64,000 nt of DNA from Chloroflexota bacterium. Its GTDB lineage: Bacteria > Chloroflexota > Dehalococcoidia > Tepidiformales > Tepidiformaceae. Positions within the stretch are counted from its first letter, which is position 1, and every line of letters begins with the position of its first letter. A model generated the notes under the pieces. It did no database searches. It saw only the letters and a program-made list of their open reading frames with translations, and had not been told where the DNA came from. Shown in pieces: positions 1-64,000 of the stretch. The stretch covers positions 39,712 to 103,711 of the forward strand of contig JAPPBY010000007.1 of the NCBI GenBank assembly GCA_026702615.1, given 5' to 3'. The position numbers and the translations under genes are program-made.

Positions 1-793
1 GGCTTTCGGGCTGGGACGGCGGACGCGGAGCAAAGTCTTCCCGATGGGGCTCGCGGTCGTCGCGGCGATCCCGGCGCTGGGCTACCTGATGGCGGCAGCC
101 TTCATCGACATCGACATCTCGGACGCGATCGGGGCGGAGGACTACTTCACTTCGACCTTCTTCTTCCCGCCGGCGGCCTTGATGCTGTTCGTGGCGGCGG
201 TCGCGCCGGAACTGCTGGGGCGCGACCAGCGGCACGCGACGCTGCCGCTCTACTTCTCGCGGGGGTTGAGCCGGCAGGACTACGCCCTGGCGCGGTACGC
301 CTCGATGGCGACGGCGCTGCTGGCGCTGACCCTGCTACCACAGGCGCTCCTGTTCTTCGGCAACGCGCTCGTGGTGGACAGCTTCGGTGGCTACTTCCAG
401 GACGAGTGGGGGCAGGTCGGGCCGATCATCGGCAGCAGCATCCTGATCTCGCTTTTCTTCGCCGCAATCGGGATGGTGATCTCCGCGCAGAGCGGGCGGC
501 GCGCGTTCGCCACCATCGGCGTGATCGCGCCGTTTGTGTTCCTCCCCATCATCTCGGGCGTGCTGGTCGGGGTGGTGGAGAACTTCATCGGCCGGCTCGG
601 CGTCTTCCTGAACCCGTTCTTCGTGATCGATGGGTTCACGTACTGGTTCTTCGACGCCGCTCCGGACCTCGGCGAGGGACACCCGCTTAACACCGCGGAC
701 TTTGCCGGGGGCTGGTACTTCTTCTTCGCGCTGGCGTTGACGGCTATCGCGGTCGCGCTGCTGGTGCGCCACTACGGACGGCGAAGCCTATGA
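1..793 (+). CDS. ABC-2 type transporter permease (5' end truncated by window edge)
   Basis: Hydrophobic multi-TM protein; frame stays open upstream of the ATG at 44 (AFGLGRRTRSKVFPM...), so the true start is outside the window; ATGA overlap with next gene. Confidence 0.8.
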   Translation, partial: AFGLGRRTRSKVFPMGLAVVAAIPALGYLMAAAFIDIDISDAIGAEDYFTSTFFFPPAALMLFVAAVAPELLGRDQRHATLPLYFSRGLSRQDYALARYASMATALLALTLLPQALLFFGNALVVDSFGGYFQDEWGQVGPIIGSSILISLFFAAIGMVISAQSGRRAFATIGVIAPFVFLPIISGVLVGVVENFIGRLGVFLNPFFVIDGFTYWFFDAAPDLGEGHPLNTADFAGGWYFFFALALTAIAVALLVRHYGRRSL

Positions 794-1728
794 GCACGGA
801 GGAAGGGACAGCGCCCCAGGCCGCGGTCGAGGTCGTCGACGTCTCACGCTGGTACGGCAACGTGGTGGCGGTGAACGGCATCTCGTTCGCGCTCGAGCCG
901 GGCGTGACGGGATTGCTCGGGCCGAACGGTGCGGGGAAGACGACGCTGCTGAACATGATCGCGGGTTTCCTGAAGCCTTCGGTGGGGGACGTGCAGGTGC
1001 TGGGGGAGACCTCCTTCGGAAACCCGGACATCTACCGGCGAGTCGCCCTCGTACCGGAGCGGGAAGCGGTGTACGACTTCCAGACCGGCCACCAGTTCGT
1101 GTTGATGAGCGCACGGATGCACGGGCTTCCCGACGCGCAGGAAGCCGCGCTGCGGGCGCTGCACATGGTCGAGATGGTGGGTGACGCGGATCGGGCGACG
1201 GGCGGGTACTCGAAGGGGATGAAGCAACGCGTCAAGATCGCCGCCGCCCTGGTCCACGACCCCGAGGTGCTGCTGCTGGACGAGCCGTTCAACGGCATGG
1301 ACCCGCGCCAGCGCCTGCAGATGATGGAGCTTCTGGGCCGGATGGCGGAACAGGGGCGGACGATCCTGTTTTCGTCGCACATTCTGGAAGAGGTCGAGCG
1401 GCTGGGGGAGAACGTCCTGGTCGTGGTCGCGGGGCGGCTGGCGGCATCCGGAGACTTTCGCGCGATTCGCAAGCTGATGACAGACCGGCCGCACACGATC
1501 ACGATTCGATCGAGCGACAACCGCGGCCTCGCGCGGACACTGATGGCGGAAGAGAGCGTCTTCGGCGTCGAGCTGACGGACGGGAAGATCGTGGTGCGGA
1601 CGAACGAGCTCGGCGCCTTTACCTCGATGGCGCCGCGAGCGGCACAGGAGGCAGGCGCCTCGCTGTTCGAGGTGCGCCCCGAGGACGAGTCGCTGGAGAG
1701 CGTTTTCGAATACCTGGTGACGCGATGA
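790..1728 (+). CDS. ABC transporter ATP-binding protein
   Basis: Walker A GPNGAGKTT, signature YSKGMKQR, Walker B VLLLDEPF. Confidence 0.95.
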   Translation: MSTEEGTAPQAAVEVVDVSRWYGNVVAVNGISFALEPGVTGLLGPNGAGKTTLLNMIAGFLKPSVGDVQVLGETSFGNPDIYRRVALVPEREAVYDFQTGHQFVLMSARMHGLPDAQEAALRALHMVEMVGDADRATGGYSKGMKQRVKIAAALVHDPEVLLLDEPFNGMDPRQRLQMMELLGRMAEQGRTILFSSHILEEVERLGENVLVVVAGRLAASGDFRAIRKLMTDRPHTITIRSSDNRGLARTLMAEESVFGVELTDGKIVVRTNELGAFTSMAPRAAQEAGASLFEVRPEDESLESVFEYLVTR

Positions 1729-2465
1729 CGTGGCTGGTCCTGACCCTGACGCTGCGACAGCTGCTGGGGCAGAAGCGGACCCTGTTCCTGGCGGCAGTGG
1801 GATTGCTGCCCGTGCTGGCCGCCATCATCTTCCGGGCGGCCGGCGACGGCGACGAGTCGGCCGCCGAGTTTGCCGCACAGGTCGTGCTGAACGCGCTCGT
1901 CATCAACATCCTGCTCCCCCTGACGGCCCTGGTGCTGGCGACGGCCTCGCTGGGGAGCGAGATCGAGGACGGGACGATCGTCTACCTGCTCTCGAAGCCG
2001 GCGGAGCGCTGGCGCATCGTCGCCGGGAAGCTGCTGGCGGCGTGGGGGGCGACGGCGGTGCTGGTGCTCGCAAGCGCCCTGGTCAGTGGGGTCGTCGCGC
2101 TGGCAGGGGAGGGGGAGTCGCGCCTCCTGATCGGGTTCCTGGTCGCCATCGCGGTAGGGTCGCTGGCGTACTCGTCGGTCTTCGTCCTGCTCAGCCTGGT
2201 GACCTCGCGGGCGCTGTTCGTGGGGCTGGCCTACGCCTTCATCTGGGAGGCCGTGATCACAAACTTCGCCCCGGGTGTGCAGCGGTTCAGCATCCGCGAG
2301 TTCACGGCTTCGATCGCGGAGGCGGTGGGCGACACAAACCCGTGGGTGTTCGACGCAGACCTCGGCACGACGTACTCGGTAATCCTGCTAGTGGTGGTGA
2401 CTGCGGTTGGGGCGGCCCTGGCGGTGCGGCGACTCTCGCGGTTCGAACTGAGCGAGGCGCCCTAG
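1725..2465 (+). CDS. ABC transporter permease
   Basis: Multi-TM ABC-2 type protein, 4-bp overlap with ATPase gene. Confidence 0.85.
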   Translation: MTWLVLTLTLRQLLGQKRTLFLAAVGLLPVLAAIIFRAAGDGDESAAEFAAQVVLNALVINILLPLTALVLATASLGSEIEDGTIVYLLSKPAERWRIVAGKLLAAWGATAVLVLASALVSGVVALAGEGESRLLIGFLVAIAVGSLAYSSVFVLLSLVTSRALFVGLAYAFIWEAVITNFAPGVQRFSIREFTASIAEAVGDTNPWVFDADLGTTYSVILLVVVTAVGAALAVRRLSRFELSEAP

Positions 2466-2471
2466 GAGGGG

Positions 2472-3338
2472 TCAGGAGCCGTCGCCGCGGAGCAGGTCCT
2501 CCACGTCGCGGAGGACATCGTCGGCGGAGAGCTCGGTGTCGGGCTCGATGACGGGCGGATCACCCTCCTGATACTGCTCTTCGAGGGCCCGTACGTACTG
2601 GACGATCTGGTCGTCGCCGCTCGACGCCTCCTCCACGCGCTGGAGGAAGGCCGAGCACTCGCGTTGAAGCTCGTCGAGACCGGGCACGTAGCCGACCATG
2701 GGTTCAAGCGCACGAAGGAGGGCGAGGGTGGCAGGCGGGTTCTCGTCGACGCTGAGGTAGTGGGGGACGGAGGCGGCGACGCTCACGAGGGGGAGGCCGT
2801 GCTTGCGCATGGCATCGTGGAGGACGCCGATGATACCCGTGGGCCCCTGGTAGCGGGAGGGGGAGAAGCCGAAGCGACGCGCGAGGGCCGCATCGGCGGC
2901 GCTACCGCTGACGGGGATGGGGCGGGTGTGGGGGGTAGCGGCCGGCCGCGCGACGAGCGTGCAGACGAGCGACGGCTGGAGGGCGGCGATGGCGCTCGCG
3001 AAGCGCGAGGCGAACGGCTCCCAGCGCAGGTTCGGCTCGGTGCCGGTGATCGCGACGAGGTCGTGGGAGGCGTCGCTCAGGCTGGCGGCCCAGGCCTCGT
3101 TGGTGGGCCACGTAATCTCGCGCAGGCCGCCCTCGACCAGCCGGACCTCGGGGCGCGTCTCCGTGAAGACGAAGTACTCCTCGGGATCGACGGTGATGAA
3201 GCGCTCGGCGTTGCTGGCCTCGATCAGGTGGCGGGCGGCGTCGATGGTGACCGTGCCCGTATCGCTCCAGCCGGTGAACGCCATGACGACCACGGGGGAC
3301 CGCAGCCCCTCGACCGGCGAGACCTCAAATCCGTCCAC
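2472..3338 (-). CDS. PAC2 family protein (proteasome assembly chaperone-like)
   Basis: SPVVVMAFTGWSDTGTV... and YFVFTETRPEVRL motifs typical of bacterial PAC2 family. Confidence 0.85.
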   Translation of the reverse strand: MDGFEVSPVEGLRSPVVVMAFTGWSDTGTVTIDAARHLIEASNAERFITVDPEEYFVFTETRPEVRLVEGGLREITWPTNEAWAASLSDASHDLVAITGTEPNLRWEPFASRFASAIAALQPSLVCTLVARPAATPHTRPIPVSGSAADAALARRFGFSPSRYQGPTGIIGVLHDAMRKHGLPLVSVAASVPHYLSVDENPPATLALLRALEPMVGYVPGLDELQRECSAFLQRVEEASSGDDQIVQYVRALEEQYQEGDPPVIEPDTELSADDVLRDVEDLLRGDGS

Positions 3339-3397
3339 GCAGCTATCGTAGCGGGTGGTGTGGTTAGGGGGCGGGGCGGGTACGACACAGATCTCAG

Positions 3398-3447
3398 TGG
3401 CATTACTTTAGTAGGAAAGTAAGGACTTATACGCTAGAGTAATGCCA
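3398..3447 (+). promoter_or_regulatory. Near-perfect 14-bp inverted repeat flanking a -10-like TTATACG, candidate vapBC operator
   Basis: TGGCATTACTTTAG (3398-3411) and CTAGAGTAATGCCA (3434-3447), one mismatch, ending 11 bp before the antitoxin GTG. Confidence 0.6.
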
Positions 3448-3458
3448 AGAGGTGACTG

Positions 3459-3692
3459 GTGATTGAGTCCGGAGTCACGGCAAAGGGGCAGACGACGTTG
3501 CCGAAAGCGGTGCGGGAGGCCTTGTCGGTGAAGCCCGGAGATCGAGTGCGGTACGTGATCCAGGATGGGGAAGTCCGGATTCTCAAGGCAGGGCCAATAG
3601 ACCGTCTCTTTGGGATTCTCCAGTACGACGGCCCGCCTGTGTCTCTGGAGGAGATGGACCAGGCTGTCGCTGAAGGTGCGTCGGACGCGTGA
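3459..3692 (+). CDS. AbrB/MazE/SpoVT-type antitoxin (VapB-like)
   Basis: SGVTAKGQTTLPKAVREALSVKPGDRVRYVI swapped-hairpin motif; overlaps PIN gene. Confidence 0.9.
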   Translation: MIESGVTAKGQTTLPKAVREALSVKPGDRVRYVIQDGEVRILKAGPIDRLFGILQYDGPPVSLEEMDQAVAEGASDA

Positions 3693-4105
3693 TCGCGCTC
3701 GACACGAACGTGCTGGTCCGCTACCTCGTGCGGGACCATGCCGAACACGCAGAGGCCGCACGAGCACTCCTTGAGGGATTGACTCCGGAACGACCTGCGT
3801 TCGTTTGCCGCGAGGTCGCACTTGAGGTGGTCTGGGTGCTGGAACGGGCCTACCGCTTCCCGCGGTCCCAGATCGCCAGCGTCCTGCTCGAACTGCTCGC
3901 AACCGACAGCTTGATCTTCGAGGCTTCCGACGACGTCGCGCGCGCGGCGTGGCTCTACCGGCAGGGCGGCCCGGGGTTCTCAGACCGGATGGTCCTGGCA
4001 GCGGCGGGGCGAGTTGAAGCAGCACCGCTGTACACATTCGACCGCCGGCTCTCGCGGGTGGAGGGAGCAGAACTGGCGGGAGCGGGCCAGGAGGGGAGCA
4101 GCTAG
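3689..4105 (+). CDS. PIN-domain toxin ribonuclease (VapC-like)
   Basis: MIALDTNVLVRYLVRD N-terminus, downstream acidic residues (GPGFSDRMVLA), paired with antitoxin. Confidence 0.9.
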   Translation: MIALDTNVLVRYLVRDHAEHAEAARALLEGLTPERPAFVCREVALEVVWVLERAYRFPRSQIASVLLELLATDSLIFEASDDVARAAWLYRQGGPGFSDRMVLAAAGRVEAAPLYTFDRRLSRVEGAELAGAGQEGSS

Positions 4106-4941
4106 CGGCCGCCGGAGAGGGGTGGGCGCTGGGGACCGCGGCGGTGGTACATGGGAGAGCCGTCGCCGCCGTGCCGGAGCATGACGACCTCGGCCATGAT
4201 GCTGATGGCGATCTCCTCCGGCGTCTCGGCGCCGATCGCGAGGCCGATGGGGGTGCGCACCTTGGCCAGCTCGTCCGGGTCGAAACCCTCCTCGCGCAGG
4301 TGTTCGAGGACGGCGGCGGTGCGGCGCTTCGAGCCGATCATGCCGACGTAGCCCGCATCCCGGCCGAGACAGCGGCGCAGGGAGAGCTCGTCCTGCTTAT
4401 GGCCGCGCGTGACCATCACGATGGCCGTGTTGGGGTTGATGGGGAAGCGGTCGAGGGCCTCCTCGAAGTCGTCGCATATGACCTCGTCGGCCTCGGGCAG
4501 GAGCTCGGGGTCGGCGAAATCCTCACGGTCGTCCAGAACGGCGACGTGGTAATCGAGGAAGTCGGCGAGCTTCGCGAGGGCGCGACCGATGTGGCCCGCG
4601 CCCACGACGAGGAAGACCGGCTTCGACTCGACAACTTCGAGGTACACGCTCGTGGCCTCGGGGAGGACGCGCTCGGAAAGGCCGTCGGGGCCGTCGTAGA
4701 CGGTCTCGGCGGCGTGGCGCCGGAAGGCGTCGGGTGCGCGGTCGGCAACAAGGTCGTCGAGACGAGGGTCGCCAAGAGTGCCACTGCGGCCGCCGCTGGG
4801 GTCGACGAGGAGCTTCGCTCCCTGCACCAGGGAGGGCGCGCCCGGCTCAAGAACGGTGGCAAGCAGGACGGGCTCGCCGCCGCTTGCGGCTTCAAGGAGG
4901 CGCTCGGTGTGGTCGCGCATAAAGGGAAGTGTACGGCGCAC
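4102..4941 (-). CDS. XdhC/CoxF family protein
   Basis: [34 protein letters not shown] and [10 protein letters not shown], hallmark XdhC Rossmann motifs. Confidence 0.9.
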
Positions 4942-4991
4942 GGGTGGGGATCGCGCTACGATCGGCCGACATCACAACAACGAGGGCGCGC

Positions 4992-6239
4992 ATGAGCGCA
5001 CTGCAGGAACGGGATCCGGAAGTCGCCGCGGTGATCGCGGCGGAGGAGAAGCGTCAGACGGAGACGCTGGAGATCATCGCGAGCGAGAACTACGCCTCGG
5101 CAGCCGTGCTGGAGGCAACGGGCTCGGTACTCACGAACAAATACGCCGAGGGCTACCCGGGCAAGCGGTACTACGCGGGCAACGCACACTCGGACGAGGT
5201 CGAGTCGCTCGCGATCGAGCGGGCGAAGGCGCTCTTCGGGGCGGAGCACGCGAACGTGCAGCCGACCTCGGGGGCGGAGGCCAACATGGCCGCCTACCTC
5301 GCGTTCGCGGACCCGGGGGACACGTTCCTCGGGCTGGAGCTGACCCAGGGCGGGCACCTGACGCACGGCTCCCCCGTGAACTTCAGCGGGCGGCTCTACA
5401 ACTTCGTTCCCTACTCCGTGGACCGCGAGACCGAAGTGGTCGACATGGCGACAGTCGCGGAGCTGGCCGCGGAGGCGAAGCCTCGCATTATCGTGACGGG
5501 AGCGACGGCGTATCCGCGGCAGTTCGACTTTCCCGCGTTCGCCCAGATCGCGCAGGACGTGGGGGCGCTGCTGCTGGTCGACATGTCGCACTTCGCGGGG
5601 CTGGTGGCGGGGGGCGCGCACCCCTCGCCGGTGCCCCACGCCGACATCGTCACCACCACGACGCACAAGACGCTGCGGGGTCCGCGCGGGGCCCTCGCGC
5701 TCACGAAGGAAGAGCACGGGGCAGCGCTCGACAAGGCGGTCTTCCCCGGCACGCAGGGCGGACCGCACATGCACAGCATCGCCGCCAAGGCGGTAGCCTT
5801 CGGCGAAGCGGCGAAGCCAGAGTTCCAGGCCTACGCAGCCAAGATCGTGGAGAACGCGGCAACGCTGGCGGAGGCGCTGCAGGAGGGCGGCCTGCGGCTC
5901 GTATCGGGCGGCACGGACACCCACCTCATCCTGATCGACTGCAGCACGCTCGGCATCAGCGGTATGAAGGCGCAGAACGCCCTGCAGGGCTCGGGCATCA
6001 TCGCGAACAAGAACACGATCCCGTACGACGAGCGTTCCCCGTTCGTGACCAGCGGGCTACGCATCGGTACGCCCGCCCTGACCTCGCGGGGCATGGGGGC
6101 GGACGAGATGCGGCGGCTGGCGGCGTGGATCGCGCATGTCCTGAAGGACCCCGACGGCGAGGGCGTGCGCGAGGGCGTTCGGCAGGAGGTCGCGGAGTTC
6201 GCGAGGGCGTATCCCGTGCCGGGAATCACCGACGCCTAA
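4992..6239 (+). CDS. glyA: Serine hydroxymethyltransferase
   Basis: [36 protein letters not shown] motifs; ATG at 4992. Confidence 0.97.
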
Positions 6240-6314
6240 AGAAGCGCGCATCTGGCACCGTCATTGCATTGAGCACACATGGGGGCAGTGCTACGCTCCC
6301 TGAGCAGCCGGGCG

Positions 6315-6334
6315 CCCCGACCGCGGAGTCGGGG
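6315..6334 (+). promoter_or_regulatory. Hairpin in rpsF leader (CCCCGAC-cgcgga-GTCGGGG)
   Basis: Perfect 7-bp stem 29 nt before rpsF ATG. Confidence 0.4.
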
Positions 6335-6363
6335 GAAACCCACCGTTCGGTATCCGGAGCGCT

Positions 6364-7146
6364 ATGCGCGAGTACGAATTGATGGCCGTGTACGACCTCG
6401 CAGTGATCGAGGAAGGCGGCCAGGACGCCAGCGTCCAACACCTCACCACTCTTGTCGAACGAAACGGCGGGTCGGTCACGGAGGTCGACCACTGGGGCCG
6501 GCGCCGTCTGGCCTACCCCATGAACAAGCAGCTCGATGCGGACTTCATCGTCACACGGATCGAGCTCGACCCACAGGCAGTGAAGCCGCTGAACGCGGAC
6601 TTCGAGATCGAGGAGCGGGTCTACCGCCACCTGGTCGTGCGGGCGGACGAGTTGCCGCCGCCGCGGCCTGCGCTCGCACCCGCGGGGTCGCGGGGACCGG
6701 GTTCGCCGACCGGGCCGAGGTTCGAGGGCGCGCCTGAGGCGCCCTCCGCCCCGGCGCCAATGCCGCCAGCCGACGCTCCTCCCGCCTCCGAGGCCTCGGC
6801 TGCTCCCGCACCAGAGGCCGAGGCCGCTCCTCCCGCCGCCGAGGCTGAGGCTGCTCCCGCCGTCGAGGCTGAAGCAGCTCCGGCTACCGAGGCTGAGGCT
6901 GCTCCCGCCGTCGAGGCTGAAGCAGCTCCGGCTACCGAGGCTGAGCCTGCTCCCATCGCCGAGGCTGAGGCGGCTCCGGCTGCCGAAGCGGAGGCTCCCG
7001 CAACCGCGGAAGCTGCCGACGAGGCCCCCGCCGCGGAAGCCGAACCAGACGAGACCACGACCCCCGAAGAAGAAGCCGCACCGGCCCCAGAGGCCAGTGC
7101 GGAAGAGTCCGAACCGCAGGCGGACGACGACACCGCGAAGGAGTAG
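6364..7146 (+). CDS. rpsF: 30S ribosomal protein S6 with long Ala/Glu-rich C-terminal extension
   Basis: MREYELMAVYDLAVIEE...GRRRLAYPMNKQLDADFIVTRIELD core; followed by ssb and rpsR. Confidence 0.93.
   Translation: MREYELMAVYDLAVIEEGGQDASVQHLTTLVERNGGSVTEVDHWGRRRLAYPMNKQLDADFIVTRIELDPQAVKPLNADFEIEERVYRHLVVRADELPPPRPALAPAGSRGPGSPTGPRFEGAPEAPSAPAPMPPADAPPASEASAAPAPEAEAAPPAAEAEAAPAVEAEAAPATEAEAAPAVEAEAAPATEAEPAPIAEAEAAPAAEAEAPATAEAADEAPAAEAEPDETTTPEEEAAPAPEASAEESEPQADDDTAKE
6853..6948 (+). repeat. 48-bp tandem duplication in the rpsF tail
   Basis: gctcccgccgtcgaggctgaagcagctccggctaccgaggctgaggct at 6853-6900 and 6901-6948, one mismatch. Confidence 0.9.
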
Positions 7147-7152
7147 CCGCAC

Positions 7153-7578
7153 ATGGGCAACCTCAACAAGGTGATGATCATTGGCAACACGGGCCGGGAC
7201 GCGGAGCTTCGCTATACCGCCAACGGCACGGCGGTGTCCGACTTCAGCATGGCCGTCAATTCGCGCCGCCGCGCCCAGCAGAGCGGCGAGTGGGAGGACG
7301 AGACCGAGTGGTTCCAGGTGGTGCTGTTCGGTGATCGCGCGGAGCGCATCAGCCAGTACATCACGAAGGGCAAGCAGCTCTACGTGGAAGGCCGCCTGCG
7401 GACCCGCAACTGGGACGATGACCAGGGCGTGCGCCACTACCGCACCGAGGTCATCGCGAACAACATCGAGTTCCTCGACCGCCGCGGCGAAGGCGGCGGT
7501 GGAGGTGACTGGGGTGGCGGCGGCGGCGGTAGCCGCGGCGCCGCGCCCTCCGACGTGGACGACCTGCCCTTCGAATAA
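7153..7578 (+). CDS. ssb: Single-stranded DNA-binding protein
   Basis: MGNLNKVMIIGNTGRDAELRYT OB fold, Gly-rich linker, acidic tip DDLPFE. Confidence 0.96.
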   Translation: MGNLNKVMIIGNTGRDAELRYTANGTAVSDFSMAVNSRRRAQQSGEWEDETEWFQVVLFGDRAERISQYITKGKQLYVEGRLRTRNWDDDQGVRHYRTEVIANNIEFLDRRGEGGGGGDWGGGGGGSRGAAPSDVDDLPFE

Positions 7579-7654
7579 ACGTACCCCGGGGCCGCTCGGC
7601 GGTCCCGCCACCCGGTGCGCCCGAGCGCACGAAACCCATCGGGAGGAGAACACG

Positions 7655-8113
7655 ATGACTGAACCACGACCATTCACGCCTCCGGCGGCTGCGCCGGGCG
7701 CAGGCGCACCACCAGGCCGCGACCGTCCCGGGGACTTCCGTCCGTCCGGCGACCGCCCACCCGGCGATCGACCGGGCGGCGATCGACCAGGCGGCGACCG
7801 CCGAGGTCCGGGGGACCGTCCCCGGCGGGGCGGCGGCGGGCGGCGCTTCGGCGGACGCCGGCGCCTGTGCCGCCTCTGCAACAAGGTGCGCTGCTCCCCA
7901 GGCGAGGAGTACAAGGTCGACTACAAGGACGTCGACCGGCTGCGGCACTTCATCAACGACCGCGGAAAGATCGAGCCGCGGCGGAAGCTGGCGACCTGCG
8001 CGCTGGCGCAGCGGGCGATCTCGCACGCGGTGAAGCGGGCGCGCCACGTGGGGTTGCTGCCCTACACGCTGCAGCACGTGCGCGAGACCCGCATCTTCCC
8101 GCTGCGGGGATAG
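7655..8113 (+). CDS. rpsR: 30S ribosomal protein S18 with basic Arg/Gly/Pro N-terminal extension
   Basis: CRLCNKV...DYKDVDRLRHFINDRGKIEPRR core; RBS ggaggag before ATG 7655. Confidence 0.93.
   Translation: MTEPRPFTPPAAAPGAGAPPGRDRPGDFRPSGDRPPGDRPGGDRPGGDRRGPGDRPRRGGGGRRFGGRRRLCRLCNKVRCSPGEEYKVDYKDVDRLRHFINDRGKIEPRRKLATCALAQRAISHAVKRARHVGLLPYTLQHVRETRIFPLRG
7748..7792 (+). repeat. 15-bp tandem repeats encoding GDRPP/GDRPG units in S18 N-terminus
   Basis: ggcgaccgcccaccc / ggcgatcgaccgggc / ggcgatcgaccaggc. Confidence 0.8.
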
Positions 8114-8125
8114 GGCCCCGACCCG

Positions 8126-9130
8126 ATGACGCGTCGCGACCGCACGACGGGGCTGCCCAGCGCCCAGCGGGGGCGGCGCGCCGCCGCGCGTGCGGGCGAA
8201 GACGGCGGGTTCTCCGTCCAGCGACTGACGCGCTTCGGGATCATCGGGGTGGCAGTGGCAGCCCTGCTCGTCGTGGTCGCCCTGCTGGCCTACAACTGGT
8301 ACGACAGCAGCATCGCGCAGCCCGGCAAAACGGTGCTGCGCGTGGGCGAGGAGGAGTTCTCCCTCTCGTACTACGCCGCACGTCTGCCCGAGTTCGCGCG
8401 GGCCGAGGGCGCCACCAGCGGCCTCCTGCTGACGGACGCGTTGCTGGGCAAGCTGGAAGAGGAAGGGCTCGTCCTGACGGCAGCGGCGGAACGCGGGATC
8501 GTGCTGAGCGATGACGACGTCACCGCCGCGATCGCGGTCTGGCTCGGCGTTCCCCTCGACACCTCCCGTGGCAGCCTGTTCGACAATCGCTACCGGGACG
8601 AACTGCGGAACTCGGGACTGAGCGACAGCCACTACCGCGAGCAGACTAGGGCGCGGGAGGCGGAGACTCGGCTCCGAGAATGGCTGCGCGAGGAGATCGG
8701 CGAGACGGGAGCCCTCTTGCACCTCCGCGTGGTGACAGCTGCCACGCTCGAGGAGGCGGAAGCCCTGCGGGCACGCATCGACGAGGGCGAGGACATGGGC
8801 ACGATCGCCCAGGTCGACTCGCTGCACGAGGCGTCGCGCCAGAACGACGGCCTCTGGACCACTCCCCCGGCGCTGCTCGAGGCGGCCCTTCAGGACGCGC
8901 TGGCCGGCGCCGAGGAAGGCGCGCTGCTGGACCCGGTGGAAGCCGGCGGCGCCTTCTGGGTGATCCGGCTGGAGACCCGGGAGGCGGCGGGGACCTACAC
9001 CGACCGGCACATCGCGGAGCTCACGGAGCTGCACTTCGAGGAAGCGATCGAAGCGGCACGCGAACGTGTGACAATCGAGCGCGACTTCACGACAGACGAC
9101 GCCAACTGGGCGATCGAAGAGGCGAGCTAG
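8126..9130 (+). CDS. Membrane-anchored SurA/PpiC-like peptidylprolyl isomerase or foldase
   Basis: N-terminal TM, SurA-N-like helical region, parvulin-like central domain (LHLRVVTAATLEEAEALRARIDEGEDMGTIAQ). Confidence 0.75.
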   Translation: MTRRDRTTGLPSAQRGRRAAARAGEDGGFSVQRLTRFGIIGVAVAALLVVVALLAYNWYDSSIAQPGKTVLRVGEEEFSLSYYAARLPEFARAEGATSGLLLTDALLGKLEEEGLVLTAAAERGIVLSDDDVTAAIAVWLGVPLDTSRGSLFDNRYRDELRNSGLSDSHYREQTRAREAETRLREWLREEIGETGALLHLRVVTAATLEEAEALRARIDEGEDMGTIAQVDSLHEASRQNDGLWTTPPALLEAALQDALAGAEEGALLDPVEAGGAFWVIRLETREAAGTYTDRHIAELTELHFEEAIEAARERVTIERDFTTDDANWAIEEAS

Positions 9131-9133
9131 ACC

Positions 9134-10432
9134 GTGGCAAACGAAATCGGCATCGGCTTCCTGGGCATGGGCAACGTCGGCGAGAAGGTGGTGGCGACAC
9201 TGCTGGAGCGAGCCGACCAGTTCCGCGAACAGACAGGCGCGTCGCTCACGCTGCGCCGCGTGGCGGTGAAGGATCCGACCCGCTCCCGCGGTATCGACCT
9301 GCCCGCGGGCGTGCTCACCGGCAATGCCAGCGATGTGCTGGACGACCCCTCGGTCGATGTCGTGGTGGAAGTGATCGGCGGGGACGGGGCCGCGGGCGAC
9401 TACGTGCGTCGCGCGCTGGCGGGCGGCAAGCACGTCGTCTCGGCGAACAAGGAGCTGGTCTCCAAGGCGGGGCCGGAGCTGTTCGAACTGGCTCGCGAGA
9501 ACGGAGCGGCACTGCGCTTCGAGGCGAGCGTAGGCGGGGGCATCCCCGTCATCTCGCCGTTGCTGCGCGACCTGCCGGCGAACCGGGTAGTCGCAATCCG
9601 GGCGATCATCAACGGGACCACGAACTTCATCCTGACGAACATGGCGCAGCGCGGCGACAGCTTCGAAGACGCGCTCGCCGAGGCGCAGGATCTGGGCTAC
9701 GCCGAACCGGACCCGACGAACGACGTGGACGGCTACGACGCGGCCTTCAAGATCGCACTGATGGCGGGGCTCGCCTTCGGGACCTACGTGCCGCCCGAGG
9801 CGGTGGCGACGGAAGGGATCCGTGCGCTGGCCCCGCAGGACTTCGAGTACGCGCGCGAGCTCGGCTACGTGATCAAGCTGCTGGCCATCGCCGAGCGGCA
9901 CGGAGACGGCGTGCTGGCGCGCGTCCACCCGGCGCTCCTACCCGAGTCGGAGCCACTGGCGCGCGTCGACGGCGTGCAGAACGCGGCACAGATCCAGGGC
10001 GACCTCGCGGGCACGCTCACGTTCCAGGGGGCGGGAGCGGGAGCCGCGCCAACGACGAGCGCCGTGCTCGCCGACGTACTCGATATCTCGCGGTCGCTGG
10101 CGGAGGGGGCGCAGCCGCGCTGGGACCCAGGTCCCTGGCGGAGGGGAGAAGCGCTGGGGCTGGGGGCTCTGGAGACGCGCTACTATCTCCGCATGACGGT
10201 TCTCGATCAGCCGGGCGTGCTCGCGCAGATCGCTCGTGTCCTCGGCGAGGCTCAGGTGAGCATCGCCGCCGTGGATCAGCGCGAATCGGACGAGGAGCGG
10301 GGCACGGCCGAACTGGCGTTGATGACGCATCGCGCGCGAGAGCTGGCGGTGACCGGCGCGATCGACACCCTGCGGGGCCTCGACGAGGTGAGCGAGGTGG
10401 ACGCGATGCTGCGGGTGGAGGGCGCCACATGA
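9134..10432 (+). CDS. hom: Homoserine dehydrogenase (with ACT domain)
   Basis: GFLGMGNVGEKV, SANKELVS, GGGIPVI, INGTTNFIL; C-terminal ACT-like region. Confidence 0.96.
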   Translation: MANEIGIGFLGMGNVGEKVVATLLERADQFREQTGASLTLRRVAVKDPTRSRGIDLPAGVLTGNASDVLDDPSVDVVVEVIGGDGAAGDYVRRALAGGKHVVSANKELVSKAGPELFELARENGAALRFEASVGGGIPVISPLLRDLPANRVVAIRAIINGTTNFILTNMAQRGDSFEDALAEAQDLGYAEPDPTNDVDGYDAAFKIALMAGLAFGTYVPPEAVATEGIRALAPQDFEYARELGYVIKLLAIAERHGDGVLARVHPALLPESEPLARVDGVQNAAQIQGDLAGTLTFQGAGAGAAPTTSAVLADVLDISRSLAEGAQPRWDPGPWRRGEALGLGALETRYYLRMTVLDQPGVLAQIARVLGEAQVSIAAVDQRESDEERGTAELALMTHRARELAVTGAIDTLRGLDEVSEVDAMLRVEGAT

Positions 10433-11436
10433 CCTCCGAACCTGCCCTGCGCTCGATCGAGGAGACGCTGGTCCTGCTGGAGAATCAGGCCAGGGCCCAG
10501 CGGGAAGCGGGTGAAGCGCTGGGGCGTGAGCTCGAGCAGCTGCGCCGCCAGGTGGAGGCAGTCGCCGATCAGGGCGAGGAGCAGGGGCGTTCGACGAGGC
10601 AGATGGAAACGACGGTCGCCCGCTACCAGGGACTCCCCCAGAAGGTCACGGAGCTCTCACAGGACACCGAGCAGATCCGCACGGCCCTCACAGAGACGCG
10701 GTCGGCGGTGGAGACGAACGAGCGTACCCGCGACGCGGAAGCGCTCGCCGCCAGCCGGGAGCTTCGGGAAGCCCTGCGCCGCGTGGAGGGCATGGAGGAC
10801 CGGCTCGAGCTGTTGACCGCGGAGGCAGCGACGCGCGAGTCGAAGCTGGAGCAGCTGGGGCAGACACTCAGCGTATTGACGGACTGGCAGCAGGAGATGC
10901 GGCAGCAGACGGAGCAGTTCGACCTGCGGCTGCAGCGGCTCACGGAGGTGAGCGAAGAGGTGGAGGCGCGGGTACTGGCCGCCGCCCAGGCGCTGCAGGA
11001 GCGCCCCCTGGAGATCATCCACGAGCGGCTGCAGATTCTGGGGGAGCTGGCTCACCGGGCCGAGGAGGCGATCGAGTCGCTGCGAGGTTCGCAAGAGCTC
11101 GGCGAGGAAGTACGCGACGAGATGGGGCGTCGCCGGGACGAGCAAGAACGCATCGAAGCCCAGGTCAGCCGGGTCGAGGGCGCGGTCGACAACCTTGCGC
11201 GGCAACTCGACGAGGCCCGGGGCGAGACGGCGCTGCTGGATGGACGACACTCCGGTCTGAGCGAGCGCGTGAGCCTGATCCGCCGGGACATCTCGGAGAT
11301 GGTCGACCACGTACGCGAGGAGTTCGGCCGCTACAGCGAGATGCAGGAGCGGTCGCGCAAACGGCAGATCGAGGCGCTTGAGCAGGAGTTGCGGGAGCTG
11401 AAGTTCCACGGGCTCCGCCCGCCGGACGAGCCGTGA
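10429..11436 (+). CDS. Coiled-coil protein of unknown function
   Basis: Continuous heptad-like Leu/Glu/Arg/Gln-rich sequence; 4-bp overlaps with hom and thrC. Confidence 0.8.
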   Translation: MTSEPALRSIEETLVLLENQARAQREAGEALGRELEQLRRQVEAVADQGEEQGRSTRQMETTVARYQGLPQKVTELSQDTEQIRTALTETRSAVETNERTRDAEALAASRELREALRRVEGMEDRLELLTAEAATRESKLEQLGQTLSVLTDWQQEMRQQTEQFDLRLQRLTEVSEEVEARVLAAAQALQERPLEIIHERLQILGELAHRAEEAIESLRGSQELGEEVRDEMGRRRDEQERIEAQVSRVEGAVDNLARQLDEARGETALLDGRHSGLSERVSLIRRDISEMVDHVREEFGRYSEMQERSRKRQIEALEQELRELKFHGLRPPDEP

Positions 11437-12494
11437 GCGAGCCGCAACGGCGCGGGGTGCTGGAGCGCTGGGCCGAGGTCCTGCCGATCACCCCGCAGAC
11501 ACCACGCATCACCCTGGGAGAGGGCGACACGCCCCTCGTGCGCTCGGTCGCGATCGAGCGGGAGCTCGGCGTCGACGAGCTCTGGTTCAAACTGGAGAGT
11601 TCGAATCCGACGGGGTCCTTCAAAGACCGGGGCATGGTGGTGGCGGTGGCGAAGGCCATGGAGCGGGGCGCGCAGGCCGTGCTCTGCGCGAGCACGGGCA
11701 ACACAAGCGCGAGCGCAGCGGCCTACGCGGCCCGCTGCGGTCTGGAGGCGAGCATCCTGGTGCCGCAGGGACGCGTGGCGGCGGGCAAGCTCGCGCAGGC
11801 GGTGGCGTTCGGGGCGCGCATCGTCGAGATTGAGGGCAGCTTCGACCATGCGCTCACGCTGGCGCGGTCCGTGGCCGACACCCACCCCATCGCGCTCGTG
11901 AACTCGGTGAACCCGGACCGGATCGAGGGACAGAAGACGGCGTCCTACGAGATCTGCGAGACGCTCGGCGACGCGCCCGACGCGCTCGCCATCCCCGTGG
12001 GGAACGCCGGCAACATCACCGCCTACTGGAAAGGGTTCGTGGAGTGCGCGGAGCGCGACTACGCATCGCGGCACCCGCGGATGCTGGGGTTCCAGGCGGC
12101 GGGAGCGGCGCCGTTCGTGCGGGGGGAACCGGTCGACGACCCGCAAACCGTCGCGACCGCCATCCGCATCGGGAACCCGGCCAGCTGGAAGCCGGCCGAG
12201 CAGGCTCGCGACGAGAGCGAGGGCCTCATCGACGCGGTCAGCGACGACGAGATCCTCGACGCCTACCGGCTCCTCGCGGGCTCGGAAGGGCTGTTCGCCG
12301 AGCCAGCCAGCGCAGCCAGCGTGGCGGGACTGCGGAAGCTGAATCGCGAAGGCGGGCTAAGGGGCGGACGGGTGGTGGCGGTACTGACCGGGTCGGGGCT
12401 CAAGGACCCAGAAACGGCAGAGAACGCCAACACGCCGGACGTGGTCCGGGCGACGGCCACGCTTGAGGGCGTGGAGCGGGCGCTGGGACTCTAG
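11433..12494 (+). CDS. thrC: Threonine synthase
   Basis: KLESSNPTGSFKDRGMVVAVAKA PLP-lysine motif, ASTGNTSASAAAYAARCG. Confidence 0.96.
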   Translation: MSEPQRRGVLERWAEVLPITPQTPRITLGEGDTPLVRSVAIERELGVDELWFKLESSNPTGSFKDRGMVVAVAKAMERGAQAVLCASTGNTSASAAAYAARCGLEASILVPQGRVAAGKLAQAVAFGARIVEIEGSFDHALTLARSVADTHPIALVNSVNPDRIEGQKTASYEICETLGDAPDALAIPVGNAGNITAYWKGFVECAERDYASRHPRMLGFQAAGAAPFVRGEPVDDPQTVATAIRIGNPASWKPAEQARDESEGLIDAVSDDEILDAYRLLAGSEGLFAEPASAASVAGLRKLNREGGLRGGRVVAVLTGSGLKDPETAENANTPDVVRATATLEGVERALGL

Positions 12495-12501
12495 CGCCTG
12501 C

Positions 12502-12529
12502 TTGACCCCCCAGCGGCGGCCCGTAGACT
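12502..12529 (+). promoter_or_regulatory. Candidate sigma70-type promoter TTGACC-N16-TAGACT
   Basis: -35 12502-12507, -10 12524-12529; ATG at 12537 falls at the expected transcription start. Confidence 0.55.
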
Positions 12530-12536
12530 CGCGGCC

Positions 12537-12890
12537 ATGCGCACCATCACTCGATTGATCGCTCCGGCCGCGCTCGCGGGGGCACTTGCACTCGCCGCTA
12601 CCGCGCCGCTCCTGGCGCTGGACGCGCCGCCCGTTGCCGACGCTCCGCACATCGTCGCGCAGGAAGCGGAAACCGGTCGCGACGTGGTGCCACCGCTCAT
12701 CTGGTCACTCGTGGGCACAGGGCTCTTCTGCGGCGCGCTGGGCGTGCTCTTCCTGTTGAAGCGCGAGCTTGGCGGTTTCGAACTGAAACCGGGAGCGTGG
12801 ACGGCCCCGATCAGCGTGATCGAAAGCGACAGCCTCCCCGTCGAAGAGTCGGACTACCCCGAGCCCGAGGACGACGACCACGGACACTGA
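12537..12890 (+). CDS. Small membrane protein, unknown function
   Basis: N-terminal hydrophobic signal, one further TM, acidic C-terminus. Confidence 0.6.
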   Translation: MRTITRLIAPAALAGALALAATAPLLALDAPPVADAPHIVAQEAETGRDVVPPLIWSLVGTGLFCGALGVLFLLKRELGGFELKPGAWTAPISVIESDSLPVEESDYPEPEDDDHGH

Positions 12891-12905
12891 GGCGCATCCC
12901 CTCCC

Positions 12906-13499
12906 GTGACGCGTCTGCTACTGGCGACCAACAACCCCGGCAAGGTTCGCGAAATGCGACGGCTGCTTGCGGACGAGCCGTTCGAAGTCGTGACACCCGC
13001 CGACCTCGGCATCGCGCTCGATGTGGTCGAGGACGGCGACGGGTACGCGGAGAACGCGACGCTCAAGGCCCACGCCTTCGCGGAGGCGGGGCAGTGCCTC
13101 GCCCTGGCCGACGACTCGGGCATCGAGGTGGACGCCCTCGGCGGGGCGCCCGGTCCGCTCTCCGCGCGCTACGGCGGGCCCGGTCTCGACGACGCGGGCC
13201 GCACGGACCTCATGCTGCGGGAGCTGCGCGACGTTCCGGACGGCGAGCGCGGGGCGCGCTACCAGGCAGTCGTCGCCGTCGCGTGGCCGGACGGCCGCAT
13301 CGAGCGGTTCGAGGGGTCGTGGGAGGGGTCGATCGGACGCGAACCGCGCGGTGAGAACGGCTTCGGCTACGACCCTATCTTCCGCACACCGGAGGGCCGC
13401 AGCGCCGCGGATCTGAGCGCCGAGGAGAAGGACGCGGTCAGCCACCGGGGACAGGCGGTGCGGGCGGCATCTCGCTGGCTGCGGGGGAAGAGCGGCTAG
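12906..13499 (+). CDS. rdgB: RdgB/HAM1 non-canonical purine NTP pyrophosphatase
   Basis: LLATNNPGKVREMR, LADDSGIEVDALGGAPGPLSARY, GENGFGYDPIF. Confidence 0.96.
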   Translation: MTRLLLATNNPGKVREMRRLLADEPFEVVTPADLGIALDVVEDGDGYAENATLKAHAFAEAGQCLALADDSGIEVDALGGAPGPLSARYGGPGLDDAGRTDLMLRELRDVPDGERGARYQAVVAVAWPDGRIERFEGSWEGSIGREPRGENGFGYDPIFRTPEGRSAADLSAEEKDAVSHRGQAVRAASRWLRGKSG

Positions 13500-15550
13500 C
13501 TTCCCGCCTCGTCGTCCTTGCTGGCATCGATGACGCGCTGGGCGACGTTGCCCGGCACTTCCTCGTAGCGGTCGAACTCGAGCTCGAAGAGGCCACGGCC
13601 CTGGGTCAGGGAGCGCAGGTCGGAGGCGTAGCGCTGGACCTCGGCGAGGGGGACTTCGGCTTCGACCACGCTCAAGCCGCTGTCGGGCACGATGCCGTGG
13701 ATGCGCGCCCGCTTGGTGTTGAGGTCGCCGACGATGTCGCCCGCATTCGCTTCGGGCCCCCGAACGCGAATAGTCATGACGGGCTCCAGGAGGACGCCAC
13801 GGGCCTCGGCCACGGCTTCCCTGAGGGCCTGGCTCGCGGCGAGCTTGAACGCCATCTCGCTCGAATCGACGGGGTGGTGCTTCCCGTCGAACAGGGTGAC
13901 CTCGCAGTCCGTGAGCTCGTAGCCGGCGACCACGCCTTCGCGGGCCGTCTCCATGACGCCTTTCTCGACTGCGGGGATGAACTCGCGGGGCACGGAGCCA
14001 CCCACGACCTTGCTGTTGAACTGAAGGCCAGAGCCGCGCGTGAGGGGCTTGATCTCGATGGCGACGCGGGCGTACTGGCCGTGGCCACCGGTCTGCTTCT
14101 TGTGGGTGTAGTCGGCGGAGGAGCTGCGGCCAACGGTCTCGCGGTAGGGCACGCGGGGCAGGGAGAGTTCGACCTCGAGGTTGAACTTCTGCAGGAGGCG
14201 TCCAACGGCGACGTCGAGGTGGGCATCGCCGAGTCCTTCAAGGATGGTCTCGCTGGTGCTCGCGTCGCGGCGAAGGCGGAGCCCGGGGTCCTCTTCGACG
14301 AGGCGCTGGAGGCTGGGGCCGAGCTTGTCCACAGCCGCGTTCGCGGCAGGCCGGACAGCCATGCTGTAGACCGGCTCGGGGAAAATCATGGTGGGCAGCT
14401 CGACGGGCTTGTCCTTGGTCGCGAGCGTGTCGCCGGTGCCCGTTTCGCTGAGCTTGGCGACGACGCCGATGTCCCCGGGTGACAGCGCCTCGACGGGCTC
14501 CTGGTCCTTGCCGCGCTGGCGGTAGATGGTGCCGAGGCGCTCATCGGAGGACTTGTCGCTGTTCCAGAGGTGGCTGTCGGCCTTGACCGCGCCGGTCATG
14601 ACGCGGAGGTAGCTGAGGCGGCCGACGTAGGGGTCTGCGGAGGTCTTGAAGACAAGGACGGCGGGCGATGCGCCGTCGCTCACTTCGAGGCTCTCCCCGT
14701 CGGCATCGACGACCTCGCGCTGGTCGGGGGTGGGGGCGACCGCGACGAGCGTGTCGAGCACCTGACGCACGCCGATCTGGTGGGTCGCGGAGGCGCACAG
14801 AACCGGCACGATGTCGCCGGCGGCGAGGGCGGTGCGGAGGGCGCCGTGCAGCTCGTCGGCGGTAATCTCCTCGTCCTCGAAGTACTTCATCATCAGGTCT
14901 TCGTCGTTCTCGACGATGCTCTCGACGAGGGACGAGCGGAGCTCGTCGGCGGTGTCCTGGAGGTCGGCAGGCACCTCACCGGGCTCGCCGCTCTCTCCCA
15001 GGTACGCCTTCATGGCGAGCAGGTCGACGACGCCGCCGAGGTCGTGGCTCTGGCCGATGGGGAGGAAGAGGGGGGCGACGGCCGTGCCCCACTTCTCGCG
15101 GATGGCGCCCAGCACGATGTTGAAGTCGGCGTTCTCGCGGTCGAGGCGGTTGATGAGGATCATGCGGGGAAGGCCGCGCTCCTCGGCGATCTGCCAGACG
15201 CGGTCGGTGCCCACCTCGGGACCTGAGACGGCGTCGACGACGATGAGGGCGAGGTCGGCGGCGCGCACGCCACAGATAACCTCGGAGACGAAGTCGGCGT
15301 AACCGGGGGTGTCGACCAGGTTGATCTTGGCGCCGCCCCACTCAACGGGGAGGACGGAGAGGTTGAGGCTGAACTTGCGGCGGTGCTCGTCCTCGTCGTA
15401 ATCGCCGACCGTGTTCTGCTCCTCGATGGAACCCATCCGCGTGACCGCGCCGCTCACGAAGAGGGCGGCCTCCCCGAGCGTCGTCTTGCCGACGTTGCCG
15501 TGCCCGGCGAGAACAACGTTGCGAATGTCTTCGGAGGGGTAGAGCTTCAT
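13496..15550 (-). CDS. Elongation factor G-like GTPase (FusA2-type paralog)
   Basis: GHGNVGKTTL G1, DTPGYADF G3, NRLD G4; EF-G domains III-V; ATG at 15550. Confidence 0.9.
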   Translation of the reverse strand: MKLYPSEDIRNVVLAGHGNVGKTTLGEAALFVSGAVTRMGSIEEQNTVGDYDEDEHRRKFSLNLSVLPVEWGGAKINLVDTPGYADFVSEVICGVRAADLALIVVDAVSGPEVGTDRVWQIAEERGLPRMILINRLDRENADFNIVLGAIREKWGTAVAPLFLPIGQSHDLGGVVDLLAMKAYLGESGEPGEVPADLQDTADELRSSLVESIVENDEDLMMKYFEDEEITADELHGALRTALAAGDIVPVLCASATHQIGVRQVLDTLVAVAPTPDQREVVDADGESLEVSDGASPAVLVFKTSADPYVGRLSYLRVMTGAVKADSHLWNSDKSSDERLGTIYRQRGKDQEPVEALSPGDIGVVAKLSETGTGDTLATKDKPVELPTMIFPEPVYSMAVRPAANAAVDKLGPSLQRLVEEDPGLRLRRDASTSETILEGLGDAHLDVAVGRLLQKFNLEVELSLPRVPYRETVGRSSSADYTHKKQTGGHGQYARVAIEIKPLTRGSGLQFNSKVVGGSVPREFIPAVEKGVMETAREGVVAGYELTDCEVTLFDGKHHPVDSSEMAFKLAASQALREAVAEARGVLLEPVMTIRVRGPEANAGDIVGDLNTKRARIHGIVPDSGLSVVEAEVPLAEVQRYASDLRSLTQGRGLFELEFDRYEEVPGNVAQRVIDASKDDEAGS

Positions 15551-15661
15551 CGGTGGGCGCCTCGTGGCCGCTGGGGCCGGGGATTGGGGGGCGATTGTAC
15601 GCGCTCGGGTCCCTTGGCGGCGGCGGCGCGGGGGCGGCTCCTGTAGACTCCGTTCGCACGC

Positions 15662-18391
15662 ATGTTCGAGGAACCGCGCACGTACGTCGCACTCGACCTG
15701 GAGACGACCGGGCTTGACCCGACGGACGACCGGATCACGGAAATCGGGGCGATCCGTTTCGACGACGAGGGGCGTGAGCTGGGCGTCTTCGACCAGCTCG
15801 TGAACCCCGGGCGCGCAATCCCTGCGTTCACCGAGAAGCTGACTGGAATCACGAACGAGGACGTCCAGGGGGCGCCCCCGTTCGAAGGCATCGCCAACGA
15901 CCTCGCGGAGTTCGTGGGGGGGAGCGCGGTGGTGGGGCAGAACGTGCGCTTCGACCTTGCGTTCCTGGCGGAGGCAGGTCTCGAGTTCGAGGGACCGGCG
16001 CTGGATACGCTGCGGTTCGCCCGGATCCTGTTTCCCGAGGGCCCGGGAGCACTGTCGGACCTGGCGGCGGAGCTGGGGGTGGAGATGCCGGTCGCGCACC
16101 GCGCCCTCGCGGACGCGCGCACGGCAGCGTCGGTGTTCCTGGAGCTGCGACGGCGGGCGGCGGCGCTGCCAGCGGCGGAACGCGCGTCGCTGGCGCGGGT
16201 GGTGGCGCTGGACGAACCGGAGCTGGCGCGAGAGCTCGGGGGCAGGGCGGACGCGGACGCAGACGAATTCGAGGCTCCCGCGCTGCCGGAGCGGTGGCAG
16301 CCGCCGGAGCCGCTGGTGCGGGCGGAGATTCCCGAGCCGGTCACGGCGGAAGAGGTGCGGGAGGCGCTCGCGGGGGCGGCGCGAGTGGTGGAGCGGTTCG
16401 AGGATCGCCCGCAGCAGGCTGAGATGGCCGAGGCGGTGGCGGGCGCGTTCTCGGACGGCGGGCACTGGCTGATCGAAGCAGGTACAGGCGTGGGGAAGTC
16501 GCTGGCGTACCTGATCCCGGCGGCGCTCTACGCGCTGCGGAACGGGACGCGTGTGGTCATCTCGACGAACACGATCGCGCTGCAGGAGCAGCTCCTCGGG
16601 AAGGACGTACCGGCGCTGCGGGAGATCCTGCGGGACGCGGGCGCGATCGACCGTCCGGACGACCTGCGGGTGGCGCTGCTCAAGGGGCGGGCGAACTACC
16701 TGTGCGTGCAGCGCTGGATGGGGCATCCCGCGAGCCTGGCCGACCCGGACGTTGCGCGGCTGGCGGGGTCGCTGGCGCGCTGGCTGCCGCAGACGCAGAG
16801 CGGCGACCGCTCAGAGCTGCGCCTGGACCCGGGTGCGCGCTCCGCCTGGGCTCGGTTCTCGGCATCGGACGCGGACTGCCTCTCGCGGCAGCACACCTTC
16901 GTGCGGGAGGGGCGCTGCTTCCTGCAGCGGGCGCGGAAGACGGCGGAGGGCGCGCACCTGGTGGTCGTGAACCACGCCCTGCTGCTGGCCGACCTCGCGA
17001 GCGGGGGGAGCGCCATTCCCGCGTTCGACCACCTCATCATCGACGAGGCTCACAATCTTGAGGGGCAGGCGACGCAGCAATTCGGCCTGCACATCGGCGC
17101 GCGGCAGGTGACGGACGCCCTGGAGGCGATCCACCGACCGCGCACAGCCGAGCGCCGGGAGGGCGGCCTGGTGGCGACGACCGGGCTGCCGGAGGCGCTG
17201 GGAGCGGGGGCGATGGCGACACTGAAGGCGGCAGTCGCGGCGGCGGCGAAGGGCGCGGAGCGCCCCTTCGCGTCGCTGGGGGCGCTCGCCAAGGAGTCGC
17301 GGGACGACCGAGTGAGCGTCACGCCGGGGGTACGCTCGGGATCGCGCTGGGGGGAGGTGGAAGAGGCGTGGACGGCGCTGGATTCCGCCCTTGCGATCGT
17401 GGTCGAGAGCAGCCGGGCCGCGGCCGGGCTGCTGGGCGGGGAGGACGGCGGGACCGCAGGCGAGGAGCTGGAGGCGGCAGCAGGGCGGCTGGAGGGGGTG
17501 CGGCTGGACCTCGCACACCTCATCGAGGGGAGCGACCCGAACGCCATCATCTGGGTCTCGACGATGCGCGACGGAACGGGGGCGCTGAACTCCGCGCCCC
17601 TAGAGGTGGGGCCACGGCTGGCGGAGGAGCTGTTCGCGGGCCGCGCGACGGTGATCGCGACCAGCGCGACGCTGGCGGCGGGCGGTTCGATGGCGTTCAC
17701 GGCAGACCAGATGGGGCTGCCGGACGCGGGGACGCTGGCGCTGGGGTCGCCGTTCGACTACGAGCGCTCGACGCTACTGGCGACGCCGACCGGGTTCCCC
17801 GATCCGGGTTCGCAGGGGTACGAGGAGGCCGCGGCGAACGCAGTCACGGAGCTCGCGCTCGCGTCGGGGGGGCGGGCGCTGGCGCTGTTCACCTCGCACG
17901 CGTCGCTGCGGCGGGTGGCGCAGCTCTCGCGGGGGGCGCTCGAAGCGGAGGGCATCAGCGTGCTCGTGCAGGACCGCGACGGCGCGCCGCGCCAGCTGAT
18001 GCGCAACCTGATGGAGGACCCACGCTCGGTCATCTTCGGCACATCGAGCTTCTGGGAGGGGATCGACATTCGTGGCGACACGCTCTCGCTCGTGGTGATA
18101 GCACGACTCCCGTTCGCCGTGCCGACGGACCCGATCCACCGGGCGCGTTCGGAGCTCTACGACGACCCCTTCGGGGGGTATTCGTTGCCGGGGGCGATCC
18201 TGCGGTTCCGGCAGGGCTTCGGGCGACTCATTCGCGACCGCGAAGACCGCGGCGTGGTGGCCGTGCTCGACAGCCGGGTCCGCACGAAGCGGTACGGACG
18301 CGAGTTCCTGGAGGCGATTCCCCAGTGCACGCGGCTCAACGCAAGCATCGAGGAGATCGCGGCCCGCACGCAGGAGTGGCTCGCTCGATGA
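15662..18391 (+). CDS. dinG: DnaQ-like exonuclease fused to DinG-family helicase
   Basis: Exo motif YVALDLETTGLDP; helicase EAGTGVGKSLAYLIP, DEAH, FWEGIDIRGDTL. Confidence 0.93.
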   Translation: MFEEPRTYVALDLETTGLDPTDDRITEIGAIRFDDEGRELGVFDQLVNPGRAIPAFTEKLTGITNEDVQGAPPFEGIANDLAEFVGGSAVVGQNVRFDLAFLAEAGLEFEGPALDTLRFARILFPEGPGALSDLAAELGVEMPVAHRALADARTAASVFLELRRRAAALPAAERASLARVVALDEPELARELGGRADADADEFEAPALPERWQPPEPLVRAEIPEPVTAEEVREALAGAARVVERFEDRPQQAEMAEAVAGAFSDGGHWLIEAGTGVGKSLAYLIPAALYALRNGTRVVISTNTIALQEQLLGKDVPALREILRDAGAIDRPDDLRVALLKGRANYLCVQRWMGHPASLADPDVARLAGSLARWLPQTQSGDRSELRLDPGARSAWARFSASDADCLSRQHTFVREGRCFLQRARKTAEGAHLVVVNHALLLADLASGGSAIPAFDHLIIDEAHNLEGQATQQFGLHIGARQVTDALEAIHRPRTAERREGGLVATTGLPEALGAGAMATLKAAVAAAAKGAERPFASLGALAKESRDDRVSVTPGVRSGSRWGEVEEAWTALDSALAIVVESSRAAAGLLGGEDGGTAGEELEAAAGRLEGVRLDLAHLIEGSDPNAIIWVSTMRDGTGALNSAPLEVGPRLAEELFAGRATVIATSATLAAGGSMAFTADQMGLPDAGTLALGSPFDYERSTLLATPTGFPDPGSQGYEEAAANAVTELALASGGRALALFTSHASLRRVAQLSRGALEAEGISVLVQDRDGAPRQLMRNLMEDPRSVIFGTSSFWEGIDIRGDTLSLVVIARLPFAVPTDPIHRARSELYDDPFGGYSLPGAILRFRQGFGRLIRDREDRGVVAVLDSRVRTKRYGREFLEAIPQCTRLNASIEEIAARTQEWLAR

Positions 18392-18804
18392 GCGCGCCAC
18401 GCCCCATGCCGCAGCGGATCGCGGGCGAATGGGTCACTTTGCGGCGGGTCGCGGGGGATGGCGCAGCGCGCTACGAGGTGCGGCGCAAGGGGAGGCGGGA
18501 GGTTGTGGGGGAGGTGGCGGTCGACCTGTCGGGGGAGGCGCCTTTCATCGAGCGGCTGTGCATCGAGGAGGAGGCGCGGGGGTACGGGGCTGGGTCGGGA
18601 GCGGCGACGGCGTTGCTGAAGGCGCTGAAGCGCCGCTACCCGGTCGTGCGGACGTGGGCTCCGCCGGATCGCGGGCTGGCGGTGTACTTCTGGGTGCGGA
18701 TGGGGTTCAGGCCCGTGCACGGGGAGGGGCCGGACGGGGGGCTGTGGTTCGAGCAAGTGCTGCGCCCATCTCGTTCCCGGCGCAGGAGTGGACAGAGGGG
18801 GTAA
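18388..18804 (+). CDS. GNAT-like acetyltransferase domain protein
   Basis: IERLCIEEEARGYGAGSGAATALLKALKRR...YFWVRMGFRPV. Confidence 0.6.
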   Translation: MSAPRPMPQRIAGEWVTLRRVAGDGAARYEVRRKGRREVVGEVAVDLSGEAPFIERLCIEEEARGYGAGSGAATALLKALKRRYPVVRTWAPPDRGLAVYFWVRMGFRPVHGEGPDGGLWFEQVLRPSRSRRRSGQRG

Positions 18805-18858
18805 GGTGTTAAGGATGGATTCGCGCGCGGCGGGGCGCCGAACCCGACGGGGTTTGAC

Positions 18859-19053
18859 ATGCACGCCACCAGGCATCGCGCGGCAGTTGGAACCTGCACG
18901 CACCACTGGATTATCGCGACGCCCAACGGGCACCTCAGCCGGGGCATCTGCAAGCACTGCGGAAGCGAACGCGACTTCGAGAATTCGGAGACTGAACGGC
19001 TCTGGCGCAACCGCCGCTCGGGACGCAAGGAACCGGCGCCGGACGGCCGCTAG
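18859..19053 (+). CDS. Small putative zinc-ribbon protein (CTHHW...CKHCG)
   Basis: CTHHWIIATPNGHLSRGICKHCGSERDFENS; paired Cys/His consistent with zinc binding. Confidence 0.6.
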   Translation: MHATRHRAAVGTCTHHWIIATPNGHLSRGICKHCGSERDFENSETERLWRNRRSGRKEPAPDGR

Positions 19054-19074
19054 CTCGCGCCGTACACTGAACCC

Positions 19075-20010
19075 GTGACACCACACCTGGCGGTTGAGCT
19101 GGCGCCCGAGCGCAAGACGAACCTGAGCCTTCGCAACCCCGTGATGCCTGCTTCCGGCACGTTCAGCTGGGGGCTGGAGTTCGCGCGACAGTTCGATGTG
19201 AACCAGCTTGGGGCCGTCGTGTCGAAGGGAGTGACGCCGCTGCCGCGGGCGGGTAATCCGCAGCCGCGCGTGGCGGAAACGCCCTCGGGCATGCTGAATT
19301 CGATCGGCCTCCAGAACCTCGGGCCAGACCGCATCATCGCGGAGATGGCTCCGGTCTGGGCAGGCTGGGACGTGCCCGTCATCGTGAACATCGCGGGGGA
19401 ATCGGCGGGGGACTACGGCGACCTGGCGCGAGCTTTCGACGGCGTGCCGGGAGTCGCCGCGCTGGAACTCAACTTCAGCTGCCCGAACGTCGACAACGGC
19501 CTCGACTTCGGCCTGAGCGCGGCCGCGGCGGCGCAGGCGACGCGGGCGGCGGTGCGCTCCTGCGAGCTGCCGGTCATCGTGAAGCTGACGCCGGCGGCGA
19601 CGGACCCCGGGGAGATCGCCAGCGCCTGCGTGGACGAGGGCGCCTCCGCTATCTGCGCCATCAACACGGTTCCGGGACTGGCTATCGACACCGATGCGCG
19701 GAGGCCAGTGCTGCCGCGGGCGAGCGGCGGGCTGAGCGGCCCCGCGATCAAGCCGGTCGCCCTACGGGTCGTGTACGAGGTCGCGCAGGCGGTGCGCGTG
19801 CCGGTCATCGGCTGCGGGGGCATCAGCAGCGGTCGCGACGCGGTCGAGTTCCTCATGGCGGGTGCATCGGCGGTGCAGGTCGGGACGGCTTCGTTCTCGA
19901 ACCCGCGGGCGCCGCTGGACGTGCTGGAGGGGCTGGAGGCATGGCTGGAGGCGCACGAGGTTGCGGACGTCCACGACATCATCGGGTGCGCGCAGCCACT
20001 GCCAGCCTAG
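19075..20010 (+). CDS. pyrD: Dihydroorotate dehydrogenase
   Basis: NPVMPASGTFSWG, LELNFSCPNVDNG, VIGCGGISSGRDAVEFLMAGASAVQVGTA. Confidence 0.95.
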   Translation: MTPHLAVELAPERKTNLSLRNPVMPASGTFSWGLEFARQFDVNQLGAVVSKGVTPLPRAGNPQPRVAETPSGMLNSIGLQNLGPDRIIAEMAPVWAGWDVPVIVNIAGESAGDYGDLARAFDGVPGVAALELNFSCPNVDNGLDFGLSAAAAAQATRAAVRSCELPVIVKLTPAATDPGEIASACVDEGASAICAINTVPGLAIDTDARRPVLPRASGGLSGPAIKPVALRVVYEVAQAVRVPVIGCGGISSGRDAVEFLMAGASAVQVGTASFSNPRAPLDVLEGLEAWLEAHEVADVHDIIGCAQPLPA

Positions 20011-20043
20011 GGCCTGCGGAAGGCGTGCGGTACGCTGGCCGCA

Positions 20044-20120
20044 CGGGGTGTAGCTCAGCCCGGCAGAGCGCGCGGTTTGGGGCCGCGAGGTCCCCGGTTC
20101 AAATCCGGGCACCCCGACCA
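20044..20120 (+). tRNA. tRNA-Pro (anticodon TGG), CCA encoded
   Basis: Acceptor CGGGGTG/CACCCCG, anticodon stem CGCGG-ttTGGgg-CCGCG, T-arm GGTTCAAATCC. Confidence 0.96.
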
Positions 20121-20145
20121 ACACCACCACGAGAGGGGCGCGAGC

Positions 20146-22467
20146 ATGCCGGCAAGAGGCCTCACCGTATGCGCCGCGCTCCTGCTGGGGGTCGGCGCCG
20201 CGGCATCGCTCGCGTGCGGATCCTCCGAACCCGGGGCACCGCCATCGACGCCGACGCCTGAAACCCGGGAGCCTTCCGCCCCCGCCACGCCGACGGCCGC
20301 GACCGCTACGGAAACTGCCACTCCCTCAGCAACGGCAGCACCGGCCGTGGAGCCGCAGGTCAAGGACGAGGCGGCTCTCGCCGCCGAGCTGGCGGAGATC
20401 GCGCTCGCGCCGGTGATCGGGGAGTTCGGGGAGAGCGCGGATGAACTCACGGCGCACGCGTTTCCTCTTGGGCTCCGAGACGACTCGGGCGAGCTCTGGG
20501 CGGTGGTGACGAACGGGCCGCAGCCCTACTACGTGGGAGCGGACGGGAACGGCGTCAACTTCTTCCATTTCGTCGGACTGTACCGGCGCACCAACGACGC
20601 TTCGTGGTCGGACGAGCTGTCGCAGGTGACCCTGGAGACCGCTCCCCAGCGCACGCACACCGTCGAGGTGCTCGACCCGGGTCCGCGGCGAGCGGCGGGC
20701 CCGGGCGCGTTGATCGCGATTCGCGGACAGACCGGAGCGCACGCGGGGACCTTCGACGTGCTTCTCGCAGAGGGAGACTGGCTTGCGACGATGGTCTCGC
20801 ACATCAGCGCGGGACCCGATTCGGGCAGCATCGCCGACCTCGACGGTGACGGCGTCGCCGAGCTCATCTTCAACACGTCGGATCCGTACGTGTTCTGCTA
20901 TGCCTGCGCGGTGGCGGAGCGTCGCGAGCAGATCTACCGCTGGACCGGGGTGGAGTACGAGCAGGTGCCGCTGGAGGCGCCGGATGACCTCGAAGGGGAC
21001 CTGGCGTCACGGGCGGAGCGGGTTGTGCGGTTGGCGGAGGCGAACCTCTGGAGGGACGCAGCGGCACTCGCGATCGAGACCTCGCGCCAGGCCCCCGATC
21101 ACGAGGCGTTACGCTGGCTTTCCACGCTGGTGAACCGGATGGCGGCACTACGCATCGCGTACGCAGGCTCGCCGGGTCAGCCGCTGCTGACAAACGTGCT
21201 GGCCGGCGAGTACGGCGCGGCATTCACATTGATGCGGGGGCTCACGCCAGCGGAGGCGTTCGCGCTCAACGGACCGCTGATCGGTGGAACCGCAGCGGAG
21301 ACCGCCCTGCCGACGATGGTCTCGTACCTGCTGTTCTATGCGGACGAGGCGCTGAAGGTCCGGAATGACGACCCCGCCATCCACGCGGTTCGGGCACTGG
21401 GCCAGGTGCTCGCTTCGCCGGAGGAGCTGAGCCGGGCGCAGTCGTCGATCGGGCGGGCCCTTCGGCTGGCGCCCGACGACACGTTCCTGCAGCAGGCGAA
21501 GGCGTACCTGGAATCCATCGAGGTCGCGCCCGGCCTTCCCCCGGACGCACCGGACCCGGAGACGTTGCTCGACGCGCCCGACGCCTCGTACTTCGAGCAG
21601 TACACGCTGGGCACGGGGGACCGCGGGCGGGCGGTGCGGGCACTGCACCAGCGGCTCGCGCGGGTACCCTCGCTCGGGTTCCGGTATCCGGGGCGCTACT
21701 ACGACGTCTACGACGAGGCGACGCGAGAAGCTGTCTTGAAGCTACAGGTGGAAGCGGAGCTGCCCCCGACAGGGGTCGTCGATGGGCCGACCTGGAACGC
21801 GTTGGAGCAGCTGGTGGAAGCGAGCCAGCAACCGAAGGATGTCGCTCCGTCCAGCCCTCCGCCTACCGTGACGCATCCCGCGCACGGCGCGGCGGGGGAG
21901 CCGGTCATCTACCTCACGTTCGACGACGGTCCCCACCCGACCTGGACGCCACAGGTGCTGGATGTGCTCGCACGGCACGGCGCGACGGCGACCTTCTTCG
22001 TGCTGGGGCAGAACGTGCTGGCCTACCCGGAGTTGGCGGCGCGCCTGGTAGAGGAGGGACACGATCCCGAGAATCACACGTTCGACCATGCCTCGCTCGA
22101 CAAGGTGGACCGGGAGACGTTCATCGCCGAGGTTCGGGACACCGACCGGGCGATCCACGAGGCGGCAGGCGAACGGGCCGACCCGATCGCGTGCCTGCGG
22201 CCCCCGTACGGCGCCTACGACGCCCAGACGGGCACACTCGCGGCGGAGCTGGGGAAGACGCTCACGCTCTGGACCGTCGACCCCCAGGACTGGCGCAGGC
22301 CGGGCGCGGACCAGATCGCCGAGCACTTGCTCGCGCACGCTCGCCCGGGAGCGATTCTGCTGATGCACGACGGGGGAGGGGAGCGCTCGCAGACGGTCGC
22401 GGCGCTCGACCGGGTGCTCGGGGAACTCTCGGCGCGCGGGTTCACGTTCGCGCTGCTGTGCCAGTAA
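20146..22467 (+). CDS. Lipoprotein with peptidoglycan-binding and polysaccharide deacetylase domains
   Basis: Lipobox ASLAC; VRALHQRLA...FRYPGRYYDVYDEATREAVLKLQ (PG_binding_1); YLTFDDGPHPTWTPQVLDVLARHGATATFFVLG (NodB). Confidence 0.88.
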   Translation: MPARGLTVCAALLLGVGAAASLACGSSEPGAPPSTPTPETREPSAPATPTAATATETATPSATAAPAVEPQVKDEAALAAELAEIALAPVIGEFGESADELTAHAFPLGLRDDSGELWAVVTNGPQPYYVGADGNGVNFFHFVGLYRRTNDASWSDELSQVTLETAPQRTHTVEVLDPGPRRAAGPGALIAIRGQTGAHAGTFDVLLAEGDWLATMVSHISAGPDSGSIADLDGDGVAELIFNTSDPYVFCYACAVAERREQIYRWTGVEYEQVPLEAPDDLEGDLASRAERVVRLAEANLWRDAAALAIETSRQAPDHEALRWLSTLVNRMAALRIAYAGSPGQPLLTNVLAGEYGAAFTLMRGLTPAEAFALNGPLIGGTAAETALPTMVSYLLFYADEALKVRNDDPAIHAVRALGQVLASPEELSRAQSSIGRALRLAPDDTFLQQAKAYLESIEVAPGLPPDAPDPETLLDAPDASYFEQYTLGTGDRGRAVRALHQRLARVPSLGFRYPGRYYDVYDEATREAVLKLQVEAELPPTGVVDGPTWNALEQLVEASQQPKDVAPSSPPPTVTHPAHGAAGEPVIYLTFDDGPHPTWTPQVLDVLARHGATATFFVLGQNVLAYPELAARLVEEGHDPENHTFDHASLDKVDRETFIAEVRDTDRAIHEAAGERADPIACLRPPYGAYDAQTGTLAAELGKTLTLWTVDPQDWRRPGADQIAEHLLAHARPGAILLMHDGGGERSQTVAALDRVLGELSARGFTFALLCQ

Positions 22468-22533
22468 GGCTCCTTCGCTGGCGGCCCAGAACAGGGCTGC
22501 TACCATGACCGGAGCCCGCACGGAGCACCACTT

Positions 22534-22971
22534 GTGAGCGACGACTTTGGCATCGACCTGGACGAGGTGCGCCGCGTCATCGAGGACTCGGAAGTGCTGA
22601 TCATCCGACTCGAGACGGTGGGCAGCCGCGTACTCGTCGACTTCCGCAGCACCGCCACAGAACCTCCCTACATCTCGCGCGTTCCGCGGGTGAACTCAGT
22701 GGAGGAACGGGTACGGGCGGTGAAGGAACTACGACCCGCGTTCCCCTACCCGGAGAAGCTGATGTCATTCGCGTGGCCACGTCGCGTCAGCGTTATCGGG
22801 GAGTCCGGGCTATGGGATGTGGTGCGGGGGCGGATGGAAGCGATTGGGGGCGAGGCGGCGGGGGAGGAGGCGGTGCGCGTTCACCGCGAGCTGCTCGACG
22901 AGGAGCGGCGCGAGGTGCTGGCGGCGGTGCGCGGGGGTGAAGGCATGCGCACCATCTGGCAGCGCGAATGA
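22534..22971 (+). CDS. Conserved hypothetical protein
   Basis: Intact 145-aa ORF between flanking genes, 4-bp overlap with ltaE. Confidence 0.6.
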   Translation: MSDDFGIDLDEVRRVIEDSEVLIIRLETVGSRVLVDFRSTATEPPYISRVPRVNSVEERVRAVKELRPAFPYPEKLMSFAWPRRVSVIGESGLWDVVRGRMEAIGGEAAGEEAVRVHRELLDEERREVLAAVRGGEGMRTIWQRE

Positions 22972-24005
22972 GCGACAAGCGTCCCATCGACCTGCGCAGC
23001 GACACGGTGACGCAGCCGGACGCCGCGATGCGTCGCGCCATGGCCGAGGCGGAGGTCGGGGACGACGTCTTCGGTGACGACCCGAGCGTGAACCGGCTCG
23101 AGGCGATGGCGGCCGAACGCGTGGGCAAGGAAGCAGCCGTCTACGTACCAAGCGGCACGATGGCGAACCTCGTGGCGGTTCTGAGCCACACACGCCCCAC
23201 GGACGAGGTGCTCCTCGGTAGCCAGTCGCACATCTTCAACGCCGAGGTCGCGGGGTCGGCGCGTATCGGCGGGGTGCAGCTGCGCCCGCTGCCGAACGAC
23301 GCCGGGGGTGGGCTCGACGAGGGTGATGTGGAGGCGGCGATCCGGGAGCCGAACCTCCACACGCCGCGAACCGCCCTGCTCTGCCTGGAGAACACGCACA
23401 ACAGCTGCGGGGGGCAGGTCCTCCCGGCAGCGAAGACGGAGGCGCTGGCCGCCATCGCGCGCGAAGCGGGGGCGGCCGTGCACCTGGACGGGGCGCGCAT
23501 CTTCAACGCCGAGGTCGCGAGCGAAACACCGGCAGCAGAGCTGGCCGCGGCTGCCGATTCGGTCTCGTTCTGCCTCTCGAAGGGGCTGGCGTGTCCGGTG
23601 GGGTCTGTGCTCTGCGGCCCGAGCGAGCTGATCGACCGGGCGCGGCGGGAGCGGAAGATGCTGGGTGGGGGGATGCGACAGGCGGGGGTGCTCGCCGCGG
23701 CGGGAATCCACGCGCTGGAGCACAACATCGAGCGGCTCGCGGAGGATCACGCGAACGCGCGCACACTGGCGGAAGGGCTGGGGCGGCTGGGGCCCTTCGC
23801 CGTTGAGACGCCGGCAACGAACATCGTCATCCTGCGGGTCCTCGAGGGGACGCGGGAGGGGTGGCTGGCGTCGTTCGCGGAGCAGGGCGTGCGGGCGGTG
23901 CCGTTCGGCGCCGGACGCATCCGCATGGTCACGCACAAGGATGTCGATGCGGCCGCCATCGACGAGGCGCTGCGACGCATCGAGCAGGCGGTGGCGGCGG
24001 CGTGA
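22968..24005 (+). CDS. ltaE: Threonine aldolase family enzyme
   Basis: IDLRSDTVTQPDAAMRRAMAEAEVGDDVFGDDPSVNRLE, LSKGLACPVGSVLCG. Confidence 0.93.
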   Translation: MSDKRPIDLRSDTVTQPDAAMRRAMAEAEVGDDVFGDDPSVNRLEAMAAERVGKEAAVYVPSGTMANLVAVLSHTRPTDEVLLGSQSHIFNAEVAGSARIGGVQLRPLPNDAGGGLDEGDVEAAIREPNLHTPRTALLCLENTHNSCGGQVLPAAKTEALAAIAREAGAAVHLDGARIFNAEVASETPAAELAAAADSVSFCLSKGLACPVGSVLCGPSELIDRARRERKMLGGGMRQAGVLAAAGIHALEHNIERLAEDHANARTLAEGLGRLGPFAVETPATNIVILRVLEGTREGWLASFAEQGVRAVPFGAGRIRMVTHKDVDAAAIDEALRRIEQAVAAA

Positions 24006-24784
24006 GGCGCCGGCTGGGGTTGGCCGTGGCGGCGCTGGCAGGCGCGGCGCTTCTCGCGTGCGGCAGCGAACCGATCGAGTCGCACGCGCCGGTGTTCACG
24101 GAGGCGCCGTGGACTGGACCTGAACGGCTCCACTACAACCTCACGCAACGAGACAACCTGGAAGGGACGTGCGTGCTGGAGACGAATCCGGAGGTCTCGC
24201 CCGGAGTCACGGAGGTGCGGCGGCTCTGTCGCGATGCCGAAGAGGGTCGCTACGAGGACAACGGTTCCGCGCTCGTGGACTCGGCCACGCTGCGGCCGTT
24301 CTCGTCGCTGCGGGTCGTGCTCGACCTGGAGGAGGGGAACGCTCGCCACTTCGCCACCACCTACCTGCCGGATGAACGGATCGTGCGGTTCGACTCGAAG
24401 CAGTTCGAGGCAGGCGGAGAGGAGCCGAGTGAGACGCTCTCGGCGGAACGGGAGCTCCCGGACCCGATCGAGGGGGTGCCGGATCCAGCGTGGTACGACG
24501 ACGAGGAACTGCTCTGGCTGGTGCGGGGAATCCCGCTGCGGGAAGGGTTCGAGGGGTCGTTCACGAACGTGAATGCCTCGACGGGGCGGGTGTTTTCGGC
24601 GGATGTCACGGTGCTGGAGCGGGAAGAAGTGGAGGTTCCGGCGGGCTCATTCCAGACGTGGAGGGTCAGGATCGAGACGAGCACGGTGACGCAGCTGATC
24701 TGGCTGGAGGTGGATGCTCCGCACCGCGTCGTGAGGGCAAGGATCGAACGCCTGACGTATGAGCTGACGGCCATCGAGGAGTAG
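24002..24784 (+). CDS. Lipoprotein of unknown function
   Basis: GTG at 24002; signal RRRLGLAVAALAGAALLAC with lipobox; 4-bp overlap with ltaE. Confidence 0.7.
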   Translation: MRRRLGLAVAALAGAALLACGSEPIESHAPVFTEAPWTGPERLHYNLTQRDNLEGTCVLETNPEVSPGVTEVRRLCRDAEEGRYEDNGSALVDSATLRPFSSLRVVLDLEEGNARHFATTYLPDERIVRFDSKQFEAGGEEPSETLSAERELPDPIEGVPDPAWYDDEELLWLVRGIPLREGFEGSFTNVNASTGRVFSADVTVLEREEVEVPAGSFQTWRVRIETSTVTQLIWLEVDAPHRVVRARIERLTYELTAIEE

Positions 24785-24786
24785 CG

Positions 24787-24880
24787 GCGGGGGCAAAACC
24801 CCCTTTCGTTTGGGGCGCAATGCCGGAGTTCCAGGGAGGCTCCCCGTGACCCTCCGGCGGGCGCCGGGAGCTTCTCGCCA
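24787..24880 (+). ncRNA. Candidate structured RNA (hairpin-rich untranslated region)
   Basis: GGGGGCAAAACCCCC hairpin, alternative CCCC-tttcgttt-GGGG, then GCCGGAG...CTCCGGC 7-bp stem, all between two ORFs. Confidence 0.35.
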
Positions 24881-24910
24881 GAACTCATGAATTTATGTCT
24901 CTCGATTCTC

Positions 24911-24939
24911 TTGACACCCCCCACCAGCATCCTAGTATG
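24911..24939 (+). promoter_or_regulatory. Candidate sigma70-type promoter TTGACA-N17-TAGTAT
   Basis: -35 24911-24916, -10 24934-24939, upstream of response regulator. Confidence 0.65.
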
Positions 24940-24968
24940 CGCGAGCCACCCGAAAACGTGAGATTGAA

Positions 24969-25643
24969 TTGCCTGTCGTAGTTTCCGTCAGCCGTGACCC
25001 CCGGATGCGAGAGGCACTCCATACCTACCTCCGCGAGCGGGGGTACGAGGTGGCAACGTATCCCAACTACGACGTGTTGATGGCCCAACTCGACCCCTTC
25101 GCGCCATCTGCGCTGGTGGTCGATGTTCAGGGCGTGCCGCGGGGCGAGCCAGGCTCCCGCTTCACGCAGTTCAGCCAATGGCTGGCGCGCACGTACCAGG
25201 ACCGGGAGACGCCCTCGTTGGTGTACATGCTGCGAAAAGGTTCGCGGCGACCGCACTTCCACGTTCCCGGCCCCGTGATCAAGAAGCCGTTCCCGCTGGA
25301 GAAACTGGGCGAGACGCTCCGGAGCATGCTCGGAGACCCAACGCGCACCGCGCGGGCGCCCTTCGAGGTCGAGACGGACACCAACACCCTCAAGGGGACC
25401 GAGGGGGCCGAGCATCTGACCAACATCGAAGCAAACCTGCTCGCGTACCTGATGGCGCACGAAGGGGAAATCCTCCACCCCCGCACGCTGCTGGCCGAGG
25501 TCTGGCAGTACCACGACGACGCCGGAGCGAACACGCTCGTGCGCGCCCATGTGAGCAATTTGCGACGCAAGATGCGGGCGGTGCTTGGCAGCGACGAGCA
25601 GCTTGAGACGATCCGTGGCAAGGGCTACCGATTCGTCGCCTGA
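24969..25643 (+). CDS. Orphan OmpR-like response regulator with atypical receiver
   Basis: C-terminal winged helix LLAEVWQYHDDAGANTLVRAHVSNLRRKM...IRGKGYRFVA; receiver-like N-terminus with D (VVDV) and K (PVIKKPF); TTG start. Confidence 0.85.
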   Translation: MPVVVSVSRDPRMREALHTYLRERGYEVATYPNYDVLMAQLDPFAPSALVVDVQGVPRGEPGSRFTQFSQWLARTYQDRETPSLVYMLRKGSRRPHFHVPGPVIKKPFPLEKLGETLRSMLGDPTRTARAPFEVETDTNTLKGTEGAEHLTNIEANLLAYLMAHEGEILHPRTLLAEVWQYHDDAGANTLVRAHVSNLRRKMRAVLGSDEQLETIRGKGYRFVA

Positions 25644-25671
25644 CGCGCCTCCCCTCTGACCCCGAGCTCCC

Positions 25672-28047
25672 GTGACCCTCCCCTTCCTCGCTGCCGCGTG
25701 GCTCCTGGGCTTCGCGGTTGTTGGCGTGTGGGATGCGCCCGTGTGGGTGGCGGGAGCATGGTTCGCCGCCGCTGCGCCGGGTGCGTGGGCACTGCGGGGG
25801 CGGGGAGCAGCGGCACTGCTGGGAGCAGCCGCGGTGCTGGCTCTCCTCGGGGCCTGGCGCTTTGAGGTCTGGGCGAGTGAACCGCTGCCGGACCTCGCAC
25901 GCTCGGTCGGCGCGGAGGTGACGCTTCAAGGGCATATCGACTCCGAGCCGGACCCGGGCCTGACGACGAATCGCTACCACGTCCGGGTGGAGCGCGTGGA
26001 AGATGGCGGGGGATGGCGCGAGACGGATGGTCGCGCGCTGATCACGGTGCGTCAGACCAACGATCTGGGGTACGGGACGCCCGTCCGGCTTTCGGGGAGG
26101 CTGGAGGCACCGCCCGAACTCGAGGCGTTCGACTACCGCGCCTTCCTCGCTCGCCGGGACGTCGTCGGGACGATGAGCTTCCCGCGGGTGGAGTGGACCG
26201 GGGAGGGGCCGCGCGGCAGTCCGCGCGTGCTCGCAGCGGAGATGCGGCTGCGGTTGGAACGCTCGATGCAGGCGGCGCTGCCCGAGCCGGCGGCCGCGCT
26301 CGGATCCGGCATCGTGATGGGCCGCGACGGGACGATGCCGCGTGAGCTCACGGAGGCGTTTCGGGAGACGGGGCTGGCGCACTTCGTCGCCGTCTCGGGC
26401 TCGAATATCGCACTGGTGACGGCGCTCGCGTTCCTGCTGTTCGTCCCGCTCGTGGGCCGCAACTGGGCCACCCTGCCGGCGACCGCATCGCTCGTGCTGT
26501 ACGTGTTCCTCGCGGGGGCGGAGGAGACGGTCGTGCGGGCGGGAATCATGGCGCTCATCGTGCTCGTCGGGTTCTGGCTGGGGCGGCCGCGCAGCAGCCT
26601 CGCGGCGCTGGCGGCGGCGGCTATCGTGATGACGGCAGCGCAGCCCCGGCTGGCGCTGGAGGCGGGGTTCCAGCTGAGCGTGGCCTCGACCGCCGGGCTC
26701 ATCGTGTTCGGTCCGTGGATCCGATGCGGGCTGGCGTGGGCGGCGGCGCGGATGGGGGCCGCGGGCGTCGTTCCCAACGTGCTGCTCGAGGTGGCGTCGC
26801 TGTCGCTGGCCGCGTGGGTCGCCGCGCTCCCGATCATCTGGGTGACGTTCGGGCAGGTCTCGCTGATCGGGCCGCTGGTGAACATCCCGACCGTGCCCGT
26901 ATTCGCGATCGCGTTCTGGCTGAGCGGGGCGGCGGCGATCGCGGGGGCGGTGTGGGAGCCGGCGGGGTGGGCCGTGGGGCTCGTCGCGTACTACCCGCTG
27001 GCGTTCATCATCTGGATGGCGGAGGCGGGGGCGAGCCTACCGCGAGCGGCGGTCACCGTGCCCCGCTTCGGGGCGGAGGCGGCCCTCTTCGCGACCGTGG
27101 CGCTTGGCGCCCTCGCGTGGCCCGCCTATCGCTACCTCGCGCCGAGACTCGCGGACCGGGAGCCACGAAGGGATGTCGTCCGGACTGTGCGCGCGGCGGC
27201 CCTGGCGAGCGGCGCGGGAGCGCTGCTGGCGGCGATCGTCGCGGTCAGCGTCTGGCCTGCGGGCGGGCCAGGAACGCTGCAGGTGACCGTGCTGGACGTC
27301 GGGCAGGGGGACGCCATCCTCGTGACGACGCCGAACGGGGAGCGGGTGGTGGTGGATGGCGGTCCGAGCGGCATCGTGCTGGCGCGTGAGCTCAGCGACG
27401 TGCTCCCGCACTGGCAGCGGGAGATCGCGGCGGTGGTGCTGACCCACGCCGACGCGGACCACGTCGGGGGGCTGCCGGCCGTGCTGGAGCGCTTCGACGT
27501 GCGGCAGGTGTACGACAACGGGGAGCCTCGAGATACGGCGGTCTTCGCGAGCTACGAGGCGGCAGCGGGAACGCGTCAGACGCTGCGCCGCGGGGACGTG
27601 TTCGAGGTCGATGGGGTGCGTTTCGAGACGCTGTGGCCGCCGCCCGGGGTGCTCGAGGGGCCGCGGAACAGGTGGTCGGTGGTGCTGCGGGTCACCTACG
27701 GCGAGGCCACCGTCCTGCTGACCGGTGACATCAAGGAGGGGGCGCAGCGCGCCCTCCTCGCCTCCGCGAACCTCGGAGCGCACGTGCTCAAGGTTCCCCA
27801 CCACGGCGCCAGCACCAACGCGGACGGGTTCTTCGACGCCACGGGGGCGTGGGTCACGGTCATCTCGGCGGGCGCGGGGAACCGGTTCGGGCACCCGACC
27901 GACGACACGCTCGTGGACCTTGAAGGACGTGCGGTGCTTCGCACCGACGTGCACGGGCGCGTGACGATCGTGAGCGACGGGGAGAGCATCACGGTGCGGG
28001 CCGAGCGGTGGGTTGCGAGCTTTGCGCCTGCCGAGGGGGAGGGGTAG
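25672..28047 (+). CDS. comEC: ComEC/Rec2 DNA uptake channel protein
   Basis: [20 protein letters not shown] competence motif; C-terminal metallo-beta-lactamase [12 protein letters not shown]...[11 protein letters not shown]. Confidence 0.93.
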
Positions 28048-28060
28048 CGTAGCTAACCCC

Positions 28061-28792
28061 ATGCCAGCACGAGTCGACGGCCGCCAGGCCCACGAACTGC
28101 GCCCCATCACGATCGAAACGGGCTACCAGGAGTTCGCCGAGGGAAGCTGCCTCATCAGCTTCGGGAAGACCCGCGTGCTCTGCGCAGCGAGCGTCGCCGA
28201 GCGACAGCCGGGGTGGCTGCGGAACACGCAGAGCGGCTGGGTGACGGCCGAGTACTCAATGCTGCCGCGTTCGACCTCGACGCGGACGCAGCGCGAGGTG
28301 GAACGTGGCCGTCCGGGCGGGCGCACCCAGGAGATCCAGCGGCTGATCGGCCGCTCCCTGCGCGCCGCCGTCGACCTCGACCTGCTGGGGCCTCGGACGA
28401 TCACCGTGGACTGCGACGTGCTGCAGGCGGACGGAGGCACGCGGACGGCATCGGTCACAGGCGGTTTCGTCGCGCTGCGGCTGGCGGCGGAGAAGCTAGC
28501 GCTGGCCAACCTCATCCCCCCGGAAACGATCACGACCCAGGTAGCGGCGGTGTCGGCGGGGATCGTGGCGGGAACGCCGGTGCTCGACCTCTGCTACGAG
28601 GAGGACTCGGCGGCGGAGGTCGACTTCAACGTGGTGATGACGGGCGAGGACGCGTTCGTGGAAGTGCAGGGGACCGCGGAGGGGAAGCCGTTCGACGGGG
28701 CATCGCTGGATGCGCTCGTGGAGCTGGCCCGGGGCGGCATCGCGGAGTTGTTCGAGCACCAGCGCGAGGCGCTGCGGGCAGCTCAGACGTAG
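28061..28792 (+). CDS. rph: Ribonuclease PH
   Basis: [54 protein letters not shown]. Confidence 0.96.
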
Positions 28793-29115
28793 GGTCCGAG
28801 GTGCGTCCCGCCGACGATGTGGAGATGCCCGTGTTCCTGACTCTGCATGGCCTCGAAGCCGAAGTTGGAGAGCAGGCGGAAGCCGTCGGGGCAGGCCTCG
28901 GCGCCGATTTTGGCGGCGATACGGCCCACCGCCTCAATGCCGTCATCCCAGAGCTCGGCCTGGGTTCGGTGCTCTTTCGTCATGGCGAGGAGCATGACGG
29001 GGACCCAGCGAAGCACGTTCTGGATGACGATGACCTCGTCGTCCTCGTAGATGACGTTCGCAGGCTCGGTTCCGGCGACGATGTTGCAGAAAACGCAGTA
29101 CGGGGCACGCTTCAT
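28783..29115 (-). CDS. HIT family hydrolase
   Basis: [40 protein letters not shown] histidine-triad motif. Confidence 0.92.
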
Positions 29116-29180
29116 GGCGGGAATCCGATTCTACAGGGCGGTACCGTAACCACGATGACAGCGCTCGCGGGGGTTGGACG

Positions 29181-30446
29181 ATGCCGAGGTTGATGCCCAT
29201 CCGGGGACTGCGGTACACGGCGAAGGCGGGGCCGCTCGACGAGCTGCTGGCGCCACCGTTCGACGTGATCGGGGAGCGGGAGCGGGAACGGCTCGCGGAG
29301 CTGTCGCCGCACAACGCCGTGCGCCTGGAGGCAGCGGGCAACGAGTACGAAGCGATTGCGGCGGAGCTGGAGCGGTGGATCGCGGAGGGCATCGTCGAGC
29401 GGGACGAAGAGCCGATGCTGTACGTCTACGAGCAGGTCTTCGTGGAGGCGGGGGTGACACGGCGGCGGCGGGCACTCATCTGTGGGGTGGAGTCACAGCC
29501 GTGGGAAGCGGGAGCAGTACTGCCGCACGAGTTCACGATGTCGGCGCCGAAGGAGGATCGCCTGCGGCTGCTGCAGGCCACGAGCACGCAGTTCAGCCCC
29601 ATCTTCATGCTGGCGCGGGACCGCTCGGGGCAACTGGCGGACCTGCTCGCGAGGACGGCGGGTGGCAGCGAGCCGGACACCTCGGGCGAGAGCGCCGACG
29701 GGGTCACGCACCATCTCTGGGTGCTGCCAGCGTATCGCGAGCAGCTGCGGCCACTGGCGCCGCTGCTCTCCGAGGCCTTCTACATCGCCGATGGGCACCA
29801 CCGCTACGAGACCTCGTTCGCGTACCGCACCTGGCTGGCGGAGCGCGACGGGACGCTCGCGAGCGACCATCCGGCGCGTTTCGTGATGGCGGGGGTCGTG
29901 CCGGTCGAGGACGAAGGGTTGGTCGTGCGACCTCTGCATCGGTACGTGCCGCGGGAGGCGCCGCCGGACTGGCGTGACCGGCTGGCGCCACTGTTCGAGA
30001 TCGAAGAGGCCGCGGCGGTCATCGAGCCCGTGGCCCTGGAGGCTATCCGGGCCAGCTCGCCGGATGCGATCGTGGCAGTGAACCTGGCGCCGGACAGCGT
30101 CCACCTGCTCCGGCCGAAGAGCGCCGAGGCCGTCGCAAGCCTCGCGCCGGCGGGCGCGACAGCGCGCTGGGCCTCGGCAGCGCCGATCCTGCTGCGGCTC
30201 GGGGTGCTGGACCCACTGTGGGCCATCAGCGACGACGAGCTACGGGCGGGGGTTGTGACGTTCACGCACGAGGTGGACGAGGTGGTCGAGGCGCTCAGTG
30301 GCGGGGGAACGGGGTTCCTGCTGCAACACGTGCCCCCGAGCGAGGTCATCGGGCTCGCGGACGGGGGGGAGCGGCTGCCGCAGAAGTCGACGTTCTACTA
30401 CCCGAAGCTGGGGACGGGGCTCGTGTTCGGGCCGCTCGCGCCCTAG
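29181..30446 (+). CDS. DUF1015 domain protein
   Basis: PIRGLRYTAKAGPLDELLAPPFDVI; IADGHHRYETSFAYR. Confidence 0.9.
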   Translation: MPRLMPIRGLRYTAKAGPLDELLAPPFDVIGERERERLAELSPHNAVRLEAAGNEYEAIAAELERWIAEGIVERDEEPMLYVYEQVFVEAGVTRRRRALICGVESQPWEAGAVLPHEFTMSAPKEDRLRLLQATSTQFSPIFMLARDRSGQLADLLARTAGGSEPDTSGESADGVTHHLWVLPAYREQLRPLAPLLSEAFYIADGHHRYETSFAYRTWLAERDGTLASDHPARFVMAGVVPVEDEGLVVRPLHRYVPREAPPDWRDRLAPLFEIEEAAAVIEPVALEAIRASSPDAIVAVNLAPDSVHLLRPKSAEAVASLAPAGATARWASAAPILLRLGVLDPLWAISDDELRAGVVTFTHEVDEVVEALSGGGTGFLLQHVPPSEVIGLADGGERLPQKSTFYYPKLGTGLVFGPLAP

Positions 30447-31000
30447 CCCTTCCCGATTCGCTTGGCCATGAGGATGTCGGGTTTGCCCGGACCATTGGCG
30501 TCGGGGATCACGCCGACCACGGAGAAGCCGCAGGCGCGATAGAAGCCGTAAGGGTGCCGGCCCGGGTTCTCGATGTTCGCGAGGTGATCGAGGGGGTTGG
30601 GATAGAGGTCGGTATCGCTCAGGGAGGTGCGCCCGTCCTCGTCGTCGGCGCCGAGGTAGAGGGTGGTGGCGCCCCGCGCGGCCACCTGCCGTTCGAGGTC
30701 GGCGACGAGCGCGCGGCCAATGCCCTCACCCTGCCGGCCAGGGTCGACGGCGAGGGGATGGAGCTCCCAGGCATGGCCGTCGTACTCGCGGATGCCGCCG
30801 ATCCACCCAACCACGACCTCGCCATCGCGGGCGACACGGCTGATGCGGTCCTCGGCGAAGGATTCGCGCACCTCGGCCTCGGCGCTGGCGAGGTCGGGCC
30901 ACGCGGGCGAGTGGCTCCGGAACGCCTCGACGACGATGCGCGCAACCTGCGCGGTGGAGTCGTCATCGACTGGGTCGAGGTCGGTGATTTCGAAGGCCAC
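30443..31000 (-). CDS. GNAT family N-acetyltransferase
   Basis: ELHPLAVDPGRQGEGIGRALVADLERQVAARG. Confidence 0.88.
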   Translation of the reverse strand: MAFEITDLDPVDDDSTAQVARIVVEAFRSHSPAWPDLASAEAEVRESFAEDRISRVARDGEVVVGWIGGIREYDGHAWELHPLAVDPGRQGEGIGRALVADLERQVAARGATTLYLGADDEDGRTSLSDTDLYPNPLDHLANIENPGRHPYGFYRACGFSVVGVIPDANGPGKPDILMAKRIGKG

Positions 31001-31014
31001 CGGTGCTCGACCTG

Positions 31015-32613
31015 CTAGAGGCGCACGAGGCGGGCGCTGGCAATGCCTTCCACGGCGGCGATCAGGTCGAGGGCGGCGGCGTCCGGCTCGTCATCGACCA
31101 TGAGAACCATGAGCGCCCGGCCGCGGGGGCTGCTGCGCCCGACGCGCATGGCGCTGATGTTGATGTCGCGGCTCCCGAGGAGCGTCCCGAGGCTGCCGAT
31201 CATGCCGGGCCGGTCCTCGTTCTCGCAGACGAGCAGGAAGCCGTTGGGGTCCGGCACGATGTCGATGTCGAGGTCGTTGATACGGACGATGGTGGGTCGC
31301 GAGTGGCTGGCGGTGCCACTGACGGTTACCTGCGCTTCGCTGCTGCCGACCCGCAGCTCGATCAGATTGTGGAACTCCTCATGGGAGGCGCGGAGGCGCT
31401 CGTCGATGGTCCAGCCCCTCGCCTCGGCGATGCTGGTGGCGTTCACGAGGTTCACGTTCTGCTCGCTGATCGGGCGGAGGAGGCCGCGAATGGCGAACGC
31501 CTTAAGGGGCGTGACGTCGTGCTCGGCGATCTCGCCGAAGAAGGAGAGGTCGATGGTCGTGAGCTGGCCGCTGAGGAGCTGGGTCGCGACCGTGCCCAGC
31601 AGCTCGGCGACGGCGATGTAGGGCCCGACGACTTCGAGAGTCTCCGGCGGCACGAGGGGGGCGTTGACGGGGTAGCGGGGCGGTCGTCCGGCGAGCACGT
31701 CGAGAACCTGCTCGGCAATGTCGACAGCGATGCGTTCCTGCGCCTCGACGGTCGAGCCGGCGAGGTGCGGGGTGACGATGATGCGTTCCTCCTCGAAGAG
31801 GGGGTGCTCTCCGGGGGGCTCGGAGGTGAACACGTCGAGGGCGGCGCCGGCGACCTTGCCGGAGCGCACGGCCTCGAGCAGGTCGTTCTCGTCGATGATG
31901 CCGCCGCGGGCCGCGTTCACAAGGCGAACGCCGTCCTTCATGGCGGCGAACTGCTCCCGCGCGATCATGCCCTGGGTGGACGCGGTGAGGGGGGTGTGAA
32001 CGCTGATGAAGTCGCTTTCGGCGTAGAGGCGGTCGAGCGCGACGGGCTGCGCGCCCAAAGCGCGCACACGTTCGACGGGAACGAACGGGTCGTGGGCGAC
32101 CACGTTCATTTCGAAGGCGAGGGCACGACGGGCCATCTCCGAGCCGATGGGACCGAATCCGACGAGTCCGAGAGTGTGGCCGCGAAGCTCTGCGCCCATG
32201 AAGTCGCGCCGGCGCCACTCGCCGCCACGCAGGGAGCGGTCGGCACGGGGGATGTGGCGGGCGAGGGCGGTAAGCAGGGCGAAGGCGTGTTCGGCGGCCG
32301 CAATCGTGTTGCCGCGCGGCGCATTTACGACGACGATGCCGCGCTCGGTTGCGGCCTCCAGGTCGACGTTGTCCACACCGGTGCCGGCACGGGCCACGAT
32401 CTGGAGGCGGCCGGCGTTGGAGAGGGCGTCGGCGGTGACCTTGGCCTCACTGCGCACGACCAGGGCCTCGTAGCCTGCAAGGGCCTCGCGGAACTCGCCG
32501 GGGGAGAGGCCGGTGCGGACGTCGACCTCGGCCTCTTGCTTGAGCAGGGCGATGCCCTCGTCCGCGATGGGGTCGGCGACGAGGACTCGGGGGCGGGGGC
32601 CGGGTTCGGTCAC
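31015..32613 (-). CDS. serA: D-3-phosphoglycerate dehydrogenase (with ACT domain)
   Basis: VARAGTGVDNVDLEAATERGIVVVNAPRGNT; LGLVGFGPIGSEMARRA; C-terminal ACT region. Confidence 0.95.
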   Translation of the reverse strand: MTEPGPRPRVLVADPIADEGIALLKQEAEVDVRTGLSPGEFREALAGYEALVVRSEAKVTADALSNAGRLQIVARAGTGVDNVDLEAATERGIVVVNAPRGNTIAAAEHAFALLTALARHIPRADRSLRGGEWRRRDFMGAELRGHTLGLVGFGPIGSEMARRALAFEMNVVAHDPFVPVERVRALGAQPVALDRLYAESDFISVHTPLTASTQGMIAREQFAAMKDGVRLVNAARGGIIDENDLLEAVRSGKVAGAALDVFTSEPPGEHPLFEEERIIVTPHLAGSTVEAQERIAVDIAEQVLDVLAGRPPRYPVNAPLVPPETLEVVGPYIAVAELLGTVATQLLSGQLTTIDLSFFGEIAEHDVTPLKAFAIRGLLRPISEQNVNLVNATSIAEARGWTIDERLRASHEEFHNLIELRVGSSEAQVTVSGTASHSRPTIVRINDLDIDIVPDPNGFLLVCENEDRPGMIGSLGTLLGSRDINISAMRVGRSSPRGRALMVLMVDDEPDAAALDLIAAVEGIASARLVRL

Positions 32614-32624
32614 GACGGGCTCTT

Positions 32625-33731
32625 CTAGACCGTGGCCCGGGCGGGGGTCTCGGCGAGGAGGCGTTCGACCACGTCGAGGGCGGCGGCAATGTCCTCCTGC
32701 GTGAAGTAGCCCAGGTGGCCGACGCGGAAGATCTTGCCGCGGAGGCTCTGCTGACCGCCGCCGAGGACGACACCGAACTCCTCGCGGGCGCGCTTCGCGA
32801 TGGCCGAGCCATCGACATCGTCGGGCCAGCGCACGGCGGTGACCGTGTCGGAGGCGAAGCGCTCGTCCTGCGCGAACAGCTCAAGGCCCATCGCGCGGAC
32901 ACGGTCGCGGGTGTACTGGGCGACGGCGTGGTGGCGGCTGTAGATGCCTTCCAGCCCCTCGGCGCGGATGGATTCGAAGGCCTTATCGAGGCCGTAGAAG
33001 ATCGAAAGCGCCGGGGTCCACGGCGTCTGGGCGCTCTCCAGCGAGCTGCGGGCTCGGCTCAGGTCGAAGTAGAAGCGCGGCATCGTCGCGGTTTCGCAGG
33101 CTTCCCAGGCGCGCTCGCTGAGCCAGAGGAACGCGAGTCCAGGCGGGACCATCCAGCCCTTCTGGGAGCCGCTCACAAGGACGTCGATGCCCCAGCGCTC
33201 GGCCGGACAGGGGATGGAGGAGACGCTGCTGACGCCATCGACGATCAGCAACTGGCCGCGCTCTCGGACGGCCGCGCCGATGGCCTCGAGCGGATTGGTG
33301 ATGCCGGTCGAGGTCTCGTTGTGCGTGACGAGGACGGCCTTGATGGAGGGATCCGCGTTGAGGCGCCGGGCGACCTCGTCCGGGTCGGCGGCGGCGCCCC
33401 ACTCGATCTCGTAGCGCTCGACCTCGGCGCCGTAGGTCTCGGCGATGGAGGCAAGGCGGTTGCCGAAGACGCCTATGGAGACGGCGAGGACGCGGTCGCC
33501 GGGGCTGAGCGTGTTGACGACGGCGGCTTCGAGGCCGCCGGTCCCGGAAGCCGTAATCGTGAGAACGTCCGTGGAGACGCCGAAGACCCAGTTCAGTCCC
33601 TCGGTGACGCGCTTGATGATGTCCGCGAACTCCGGTCCGCGGTGATTCATCATGGGCCCGCCAACGGCTTCGAGGACATCGTCGGGGCACGGGGTCGGTC
33701 CAGGGATGCGGAGGTTCACGGCTCTTCCCAT
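32625..33731 (-). CDS. Class V (AGAT-like) aminotransferase
   Basis: IPGPTPCPDDVLEAVGGPMMNHRGPEF; VDVLVSGSQKGWM PLP-lysine motif. Confidence 0.9.
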   Translation of the reverse strand: MGRAVNLRIPGPTPCPDDVLEAVGGPMMNHRGPEFADIIKRVTEGLNWVFGVSTDVLTITASGTGGLEAAVVNTLSPGDRVLAVSIGVFGNRLASIAETYGAEVERYEIEWGAAADPDEVARRLNADPSIKAVLVTHNETSTGITNPLEAIGAAVRERGQLLIVDGVSSVSSIPCPAERWGIDVLVSGSQKGWMVPPGLAFLWLSERAWEACETATMPRFYFDLSRARSSLESAQTPWTPALSIFYGLDKAFESIRAEGLEGIYSRHHAVAQYTRDRVRAMGLELFAQDERFASDTVTAVRWPDDVDGSAIAKRAREEFGVVLGGGQQSLRGKIFRVGHLGYFTQEDIAAALDVVERLLAETPARATV

Positions 33732-33810
33732 CGAGGTGTCTTCCCAAAGATTCTGGCGCAGCCCGCGCCTACGAACACGATCGGATGCCGGTCCGCGTTA
33801 AGATCACGAC

Positions 33811-35181
33811 ATGTCGTCGACCTTTCGCGCGATTCCAAGCGTCGATGCGGTGCTGGGCGAGCTGCGCAGCAATGGCTCGTGGCCGCACGCGCTCGCCGTG
33901 GAGGCGGCGCGCACGGCAATCGAGCGGGCGCGGGAGGCGGTGAAGGAGGGGGCGGAGGCGCCCGACGTCGCGACCATCTCGGCCGAGGCGGAGGCGATCC
34001 TGGAGGAGCTGGCACGCCCGTCGCTGCGCCGGGTCGTGAACGCGACGGGCGTCATCCTGCAGACCAACCTGGGGCGGGCGCCGCTGAGCGAGCGGGCGAT
34101 GGCGGCGATGGCCGAGGCCGCCCGCGACTACACGAATCTCGAATTCGACGTGGCGGAGGGGAGCCGGGGCAGCCGGCACGAGCACGTGCGCGACCTGCTG
34201 CGGCGGACAACGGGCGCGGACGACGGGCTGGCGGTGAACAACAACGCGGCGGCGCTGCTGATGGCGCTGCACGTGTTCGCGCGAGGGCGGGAGGTGATCG
34301 TGTCGCGCGGGGAGGCGGTGGAGATCGGGGGGCGCTTCCGCATTCCCGACGTCCTGCGGGAGAGCGGGGCGGAACTAGTGGAGGTGGGGACGACGAACCG
34401 GACCTACGCCGAGGACTACGCGAACGCCATCACCGATGAGACGGCGGCGATCCTGCGGGTGCACCGCTCGAACTTCCAGGTCACGGGGTTCACCGCCCGA
34501 CCCGAGCTCGGGGATCTGGCGGCGCTGGCACGGGAGCACGGCGTGCTGCTGCTGGACGACCTCGGGAGCGGGTGCCTGATCGAGACGGGCGATTACGGCG
34601 TCGAGCACGAGCCAACGGTGCGGGAGAGCCTCGACGGCGGGGCCGACCTGACGCTGTTCAGCGGGGACAAGCTGCTGGGCGGGCCGCAGTGCGGCCTGAT
34701 AGTGGGGCAGGGAGAGCGGGTGGCAACGCTGCGGCGCCATCCGCTGGCACGCGCCCTGCGAGTCGACAAACTCACGATCGCGGCGCTCAACGCGACGCTG
34801 ATGGCGTACGTGGGAGGCACCGAGCGCGAGGAGATCCCGGTCTGGCGGATGCTGGCGCTGGAGCGGGAGCAGCTGGAGCCGCGCGCGCGGGCATGGGCGG
34901 AGGCCGGGGAAGGCCGCGTGGTGGAGTCCCGCTCGATGATCGGGGGCGGGGCGGCGCCAGGGGCGGGGCGGACGACCTGGTGCGCGGCGCTGCAGGGGAC
35001 GCAGGGCGGGGAGGGGCTGGCACGATTGTTGCGGGAGGCGGACCCGCCGATCGTGGCGCGGGTGGAGTCGGGCGAGACGCTGCTCGACCCCCGTACCGTG
35101 GCCGAGAGTGACGACAAGCACGTCACGGCCACGATTCAGGCGCTGCTCCGGGCGCAATCGTCAGGCGGCACACACTCGTAA
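33811..35181 (+). CDS. selA: L-seryl-tRNA(Sec) selenium transferase
   Basis: VVNATGVILQTNLGRAPLSE, LDDLGSGCL, FSGDKLLGGPQCGLIVG. Confidence 0.93.
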   Translation: MSSTFRAIPSVDAVLGELRSNGSWPHALAVEAARTAIERAREAVKEGAEAPDVATISAEAEAILEELARPSLRRVVNATGVILQTNLGRAPLSERAMAAMAEAARDYTNLEFDVAEGSRGSRHEHVRDLLRRTTGADDGLAVNNNAAALLMALHVFARGREVIVSRGEAVEIGGRFRIPDVLRESGAELVEVGTTNRTYAEDYANAITDETAAILRVHRSNFQVTGFTARPELGDLAALAREHGVLLLDDLGSGCLIETGDYGVEHEPTVRESLDGGADLTLFSGDKLLGGPQCGLIVGQGERVATLRRHPLARALRVDKLTIAALNATLMAYVGGTEREEIPVWRMLALEREQLEPRARAWAEAGEGRVVESRSMIGGGAAPGAGRTTWCAALQGTQGGEGLARLLREADPPIVARVESGETLLDPRTVAESDDKHVTATIQALLRAQSSGGTHS

Positions 35182-35191
35182 CGCGGGACCG

Positions 35192-35252
35192 TTGACCCCC
35201 TCAGAAGGCGGGGTATAGAGTGCGCCGCATCCGTATGTTCGATTTTTCACAA
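35192..35252 (+). promoter_or_regulatory. Candidate rex promoter (TTGACC-N16-TATAGA) followed by imperfect Rex-like site TGTTCGATTTTTCACA
   Basis: -35 35192-35197, -10 35214-35219; right half-site TTCACAA is perfect, left half degenerate. Confidence 0.45.
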
Positions 35253-35305
35253 CCGCTGGCCGCCTGAGCGGCGCGGGGGCGCGAGCAGGAGGGCCGGCCC
35301 GCCGA

Positions 35306-35944
35306 ATGACCTCTGACATCCCCGAGGTTGTCATCAACCGGTTGCCGCTCTACGCGCGGGCGCTGACAACGCTTGCGGCGGCGGGGGAGACGGTGGTCAG
35401 CTCGCAGACGCTCGGCGAACAGCTCGACGTGACGCCGGCGCAGATTCGCAAGGACCTGAGCTACTTCGGGCGCTTCGGCAAGCAAGGCCGCGGCTACAAC
35501 GTAGACGACCTGCTGGACCGGCTGCGCGCGATTCTCGGGTTGGACCGGTCGTGGAGCGTGTGCGTGGTCGGAATCGGGAGGCTGGGCCAGGCGATCCTGG
35601 AGTACGACGGGTTCGCCCAGCAGGGGTTCGACACGGTGGCGGCCTTCGATGCCGCGCCCGACGTCGCGGGGCGGACGATCCAGGGCATCGAGGTGCGTTC
35701 GATGGACGACCTGGAGGACTACCTCACCACCGAGCAGGTCGACATCGCGGTGGTGGCGGTGCCGGCAGAGGCGGCGCAGGCAGTCGTCGACCGGCTGGTC
35801 GAGAGCGGCGTGCACGCCATCCTGAACTACGCGCCGATCTCGGCGCACGTGCCGGAGGGCGTCTCGATCCGGCAGATCGATCCGGTCGTGATGATGCAGG
35901 GGATGACCTATTACCTGAAGGAGCTCGCGCCGAACGCAGGTTAG
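35306..35944 (+). CDS. rex: Redox-sensing transcriptional repressor Rex
   Basis: LGEQLDVTPAQIRKDLSYFGRFGKQGRGYNV; VVGIGRLGQAIL. Confidence 0.96.
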   Translation: MTSDIPEVVINRLPLYARALTTLAAAGETVVSSQTLGEQLDVTPAQIRKDLSYFGRFGKQGRGYNVDDLLDRLRAILGLDRSWSVCVVGIGRLGQAILEYDGFAQQGFDTVAAFDAAPDVAGRTIQGIEVRSMDDLEDYLTTEQVDIAVVAVPAEAAQAVVDRLVESGVHAILNYAPISAHVPEGVSIRQIDPVVMMQGMTYYLKELAPNAG

Positions 35945-36534
35945 GCGCTCTTCACGGACGGTTCGGCCAGTCTCACGCGCTCCAGGAAAGGGTCCACCTC
36001 GGCAGGGGAGCGGAGGCGGATGAACCGCGTTCCTTCCCACTGCTGGTCGGTCATGGCGGCGGCGTAATCGACACGGCGGCGGCGGTGGCTCTTGAGGGTC
36101 CACCAGATGAGGGAGCGATCCCAGGGCAGGAAGTGCTCCCAGAAGCGCTCGCGGTTCGTGCCCCAGAGGAGCTCCCGTGTGCGCCAGCGACGGAACGAGC
36201 GCGCGAGCGTACGGGGAAGCGTGACGCGCAGGGGGAAATCGAGCCAGACGACGGTGTCGGCGGCGGCCCAGACGATAGGCCTGACGATGCGGCCGTAGTT
36301 CCCGTCGATGACCCAGCCAGGCTCAGCGACGGCCCCGTGCACCTGCTCCAAAAAGACATCGTCGGGGGTGGGGGTCCAGTTCGGCTGCCAGCTGAGGGAG
36401 TCGAGCTCGACATGGCGCAACCCGAGCCGCTCGGCGAGAGCGCCGGCGACGGTGGTCTTACCGGAGCAGCTATCGCCGACCACGCTGATGTTCGGCCCGA
36501 TGGCGACGGGCCCTGCGGAAGGGTTTTCAGACAC
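35941..36534 (-). CDS. P-loop NTPase, adenylate kinase/topology modulation-like
   Basis: ISVVGDSCSGKTTVAGALAERLGLRHVELDSLSW; GTG start. Confidence 0.82.
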   Translation of the reverse strand: MSENPSAGPVAIGPNISVVGDSCSGKTTVAGALAERLGLRHVELDSLSWQPNWTPTPDDVFLEQVHGAVAEPGWVIDGNYGRIVRPIVWAAADTVVWLDFPLRVTLPRTLARSFRRWRTRELLWGTNRERFWEHFLPWDRSLIWWTLKSHRRRRVDYAAAMTDQQWEGTRFIRLRSPAEVDPFLERVRLAEPSVKSA

Positions 36535-36551
36535 GAAGAATCGAGGGTAGG

Positions 36552-37613
36552 TCAGCGATCGGGTTGGGGGAAGAGGCCCACGAGCTGCTCCTCCTCGGTG
36601 GGGAGGCTGCGCTCGATGATCTCGAGGTGGTCGAGGGCGATGGCGGCGCCGACGGCGACGCATTCGAGGGGGCTGTCCGCCACGTAGCAGGGGACGCCGG
36701 TTTCCTGCGTGAGGAGCTCGTCGAAGTGGCGGAGGAGAGCGCCGCCTCCGGTCAGCACGATGCCGTGGTCGATGACGTCGGCGGCGAGCTCCGGGGGCGT
36801 GCGTTCGAGGACGCTGCGCACGGCCTGGATGATCTGTCCGAGGGAATCCTGGATCGCCTGTGCGATCTCGTCGCTGTTGAGGGTGATGGTGCGGGGGAGG
36901 CCGCTGAGCTGGTCGCGGCCGCGAACCTGCGTCGAGATGCCCTCGTCGAGGGGGATGGCGGAGCCGATCGCGATCTTGATCTCCTCGGCGGTGCTTTCGC
37001 CGATGACGAGGTTGTGGCGGCGGCGGACGAAGGCCTGGATGGCCTCGTCGATGCGGTCGCCGGCGACGCGGACGGACTCGCTTACGACGATGCCGTAGAG
37101 GGAGATGACCGCGGCCTCGGTGCGGCCCCCACCGATGTTCACGATCATGTTGCCGCGGGGCGTGCCCACGGGGACGCCAGCGCCGATAGCCGCCGCGAGG
37201 GGCTCGGGGACGAGGTGGGCGGGACGGCGGGCGCCGGCCTGCTCGGCGGCATCGCGCACAGCGCGCTGCTCGACGCTGGTCACGCCGGCGGGAACGGTCA
37301 CCATGATCTCGGGGCGAATGAGGTTGAAGCGGCCGGTCACGACGCCGATGAAGTAGCGCATCATCGCCTCGGTCGTGAGGTAGTCGGCAATGACGCCCTC
37401 GCGCATGGGGCGAATGATGCTGAGGGCGCCGGGCGTGCGGCCCTGCATCATGCGGGCCTCGGCGCCGACCGCGACGATGGCATCATCACGATTATGTCGC
37501 GCAACGACCGACGGTTCGTTCACGACGATGCCCTGACCCTGCACGAAGACGAGGATGTTAGCGGTGCCGAGGTCGATGCCGGCGCGCGTGTTCGAGAGGA
37601 AGCCAAACGCCAT
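36552..37613 (-). CDS. mreB: Rod shape-determining protein MreB/Mbl
   Basis: [52 protein letters not shown]. Confidence 0.95.
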
Positions 37614-37618
37614 ACGGA

Positions 37619-38893
37619 CTACACCCGCTCCAGCTCGGCGCCGAGGCCGCGCAGCTTCTCGTCGAGGCGCTCGTACTTGCGGTCGAGGTGGTAGATGTCG
37701 TCAATGACGGTCGTGCCGCTGGCGGCAAGGGCGGCGAGGAGGACGGCGGCCCCGGCGCGCACGTCGAGAGCGCGGGCGCGGGCGCCGTGGAGGGGCGTGG
37801 GGCCGCTGACGATGGCGGACGAGCCCGTGCTGATGATTTCGGCGCCCATCTTGCGGAGTTCGTCGACGTAGAGCATGCGGTTGTCGAAGACGCGCTCGTG
37901 GATGATGGAGACGCCATCGGCCTGGGTGAGGAGGGCGCCCATGGGGGCGTGAAGGTCGGTGGGGAGGCCCGGGTAGGGGAGGGCCTGGAAGCCGACGGGG
38001 ACGAGCCGCCCCCCGACGGCGACGCGCAGGGAACCCTCCCGCGCCTCGACGGTGGCGCCGGCAGCGCGGAGCTTCGTGATGAGGGCGTCCATCACGGCTA
38101 CGGGGGCGTCGACGAGCTCGACGTCACCGTGAGTCATGGCGGCGGCGATGGCAAAGGTGCCTGCCTCGATGCGGTCGGGGACGAGGGCGAAGGTCGTGCC
38201 GTGGAGGCGCTCGACGCCCTCGATCGCGATGACCTGGGTGCCGACGCCGGAGATGCGCGCGCCCATCGAGTTGAGCAAGGCGGCGAGCGCCTGGACCTCG
38301 GGTTCGGTGGCGGCGTTGATGATGGTCGTCTCGCCCCGAGCGAGCGTGGCGGCGAGCATGAGGTTCTGGGTCCCGGAGACGGAGGGGTAGTCGGCGAAGA
38401 CGCGGGTTCCGGCGAGGCCCCGCGGAGCGCGGGCCTGGTAGTGCTCGCCGACGCGGTCGATGGTGGCGCCCATCGCCACGAAGCCGTCGAGGTGAACGGC
38501 GATGGGGCGCTGGCCGATGACGTCACCGCCGGGTGGCGGGAGGGCGGCGAAGCCGTGGCGGGCGAGGAGTGGGCCCATCACCTGGAAAGAGGCGCGGTTC
38601 TCCGAGACGAGGTCGATGGGGGCCTTGAGGGTGCCGACCTTCGAGGCGTTGATCTCGACGCGGTTGGGCTCGGGGCGTTCGACGGTGGCGCCGAGGTGCG
38701 CGAGCAGCCCGGCGAGGGAATCGATATCGGAGACGGCGGGGACGTTCTCGAGGACGACGGTCTCGTCGGTGAGGAGGGCGGCGCACATCGAGGCGAGGGC
38801 TGCGTTCGCCGAGCCGGAGATGCGCACGGACCCGCTGAGGACAGCGCCACCGCGCACCTGGTAGCGGGAGCCGTGCCCGCGCCTGGAATCCAT
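37619..38893 (-). CDS. murA: UDP-N-acetylglucosamine 1-carboxyvinyltransferase
   Basis: [48 protein letters not shown]. Confidence 0.94.
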
Positions 38894-39005
38894 CTGGGTT
38901 TCAGTATGGGGAGAGGCCGAATCTGCCGCAATCGAGAAACGGTCGTCTCGAAGGTCCGACCGGCGGGCAACAGTCTGGGTATGCTCCAGCGACCGGAGGG
39001 GAACC

Positions 39006-39371
39006 GTGACGGAGATTCGACCCTGCTTTGCCGCCTTTCACGTAGAAGACCTGGAGGCTTCGGCGCGGTTCTACCGGGATGGCCTCGGCATTGACCTGAA
39101 GCCGAGTCACGACCCGCCCCACGAGGAGATCTCGTGGCACGACCCGTACTTCCACTTCGCCCTGTTTCCGAAGGAAGCGCCGCGTGAGCCCGCCCTCGGC
39201 CTCTTCGTCGAGGACCTCGATCTCGCGCACGAGCGGCTTGTCGGGATGGGGGCGAAGGTCGCTCGGGCGCCGTACGTGGCGCCGTGGGGCCGGGAGGCGC
39301 GTTACCTCGACCCGGACGGCAACCTGATCAGCATCACCGAGCGGAAGACGCACCGCACGCAGGGTCAGTAG
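39006..39371 (+). CDS. Glyoxalase/bleomycin resistance (VOC) superfamily protein
   Basis: CFAAFHVEDLEASARFYRDGLGIDL; YLDPDGNLISI. Confidence 0.88.
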   Translation: MTEIRPCFAAFHVEDLEASARFYRDGLGIDLKPSHDPPHEEISWHDPYFHFALFPKEAPREPALGLFVEDLDLAHERLVGMGAKVARAPYVAPWGREARYLDPDGNLISITERKTHRTQGQ

Positions 39372-39381
39372 GGGGCGCGGC

Positions 39382-39827
39382 CTAGCCTCCTGGCATGGGT
39401 GGGCCGGGGCGACGGCGGCGACGCTCGGCCACGCGCAGGCGCAGGAGGGCGCGCTGCATGGACGCCTGGGCGCGCGCGAGGTCCACTTCGCTCACACCCT
39501 CTTCGCGGGCGCCGGCGAGCTGCTCCTCGGCGCGGCGGCGGGCCTGCTCGGCGCGATCCACGTCGATTTCCTCCGCGGCCTCCGCAACGTCGGCGAGTAC
39601 GGTGACGTGGTTGCTGTGCACCTCGAGGAAGCCGCCGCCGATGGCGAAAGCGGACTCCTCGTTACCGCGCCGGAAGATGAGCTCGCCGTAGTCGAGCGTC
39701 GTCATGAGCGGGGCATGGCGAGGCAGAATCGCGAGCTGGCCCTCGCTACCGGGGGCAATGAGCACCTCGACGTCCTCTTCGGTGCGGACGACGCGCTCAG
39801 CGGTGACGATCTCGACGAAGAGCGGCA

Positions 39828-39828
<1 letters not shown>
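39382..39828 (-). CDS. atpC: ATP synthase epsilon subunit
   Basis: EIVTAERVVRTEEDVEVLIAPGSEGQLAILPRHAPLMTTL. Confidence 0.94.
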
Positions 39829-42000
<2,172 letters not shown>

Positions 42001-42004
<4 letters not shown>

Positions 42005-42663
42005 GCGGGCACCCCAGCGATGTCGGCGAGGTCGATCTCGGTGAGGGACTCAAGGTCGCGGTCGGGGTCGGGGAGGGGCAGTCCGCGCGTGTACTGGGTA
42101 CGGACGGCCCAGCAGGTCATGCCGGCGGCGTGCGCGGCCTGGATGCCGGCGGGGGCATCCTCGATGGCGAGGCAATCGCGCGGGGCGACGCCGAGGAGTC
42201 CGGCGGCGCGGAGGTAGATGTCGGGGAGGGGCTTGCCGTGGGTGATGTCGTTGCCGGCGACGATGACGTCGAAGGCATCGACGATTCCGAGTCGCTCCAG
42301 GCAGACCTCGACGTTCGCACGGTGCGACGAGGAAGCGACCGCCAGGGGCAGGCCGATCGCCTTCAGGCCCCGCACAAGGTCGACGGCGCCGGGGAGGGCG
42401 GTCTCGACAGAGGCGTAGGCCTCCGCGACAAGCGCGGAGCAGCGGTCCCGGTAGTAGGAGGCCGGGCGGGTAAGGCCGAGGTCGTGGACGAACTCGTTCC
42501 AGCCGGACTTCGTTCCCATGTACTTCTTGTAGTCGTCGAGGGGGAAGGTGATGCCGTCCTCGGCAAGCACCGCCGTCGCCGCGCCGTAGTAGAACGGCTC
42601 GCCATCGACCAGGACACCGTCCATGTCGAAGATGACCGCGGCGAAGGGGGACGCGTCACTCAT
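42001..42663 (-). CDS. HAD-superfamily hydrolase (beta-phosphoglucomutase-like)
   Basis: AVIFDMDGVLVDGEPFYYGA; GNDITHGKPLPDIYLRAAGLLGVAPRDCLAIEDAPAGIQAAHAAGM. Confidence 0.93.
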
Positions 42664-43549
42664 TGACGGCCTCGGCGCCGCCAACGATGTCGAGGAGCTG
42701 GGTGGTGATCTCCTCCTGGCGGGCCTTGTTGTAGGTGAGGGTGAGCTCGCGCTCGATCTCGTTGGCGTTGTCGGTCGCGTTCTTCATGGCGACCATGCGG
42801 GCCGACTGCTCTGAGGCGGCCGACTCGAGGATGGCGGCGTGGACCTGCATCTCCACGTAGCGGGGCAGGAGGCGCTCGAAAACCTGGCCGGGGTCCGGCT
42901 CGAAGATGTACTCCTGTCGGAAGGCCTCCGCCTCCGCCTCGTCCTCGGCGGTGGGGGGCTCGACGGGGAGGAGGCGGCGCACGACCGGCCGCTGGTTCAC
43001 CGTGCTGACGAACTCGGCGAAGCTGATGAAGACCTGGTCGACCTCGCCCGAGAGGTAGTCGTCCATGACGAGACGGGCGATGACGCTCGTGTCGGTGAGG
43101 GCGGGGTAGTCACCGAGCTCGGTGAACTCGGCGGCGACGTTCTGGCGGGAACGCACGAAGAAGTCGCGACCCTTACGGCCGACGGCGACGATCGCGGTGG
43201 GCACCTCGGCCTCGCCGACGAAGCCGCCCGCGCTGTTGTTGAGGTTGGCGTTGAGGGCGCCGCAGAGCCCGCGGTCGGGGGTGACGTGGAGGATGCCGAC
43301 GTTCTCGACGGGGCGCTGGGTGAGGAAGGGATGCGACTCCTCAGTGTCGCCGTCCTCGCCGCCGCCGGGGGCGGTGGAGGCGAGTGAGGAGAGGACGAGC
43401 TGGATCTTCTCCGCGTAGGGGCGGCCCTCGGTGGCCCGCTCCTGGGCGCGGCGCATCTTCGACGCGGCCACGAGCTGGAGCGCGTTCGTGATCTTGGACG
43501 TATTCCGTACCGTCCCGATGCGGCGGCGGAGCTGTTGGATGGTGGGCAT
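42656..43549 (-). CDS. atpG: ATP synthase gamma subunit
   Basis: RRRIGTVRNTSKITNALQLVAASKMRRAQ; DRGLCGALN. Confidence 0.96.
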   Translation of the reverse strand: MPTIQQLRRRIGTVRNTSKITNALQLVAASKMRRAQERATEGRPYAEKIQLVLSSLASTAPGGGEDGDTEESHPFLTQRPVENVGILHVTPDRGLCGALNANLNNSAGGFVGEAEVPTAIVAVGRKGRDFFVRSRQNVAAEFTELGDYPALTDTSVIARLVMDDYLSGEVDQVFISFAEFVSTVNQRPVVRRLLPVEPPTAEDEAEAEAFRQEYIFEPDPGQVFERLLPRYVEMQVHAAILESAASEQSARMVAMKNATDNANEIERELTLTYNKARQEEITTQLLDIVGGAEAVNE

Positions 43550-43557
43550 GGCGCTCC

Positions 43558-45060
43558 CTAGTAGGGGACGGTCTCCTTGAACTCGGCGACCGCGTCCCGC
43601 AGCTCCTGATCGGTCTCGTCGCTGATGGTGCGCTCGGATTCGATGCGAGCGGCGAGTTCCGGCTTGTTGCTGGAGAGGTAGCCGGTGAAGGCGGCCTCGA
43701 AGTCCGCGATCTTCTCGGTGGGGACGTCATCGAGCAGCCCGTTGGTGAGAGCGAAGATGACGGCGACTTCCTCGGCCAGGTTCAGGGGCGCGAACTGGGG
43801 CTGCTTGAGCACCTCGTTGGCGCGCAGGCCGCGCTCGAGCTGCCGCTGGGTGGCGGCGTCGAGGTCGCTGGTGCCGAACTGGGCGAATGCCTGGAGCTCG
43901 CGGAACTGGGCGTGGTCGAGCTTGAGCCGCCCGGCGACCGAGCGCATGGCGCGCGTCTGGGCGGAGCCGCCCACGCGGCTCACGGAGAGGCCAACGTTGA
44001 GGGCGGGGCGGATGCCGGCGTTGAACAGGTCCGGCTCCAGGTAGATCTGGCCATCGGTGATGGAGATGACGTTGGTAGGGATGTAGGCCGACACGTCGTT
44101 GGCCTGCGTCTCGATGATGGGGAGGGCCGTAAGCGAGCCGCCCGCCTCCAGCTTGGCCGCGCGCTCAAGCAGGCGGCTGTGGAGGTAGAAGACATCGCCG
44201 GGGTACGCCTCGCGCCCGGGAGGACGGCGGAGGAGCAGCGAGATCTGGCGGTAGGCCCAGGCGTGCTTGCTCAGGTCGTCGTAGATGATGAGGGCGTCGC
44301 GCCCGCTCTCCATGATCTCCTCGCCCATCGCGCAACCGGCGTAGGGGGCGAGGTACTGGAGGGCAGCCGACTCGGAGGCGCCGGCGGCGACGATGATGGT
44401 GTGCTCCATGGCGCCGTACTCTTCGAGCTGGCCAAGCACCTGGGCGACCTTGCCGGCCTTCTGGCCGATGGCGACGTAGATGCAGACGAGGTCGCCGCCC
44501 TTCTGGTTGATGATGGTGTCGAGCGCGATGGCGCTCTTGCCGGTGGAGCGGTCGCCGATGATGAGCTCGCGCTGGCCACGGCCGATGGGAATCATCGAGT
44601 CGATGGCCTTGATGCCGGTCTGGACGGGCGTATCGACGCTCTGGCGGAGGGTGACGCCGGGGGCGATGCGCTCGACCGGGCGGGTCTTGGTGGAGCCGAC
44701 CGGGCCCTTGCCGTCGATGGGGTTCCCGAGGGCATCGACGACGCGGCCGATGAGCTCGTCGCCCACGGGCACCTCGATGATGCGGCCGGTGGCGCGAACC
44801 TCATCGCCTTCCTTGATGTCCTCGTAGTCACCGAGGACGACGGCGCTGACGGACTCTTCCTCGAGGTTGAGGGCGAGGCCCATGGTGCCGTTGGGGAACT
44901 CGAGCAACTCGGAGTAGCGAGCGTTCGTGAGGCCGTGGGCGCGGGCTACGCCGTCGCCGGCTTCAATGACGACCCCGACGTCGGTCGCGACGGACGGAGC
45001 CTCGAACTGCTCGATCTGCTCGCGGAGGATGGATGCAATCTCTTCGGCGCGAACGGCCAT
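43558..45060 (-). CDS. atpA: ATP synthase alpha subunit
   Basis: [37 protein letters not shown]. Confidence 0.97.
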
Positions 45061-45087
45061 AGTGGTTCCCTCTTGTGTGGTGCGGCC

Positions 45088-45618
45088 CTAGGCGCCGCTC
45101 AGCTCCTGGCGCAGCCGCCGGAGGCGGGTACGCACGCTGCCATCGATGAGATGGTCGTCGATGCGGAGGACGACGCCACCGATGATGTCGGAATCGACAG
45201 CGGCGGTGGCGGTGATCTGCTTCCCCAGGGCCTCGCCCAGACGCTGCTCCATGGCGGCGACCTGGTCGTCCTGCAAGGGGACGGCAGTGGTGATCTCGGC
45301 CTGCGCGAGGCCCTCGTGCTCATCGGCGAGACGGTTGAAGGCGTCCGCGACCTCGCGGGCCTCCAGCGTGCGCCCCTTGGCGATGAGCAGCCTGGCGAGG
45401 TTCAGCGCGAGCGGCCCCACTTCAAGGGCGCGTTCAACGGCTGCCTGGCGTTCGGCGACAGCGACGCGCGGGGCGGCGAACCAGCTCGCGGCGTCGGAGT
45501 CCGCCAGCACGGCGGCAACGTCGTCGAGGTCGGCGCGCCACTGGGCGATCGCTTCGCCATCGCGGGCGATGGCGAAGGCCGCCTGTGCGTAGCGCTTTGC
45601 CGCCTGCCTGTCAGCCAT
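45088..45618 (-). CDS. atpH: ATP synthase delta subunit
   Basis: KRYAQAAFAIARDGEAI...; IIGGVVLRIDDHLIDGSVRTRLRRLRQEL. Confidence 0.92.
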   Translation of the reverse strand: MADRQAAKRYAQAAFAIARDGEAIAQWRADLDDVAAVLADSDAASWFAAPRVAVAERQAAVERALEVGPLALNLARLLIAKGRTLEAREVADAFNRLADEHEGLAQAEITTAVPLQDDQVAAMEQRLGEALGKQITATAAVDSDIIGGVVLRIDDHLIDGSVRTRLRRLRQELSGA

Positions 45619-46131
45619 CTAGCTGCGCTCCCCGAGGTCGGACTCGGCCAGGGTCTCTTCGATGATGCGCTGGTGGGCATCGTCGTCGAGGGACTGGCGG
45701 ATGACGCGCTCGGCGGCGGTGACGGTGATCTCGGCGAACTCCGCACGGAGGTCGGCGATAGCACGGTCACGCTCCAGCTGGATTTCCTGGACCGATCGCT
45801 CGGCGGCTGCCTCGCGGTCGCGTTCCGCCTGCTGACGAGCCTCGTCCTGGATCCGGGCCGCCACCTGCTGGGCGTTGGCCACGATCTCCTGACCCTGTCC
45901 GCGGGCCTCGGCAAGCTGGGCCTTGATGCGCTCCTGTGCGTCGGAGGCTTCGGCGCGCGCCTGTTCGGCGGCGCCGAGGCCCTCGGCGATGCGCTCGCGA
46001 CGCTGGTCGAGCATGCGCAGGACCGGCTTGTAGAGGGTGAAGCGCAGGATGAGGAGCAGAACCACGAAGTTCGCGATCTGCGCGATCAACTGCGGCAGAT
46101 TAATGCCGAGAGCGGTGAAAGCCTCGCCCAT
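45619..46131 (-). CDS. atpF: ATP synthase b subunit
   Basis: N-terminal TM then long charged helix; operon position. Confidence 0.92.
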   Translation of the reverse strand: MGEAFTALGINLPQLIAQIANFVVLLLILRFTLYKPVLRMLDQRRERIAEGLGAAEQARAEASDAQERIKAQLAEARGQGQEIVANAQQVAARIQDEARQQAERDREAAAERSVQEIQLERDRAIADLRAEFAEITVTAAERVIRQSLDDDAHQRIIEETLAESDLGERS

Positions 46132-46169
46132 CGCGAGCTCCCTTCTTCCCGATTGGCGTTTCCGCCGGG

Positions 46170-46499
<330 letters not shown>

Positions 46500-47798
46500 C
46501 TACTGCCCCGGGGTCCCCTGGGATTCCATGTCGTCGTGGCCGGCTTCGCCTTCGTGGTCGCCGTGTTCCTCGTCGTGGTGCTCGACCGCCATGACGGCGA
46601 ACACGAGCGTGAGGAGTGCGAAGACCGCGGCCTGGATGAAGCCGACGAAGAGCTCCAGGCCGTAAATGATGTCGACGATGAGGAAGGGCAGCAGGAAGGT
46701 GAGCATTAATATGAGCACCTCCCCGGCGAAGATGTTGCCGAAAAGCCTGAAGGCGAAGCTGACGATGCGGATGAACTCCGAAAGCAGCTCAAGGATGCCG
46801 ACGAAGAAGGGGATGAAGCCGCTGAAGTTGAAGAACTTCCCGAGGTAGCTGAAGCCGAGGGTGCGCAGGCCCCAGAACTCCACCATGAAGAAGGAGATGA
46901 GGGCGAGCGCGATCGTGTTGTTGACGTCGCTGTAGACGGAGCGGAAGAGCGGGATGATGAGGGCCAGCTTCTGGCCGGGGAAGTCGATGCCGCTCACGAC
47001 GAGGTCGTCGCCGAGGGCGGCGCTCGGGACGGCGTGCTTCTCGTTGGCGGGAAGGAGCTTGGGCGCGTCGGGGTCGGCGTTGAGGGCGGCGACGGCCGCC
47101 GTGAGCATCTCGGGTGTGACCTCGACGGGACCGTGCCCATCGCCCCCTTCCGCCTCGAAGTCGGTAAAGGTCTCGGCGAGGAAGACGATGTACTTGTCCA
47201 GAGCTTCCTCTGCGGAGACGGGGGTCGCCGCCTCCGCGCCCATCTCGAAGTGAGCGTCGTTGGCGTTGGGCAGGACGAGGCCGATGCCCACGTTATCGAC
47301 AAGCCAGCCGGAGGAGTGCGCGATCTCCTCTTCGAAGGGCTCGTGATCGTGGTGATGCTCCTCGATGTAGTGGAAGATCTCCACCCCGATGTCCTCGGTC
47401 TTGCCGATGGCGTTGAAGAAGGGGAGGAGGCCCATCCAGTTGGCGAGGAGGATGAAGATGAAGAAGGTGGCGATGACGGGGAAGAAGCGGCGGGCGTTCG
47501 CCGAGCCGGCAATGTCCTCCAGCTGACCCATCAGGAACTCGATGACGGACTCGACGAAGTTCTGGGCGCCGCCGGGGATGAGCTTCATGGTTCGGGTGGC
47601 GAGGAAGCAGACAACGAGGAGGACGAACATCGCCGCCCAGGCGGAGATCATCGTGTTGGAGATGTTGAGGAAGCCGACCTTGGTGATGACCTCGGCGGGA
47701 ACGATGATCTCGGGCTGGGGGCCGCGGGCGACGATGAGGCCGACGACGACCCACGCGAGCGCCGCGATGATGATGAGGGGGAGCCTGAACCTTCTCAC
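46500..47798 (-). CDS. atpB: ATP synthase a subunit with large soluble insertion and His/acidic C-tail
   Basis: ELLSEFIRIVSFAFRLFGNIFAGEVLILML conserved region with essential Arg; operon position. Confidence 0.93.
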   Translation of the reverse strand: MRRFRLPLIIIAALAWVVVGLIVARGPQPEIIVPAEVITKVGFLNISNTMISAWAAMFVLLVVCFLATRTMKLIPGGAQNFVESVIEFLMGQLEDIAGSANARRFFPVIATFFIFILLANWMGLLPFFNAIGKTEDIGVEIFHYIEEHHHDHEPFEEEIAHSSGWLVDNVGIGLVLPNANDAHFEMGAEAATPVSAEEALDKYIVFLAETFTDFEAEGGDGHGPVEVTPEMLTAAVAALNADPDAPKLLPANEKHAVPSAALGDDLVVSGIDFPGQKLALIIPLFRSVYSDVNNTIALALISFFMVEFWGLRTLGFSYLGKFFNFSGFIPFFVGILELLSEFIRIVSFAFRLFGNIFAGEVLILMLTFLLPFLIVDIIYGLELFVGFIQAAVFALLTLVFAVMAVEHHDEEHGDHEGEAGHDDMESQGTPGQ

Positions 47799-48055
47799 TC
47801 GCTACCGCCGTTGGCGCCGTTGGCGCCACCGCCAAAGCGTTTCATGAAGGGGAGAAGCATGCGGATTCCGCCACCGATGGCCAGAGTCAGTCCCAGGACA
47901 ATCCCCAGGAGGATGAACAGCGGCTCAAGCCCTGTAAGGTCATCGAGCCAGAGTCCAAGCACGATTCCGACGACGATGCAGGTGGCGAAATACCAGCCTG
48001 CCCCCATGAGGTAAGCGGTTGGCGCTATCCATCCGCCACGCTCAGGCTTTGCCAT
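47795..48055 (-). CDS. AtpI/AtpZ-like F0 assembly protein
   Basis: Two-TM small protein at head of atp operon; ATG at 48055. Confidence 0.75.
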   Translation of the reverse strand: MAKPERGGWIAPTAYLMGAGWYFATCIVVGIVLGLWLDDLTGLEPLFILLGIVLGLTLAIGGGIRMLLPFMKRFGGGANGANGGSE

Positions 48056-48076
48056 GACCGCGCTCAAACCGCGGGG

Positions 48077-48106
48077 ATCATAGGGTGATTGTGAAGAGAT
48101 GCGCAA
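48077..48106 (-). promoter_or_regulatory. Candidate atp operon promoter TTGCGC-N18-TATGAT
   Basis: Minus strand -35 48101-48106, -10 48077-48082, upstream of atpI-like gene. Confidence 0.5.
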
Positions 48107-48130
48107 GCGGCGATCGGGGCCGCGCCACGG

Positions 48131-48664
48131 TTACTTCTGCGGATCGTCGAACCCGCTCAGATCGAGCCCTTCGATAAAGTCCTTGAACGGTCCGAGGCGC
48201 TCCAGCTCGGCGGGATCGACGGGCTTCTCCGGCTCGCGCTCGACACCCTCCTGGTCGTCGCCGTCGCGGATGATCTCGCCACCCTGGTCGAGGACGGCCT
48301 CTTCGGCGTAGATGGGGGATCCGGTGCGGACGGCGAGGGAGATGGCGTCGGATGGGCGGGAGTCGATCTCGACGGCGTCGCCGTTCACATCGAGGACGAT
48401 GCGGGCGTAGTAGGTGTCGCGGGCGAGGTCGTTCAGGAGGATGTACTGCACCTTCCCACCGAGCTGCTCGATGACGTTGCAGAGCAGGTCGTGGGTCTGG
48501 GGACGGGGCGGGGTAACGTCGTGGAGGCGGAGGGAGATGCTCTCGGCCTCGTAGGGGCCGATCCAGATGGTGAGGTAGCGGTCGGTCTCCTTCTCGCGAA
48601 GGATGGCGATGCGCTGGTAGCTGTTCAGCGAGAGACGGATGCTCTCGATGCTCATCTCGCGCAT
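48131..48664 (-). CDS. Bifunctional nuclease (DUF151) family protein
   Basis: ESIRLSLNSYQRIAILREKETDRYLTIWIGPYEAESISL; VEIDSRPSDAISLAVRTGSPIY. Confidence 0.92.
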   Translation of the reverse strand: MREMSIESIRLSLNSYQRIAILREKETDRYLTIWIGPYEAESISLRLHDVTPPRPQTHDLLCNVIEQLGGKVQYILLNDLARDTYYARIVLDVNGDAVEIDSRPSDAISLAVRTGSPIYAEEAVLDQGGEIIRDGDDQEGVEREPEKPVDPAELERLGPFKDFIEGLDLSGFDDPQK

Positions 48665-48747
48665 GTCCCACCCCCCGCCGGAAGGTTCCGGCTCGATCGG
48701 CTCGATGATAGGTGGGCGCGGCGAGGGGCGGCAAGGCGCGCCGCCGG

Positions 48748-50118
48748 TCAGGATCGGAGATTGACGACGGTGGCGGCGGCGATGCTGACGGCGAGGATGG
48801 CCATAACGGGCTGCACGCCGAGCCAGTCTCCAAGAGCGCCGGCGCCCAGGACCGGGAGGGAGGCGGCGAGCGCCGCCATCGCCCCCTGCGTTGCGACCAC
48901 GCGCCCCTGGAGGGCGAGGGGCACGCGGTCGTTGAGGACCGTCTGGGCGGCGACGCTCACGTTCGCGTAGGCGAATCCGAGGGGCAGCACGATTAGCATC
49001 GCGAGCAGGGCGCCGCCGTCGAAGTCCCCGAGATTGACGTCGTCGAGCCAGGCGAAGGCGCCGTAGCCGGCGAGGAAGGTCGCTTCCTCGTTGACGAAGG
49101 CGAGGGCGAGCAGCAGGCCCGTGAAAGCCGCGAATCCGACGGAGCTGAGGAGGCCGTGCGGCAGGTGGTGCGCCAGAGGCCCTGCAACACGCAGGCCAAC
49201 GATGACGCCGATGGCGGCGGGCGTCAGGACGAGGGCGCCGATCTCGAAGGGAAGCTCGAGGACATCGCGGATGTAGGTCGGGATGAGGCCACCGAGGATG
49301 ATGAGCATCATCGTGATGAGCGTGAGCTCGATGGCGGCCTTGAAGACGGCGGGGTCGCGGCGCATGGCGCGCCAGCCGACCTGCCACCAGGAAGCGCCAT
49401 CCGCGGGTTGCGGGGGGATCGCCTCGGGCACGGCGCCGATAGCGGCGGCATCGGGGGCGGGATCGAACGGGGGTGGGGGGAACACATCCGGTTCCTCGCG
49501 CGTGCGAGCCACCGGACCGATGCGGACGGCCTCGACGGCGGCGATCACGAACAGCGCCGCGACGATCCCGAAAAGCACATCCGCACGCTCGAAGACGCGC
49601 AGAACGACGGGTGTGAGCACGGCGAACCCGACGATCTGGGCGGCGCCGCCCACCGCCTGGCCGATGGCGTTCGCGCGGGCCAGCTCCCCGCGGGTGACGA
49701 TCGAGGGCAGGATCGAGCCCTCTGCGGCTGCCACGAAGGGCGCGACGACGGCGAGGGCCACTGCGACGACGTAGAGGGTTCCGGAACCACCGGGTTCGAC
49801 GATGTAGGCAACGCAGACGGCGGCGCGAGCGAGGTTGCCGAGGGCGACGATGAGGCGGCGGGGGATGGCGTCGGCGGCAACGCCCGCGATGATGCCCGCG
49901 ACCATCATGGGCACGACGAGGGCAAGGATGAGGAGGCTCGTGTAGAAGGCCTTGCCGGTGGCATCGAGGACGAGGAGGACGAGTGCGAGGTTGAGCGAGT
50001 TCTGGGCGATACGGGAGAAGAAGCGGGAGGAGCAGAGGCGACGGAACGGGATTTGCTGGAGGAGAGCAGGGGGCGCTGAAGGCTCGGCGACGTCCTCCCA
50101 GGCGGGGGCAGCGCTCAC
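48748..50118 (-). CDS. MFS transporter
   Basis: About 12 hydrophobic segments; GTG at 50118 overlaps stop of upstream gene (GTGA). Confidence 0.85.
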   Translation of the reverse strand: MSAAPAWEDVAEPSAPPALLQQIPFRRLCSSRFFSRIAQNSLNLALVLLVLDATGKAFYTSLLILALVVPMMVAGIIAGVAADAIPRRLIVALGNLARAAVCVAYIVEPGGSGTLYVVAVALAVVAPFVAAAEGSILPSIVTRGELARANAIGQAVGGAAQIVGFAVLTPVVLRVFERADVLFGIVAALFVIAAVEAVRIGPVARTREEPDVFPPPPFDPAPDAAAIGAVPEAIPPQPADGASWWQVGWRAMRRDPAVFKAAIELTLITMMLIILGGLIPTYIRDVLELPFEIGALVLTPAAIGVIVGLRVAGPLAHHLPHGLLSSVGFAAFTGLLLALAFVNEEATFLAGYGAFAWLDDVNLGDFDGGALLAMLIVLPLGFAYANVSVAAQTVLNDRVPLALQGRVVATQGAMAALAASLPVLGAGALGDWLGVQPVMAILAVSIAAATVVNLRS

Positions 50119-50306
50119 GAGGCGGCGGAGACCCGCGACTTCGCCCGCTGCTCGAAGCGGCGGCGCTCGAGCATCACACGCCGTCCGCACTCAAGGCAGA
50201 CGAGGCCGATATCGGCGCCGACGCGGTACACGCGCCACTCCCAACTGCCGCAGGGGTGGCGGCGGCGCATCCGCCAGATGTCTCCGACGGCTACACGGGT
50301 GTCCAC
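50115..50306 (-). CDS. DUF951-like small protein
   Basis: VGDIWRMRRRHPCGSWEWRVYRVGADIGLVCLECGRRVMLERRRFEQR matches DUF951 pattern. Confidence 0.85.
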   Translation of the reverse strand: MDTRVAVGDIWRMRRRHPCGSWEWRVYRVGADIGLVCLECGRRVMLERRRFEQRAKSRVSAAS

Positions 50307-51061
50307 GACACGGCATTAAGCGCGTCGCGAAGGTTGCGCGCTGCTGCCGCTTGATCCGGCGCGCTTGCGATGCTGCGCGAGGCGTTTACAACTACAAGTC
50401 CGGGTTTGCTGCCCGCCGCAGCTATGACCTGCGCAGGATCCCCGCCCTGCACACCAACACCAGGCACAAGCAGAGTCGTCGTAGGCGCGAGTGCGCGGAC
50501 CCGGGCCAGTTCGTCCGGGGCCGTTGCACCAACTACGAGCCCGACGTTTGCTCCCCACCCCGACGCCTCCTCGGCGATGTACTCGTAGAGTGTCTGCCCA
50601 GTCGCAAGACGTTCATTCTGGAAGGTGACCGAGCCCGGATTTGAGGTCCGGCAGCAGACATAGACGCCCCGATCTTTGTAAGCGAGGAATGGCTCCGTAG
50701 CGTCCTGCCCCTGAAGGGGGTTCACTGTAGCGGCATCGAATCCCCAAACCTCAAAAAGCGCTCGGGCATAGGCGGCCGCGGTGTTAGGCATGTCACCGCG
50801 TTTGCCGTCGGCGATAACAGGAATGTCGTCGGGAATCGCGGCGAGCGTGGCCTCAAGGGCGCGCAGGCCTGGGATGCCAAACTGTTCATAGAAGGCAAGG
50901 TTGGGCTTGAAGCAGGCCGCATAGGGCGCGGTGGCTTCAATGAGGGCACGGTTGTGGGGAATGACCTCTTCGACAGGAAGGCCTTGGGGGTCGAGACCCA
51001 CGCACACAAAACTATCCACCGCACGAATGCGGCGGGTGAGGCGCTCGAGGTACGGCATCAT
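50291..51061 (-). CDS. pyrF: Orotidine 5'-phosphate decarboxylase (type 2)
   Basis: VCVGLDPQGLPVE; CFKPNLAFYEQFG; IADGKRGDMPNTAAAYA. Confidence 0.94.
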   Translation of the reverse strand: MMPYLERLTRRIRAVDSFVCVGLDPQGLPVEEVIPHNRALIEATAPYAACFKPNLAFYEQFGIPGLRALEATLAAIPDDIPVIADGKRGDMPNTAAAYARALFEVWGFDAATVNPLQGQDATEPFLAYKDRGVYVCCRTSNPGSVTFQNERLATGQTLYEYIAEEASGWGANVGLVVGATAPDELARVRALAPTTTLLVPGVGVQGGDPAQVIAAAGSKPGLVVVNASRSIASAPDQAAAARNLRDALNAVSWTPV

Positions 51062-51185
51062 CTCAGGCCTCGCGCGTTCCTTGACTTCAAGGTTGGTCCG
51101 CGCTAATTGATAGGACGACTATACACTCTCTAGCTAATACACAACCTGCGTCTGCTTTTTTCTTATGTCGTTCGTTCTTTTTTTC

Positions 51186-51995
51186 TTACTCTTTCGCGTT
51201 TCCTGTTACTTCGGCTGAATCTTCTTTGGGGCGCGGGTCAAGCCCCAGCCTGGGCAGGGTTTCGAGGAAGGCCTCGCGGTTGCCCGAGACGATCAGGTCG
51301 AGGGCGCCCGTGGCGTCGGGAGGTGCTTCCAGGTCGAGCTCCCGGAGGAGGTCGCAGGCGCGCCTGGCAACCGGCTCACCCGTGCCGAGGACGGAGACGC
51401 CGGGGAACTCGGCCGTGATGGCAGGGGCGAGGAACTCGTAGTGGGTGCAGCCGAGCACGACAATATCGGCGCCGTTGGCGACGGAACCGGCGAGGGCGGC
51501 GCGGACGGCCCTGCGTGCGGCAGGCGTGTCGACCTCGCCGCGTTCGACCAGCTCGGCGAGGTCGTGGCCGACCACGCGGTCGATGGCAGCGCCCGTACCA
51601 AACTCGTCGACGACGCTGGCGTAGAGGTCGCCGTCGAACGTGCCGGGCGTGGCGAGGATGGCGACGCGTCCGCTGCGGGAGGCGCGCGTGGCGGGCTTCA
51701 CCGCGGGCACCATGCCGACGAAGGGCAGGTCGAAGAGCTGCCGCAGGTCGGCGACGGCTGCGGCGGACGCGGTATTGCAGGCAACAACGATGAGCTTGGC
51801 ATCGGCCTCGACGAGGCGGTGGGCGATGGCGAAGGCGCGCTTGCGCACTTCACCCGGGTCGCGGGGGCCGTAGGGGAAATACGCGGTATCGGCGAAGTAG
51901 ACGGTGCGTTCGCGGGGAGCGAGGCGGCGGAATTCGCGGAAAACGCTGAGCCCGCCGACGCCGGAATCGAACATGCCGACGGGTCGCGGGTCCAT
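51186..51995 (-). CDS. murI: Glutamate racemase
   Basis: PVGMFDSGVGGLSVFREFRRLAPRERTVYFADTAYFPYGPRDPGEVRKRA; VACNTASAAA; VLGCTHYEFL; in-frame alternative ATG at 52007. Confidence 0.94.
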   Translation of the reverse strand: MDPRPVGMFDSGVGGLSVFREFRRLAPRERTVYFADTAYFPYGPRDPGEVRKRAFAIAHRLVEADAKLIVVACNTASAAAVADLRQLFDLPFVGMVPAVKPATRASRSGRVAILATPGTFDGDLYASVVDEFGTGAAIDRVVGHDLAELVERGEVDTPAARRAVRAALAGSVANGADIVVLGCTHYEFLAPAITAEFPGVSVLGTGEPVARRACDLLRELDLEAPPDATGALDLIVSGNREAFLETLPRLGLDPRPKEDSAEVTGNAKE

Positions 51996-52076
51996 CCCGT
52001 CAAGCATACGGCCTCGACCGGCTTGCCGCCGCCCACCGAGGGTGCGCGCGAGCGAGCGAGCGGGCATGCTGCGCCC

Positions 52077-52838
52077 ATGACGAAACGGCTCGAGGTGGCG
52101 TTGCTGCCGTCGGAGGCGGAGGCCATAGAGGCCGACGCCTTCCTCGTGATCGACGTACTGCGCGCGACGACGACGATCGCGACGCTGTTCGAGGGCGGGC
52201 TTGCGGACCTGGTGGTCGTCGATGACATCGAGGCGGCGCGGGAGCGAGCGCAGTCGGAGGGGCGAGTCCTGTTCGGGGAGGTGGGCGGTCTTCCGCCGGA
52301 AGGGTTCGACTACGGGAACTCGCCAGCGGAGGCCGTAACGCTCGACGTTCGAGACAAGGGGGCGGTGCTCTTCACGACGAACGGGACCCGCGCGATCTGC
52401 GGGTCGGCGGGCCGGGGGGCGGTGGCGACGGGGGCGTTCTCGAACGCCGGGGCGGCGGCGCGCTGGGCTGCAGGGTTCGACCGGGTAGCGCTGGTGTGCG
52501 CGGGCAACTCGGGCGGGAAGCGCTTCGCGCTGGAGGATTTCGCGGCGGCGGCGAGGCTGGTGCAGCTCATCTCGAGGGAGAGCCCGGGGCTGGAACTGGG
52601 AGATGCAGCGGGAGTAGCCGCGGGCCTTACCGGCTACGAGGACTGGATCGCGCCGGGGCTGCCCCAACAGACCGACCGGAGCGCGCGCCTGATCGCGGGG
52701 GCCCACCATGCCCAGGGTCTGAAGGCTCTCGGGCTGGGCGCGGACATCGCCTTCGCGGCGCGCGAGGACACCTCGGCGGAGGTCCCGCAGGTGGCGGAGC
52801 ACGGGGAGGGGTGGGCGCTGCTGCGGAACGAGCGCTAG
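52077..52838 (+). CDS. 2-phosphosulfolactate phosphatase family protein (ComB-like)
   Basis: FLVIDVLRATTTIATLFEGG; LFGEVGGLPPEGFDYGNSPAE; LFTTNGTRAI. Confidence 0.9.
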   Translation: MTKRLEVALLPSEAEAIEADAFLVIDVLRATTTIATLFEGGLADLVVVDDIEAARERAQSEGRVLFGEVGGLPPEGFDYGNSPAEAVTLDVRDKGAVLFTTNGTRAICGSAGRGAVATGAFSNAGAAARWAAGFDRVALVCAGNSGGKRFALEDFAAAARLVQLISRESPGLELGDAAGVAAGLTGYEDWIAPGLPQQTDRSARLIAGAHHAQGLKALGLGADIAFAAREDTSAEVPQVAEHGEGWALLRNER

Positions 52839-54196
52839 TCGCGGCTCTCCCAGCGGCGGCGGAGGTCGGAGAGGGTCGATTCGTCCGGGGGGCGGCCGGA
52901 GTAGCGGGCATATTCGAAGGCGGCGGTGATCTCGTCCGTGACGTCCTGGTGGAAGGTCGAAACGAGGACTGGCGCAAACTCGTGGGGAGTCTGGCCCTCG
53001 CGCCGGGCCCTCCCCTCCCTGCGGGCGGACTCAAGGACTTCGAGGTAGAGGCGCGTGACGCCTTCTCCCGCGGCCTCCCGACGGCGATCGCGGCGAAGGA
53101 GGTTGCGGGCGGCGCCGCGCAGGTCTTCGCCCAGACTGCCGACAGCCTCCGATTCCGAGGCGTCGAGGCCACGGTCGCCGGCACGCCGGCGGAGGACGGC
53201 GAGGATGAAGATCAACGCAGCCACAGCGGCAACGCCGAGGAAGATCGTGCCCCCCGCGAGGGTGTAGCGGGCGGCGCGAGCGGCGAGCGAGTCCCCATCA
53301 ACCACCTGGCCCCCTTCTCCTTCTGTCTCCGGGGGCACCGGCACTTCAATCTGTGGCGGCTCGGAATTGCCGTCGGCCCCCAGGAGCCAGAGGACGAACT
53401 CGAAGAAGTTCGAGAGCACCCAGGCGATCGGGATGAAGAACGCGTAGGTCAGGAACCAGGCAATGGCCCTGCCTACGACGGATGCGGGCGTCGAGAGAAC
53501 ATCAATGAGGGGTTCGAGGAGGACGCCGACAAGGAGCACGCCAAGGACGGCGAAGGCGGCCGTTCCGACGAGCAGGGCCGTGGTCACGCTCCCGGAGCGG
53601 AGGCTTCCCATGCTGGAACCGCTCTGGGAGAGCTGGGAGCAGGCGAGGGCCGCGAGCGCTACCCCGTAGAAGACGACACCGCCACGGGTGACGTACTCGG
53701 CCTGCTCACTCCCGGCCGATATCAGCAGGGCGACGGTTACGAGGGCGAAAGGGACGGCGAGGGAGCGGGGGGCGTTCTCGATCCAGACGCCGCTGCGAGA
53801 GCGCCAGGCCGCCCATGCCCACAAAAGGACGAGGAGGAAGCTGCTCGTCATGACGGCGGGAATCCACTCCTTGATGGTGCCGGTGCGGATGACGAAGTCG
53901 GAGAGCCAGGCGAAGTCCCAGAGGGCCAGGTCGCCCGCGTACTGGAGGCGGAGGGCGCCGTACAGGAGAAGGAGGCCGACCACGCCAACCGCCAATGCCC
54001 GCTTGCCGGCCCCGATGCCGAACCAGTCGAGCACGGCAGGGGCGAAGAAGGAGACAAAGGCGATGACGACGAAGCCGGGCGCGCTCACGAGCTCGTTCCC
54101 GGGCTCGGGGAATATGCGCATGACGACCTCGCCGATCGTGTAGAAGGCGAGCGCTTCGGCGCTGAGCAGCAAGACGAGGGCGGCGCGACGGATCAC
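52835..54196 (-). CDS. Multi-TM protein with DUF4129-like C-terminus
   Basis: Multiple TM segments; C-terminal VTRLYLEVLESARREGRARREGQTPHEFA. Confidence 0.8.
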   Translation of the reverse strand: MIRRAALVLLLSAEALAFYTIGEVVMRIFPEPGNELVSAPGFVVIAFVSFFAPAVLDWFGIGAGKRALAVGVVGLLLLYGALRLQYAGDLALWDFAWLSDFVIRTGTIKEWIPAVMTSSFLLVLLWAWAAWRSRSGVWIENAPRSLAVPFALVTVALLISAGSEQAEYVTRGGVVFYGVALAALACSQLSQSGSSMGSLRSGSVTTALLVGTAAFAVLGVLLVGVLLEPLIDVLSTPASVVGRAIAWFLTYAFFIPIAWVLSNFFEFVLWLLGADGNSEPPQIEVPVPPETEGEGGQVVDGDSLAARAARYTLAGGTIFLGVAAVAALIFILAVLRRRAGDRGLDASESEAVGSLGEDLRGAARNLLRRDRRREAAGEGVTRLYLEVLESARREGRARREGQTPHEFAPVLVSTFHQDVTDEITAAFEYARYSGRPPDESTLSDLRRRWESRD

Positions 54197-55404
54197 ACGA
54201 GTACCTCGCTTGCCTCGAAGCGGCGTCCCGTAACGCGGACGGGGAGGCCGGTGAGCTTGTCGAGATCGACACGGTCGGAGGTGACGACAACGGCGACGCG
54301 GTAGCCCTCGTCCTGCAGCCGCCGCATGGCCTCCGCGAGCTCGTCGGGAATGAAGGCGGCGGCGAGGATGAGCGTGGAGCCCAGCGGGAGGCGGCTGGCC
54401 TCGCGGCGGAGGCGACCGGCGAGGTCGCCCATTGTGAGGGGCTGCACGACGGCCAGGGTCTCGAGGATGCGGGGCAGCTGGGTGCGGGCGCGGGAGGGCG
54501 GGAGGCGGATGGGGCGGTCGGAGTTCGGGAGCGAGCCGTTCGCGAGGAGGCCGACGGCATAGCGGCGGCCCGTGGCCCAGACGGCGAGCGAGGCGGCCAT
54601 GGAGACGGTGCGCTCCAGGTCATCCTTCAGGTAGCCCTCCCAGGAATGCTCGAGGGTGTCGATATTGAGGAGGACGTAGAGGTGCTGGACGGCGGAGGGC
54701 TCGTAGACCCGCGACTGGAGCTCTCCATGACGGGCGGTGGCCTTCCAGTCGATGCGCCGAAGGGGATCGCCGGGCTCGTAGTCGCGCAGTCCGGCGATGC
54801 GGAGGGGATCCTCGAAGATGCGGTTGCGGCCCTTGGAGTCGCCGAGGGGGCGGTCGGCGGGGAAGCCGAGGTCGTCGAGGGCGAAGACGCGCGGATAGGC
54901 GATGAAGGACGTGATCTCGGGCGCCTCGCGGTGGCGGGGGAAGATGCCGAGGATGTCCGCCGAGTGGAGCTGGCTGGGGCCGATCTGGAACTGGCCCCGC
55001 TCGCGCGCGCCCACCTGCATGCGCCAGCGCCTGCGCTCGTACCAGCCGAGGGCTCCGCGCCGGGTCAGCCAGTTGAGGCCCGGCGCGGAGGCTGCGGGGA
55101 GCTCCTCGCCCTCGACTTCGAGCTCCTCGGAGATAGCGACGCGCAGGTCGAACCAGGGGAGGGGGAGGGGCTTCCGGTTCTCGATCTCGAAGCGCAGCTC
55201 GACCTGCTCGCCCTGGAAGGCGCGGGCCTCACCGAGGCTGCTGCGGACGCGTACGCGCCGGAAGATGTAGCGCGCCCAGAGGCGGCTGATTGCGCCCACG
55301 ATGAGGACGACGACGCCGATGCCGGTGACCATCGGCTGGCCCGTGCCGGCCCCAACGCCGATCAGGACCGGTCCCGCAAGCAGCCAGAGGTCGCGGAAGA
55401 CCAT
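54193..55404 (-). CDS. DUF58 domain protein
   Basis: GLRDYEPGDPLRRIDWKATARHGELQSRVYEPS signature. Confidence 0.93.
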   Translation of the reverse strand: MVFRDLWLLAGPVLIGVGAGTGQPMVTGIGVVVLIVGAISRLWARYIFRRVRVRSSLGEARAFQGEQVELRFEIENRKPLPLPWFDLRVAISEELEVEGEELPAASAPGLNWLTRRGALGWYERRRWRMQVGARERGQFQIGPSQLHSADILGIFPRHREAPEITSFIAYPRVFALDDLGFPADRPLGDSKGRNRIFEDPLRIAGLRDYEPGDPLRRIDWKATARHGELQSRVYEPSAVQHLYVLLNIDTLEHSWEGYLKDDLERTVSMAASLAVWATGRRYAVGLLANGSLPNSDRPIRLPPSRARTQLPRILETLAVVQPLTMGDLAGRLRREASRLPLGSTLILAAAFIPDELAEAMRRLQDEGYRVAVVVTSDRVDLDKLTGLPVRVTGRRFEASEVLV

Positions 55405-55436
55405 GGGCTAGCGCCGGCGTGCCAGTGGCGGCGACA

Positions 55437-56531
55437 TCAGCTTCGCCGCCAGGGCGACTCGTCGCCGGACGACGAAGCGGTTGGGGTTGGCCGTGACGAG
55501 GCGGCGGGGGCGGGACGGGCAGACGCCGCTCTTGCGGCGGCGCCCGAGGCGGGCTCGTCCTCGATGGGGACGGGGACCCGCTCGAGTACATCGGCAATGA
55601 GGTCCTCGACCTCGCGGCCGCGGAGGCGGGTCTGGGTGGAGAGGATGAGCCGGTGGGGGAGGACGTGCGGGGCCATCGACTTCACGTCGTCGGGGAGGAC
55701 ATAGTCGCGCCCGTTGATGGCGGCGTAGGCGCGGGCAGAGCGGAAGAGGGCGAGGCTGGCGCGAGGGCTGGCGCCCAGCTCGAAGGCGGCCTCGTTGCGG
55801 GTCTCGCGCACGATGCGGACGGCGTAGCGGCGGATGGCCGGGTCGACGTGCAGCCGCTGGAGCGCATCCGCCATCTGCAAGAGCCGCTCCGCGGTCACGA
55901 CGGGCTGGAGGGCGTCGAGCGGATTCGTGTGCTCCTGGCGGGCGAGGATCTCGTCCTCGTCGTCCTCGCCGGGGTAGCCGAGCTTGAGGCGGAGGAGGAA
56001 GCGGTCGAGCTGGGCCTCGGGGAGGGGGAACGTGCCTTCGAGCTCGACCGGATTCTGGGTGGCGATGACGAGGAAGGGTCGGGGCAGGAAGGTAGTCTCG
56101 CCCTCGACGGTGAGCTGGCGCTCCTCCATCGCCTCGAGGAGAGCGGCCTGAGTGCGGGGAGTGGCGCGGTTGATCTCGTCGGCGAGGACGACCTGGGCGA
56201 TGAGCGGCCCCTCGCGGAAGGCGAAGTCCTGGGTCTTCTGGTCGAAGTAGTGGATGCCCGTGATGTCGGAGGGCATAAGGTCGGGGGTGAACTGGATGCG
56301 CTTGAAGGAGCAGCCGAGGGAGCGCGCGATAGCCTTCGCAAGGGTGGTCTTGCCGGTGCCGGGGACGTCCTCGAGGAGAATGTGACCCTCGCACAGGAGG
56401 GCCACCAGAGCCAGCTGGACGACCTCGCTCTTGCCCACGATGACGCGCTCGACGCTCGTGCCGAGGTCGGAAGCAACCCCGTAGACGGTGTTGACGTCCT
56501 CCGTGGAGAGACGGGTGGTGGCATCGGTCAT
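55437..56531 (-). CDS. MoxR-type AAA ATPase
   Basis: GHILLEDVPGTGKTTLAKAIARSLGCSFKRIQFTPDLMPSDITG. Confidence 0.96.
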   Translation of the reverse strand: MTDATTRLSTEDVNTVYGVASDLGTSVERVIVGKSEVVQLALVALLCEGHILLEDVPGTGKTTLAKAIARSLGCSFKRIQFTPDLMPSDITGIHYFDQKTQDFAFREGPLIAQVVLADEINRATPRTQAALLEAMEERQLTVEGETTFLPRPFLVIATQNPVELEGTFPLPEAQLDRFLLRLKLGYPGEDDEDEILARQEHTNPLDALQPVVTAERLLQMADALQRLHVDPAIRRYAVRIVRETRNEAAFELGASPRASLALFRSARAYAAINGRDYVLPDDVKSMAPHVLPHRLILSTQTRLRGREVEDLIADVLERVPVPIEDEPASGAAARAASARPAPAASSRPTPTASSSGDESPWRRS

Positions 56532-56602
56532 GGGGGCCCCCTGGAAGGGGGAATCGTAGGGCGTGGGCCGGACCAGCGCGAATCCCGTGGCAAACTGACG
56601 AC

Positions 56603-57580
56603 ATGGCCGACGTACGCTCGATTGCGCTGGGCGACAACACCGTGTACCTGATCAAACGAGCGGGCGGGCGGCTGCTGGTCGACACGGGCCCCGACTACGC
56701 GGGCGCCTGGGAGGCGCTGCAGGAAGGGCTCAGGGGCGAGCAGCCGGACGTTGTCGTTGCAACGCACGGGCATCACGACCACGCGGGGCTGGGGCGCCGG
56801 TGGCAGGCCGTGGGGACGCCCGTGCGGGTCGGAAGGGACGATGCCGCGCTGACCGCGCGGCCGCTGCTGCAGTCGCCCTCGGAAACGGCGGCGATGCTGG
56901 GGTGGGCGGAGAGCACGGGTGCACCACCCGAGACACTCGCGCATGTCCGGGAACGCATCGAGTCGCGACGAGCGTCGGCACAGCGGGCAGCGGAGTCGTC
57001 GGAGTACCCGGAGGACGGCGTTCGCTGGCCCACGGGCCTGCGCTACCCGACGTTCGAGGCCGACAAGCTGGTCGAGGGCGACACGGAGGTGGCGGGCATC
57101 GAAGTCCTGGCGGCGCCGGGACACACGCCGGGCAACGTCGTGCTGGCGGTGCGGGAGGAGGGGTGGCTCTTCTCCGGGGACCAGCTCCTGCCGGACGTCG
57201 ATCCGCTGCCCGCCATCCAGTTCGTGCCGGAGGGTGAAGGGCTGCGGCGCTTCCCAACGCTGGCGCACTTCGCAGCTTCTCTTGAACGGCTGGCGGAATG
57301 CGGCTTCACGCGCTGCTTCCCCGGCCACGGCGAGCCGTTCGACGGGGCGGGCGAGGCGTTGGCGGGGGCGCTGGCGCGGATCGAGCGTCGCTGCGCACGG
57401 GTGCGGGAGTCGCTCAATGACGGCGGTCCGGCAACGGTGTACGAGTTGTGCACCCGGCTCTACCCGCGCGGCACGGAACGGCACTTCTGGCAGACGGCAT
57501 CGAGCGTCCAGGGACATCTCGACCTGCTGGGGTCGCGGGGCGAGGCTCGGGAGGCGGACGGGCGGTGGGAGGCCTGCTAG
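56603..57580 (+). CDS. Metallo-beta-lactamase fold hydrolase
   Basis: VVATHGHHDHAGLG; PGHTPGNVVLAV; CFPGHGEPF. Confidence 0.93.
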   Translation: MADVRSIALGDNTVYLIKRAGGRLLVDTGPDYAGAWEALQEGLRGEQPDVVVATHGHHDHAGLGRRWQAVGTPVRVGRDDAALTARPLLQSPSETAAMLGWAESTGAPPETLAHVRERIESRRASAQRAAESSEYPEDGVRWPTGLRYPTFEADKLVEGDTEVAGIEVLAAPGHTPGNVVLAVREEGWLFSGDQLLPDVDPLPAIQFVPEGEGLRRFPTLAHFAASLERLAECGFTRCFPGHGEPFDGAGEALAGALARIERRCARVRESLNDGGPATVYELCTRLYPRGTERHFWQTASSVQGHLDLLGSRGEAREADGRWEAC

Positions 57581-57633
57581 GCGGGCGCAGGGACACGCGA
57601 AGTTGCGGGGAGCGCCTATCATCAACTCCAGGC

Positions 57634-57719
57634 GCTGGGGTGGCGGAATTTGGCAGACGCAGCGGACTTAAAATCCGTGGCCGAAAGGCGTGAGGGTTCG
57701 AATCCCTCCCCCGGTACCA
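57634..57719 (+). tRNA. tRNA-Leu (anticodon TAA), CCA encoded
   Basis: Anticodon loop CTTAAAA, long variable arm, T-arm GAGGG-TTCGAAT-CCCTC, 3' CCCCGGTACCA. Confidence 0.95.
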
Positions 57720-59296
57720 ACCGAGACCGTGTTGCGAACGTCCTCTGGCAGGCTGATCTCCGCTGCATCCCCTCCGGCAATGGGGCTGTCCGCCGGGGTC
57801 GGGATGGTGTAGCGGATCGTCGCCGTCCCGGGCTTGACCGCGATCTCCTTCACAAAAGACCGGATGAACGCCCGCGACCCGGTGATGTCGCTCGTTCGCA
57901 GGAAATCGCTCATCTCCCGAACGTAGGAGGCGATCACGTCCACGCTGTCGAGCAGCGCCCGGCGACTGGCGAGCGCATCCCGCGCCTCGCCAGCCGTCCG
58001 CTCAAGCCGCTCCTGGCGCTCCTGGTGCTGACGGATGCGCGGCAGGATGTCGTTGACCTCCATGTCTGAGGTCTCCACCGCGAACCAGAGCCGATCCATG
58101 CGCCGGCGGACCTCGGCCAACTCCTCCTCGATCGCCTCCAGCTTCTGGCGCTCCTGGTGCGCCACGCCGTCCATCTCCTCGTCGACGAGGCGTACCAGGT
58201 CGCGGATGTTGGACTCGGTGAGGATGTGCTCGCGAATCTGCTCGATGATGAGCCGCTCGAAGCGCCCCGAGTTGAGGCGCGGGGTATCACACGCTCCCCG
58301 TCCGCGCTTGAGGAGCGACTGGCAGACGTAGTAGGTGTACCTGCCGCCCTTGGCCTCCTGGGCGCTGAGGGACGTGTGGCAGGACCGGCACTTCGCGAGC
58401 CCGCTGAGGAGGTAGGGACTGGCGGTACGGCGTGGGTGCGCCTGCGACGGCGCCTTCGAGCTCAGAACCTGCGCCACGCGCTCGAACTCCTCCCGCGTGA
58501 CGATGGCGGGGAAGGCGTCCTCGACGCGCACGGGCGGAGCGCCGTCCCTAGCGTTCGTCCCCCACACGACCGTGCCCGTGTAGGCCTCGTTTGAGAGGAG
58601 GCGGTGGATCGACGTCTTGAGCCAGCGCTTGCCGTGGGGGGTGGCGATGCCCTCGTCGTTGAGGGCGCGGGTGATGTCGAGGAGGCTGACCCCGGAGGCC
58701 GCCATCCTGAACATCCGCCTCACGACGGCGTCGGCCGGCGGATCGAGAACCAGCCGGGGGCGCTTCTTGGCGCCGTCCTGGACGTACTCCTTGCGGTAGC
58801 CGTAGGGGGCGTAGGTGGGAACCCAGAAACCGCGCGAGGCGGATTCGCGCATCCCGCGCGTGACCTCTTCCGCCAAGTTGGCGCTGTAGAACTCGTCGAC
58901 GCTCTCGATGATCGCCTCCATGAGCTTGCCGGTGGGAGAGTCGTCGGCGTGCTCGGTGATGGAGGTGACGCGGATGCCGCGGCGGCGCAGCATCGACTTG
59001 AAGGCGACGGCGTGCTCGCGCTTGCGGGTGAAGCGCGAGAACTTCCAGACGAGGATCTCGGCGAAGGGCGCGTCGTCGTCGCGCGCCGCGTCGAGCATCT
59101 TGCGGAACTCGGGGCGGTTGGCGATGCGCCCGCTCTCGGCCTCGTCGACGTACTCTCGGACGACGACGTAGTTGTGCTTCGCGGCGTAGTCGCGCAGCGC
59201 GCGCAGCTGCGCCGAGACGGAGAGGTCGACGTCCTGGCGGTCGCTGGAGACGCGGGCGTAGAGGGCGGCGGGCGTGGGTTCTGGTCGGTCGTTCAT
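57668..59296 (-). CDS. Large serine recombinase/integrase
   Basis: ALYARVSSDRQDVDLSVSAQLRALRDYA; VWKFSRFTR; recombinase domain GTNARDG..PYLLSGLAKCRSCHTSLS zinc ribbon; frame ends in tRNA-Leu antisense. Confidence 0.95.
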   Translation of the reverse strand: MNDRPEPTPAALYARVSSDRQDVDLSVSAQLRALRDYAAKHNYVVVREYVDEAESGRIANRPEFRKMLDAARDDDAPFAEILVWKFSRFTRKREHAVAFKSMLRRRGIRVTSITEHADDSPTGKLMEAIIESVDEFYSANLAEEVTRGMRESASRGFWVPTYAPYGYRKEYVQDGAKKRPRLVLDPPADAVVRRMFRMAASGVSLLDITRALNDEGIATPHGKRWLKTSIHRLLSNEAYTGTVVWGTNARDGAPPVRVEDAFPAIVTREEFERVAQVLSSKAPSQAHPRRTASPYLLSGLAKCRSCHTSLSAQEAKGGRYTYYVCQSLLKRGRGACDTPRLNSGRFERLIIEQIREHILTESNIRDLVRLVDEEMDGVAHQERQKLEAIEEELAEVRRRMDRLWFAVETSDMEVNDILPRIRQHQERQERLERTAGEARDALASRRALLDSVDVIASYVREMSDFLRTSDITGSRAFIRSFVKEIAVKPGTATIRYTIPTPADSPIAGGDAAEISLPEDVRNTVSVGTGGGIRTLTPFGHGF

Positions 59297-59333
59297 CGGG
59301 TCTCTTTTCTCCTCATCTGCGTGCTCACTTTAG

Positions 59334-59343
59334 CGTGATCACG
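59334..59343 (+). promoter_or_regulatory. CGTGATCACG palindrome upstream of recombinase
   Basis: Perfect 10-bp palindrome in the recombinase/HTH divergent region. Confidence 0.3.
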
Positions 59344-59570
59344 GTGCGTTTGGTCACTCCTGTCGAAGAACAGTCACATCGCAGTCAAAGTTCAGCCAAC
59401 GATTCCGGGAAAACGCCTGAAATCGGCCCGAAAGCCGTTGCCGGGCGGCTCCCTCGCTGCTAGCCTCGCCGCGTCGAACATTAGTTCCAAAGAAAGTGTA
59501 GCCCCCGGCGCGGCTGCTGACCACCCCCAAGGCGGGGCTGGGCCCAGGGCAGGCGCAGTGAGACCGAACC

Positions 59571-59759
59571 GTGAGTACCGAGCGACGCCAGACCGACCAC
59601 CACGAGGAGTTGCGCATCGAGGGTCTGCGCGCCCTGGCGCGCGTCATTGTGCGCCACGCCCTGGCCAACCCCGATCGGGAACCCGATCCGCCGGAGGAGA
59701 GCGCGGGAGCGCCAGTCAGAAAAGCCGCCGAGCCCGGTGGCGAGGGAGGCGCGCCGTGA
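59571..59759 (+). CDS. Small hypothetical protein (first of coupled gene string)
   Basis: GTG start, GTGA overlap with next gene. Confidence 0.5.
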   Translation: MSTERRQTDHHEELRIEGLRALARVIVRHALANPDREPDPPEESAGAPVRKAAEPGGEGGAP

Positions 59760-59995
59760 GCGGCAGCCGTCGCCACAGGAACCCACTGCTGCGGGCGGAA
59801 GTCGTGTGGGCGTACCTCACCCGCCACAACCTCACCCAGAAGGCCTTCGCGCGCCTCGTCGGGATCGACCCCGGCTACCTCTCGCAGATGCTGAGCGGCA
59901 AGCGCCGCCCCTCCCCCTCGATGCGGGTGCGGCTCATGAAGGCGCTCGGCATCGAGCACGTCGAGGATCTCTTCGTGATGGAGGTCGCCGCGTGA
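59756..59995 (+). CDS. Cro/C1 (XRE)-type HTH protein
   Basis: NLTQKAFARLVGIDPGYLSQMLSGKRRPSPSMRVRLMKALGI. Confidence 0.8.
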   Translation: MSGSRRHRNPLLRAEVVWAYLTRHNLTQKAFARLVGIDPGYLSQMLSGKRRPSPSMRVRLMKALGIEHVEDLFVMEVAA

Positions 59996-60336
59996 TCCGC
60001 CGGCTGCCGCCCCCGGAGCTGCTGATCGAAGCGCCCTTCCTGCCGGACGACTTTCCCCGACGGCTGCTGCGCTTCAAGGAGACCCTCGACGTCTCCTGGG
60101 ACGTGCTGGCGACCTGCATCGGCGCCGACCCGCGACAGGTGTGGCGCTGGCGCGAGGGGACGAAGCCGAGCGGCGACTCGCTGTACGCGCTCTTCCTGCT
60201 GGCCGACCGCCAACCCGGAGGCGTGCGGCTGCTGCTGGGCGAGGACGGCGATCGCGGAAGACATCCTGTGATCTGGTTGCCGGCCGATCGGGCGGCGCCG
60301 GGTGAGCAAGCAGGCGAAGACACGCGATGGAGGTGA
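59992..60336 (+). CDS. Small HTH-like protein
   Basis: LPDDFPRRLLRFKETLDVSWDVLATCIGADPRQVWRWREGTKPSGDSLYALFLLAD. Confidence 0.7.
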   Translation: MIRRLPPPELLIEAPFLPDDFPRRLLRFKETLDVSWDVLATCIGADPRQVWRWREGTKPSGDSLYALFLLADRQPGGVRLLLGEDGDRGRHPVIWLPADRAAPGEQAGEDTRWR

Positions 60337-60680
60337 ACGAGATGGAAGAATTGCAGGTTCCCACGGTCATGGTCGAGGGCCGCAAGCGCGCGATCCTCAC
60401 GCAGGACAAGTTCCGCGCCCTGTACGTCGACGGCTTGCCGGAGGGGCTCGAACGCCTCGCGGTTGTGGCCGGCATGACATGGCCACAGCTCGCCGCCCGG
60501 CTGGGCGTCGGCGAGGGGCGCGTGCAGGAGTGGCGCGATGGCTGGCCGCCCGACAGCGACGAGGTCGGCGCGCTCATCGAGGTTGCGTCGCGCGTGTCGG
60601 GCGGGCTCGCGGCGCTCTACCCGCAACTCCACGCTGCCCTCGCGGCGGCGGACGGAGGCGAGCGGGCGCGGTGGGCGTGA
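60327..60680 (+). CDS. Small HTH-like protein
   Basis: GLERLAVVAGMTWPQLAARLGVGEGRVQEWRDGWPPDSDEVGALIEVAS. Confidence 0.65.
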   Translation: MEVNEMEELQVPTVMVEGRKRAILTQDKFRALYVDGLPEGLERLAVVAGMTWPQLAARLGVGEGRVQEWRDGWPPDSDEVGALIEVASRVSGGLAALYPQLHAALAAADGGERARWA

Positions 60681-60961
60681 AGCGGCAGGTGCAGCGCCCC
60701 CTCGGGTCGTGGTTCCCGGCCGACTTCGGCCAGCGGCTGGCGCGCTTCCGCGAGGCAGCGGGGCTGAGCTGGCGTTCGCTCGCGCGGCTGCTCGGGGTCA
60801 CGCCCTACCGGCTACGGCAATGGCGGCGCGGCGCCGTGCCGAACGGCGAGCACCTCTTCGTTCTGCTGACGCTCGCGGAGGCGATGGGGCTGCGCGACGG
60901 GATCCTCATGCAGCCCGAGCGCGACCTGCCCCGCAATGGCGCAGCCTATCGCCGCAGCTGA
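60677..60961 (+). CDS. Small HTH-like protein, paralogous to 59992-60336
   Basis: FPADFGQRLARFREAAGLSWRSLARLLGVTPYRLRQWRRGAVPNGEHLFVLLTLAEA. Confidence 0.7.
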   Translation: MKRQVQRPLGSWFPADFGQRLARFREAAGLSWRSLARLLGVTPYRLRQWRRGAVPNGEHLFVLLTLAEAMGLRDGILMQPERDLPRNGAAYRRS

Positions 60962-61017
60962 CGCGGGCACCCATCACCGCATCCAATCAGGACTCGTCCA
61001 CCGAAGGAGCGAACGCG

Positions 61018-61650
61018 ATGAACACCAATGAGTCCGGTCCCCAAGGCGGCATCGCCTCCCGCATCCGCGAGGCACGCCAGGCCGCAGGCCTCACTCAGCA
61101 AGAACTGGCCGCACGTGTCGGCGTCACGCGCCGCACCGTCTGGAGCTGGGAGGCGGGCCGGACGAGGCCCGGCCAGGAGCATCTCACCGGAATCACCCTG
61201 CATTGCGGGAGGGCCGTGACGGAACTGGACGGGCGCGAGACTCGCGAACAGGCGCGGCGCTCGCCGGCGAGGGTCACGATGCCGCAGGAAGCGCGGATGC
61301 GCGCGGTGCTCGGCGTGGTCGCCCGCTACGTCGCCGAGCAAGGCTTCGCGCCGAGCATGCAGGAGATCATGGAGGAGACCGGGTTCAGTTCGAAGTCGGT
61401 CGTCGGGTACACGCTCGACGCATGCGAGGAAACGGGGCTGATCGTTCGCGGGCGGCGCATGGCGCGGGCCCTCGGGATCACGGCAACGGGACGCGCGTTC
61501 GCCGAGTCGCACTTGGAGGCCGGCGGCCTGCCGGTGCGCCGCGAGCGCCTCGCCCCGAGCGTGACCGGCGCCGGGACAGGACCGGACGCCGTGATTCACG
61601 CTCGCCGCGCACCGAGCCTCAACGCCCGGAAGCCTCCGGGGCGCCGTTGA
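61018..61650 (+). CDS. XRE HTH fused to LexA-like winged-helix DNA-binding domain
   Basis: IREARQAAGLTQQELAARVGVTRRTVWSWEAG; VLGVVARYVAEQGFAPSMQEIMEETGFSSKSVVGYTLDACEETGLI; RBS aaggagc. Confidence 0.8.
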   Translation: MNTNESGPQGGIASRIREARQAAGLTQQELAARVGVTRRTVWSWEAGRTRPGQEHLTGITLHCGRAVTELDGRETREQARRSPARVTMPQEARMRAVLGVVARYVAEQGFAPSMQEIMEETGFSSKSVVGYTLDACEETGLIVRGRRMARALGITATGRAFAESHLEAGGLPVRRERLAPSVTGAGTGPDAVIHARRAPSLNARKPPGRR

Positions 61651-61683
61651 AGCAAACGCGACGACGGCGGGGCACCAAGTCCG

Positions 61684-61776
61684 GAGGCGGCATCGCCGCG
61701 CGCCGTTGCCGACGAGCGCCGCGACATGGGCCTGACCCAGCGCGAGAGCGCCGCGCTCGCGAGCCGACGTCACCGA
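61684..61776 (+). pseudogene. Truncated/frameshifted XRE HTH relic
   Basis: GGIAAR then, after a frame change, VADERRDMGLTQRESAALAS, parallel to GGIASRIREARQAAGLTQQELAA of the upstream gene. Confidence 0.5.
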
Positions 61777-61813
61777 TGCGGGTGAGGCTGACGTAGGCAG
61801 CAGGGACCGCGGG

Positions 61814-61837
61814 CTCGTGCTCGTGCTCGTGCTCGTG
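61814..61837 (+). repeat. (CTCGTG)4 hexanucleotide tandem repeat
   Basis: Direct reading. Confidence 0.9.
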
Positions 61838-61960
61838 CCCAGTGCTCCTCGATACCCCCTACCTGGGCCTCATCGTCAGCCATCGCTCGCACAAGGTCAC
61901 GGTCGCGCGACACGAACGACGCCGACCCGCGGAAAAGCAGGCCAGGCGGCCGGTGTCCAG

Positions 61961-61989
61961 TTGACACTCCGTATCAGTAGCCCTAGCGT
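61961..61989 (+). promoter_or_regulatory. Candidate promoter TTGACA-N17-TAGCGT
   Basis: Upstream of the surface protein gene with a leader of roughly 220 nt. Confidence 0.4.
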
Positions 61990-62212
61990 TTGGAGCCGCC
62001 TGCGGAACGCAAGGCGAGAGGACAAGACTGACCGGGACGCACATCGTCGCCAACGTTCTCCTCCGCTGGTGGAAGCGAGCCGACGGCGACCGGCGGTCGG
62101 GGCTGAGGGACATACCCGTGTAGAGACGCCCGCACGCGGCGCATGGCGCGCCCTCGAGGCGAGGCGTCGGAGAACAGATACGAGCTTCAGGAACGAAACG
62201 AAAGCGAGACTC

Positions 62213-63928
62213 ATGAACGCAATTGTCAGCGCACCCAACCGATTCAGGCGCTACGTGGCGGGGCTGGGACTGGCCGCGCTCGCCGTCACCCTGCTGGCGG
62301 TGGCCTTCGCCACCGGCCCAGCACAGGCGCAGGACGATCCACCCGTCCCCACGCCTACTCCGACGCCGACCGCTACACCTGTTGTGAACACCTACCCCGA
62401 TCCGCAACCCTGCGGACCCGGTGCCGGCACGGCCTCCCAGCCCGAGCCGCACGAGATCACCACGGGCCACTTCGCCCTCTTCGACGCCTACTGGCGCGCA
62501 ACGGCCCGAAACCAGCAGGGGGTTGCCGATGCTGGCGTCCTCCACACGAATCTCTGTCCGCCCAAGGTGGTCACAACCAGGGAAAACAATTTCGGGACGA
62601 TTACTGAGACAACCACCCGCTCCGCTTCCAACATCGACATCGGCGAAGCGATCTTCCACGTGCTGGACACGCACAAGGTGGACGTGGTGGCCACCAACGC
62701 CGAGGCGACCGCCGGCCAGCTGTCGCTGGAAGAGTATCCCAAGCTCCGCAAGGGCCTGGGCCTCGGCGAGGATGACGCGGTGCCCGCCGGTACCAAGGTC
62801 TGGTGGCTGCGGCTGGACGACCCGGACACAGCGGCGGACGACACCTCGAACCTGAGGCTGGGCTTCTCCACCGCCCTGTTCGACGATGAACACTGGCTCA
62901 CGAGCGCCGAAGGCAAGCCCATGCGCTACAAGTTCGAGGTGCAGCGCTACCCGGCCGACCCCGCCGACGTGCCGCATTTCTTCGCCTACGAGGCTCCCGA
63001 GTCCAGCAACGCCGAGGCAACGATCGTCTGGAACAGCTTCGAGGCCGACCTTGACGACGACGACATGGTGCTGGACCCCGGCGAGTACAGCTCCCTGCAG
63101 TGGATCTTCACCCACGCCGGCACCTACGAGCTGTCCGTCCACCTACAGGGCTTCGTCCGTATGACGAGGCTCATCACAGACGTCGACGATCCCAACTACG
63201 ACATCAACTGGCGGCGCATCAGCGGTAACGCGACCGAGACCGGCGAGGTGAAGACGTACACCATCCAGGTGGGCAGCGATCTCGACGAGAATGAGCCGCC
63301 CGTCTTCGGCCTCAACCTCAGCGTGCCCGAGAACTCCCCCGCCGGCGTCAGCGTCGGCGACCCGATTCCGGTATTCGAAGCCGACGCGGAGACGCTCTAC
63401 TACAGCCTCTCCGGCGAGGGCCACGAGCACTTTGCCGTGGAGCCTGCAACCGGGCCCCACGCAGTCCAGATCAAAGTCGCCGCCGGGGCGAGCCTCGACT
63501 ACGAAACGAAGCCCACCTACGAGCTCACGCTGAGCGTGAGCGACAGACTGGACCACGAGAGCAACGAAGATACGACCATCGATGACACCCTGGTCGTCAG
63601 GATCGGCCTGGTGGATCAGGCGCCTGGGCTGGTGCTCCAGGCCGACCGCGAAGTCCTGTTGGTTGGCGAAGCGGTGACCCTCACCGCCAGGTATGAGCCA
63701 ACGCCGGAACAACGCGGTCAGACGTTCGCCTACCAGTGGGCGTATCAGACCGGGACAGACGACGGCGTCAGGTGGCACGTAGTCACATCGGCTCCCAACG
63801 CTGCTACCTGGTCCGTTCCGCAAACGACTGCGATGAGCAGGACGTACCGAGTGGCGGTGGCGTTGGGTGAGTACCTCCCGCCTCTGTTCGTGGAATCCAA
63901 CGAGATCGAAATCCGCTGGGGAAACTAG
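62213..63928 (+). CDS. Secreted surface protein: choice-of-anchor M-like domain plus cadherin/Ig-like C-terminal region
   Basis: Signal peptide ...ALAVTLLAVAFATGPAQAQ; TTGHFALFDAYW; SSLQWIFTHAGTYELSVHLQG; FGLNLSVPENSPAGVSVGDPIPVFEAD cadherin-like. Confidence 0.75.
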   Translation: MNAIVSAPNRFRRYVAGLGLAALAVTLLAVAFATGPAQAQDDPPVPTPTPTPTATPVVNTYPDPQPCGPGAGTASQPEPHEITTGHFALFDAYWRATARNQQGVADAGVLHTNLCPPKVVTTRENNFGTITETTTRSASNIDIGEAIFHVLDTHKVDVVATNAEATAGQLSLEEYPKLRKGLGLGEDDAVPAGTKVWWLRLDDPDTAADDTSNLRLGFSTALFDDEHWLTSAEGKPMRYKFEVQRYPADPADVPHFFAYEAPESSNAEATIVWNSFEADLDDDDMVLDPGEYSSLQWIFTHAGTYELSVHLQGFVRMTRLITDVDDPNYDINWRRISGNATETGEVKTYTIQVGSDLDENEPPVFGLNLSVPENSPAGVSVGDPIPVFEADAETLYYSLSGEGHEHFAVEPATGPHAVQIKVAAGASLDYETKPTYELTLSVSDRLDHESNEDTTIDDTLVVRIGLVDQAPGLVLQADREVLLVGEAVTLTARYEPTPEQRGQTFAYQWAYQTGTDDGVRWHVVTSAPNAATWSVPQTTAMSRTYRVAVALGEYLPPLFVESNEIEIRWGN

Positions 63929-63941
63929 CCTGAGCCAGCAA

Positions 63942-63969
63942 GCTGGGCGGTGGCATGCCACCGCCCAGC
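63942..63969 (+). terminator. 28-bp perfect palindrome downstream of the surface protein (terminator-like, no U-tract)
   Basis: GCTGGGCGGTGGCATGCCACCGCCCAGC 13 bp after stop. Confidence 0.55.
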
Positions 63970-64000
63970 GACTATCCGGTCGAGCCTCGGCAGGCACCAC

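Follow-up and report, generated by a model that had tools for sequence, protein, structure and literature searches.

The window, that is the whole stretch of 64,000 nucleotides that was analysed (G000:C5:39712-103711), ends where its contig ends, so the rest of the element lies out of view. The region of interest within it contains a tRNA gene, a large serine recombinase gene and a string of five short overlapping open reading frames (o1 to o5), followed by a gene that we call lexX:

57634-57719, forward strand: tRNA-Leu(taa) gene (ARAGORN); its 3' half shares sequence with the 3' end of the integrase gene and is the likely attachment site
57668-59296, reverse strand: large serine recombinase (integrase), 542 aa (PF00239, 2.6e-31; PF07508, 5.9e-22; PF13408, 4.4e-10)
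59438-59466, forward strand: putative promoter, TTGCCG (59438-59443), 17 bp, TAGCCT (59461-59466)
59476-59487, forward strand: LexA box GAACATTAGTTC; GAACN4GTTC occurs nowhere else in the window, and the predicted position of the box is at the transcription start
59571-59759, forward strand: o1, 62 aa, charged, with the motif GLRALARVIVRHxLA
59756-59995, forward strand: o2, 79 aa, Cro/C1-type HTH (HTH_3)
59992-60336, forward strand: o3, 114 aa, an XRE-type HTH with the WR.G motif and, by position, the orthologue of the first paralogue in all arrays
60327-60680, forward strand: o4, 117 aa, an optional third WR.G HTH of the "extras" clade, here between o3 and o5
60677-60961, forward strand: o5, 94 aa, an XRE-type HTH with the WR.G motif and, by position, the orthologue of the second paralogue
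61018-61650, forward strand: lexX, 210 aa, fusion of an XRE and a LexA-type winged-HTH domain without S24 peptidase
61650-61790, forward strand: probable decayed second XRE domain, frame-broken (tblastn E about 0.01, weak)

The first-pass annotation had described a string of five overlapping short frames, and this was confirmed: each overlaps the next, by 4, 4, 10 and 4 bp in turn, with GTGA overlaps at 59756, 59992 and 60677 and the 10-bp overlap at 60327. Its description of the products as tiny HTH proteins holds for four of them. In Pfam, o2 is a clear Cro/C1-type HTH protein (PF01381, E=2.3e-11, above the cut-off), o5 matches PF13560 (HTH_31, 3.5e-07) and PF01381 (HTH_3, 6.4e-06), both above the cut-off, and o3 and o4 give weak HTH matches. 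The exception is o1, for which neither Pfam nor further profile searches returned a family match. The motif that had been reported for three of the frames was borne out by alignment: W..LA...G......WR.G..P is common to o3, o4 and o5, and their alignment over the HTH, which took in seven sequences, keeps nine columns invariant. Modelled with AlphaFold, an o3 relative and o5 each form an XRE-like bundle of helices (pLDDT 74-76); in a structure search the o3 model resembled P22 C2, DdrO and SinR, all matches having E values of at least 0.05, and a weak profile similarity to lambda CII was found (1zs4, E=0.005). Assignment to the XRE (Cro/C1-type) family was made by profile for o2 and o5, by model for the o3 relative and o5, and by clade for o4. 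The notion of coupled DNA-binding paralogues applies to o3, o4 and o5, which have XRE-type folds, while o2 lies outside the WR.G paralogue set.

We examined 62 loci, of which 61 are distinct (L088 and L161 are one contig), and the module o1-o2-o3-(extras)-o5 was present in about 61 distinct arrays. The window genome has two further arrays, C23, located by a serine recombinase overlapping a tRNA-Gln gene, and C34. By profile search, 6 of the 9 genomes of the genus and 34 of the 393 genomes of the class carry arrays, and further arrays came from one family outside the class. A scan of contigs from named genomes gave 21 loci, 20 of them in Chloroflexota/Dehalococcoidia MAGs and one on a 3.4-kb contig labelled Acidobacteria, which is possibly misbinned. 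The isolate names of the array-carrying MAGs hint at sponge metagenomes as their possible source. Phages, plasmids and viral contigs yielded no homologue of o3. Side observations were made at three loci: four tandem short-chain dehydrogenase-like paralogues (MAGELEGKVSIITGGGSGMGR...) lie by the C23 element of the same genome (L009 1956-5267), a NYN + OST-HTH/LOTUS protein adjoins the C34 array (L010 7400-8257; PF01936, 1.5e-32; PF12872, 2.6e-13), and another NYN-domain gene is found near array L105.

The number of WR.G genes per array was two at 51 of the 62 loci, three at 6, four at 3, five at 1 and one at a single locus, and o2 was found in most arrays. In the tree of all WR.G domains, three clades were formed, corresponding to o3 (support 0.99), o5 (0.95) and the extras (0.70); the window gene at 60327 (o4) grouped with the extras, a clade that most loci lack. 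Because o3 and o5 form two separate clades, they are an old pair inherited together, and on this phylogeny the WR.G set is an inherited pair with optional additions. Recurrent tandem amplification of o3 and o5 was ruled out, each of the two clades being represented once per array. Among the o1/o2 junctions, 34 of the 35 scored have an in-frame start placed 4 or 11 bp ahead of where the upstream stop codon ends, the scoring favouring -4 starts so that the exact overlap figures lean that way; the o2/o3 junctions overlap in most arrays. The estimates of pN/pS were about 0.2-0.5 for most pairs of o2, o3, o5 and extras, so that most of the genes tested are under purifying selection. Selection was weaker on o1 (0.63-0.85; about 0.85 in the pair formed by the window and L068) and on lexX at 61018 (0.89 in the same pair). 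A non-coding or chance origin was ruled out by the conservation in about 61 loci, the kept overlaps and the pN/pS values; the two points on which the reality of the string had been made to depend, conservation in relatives and coding status, both came out in its favour, the order o1-o2-o3-o5 and the overlaps recurring in dozens of loci.

The exact palindrome GAACN4GTTC, which is the LexA operator of B. subtilis (PMC4234289), was found in 21 of the 62 arrays, at most 250 bp upstream of the first array domain, compared with 1.25% of random segments from the same loci. It was by far the commonest palindrome upstream of the arrays among the 3328 that combine 256 half-sites with 13 spacers. The hypothesis was formed on the first set of loci, and 13 of the 21 box-carrying loci were fetched afterwards; L163/L166 and L187/L191 are near-identical, and relatedness among the loci makes the p-values optimistic. 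The remaining 41 arrays had no exact box within 250 bp, and LexA control is therefore not universal. The geometry takes two forms. In arrays headed by o1, including that of the window, the box lies just after a -10-like TAnnnT, and in arrays with a divergent xre gene it directly precedes a TTGA(C) -35 element that is separated by 17 bp from a TACAAT-like -10. The reading TTGCCG-17-TAGCCT in the window is based on the aligned promoter contexts of relatives; a strict sigma-70 scan of the window region called no promoter.

In the window genome, CGAACATCCGTTCG stands just before the start of lexA, and the recA gene has a box with one mismatch. By sequence, the operator at the array promoter (GAACATTAGTTC) matches that of the host lexA gene, as expected for a member of the LexA regulon. 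An exact box also precedes lexA in 10 other genomes with arrays; in the family outside the class, the four lexA genes have no such box, and neither do the arrays. The array box was commoner where host lexA was boxed (14/21 vs 2/9; Fisher p=0.046, an optimistic value given the related loci). The sharing of the box with host lexA suggests that the elements respond to host DNA damage. At loci without arrays, LexA boxes were also seen directly upstream of serine integrase genes (L242 8520, L247 7044, L248 9089), and in L242 and L247 the box lies between o1 and the integrase.

An XRE + LexA-like regulator had been reported downstream of the string, and it was recovered as lexX, which matches HTH_3 and LexA_DNA_bind. 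Its relative in L068 is an uninterrupted XRE-LexA-XRE protein of 329 aa, and several arrays end in a stand-alone peptidase-less LexA DNA-binding domain (lexS). Both lexX and lexS match the N-terminal domain of LexA only (PF01726; TIGR00498 positions 6-72 of 203); they are not LexA repressors in the full sense of a winged HTH with a C-terminal S24 peptidase, since the peptidase is absent. The recognition helix of lexX and of most lexS proteins has a pattern near SSxSVVxYxL, as in host LexA, and these proteins can probably bind the same box. A 703-aa open reading frame with a Cadherin domain match was observed at 61817-63928, about 0.17 kb after lexX, and large frames with secreted-type repeat domains were also observed near the arrays in L010 and L069.

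The recombinase has the domains Resolvase + Recombinase + Zn_ribbon_recom. The 3' end of its gene lies inside the tRNA gene in the window, so that tRNA sequence codes for the final residues of the protein. The same kind of overlap, with many different tRNAs, was present in L009, L068, L074, L098, L169, L171, L190, L195 and L196; it was counted at 10 loci in one survey, and more loci came from other searches. An integrase with an attachment site, as carried by an integrative and conjugative element (ICE), is represented here by the serine recombinase gene overlapping tRNA-Leu, the site being predicted. As attR of the window element, the sole other near-match to the tRNA-Leu end was rejected because it is a complete tRNA-Met gene elsewhere; the contig ends before any further sequence. 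Serine integrases may leave a very short repeat at the element ends. In the survey, a serine integrase was found within 4 kb of the array in 30 of the 62 loci, mostly divergent where adjacent, and several other loci had a serine recombinase about 0.5-1 kb downstream of the array in the same direction. At least one conjugation-gene homologue was present in the available stretch of 41 of the 62 loci, and proteins near the arrays matched Replic_Relax, TrwB/TraG coupling proteins and VirB4/TraC-like ATPases. Matches to a relaxase, a coupling protein and a T4SS ATPase lie near the C23 and C34 arrays of the window genome; the window contig ends at 64000, before any such region. The neighbourhood check placed arrays of relatives beside tRNA-overlapping large serine integrases, conjugation genes or both. 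The best reading of these contexts is that the arrays are the control region of ICEs, the window ICE lying in a tRNA-Leu gene. Divergent pairs of an XRE gene and an M78 (ImmA/IrrE-like) gene adjoin arrays in L010, L070, L098 and L107 (below the cut-off in L010); no M78 gene was seen near the window array.

Homologues of o1 were found at most integrase-linked loci. They also lie beside the integrase where o3 and o5 are elsewhere or undetected (L070, L072, L241, L242, L247); the integrase loci L243, L244, L248 and L253 are without o1. Because its homologues stay by the integrase without the array, o1 is the best candidate, by linkage, for an excisionase-type or directionality partner of the integrase.

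Taken together, the string is probably an SOS-inducible control operon for the activation and excision of the ICE. We favour this because the box is enriched and shared with host lexA, the gene order and the overlaps are conserved, the WR.G proteins fall into the o3, o5 and extras clades, the neighbours are integrase and conjugation genes and the promoter geometry is fixed, and also because of the XRE + M78 pairs in relatives, the likeness of the lexX/lexS helix to that of LexA and the tracking of the integrase by o1. We infer from these features that host LexA binds GAACATTAGTTC at the transcription start in vivo and would hold the operon off; DNA damage would trigger LexA cleavage through RecA and release it, making the operon SOS-induced. 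One overlapping transcript would then yield o1, o2, o3, where present o4, and o5. In this scheme the roles of the individual proteins are putative: o1 is a candidate for the partner that would switch the serine integrase to the excision direction, and o2, o3, o4 where present, and o5 may be element-specific transcription or recombination factors, most likely acting as a set that would switch the element from the quiet state to excision and transfer. The peptidase-less LexA domain, which could not be cleaved, probably binds the same box, and lexX or lexS would reset the operon to the closed state by feedback. A more specific version, which we advance only tentatively, holds that sensing by host LexA, together with the element's own uncleavable LexA rival at the box, gives a one-shot pulse of o3 and o5 that drives excision and transfer with o1. 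The earlier suggestion of a combinatorial regulatory switch is upheld as to the switch, by the operon, its neighbours, the box and the ImmR/ImmA-like pairs, and not as to its combinatorial nature.

The same XRE folds, the structural likeness to P22 C2 and DdrO and the weak similarity to CII (1zs4, E=0.005) would also suit a phage-like lysogeny or immunity switch, in which o2, o3 and o5 act as Cro/CI/CII-type proteins and the palindrome is the operator of an element XRE protein rather than of host LexA. The divergent XRE + M78 pairs, and boxes between a divergent xre gene and o2 in several loci, fit such a switch. However, the same box occurs at host lexA promoters and at arrays where the integrase, and not xre, is divergent; o3 homologues are absent from phages, plasmids and viral contigs, and the neighbours are conjugation genes. 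We regard this explanation as unlikely.

Somewhat less likely still is that the HTH proteins, wholly or for the most part, serve the serine integrase as directionality or architectural factors. This excisionase set, one of the functions first proposed for the string, is suggested by the adjacent and mostly divergent integrase of many loci and by the downstream, codirectional recombinase of several, but for 32 of the 62 arrays no serine integrase lies within 4 kb (some of the stretches being short) and integrases occur with o1 and without o3 and o5. The proposal was not borne out, the best candidate by linkage being the non-HTH protein o1. Weak HTH matches of HigA, HipB and RmrA type could point to antitoxin relatives or to regulators of anti-phage defence. 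All of these scores are below curated cut-offs, no toxin partner is present among the conserved genes and the genes kept alongside are those for the integrase and for conjugation, which makes a role of this kind very improbable; an immunity module in the anti-phage sense, also suggested at first, found no support, the PADLOC matches being generic HTH ones.

The SOS-responsive operon that we favour offers a testable, sequence-level handle on the movement decisions of conjugative elements in a largely uncultured phylum, namely a LexA box common to element and host and a conserved o1-o5 set without a described family. The integrase-linked o1 may be a new kind of directionality factor for serine integrases, and lexX and lexS suggest that mobile elements may borrow just the DNA-binding domain of LexA in order to imitate the SOS signal and reset it. 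If the pulse switch is true, it would be an undescribed type of ICE control, widespread in this group of Chloroflexota.

Among known systems, lambda CI/Cro/CII and P22 C2 are similar to o2-o5 in fold and size, whereas o2-o5 are a distinct sequence family, with three co-inherited clades per operon and conjugation genes as neighbours. The tum operon of coliphage 186 is an element operon that uses host LexA. The gp7/LexA system of phage GIL01 is likewise a mobile-element operon using host LexA (PMC11841131, citing the review of Fornelos et al. 2016). In both, as is proposed for the arrays, an operon of the element senses SOS through a LexA box; unlike them, the array element adds a peptidase-less LexA-type DNA-binding domain and not a LexA-stabilising protein. 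We know of no counterpart to the o1-o5 content in these host-LexA-using elements. In the literature searched, whose coverage was incomplete, we found nothing on point about Chloroflexota ICEs or stand-alone LexA DNA-binding domains, and no description of a serine integrase combined with an XRE pair inherited together and a LexA domain that lacks the peptidase. In ICEBs1 of Bacillus subtilis, damage leads ImmA to cleave ImmR, and Pxis is opened (PMC11841131). The arrays share with ICEBs1 an ICE excision operon, here a putative one, that is switched by damage, an adjacent integrase and, in several relatives, the XRE + M78 pair, but differ from it in the LexA box at the promoter, the large serine recombinase and the several XRE paralogues; for the window copy, no M78 gene is seen. 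The array system joins the ICEBs1-type and host-LexA themes with a serine integrase, an XRE pair and a peptidase-less LexA domain.
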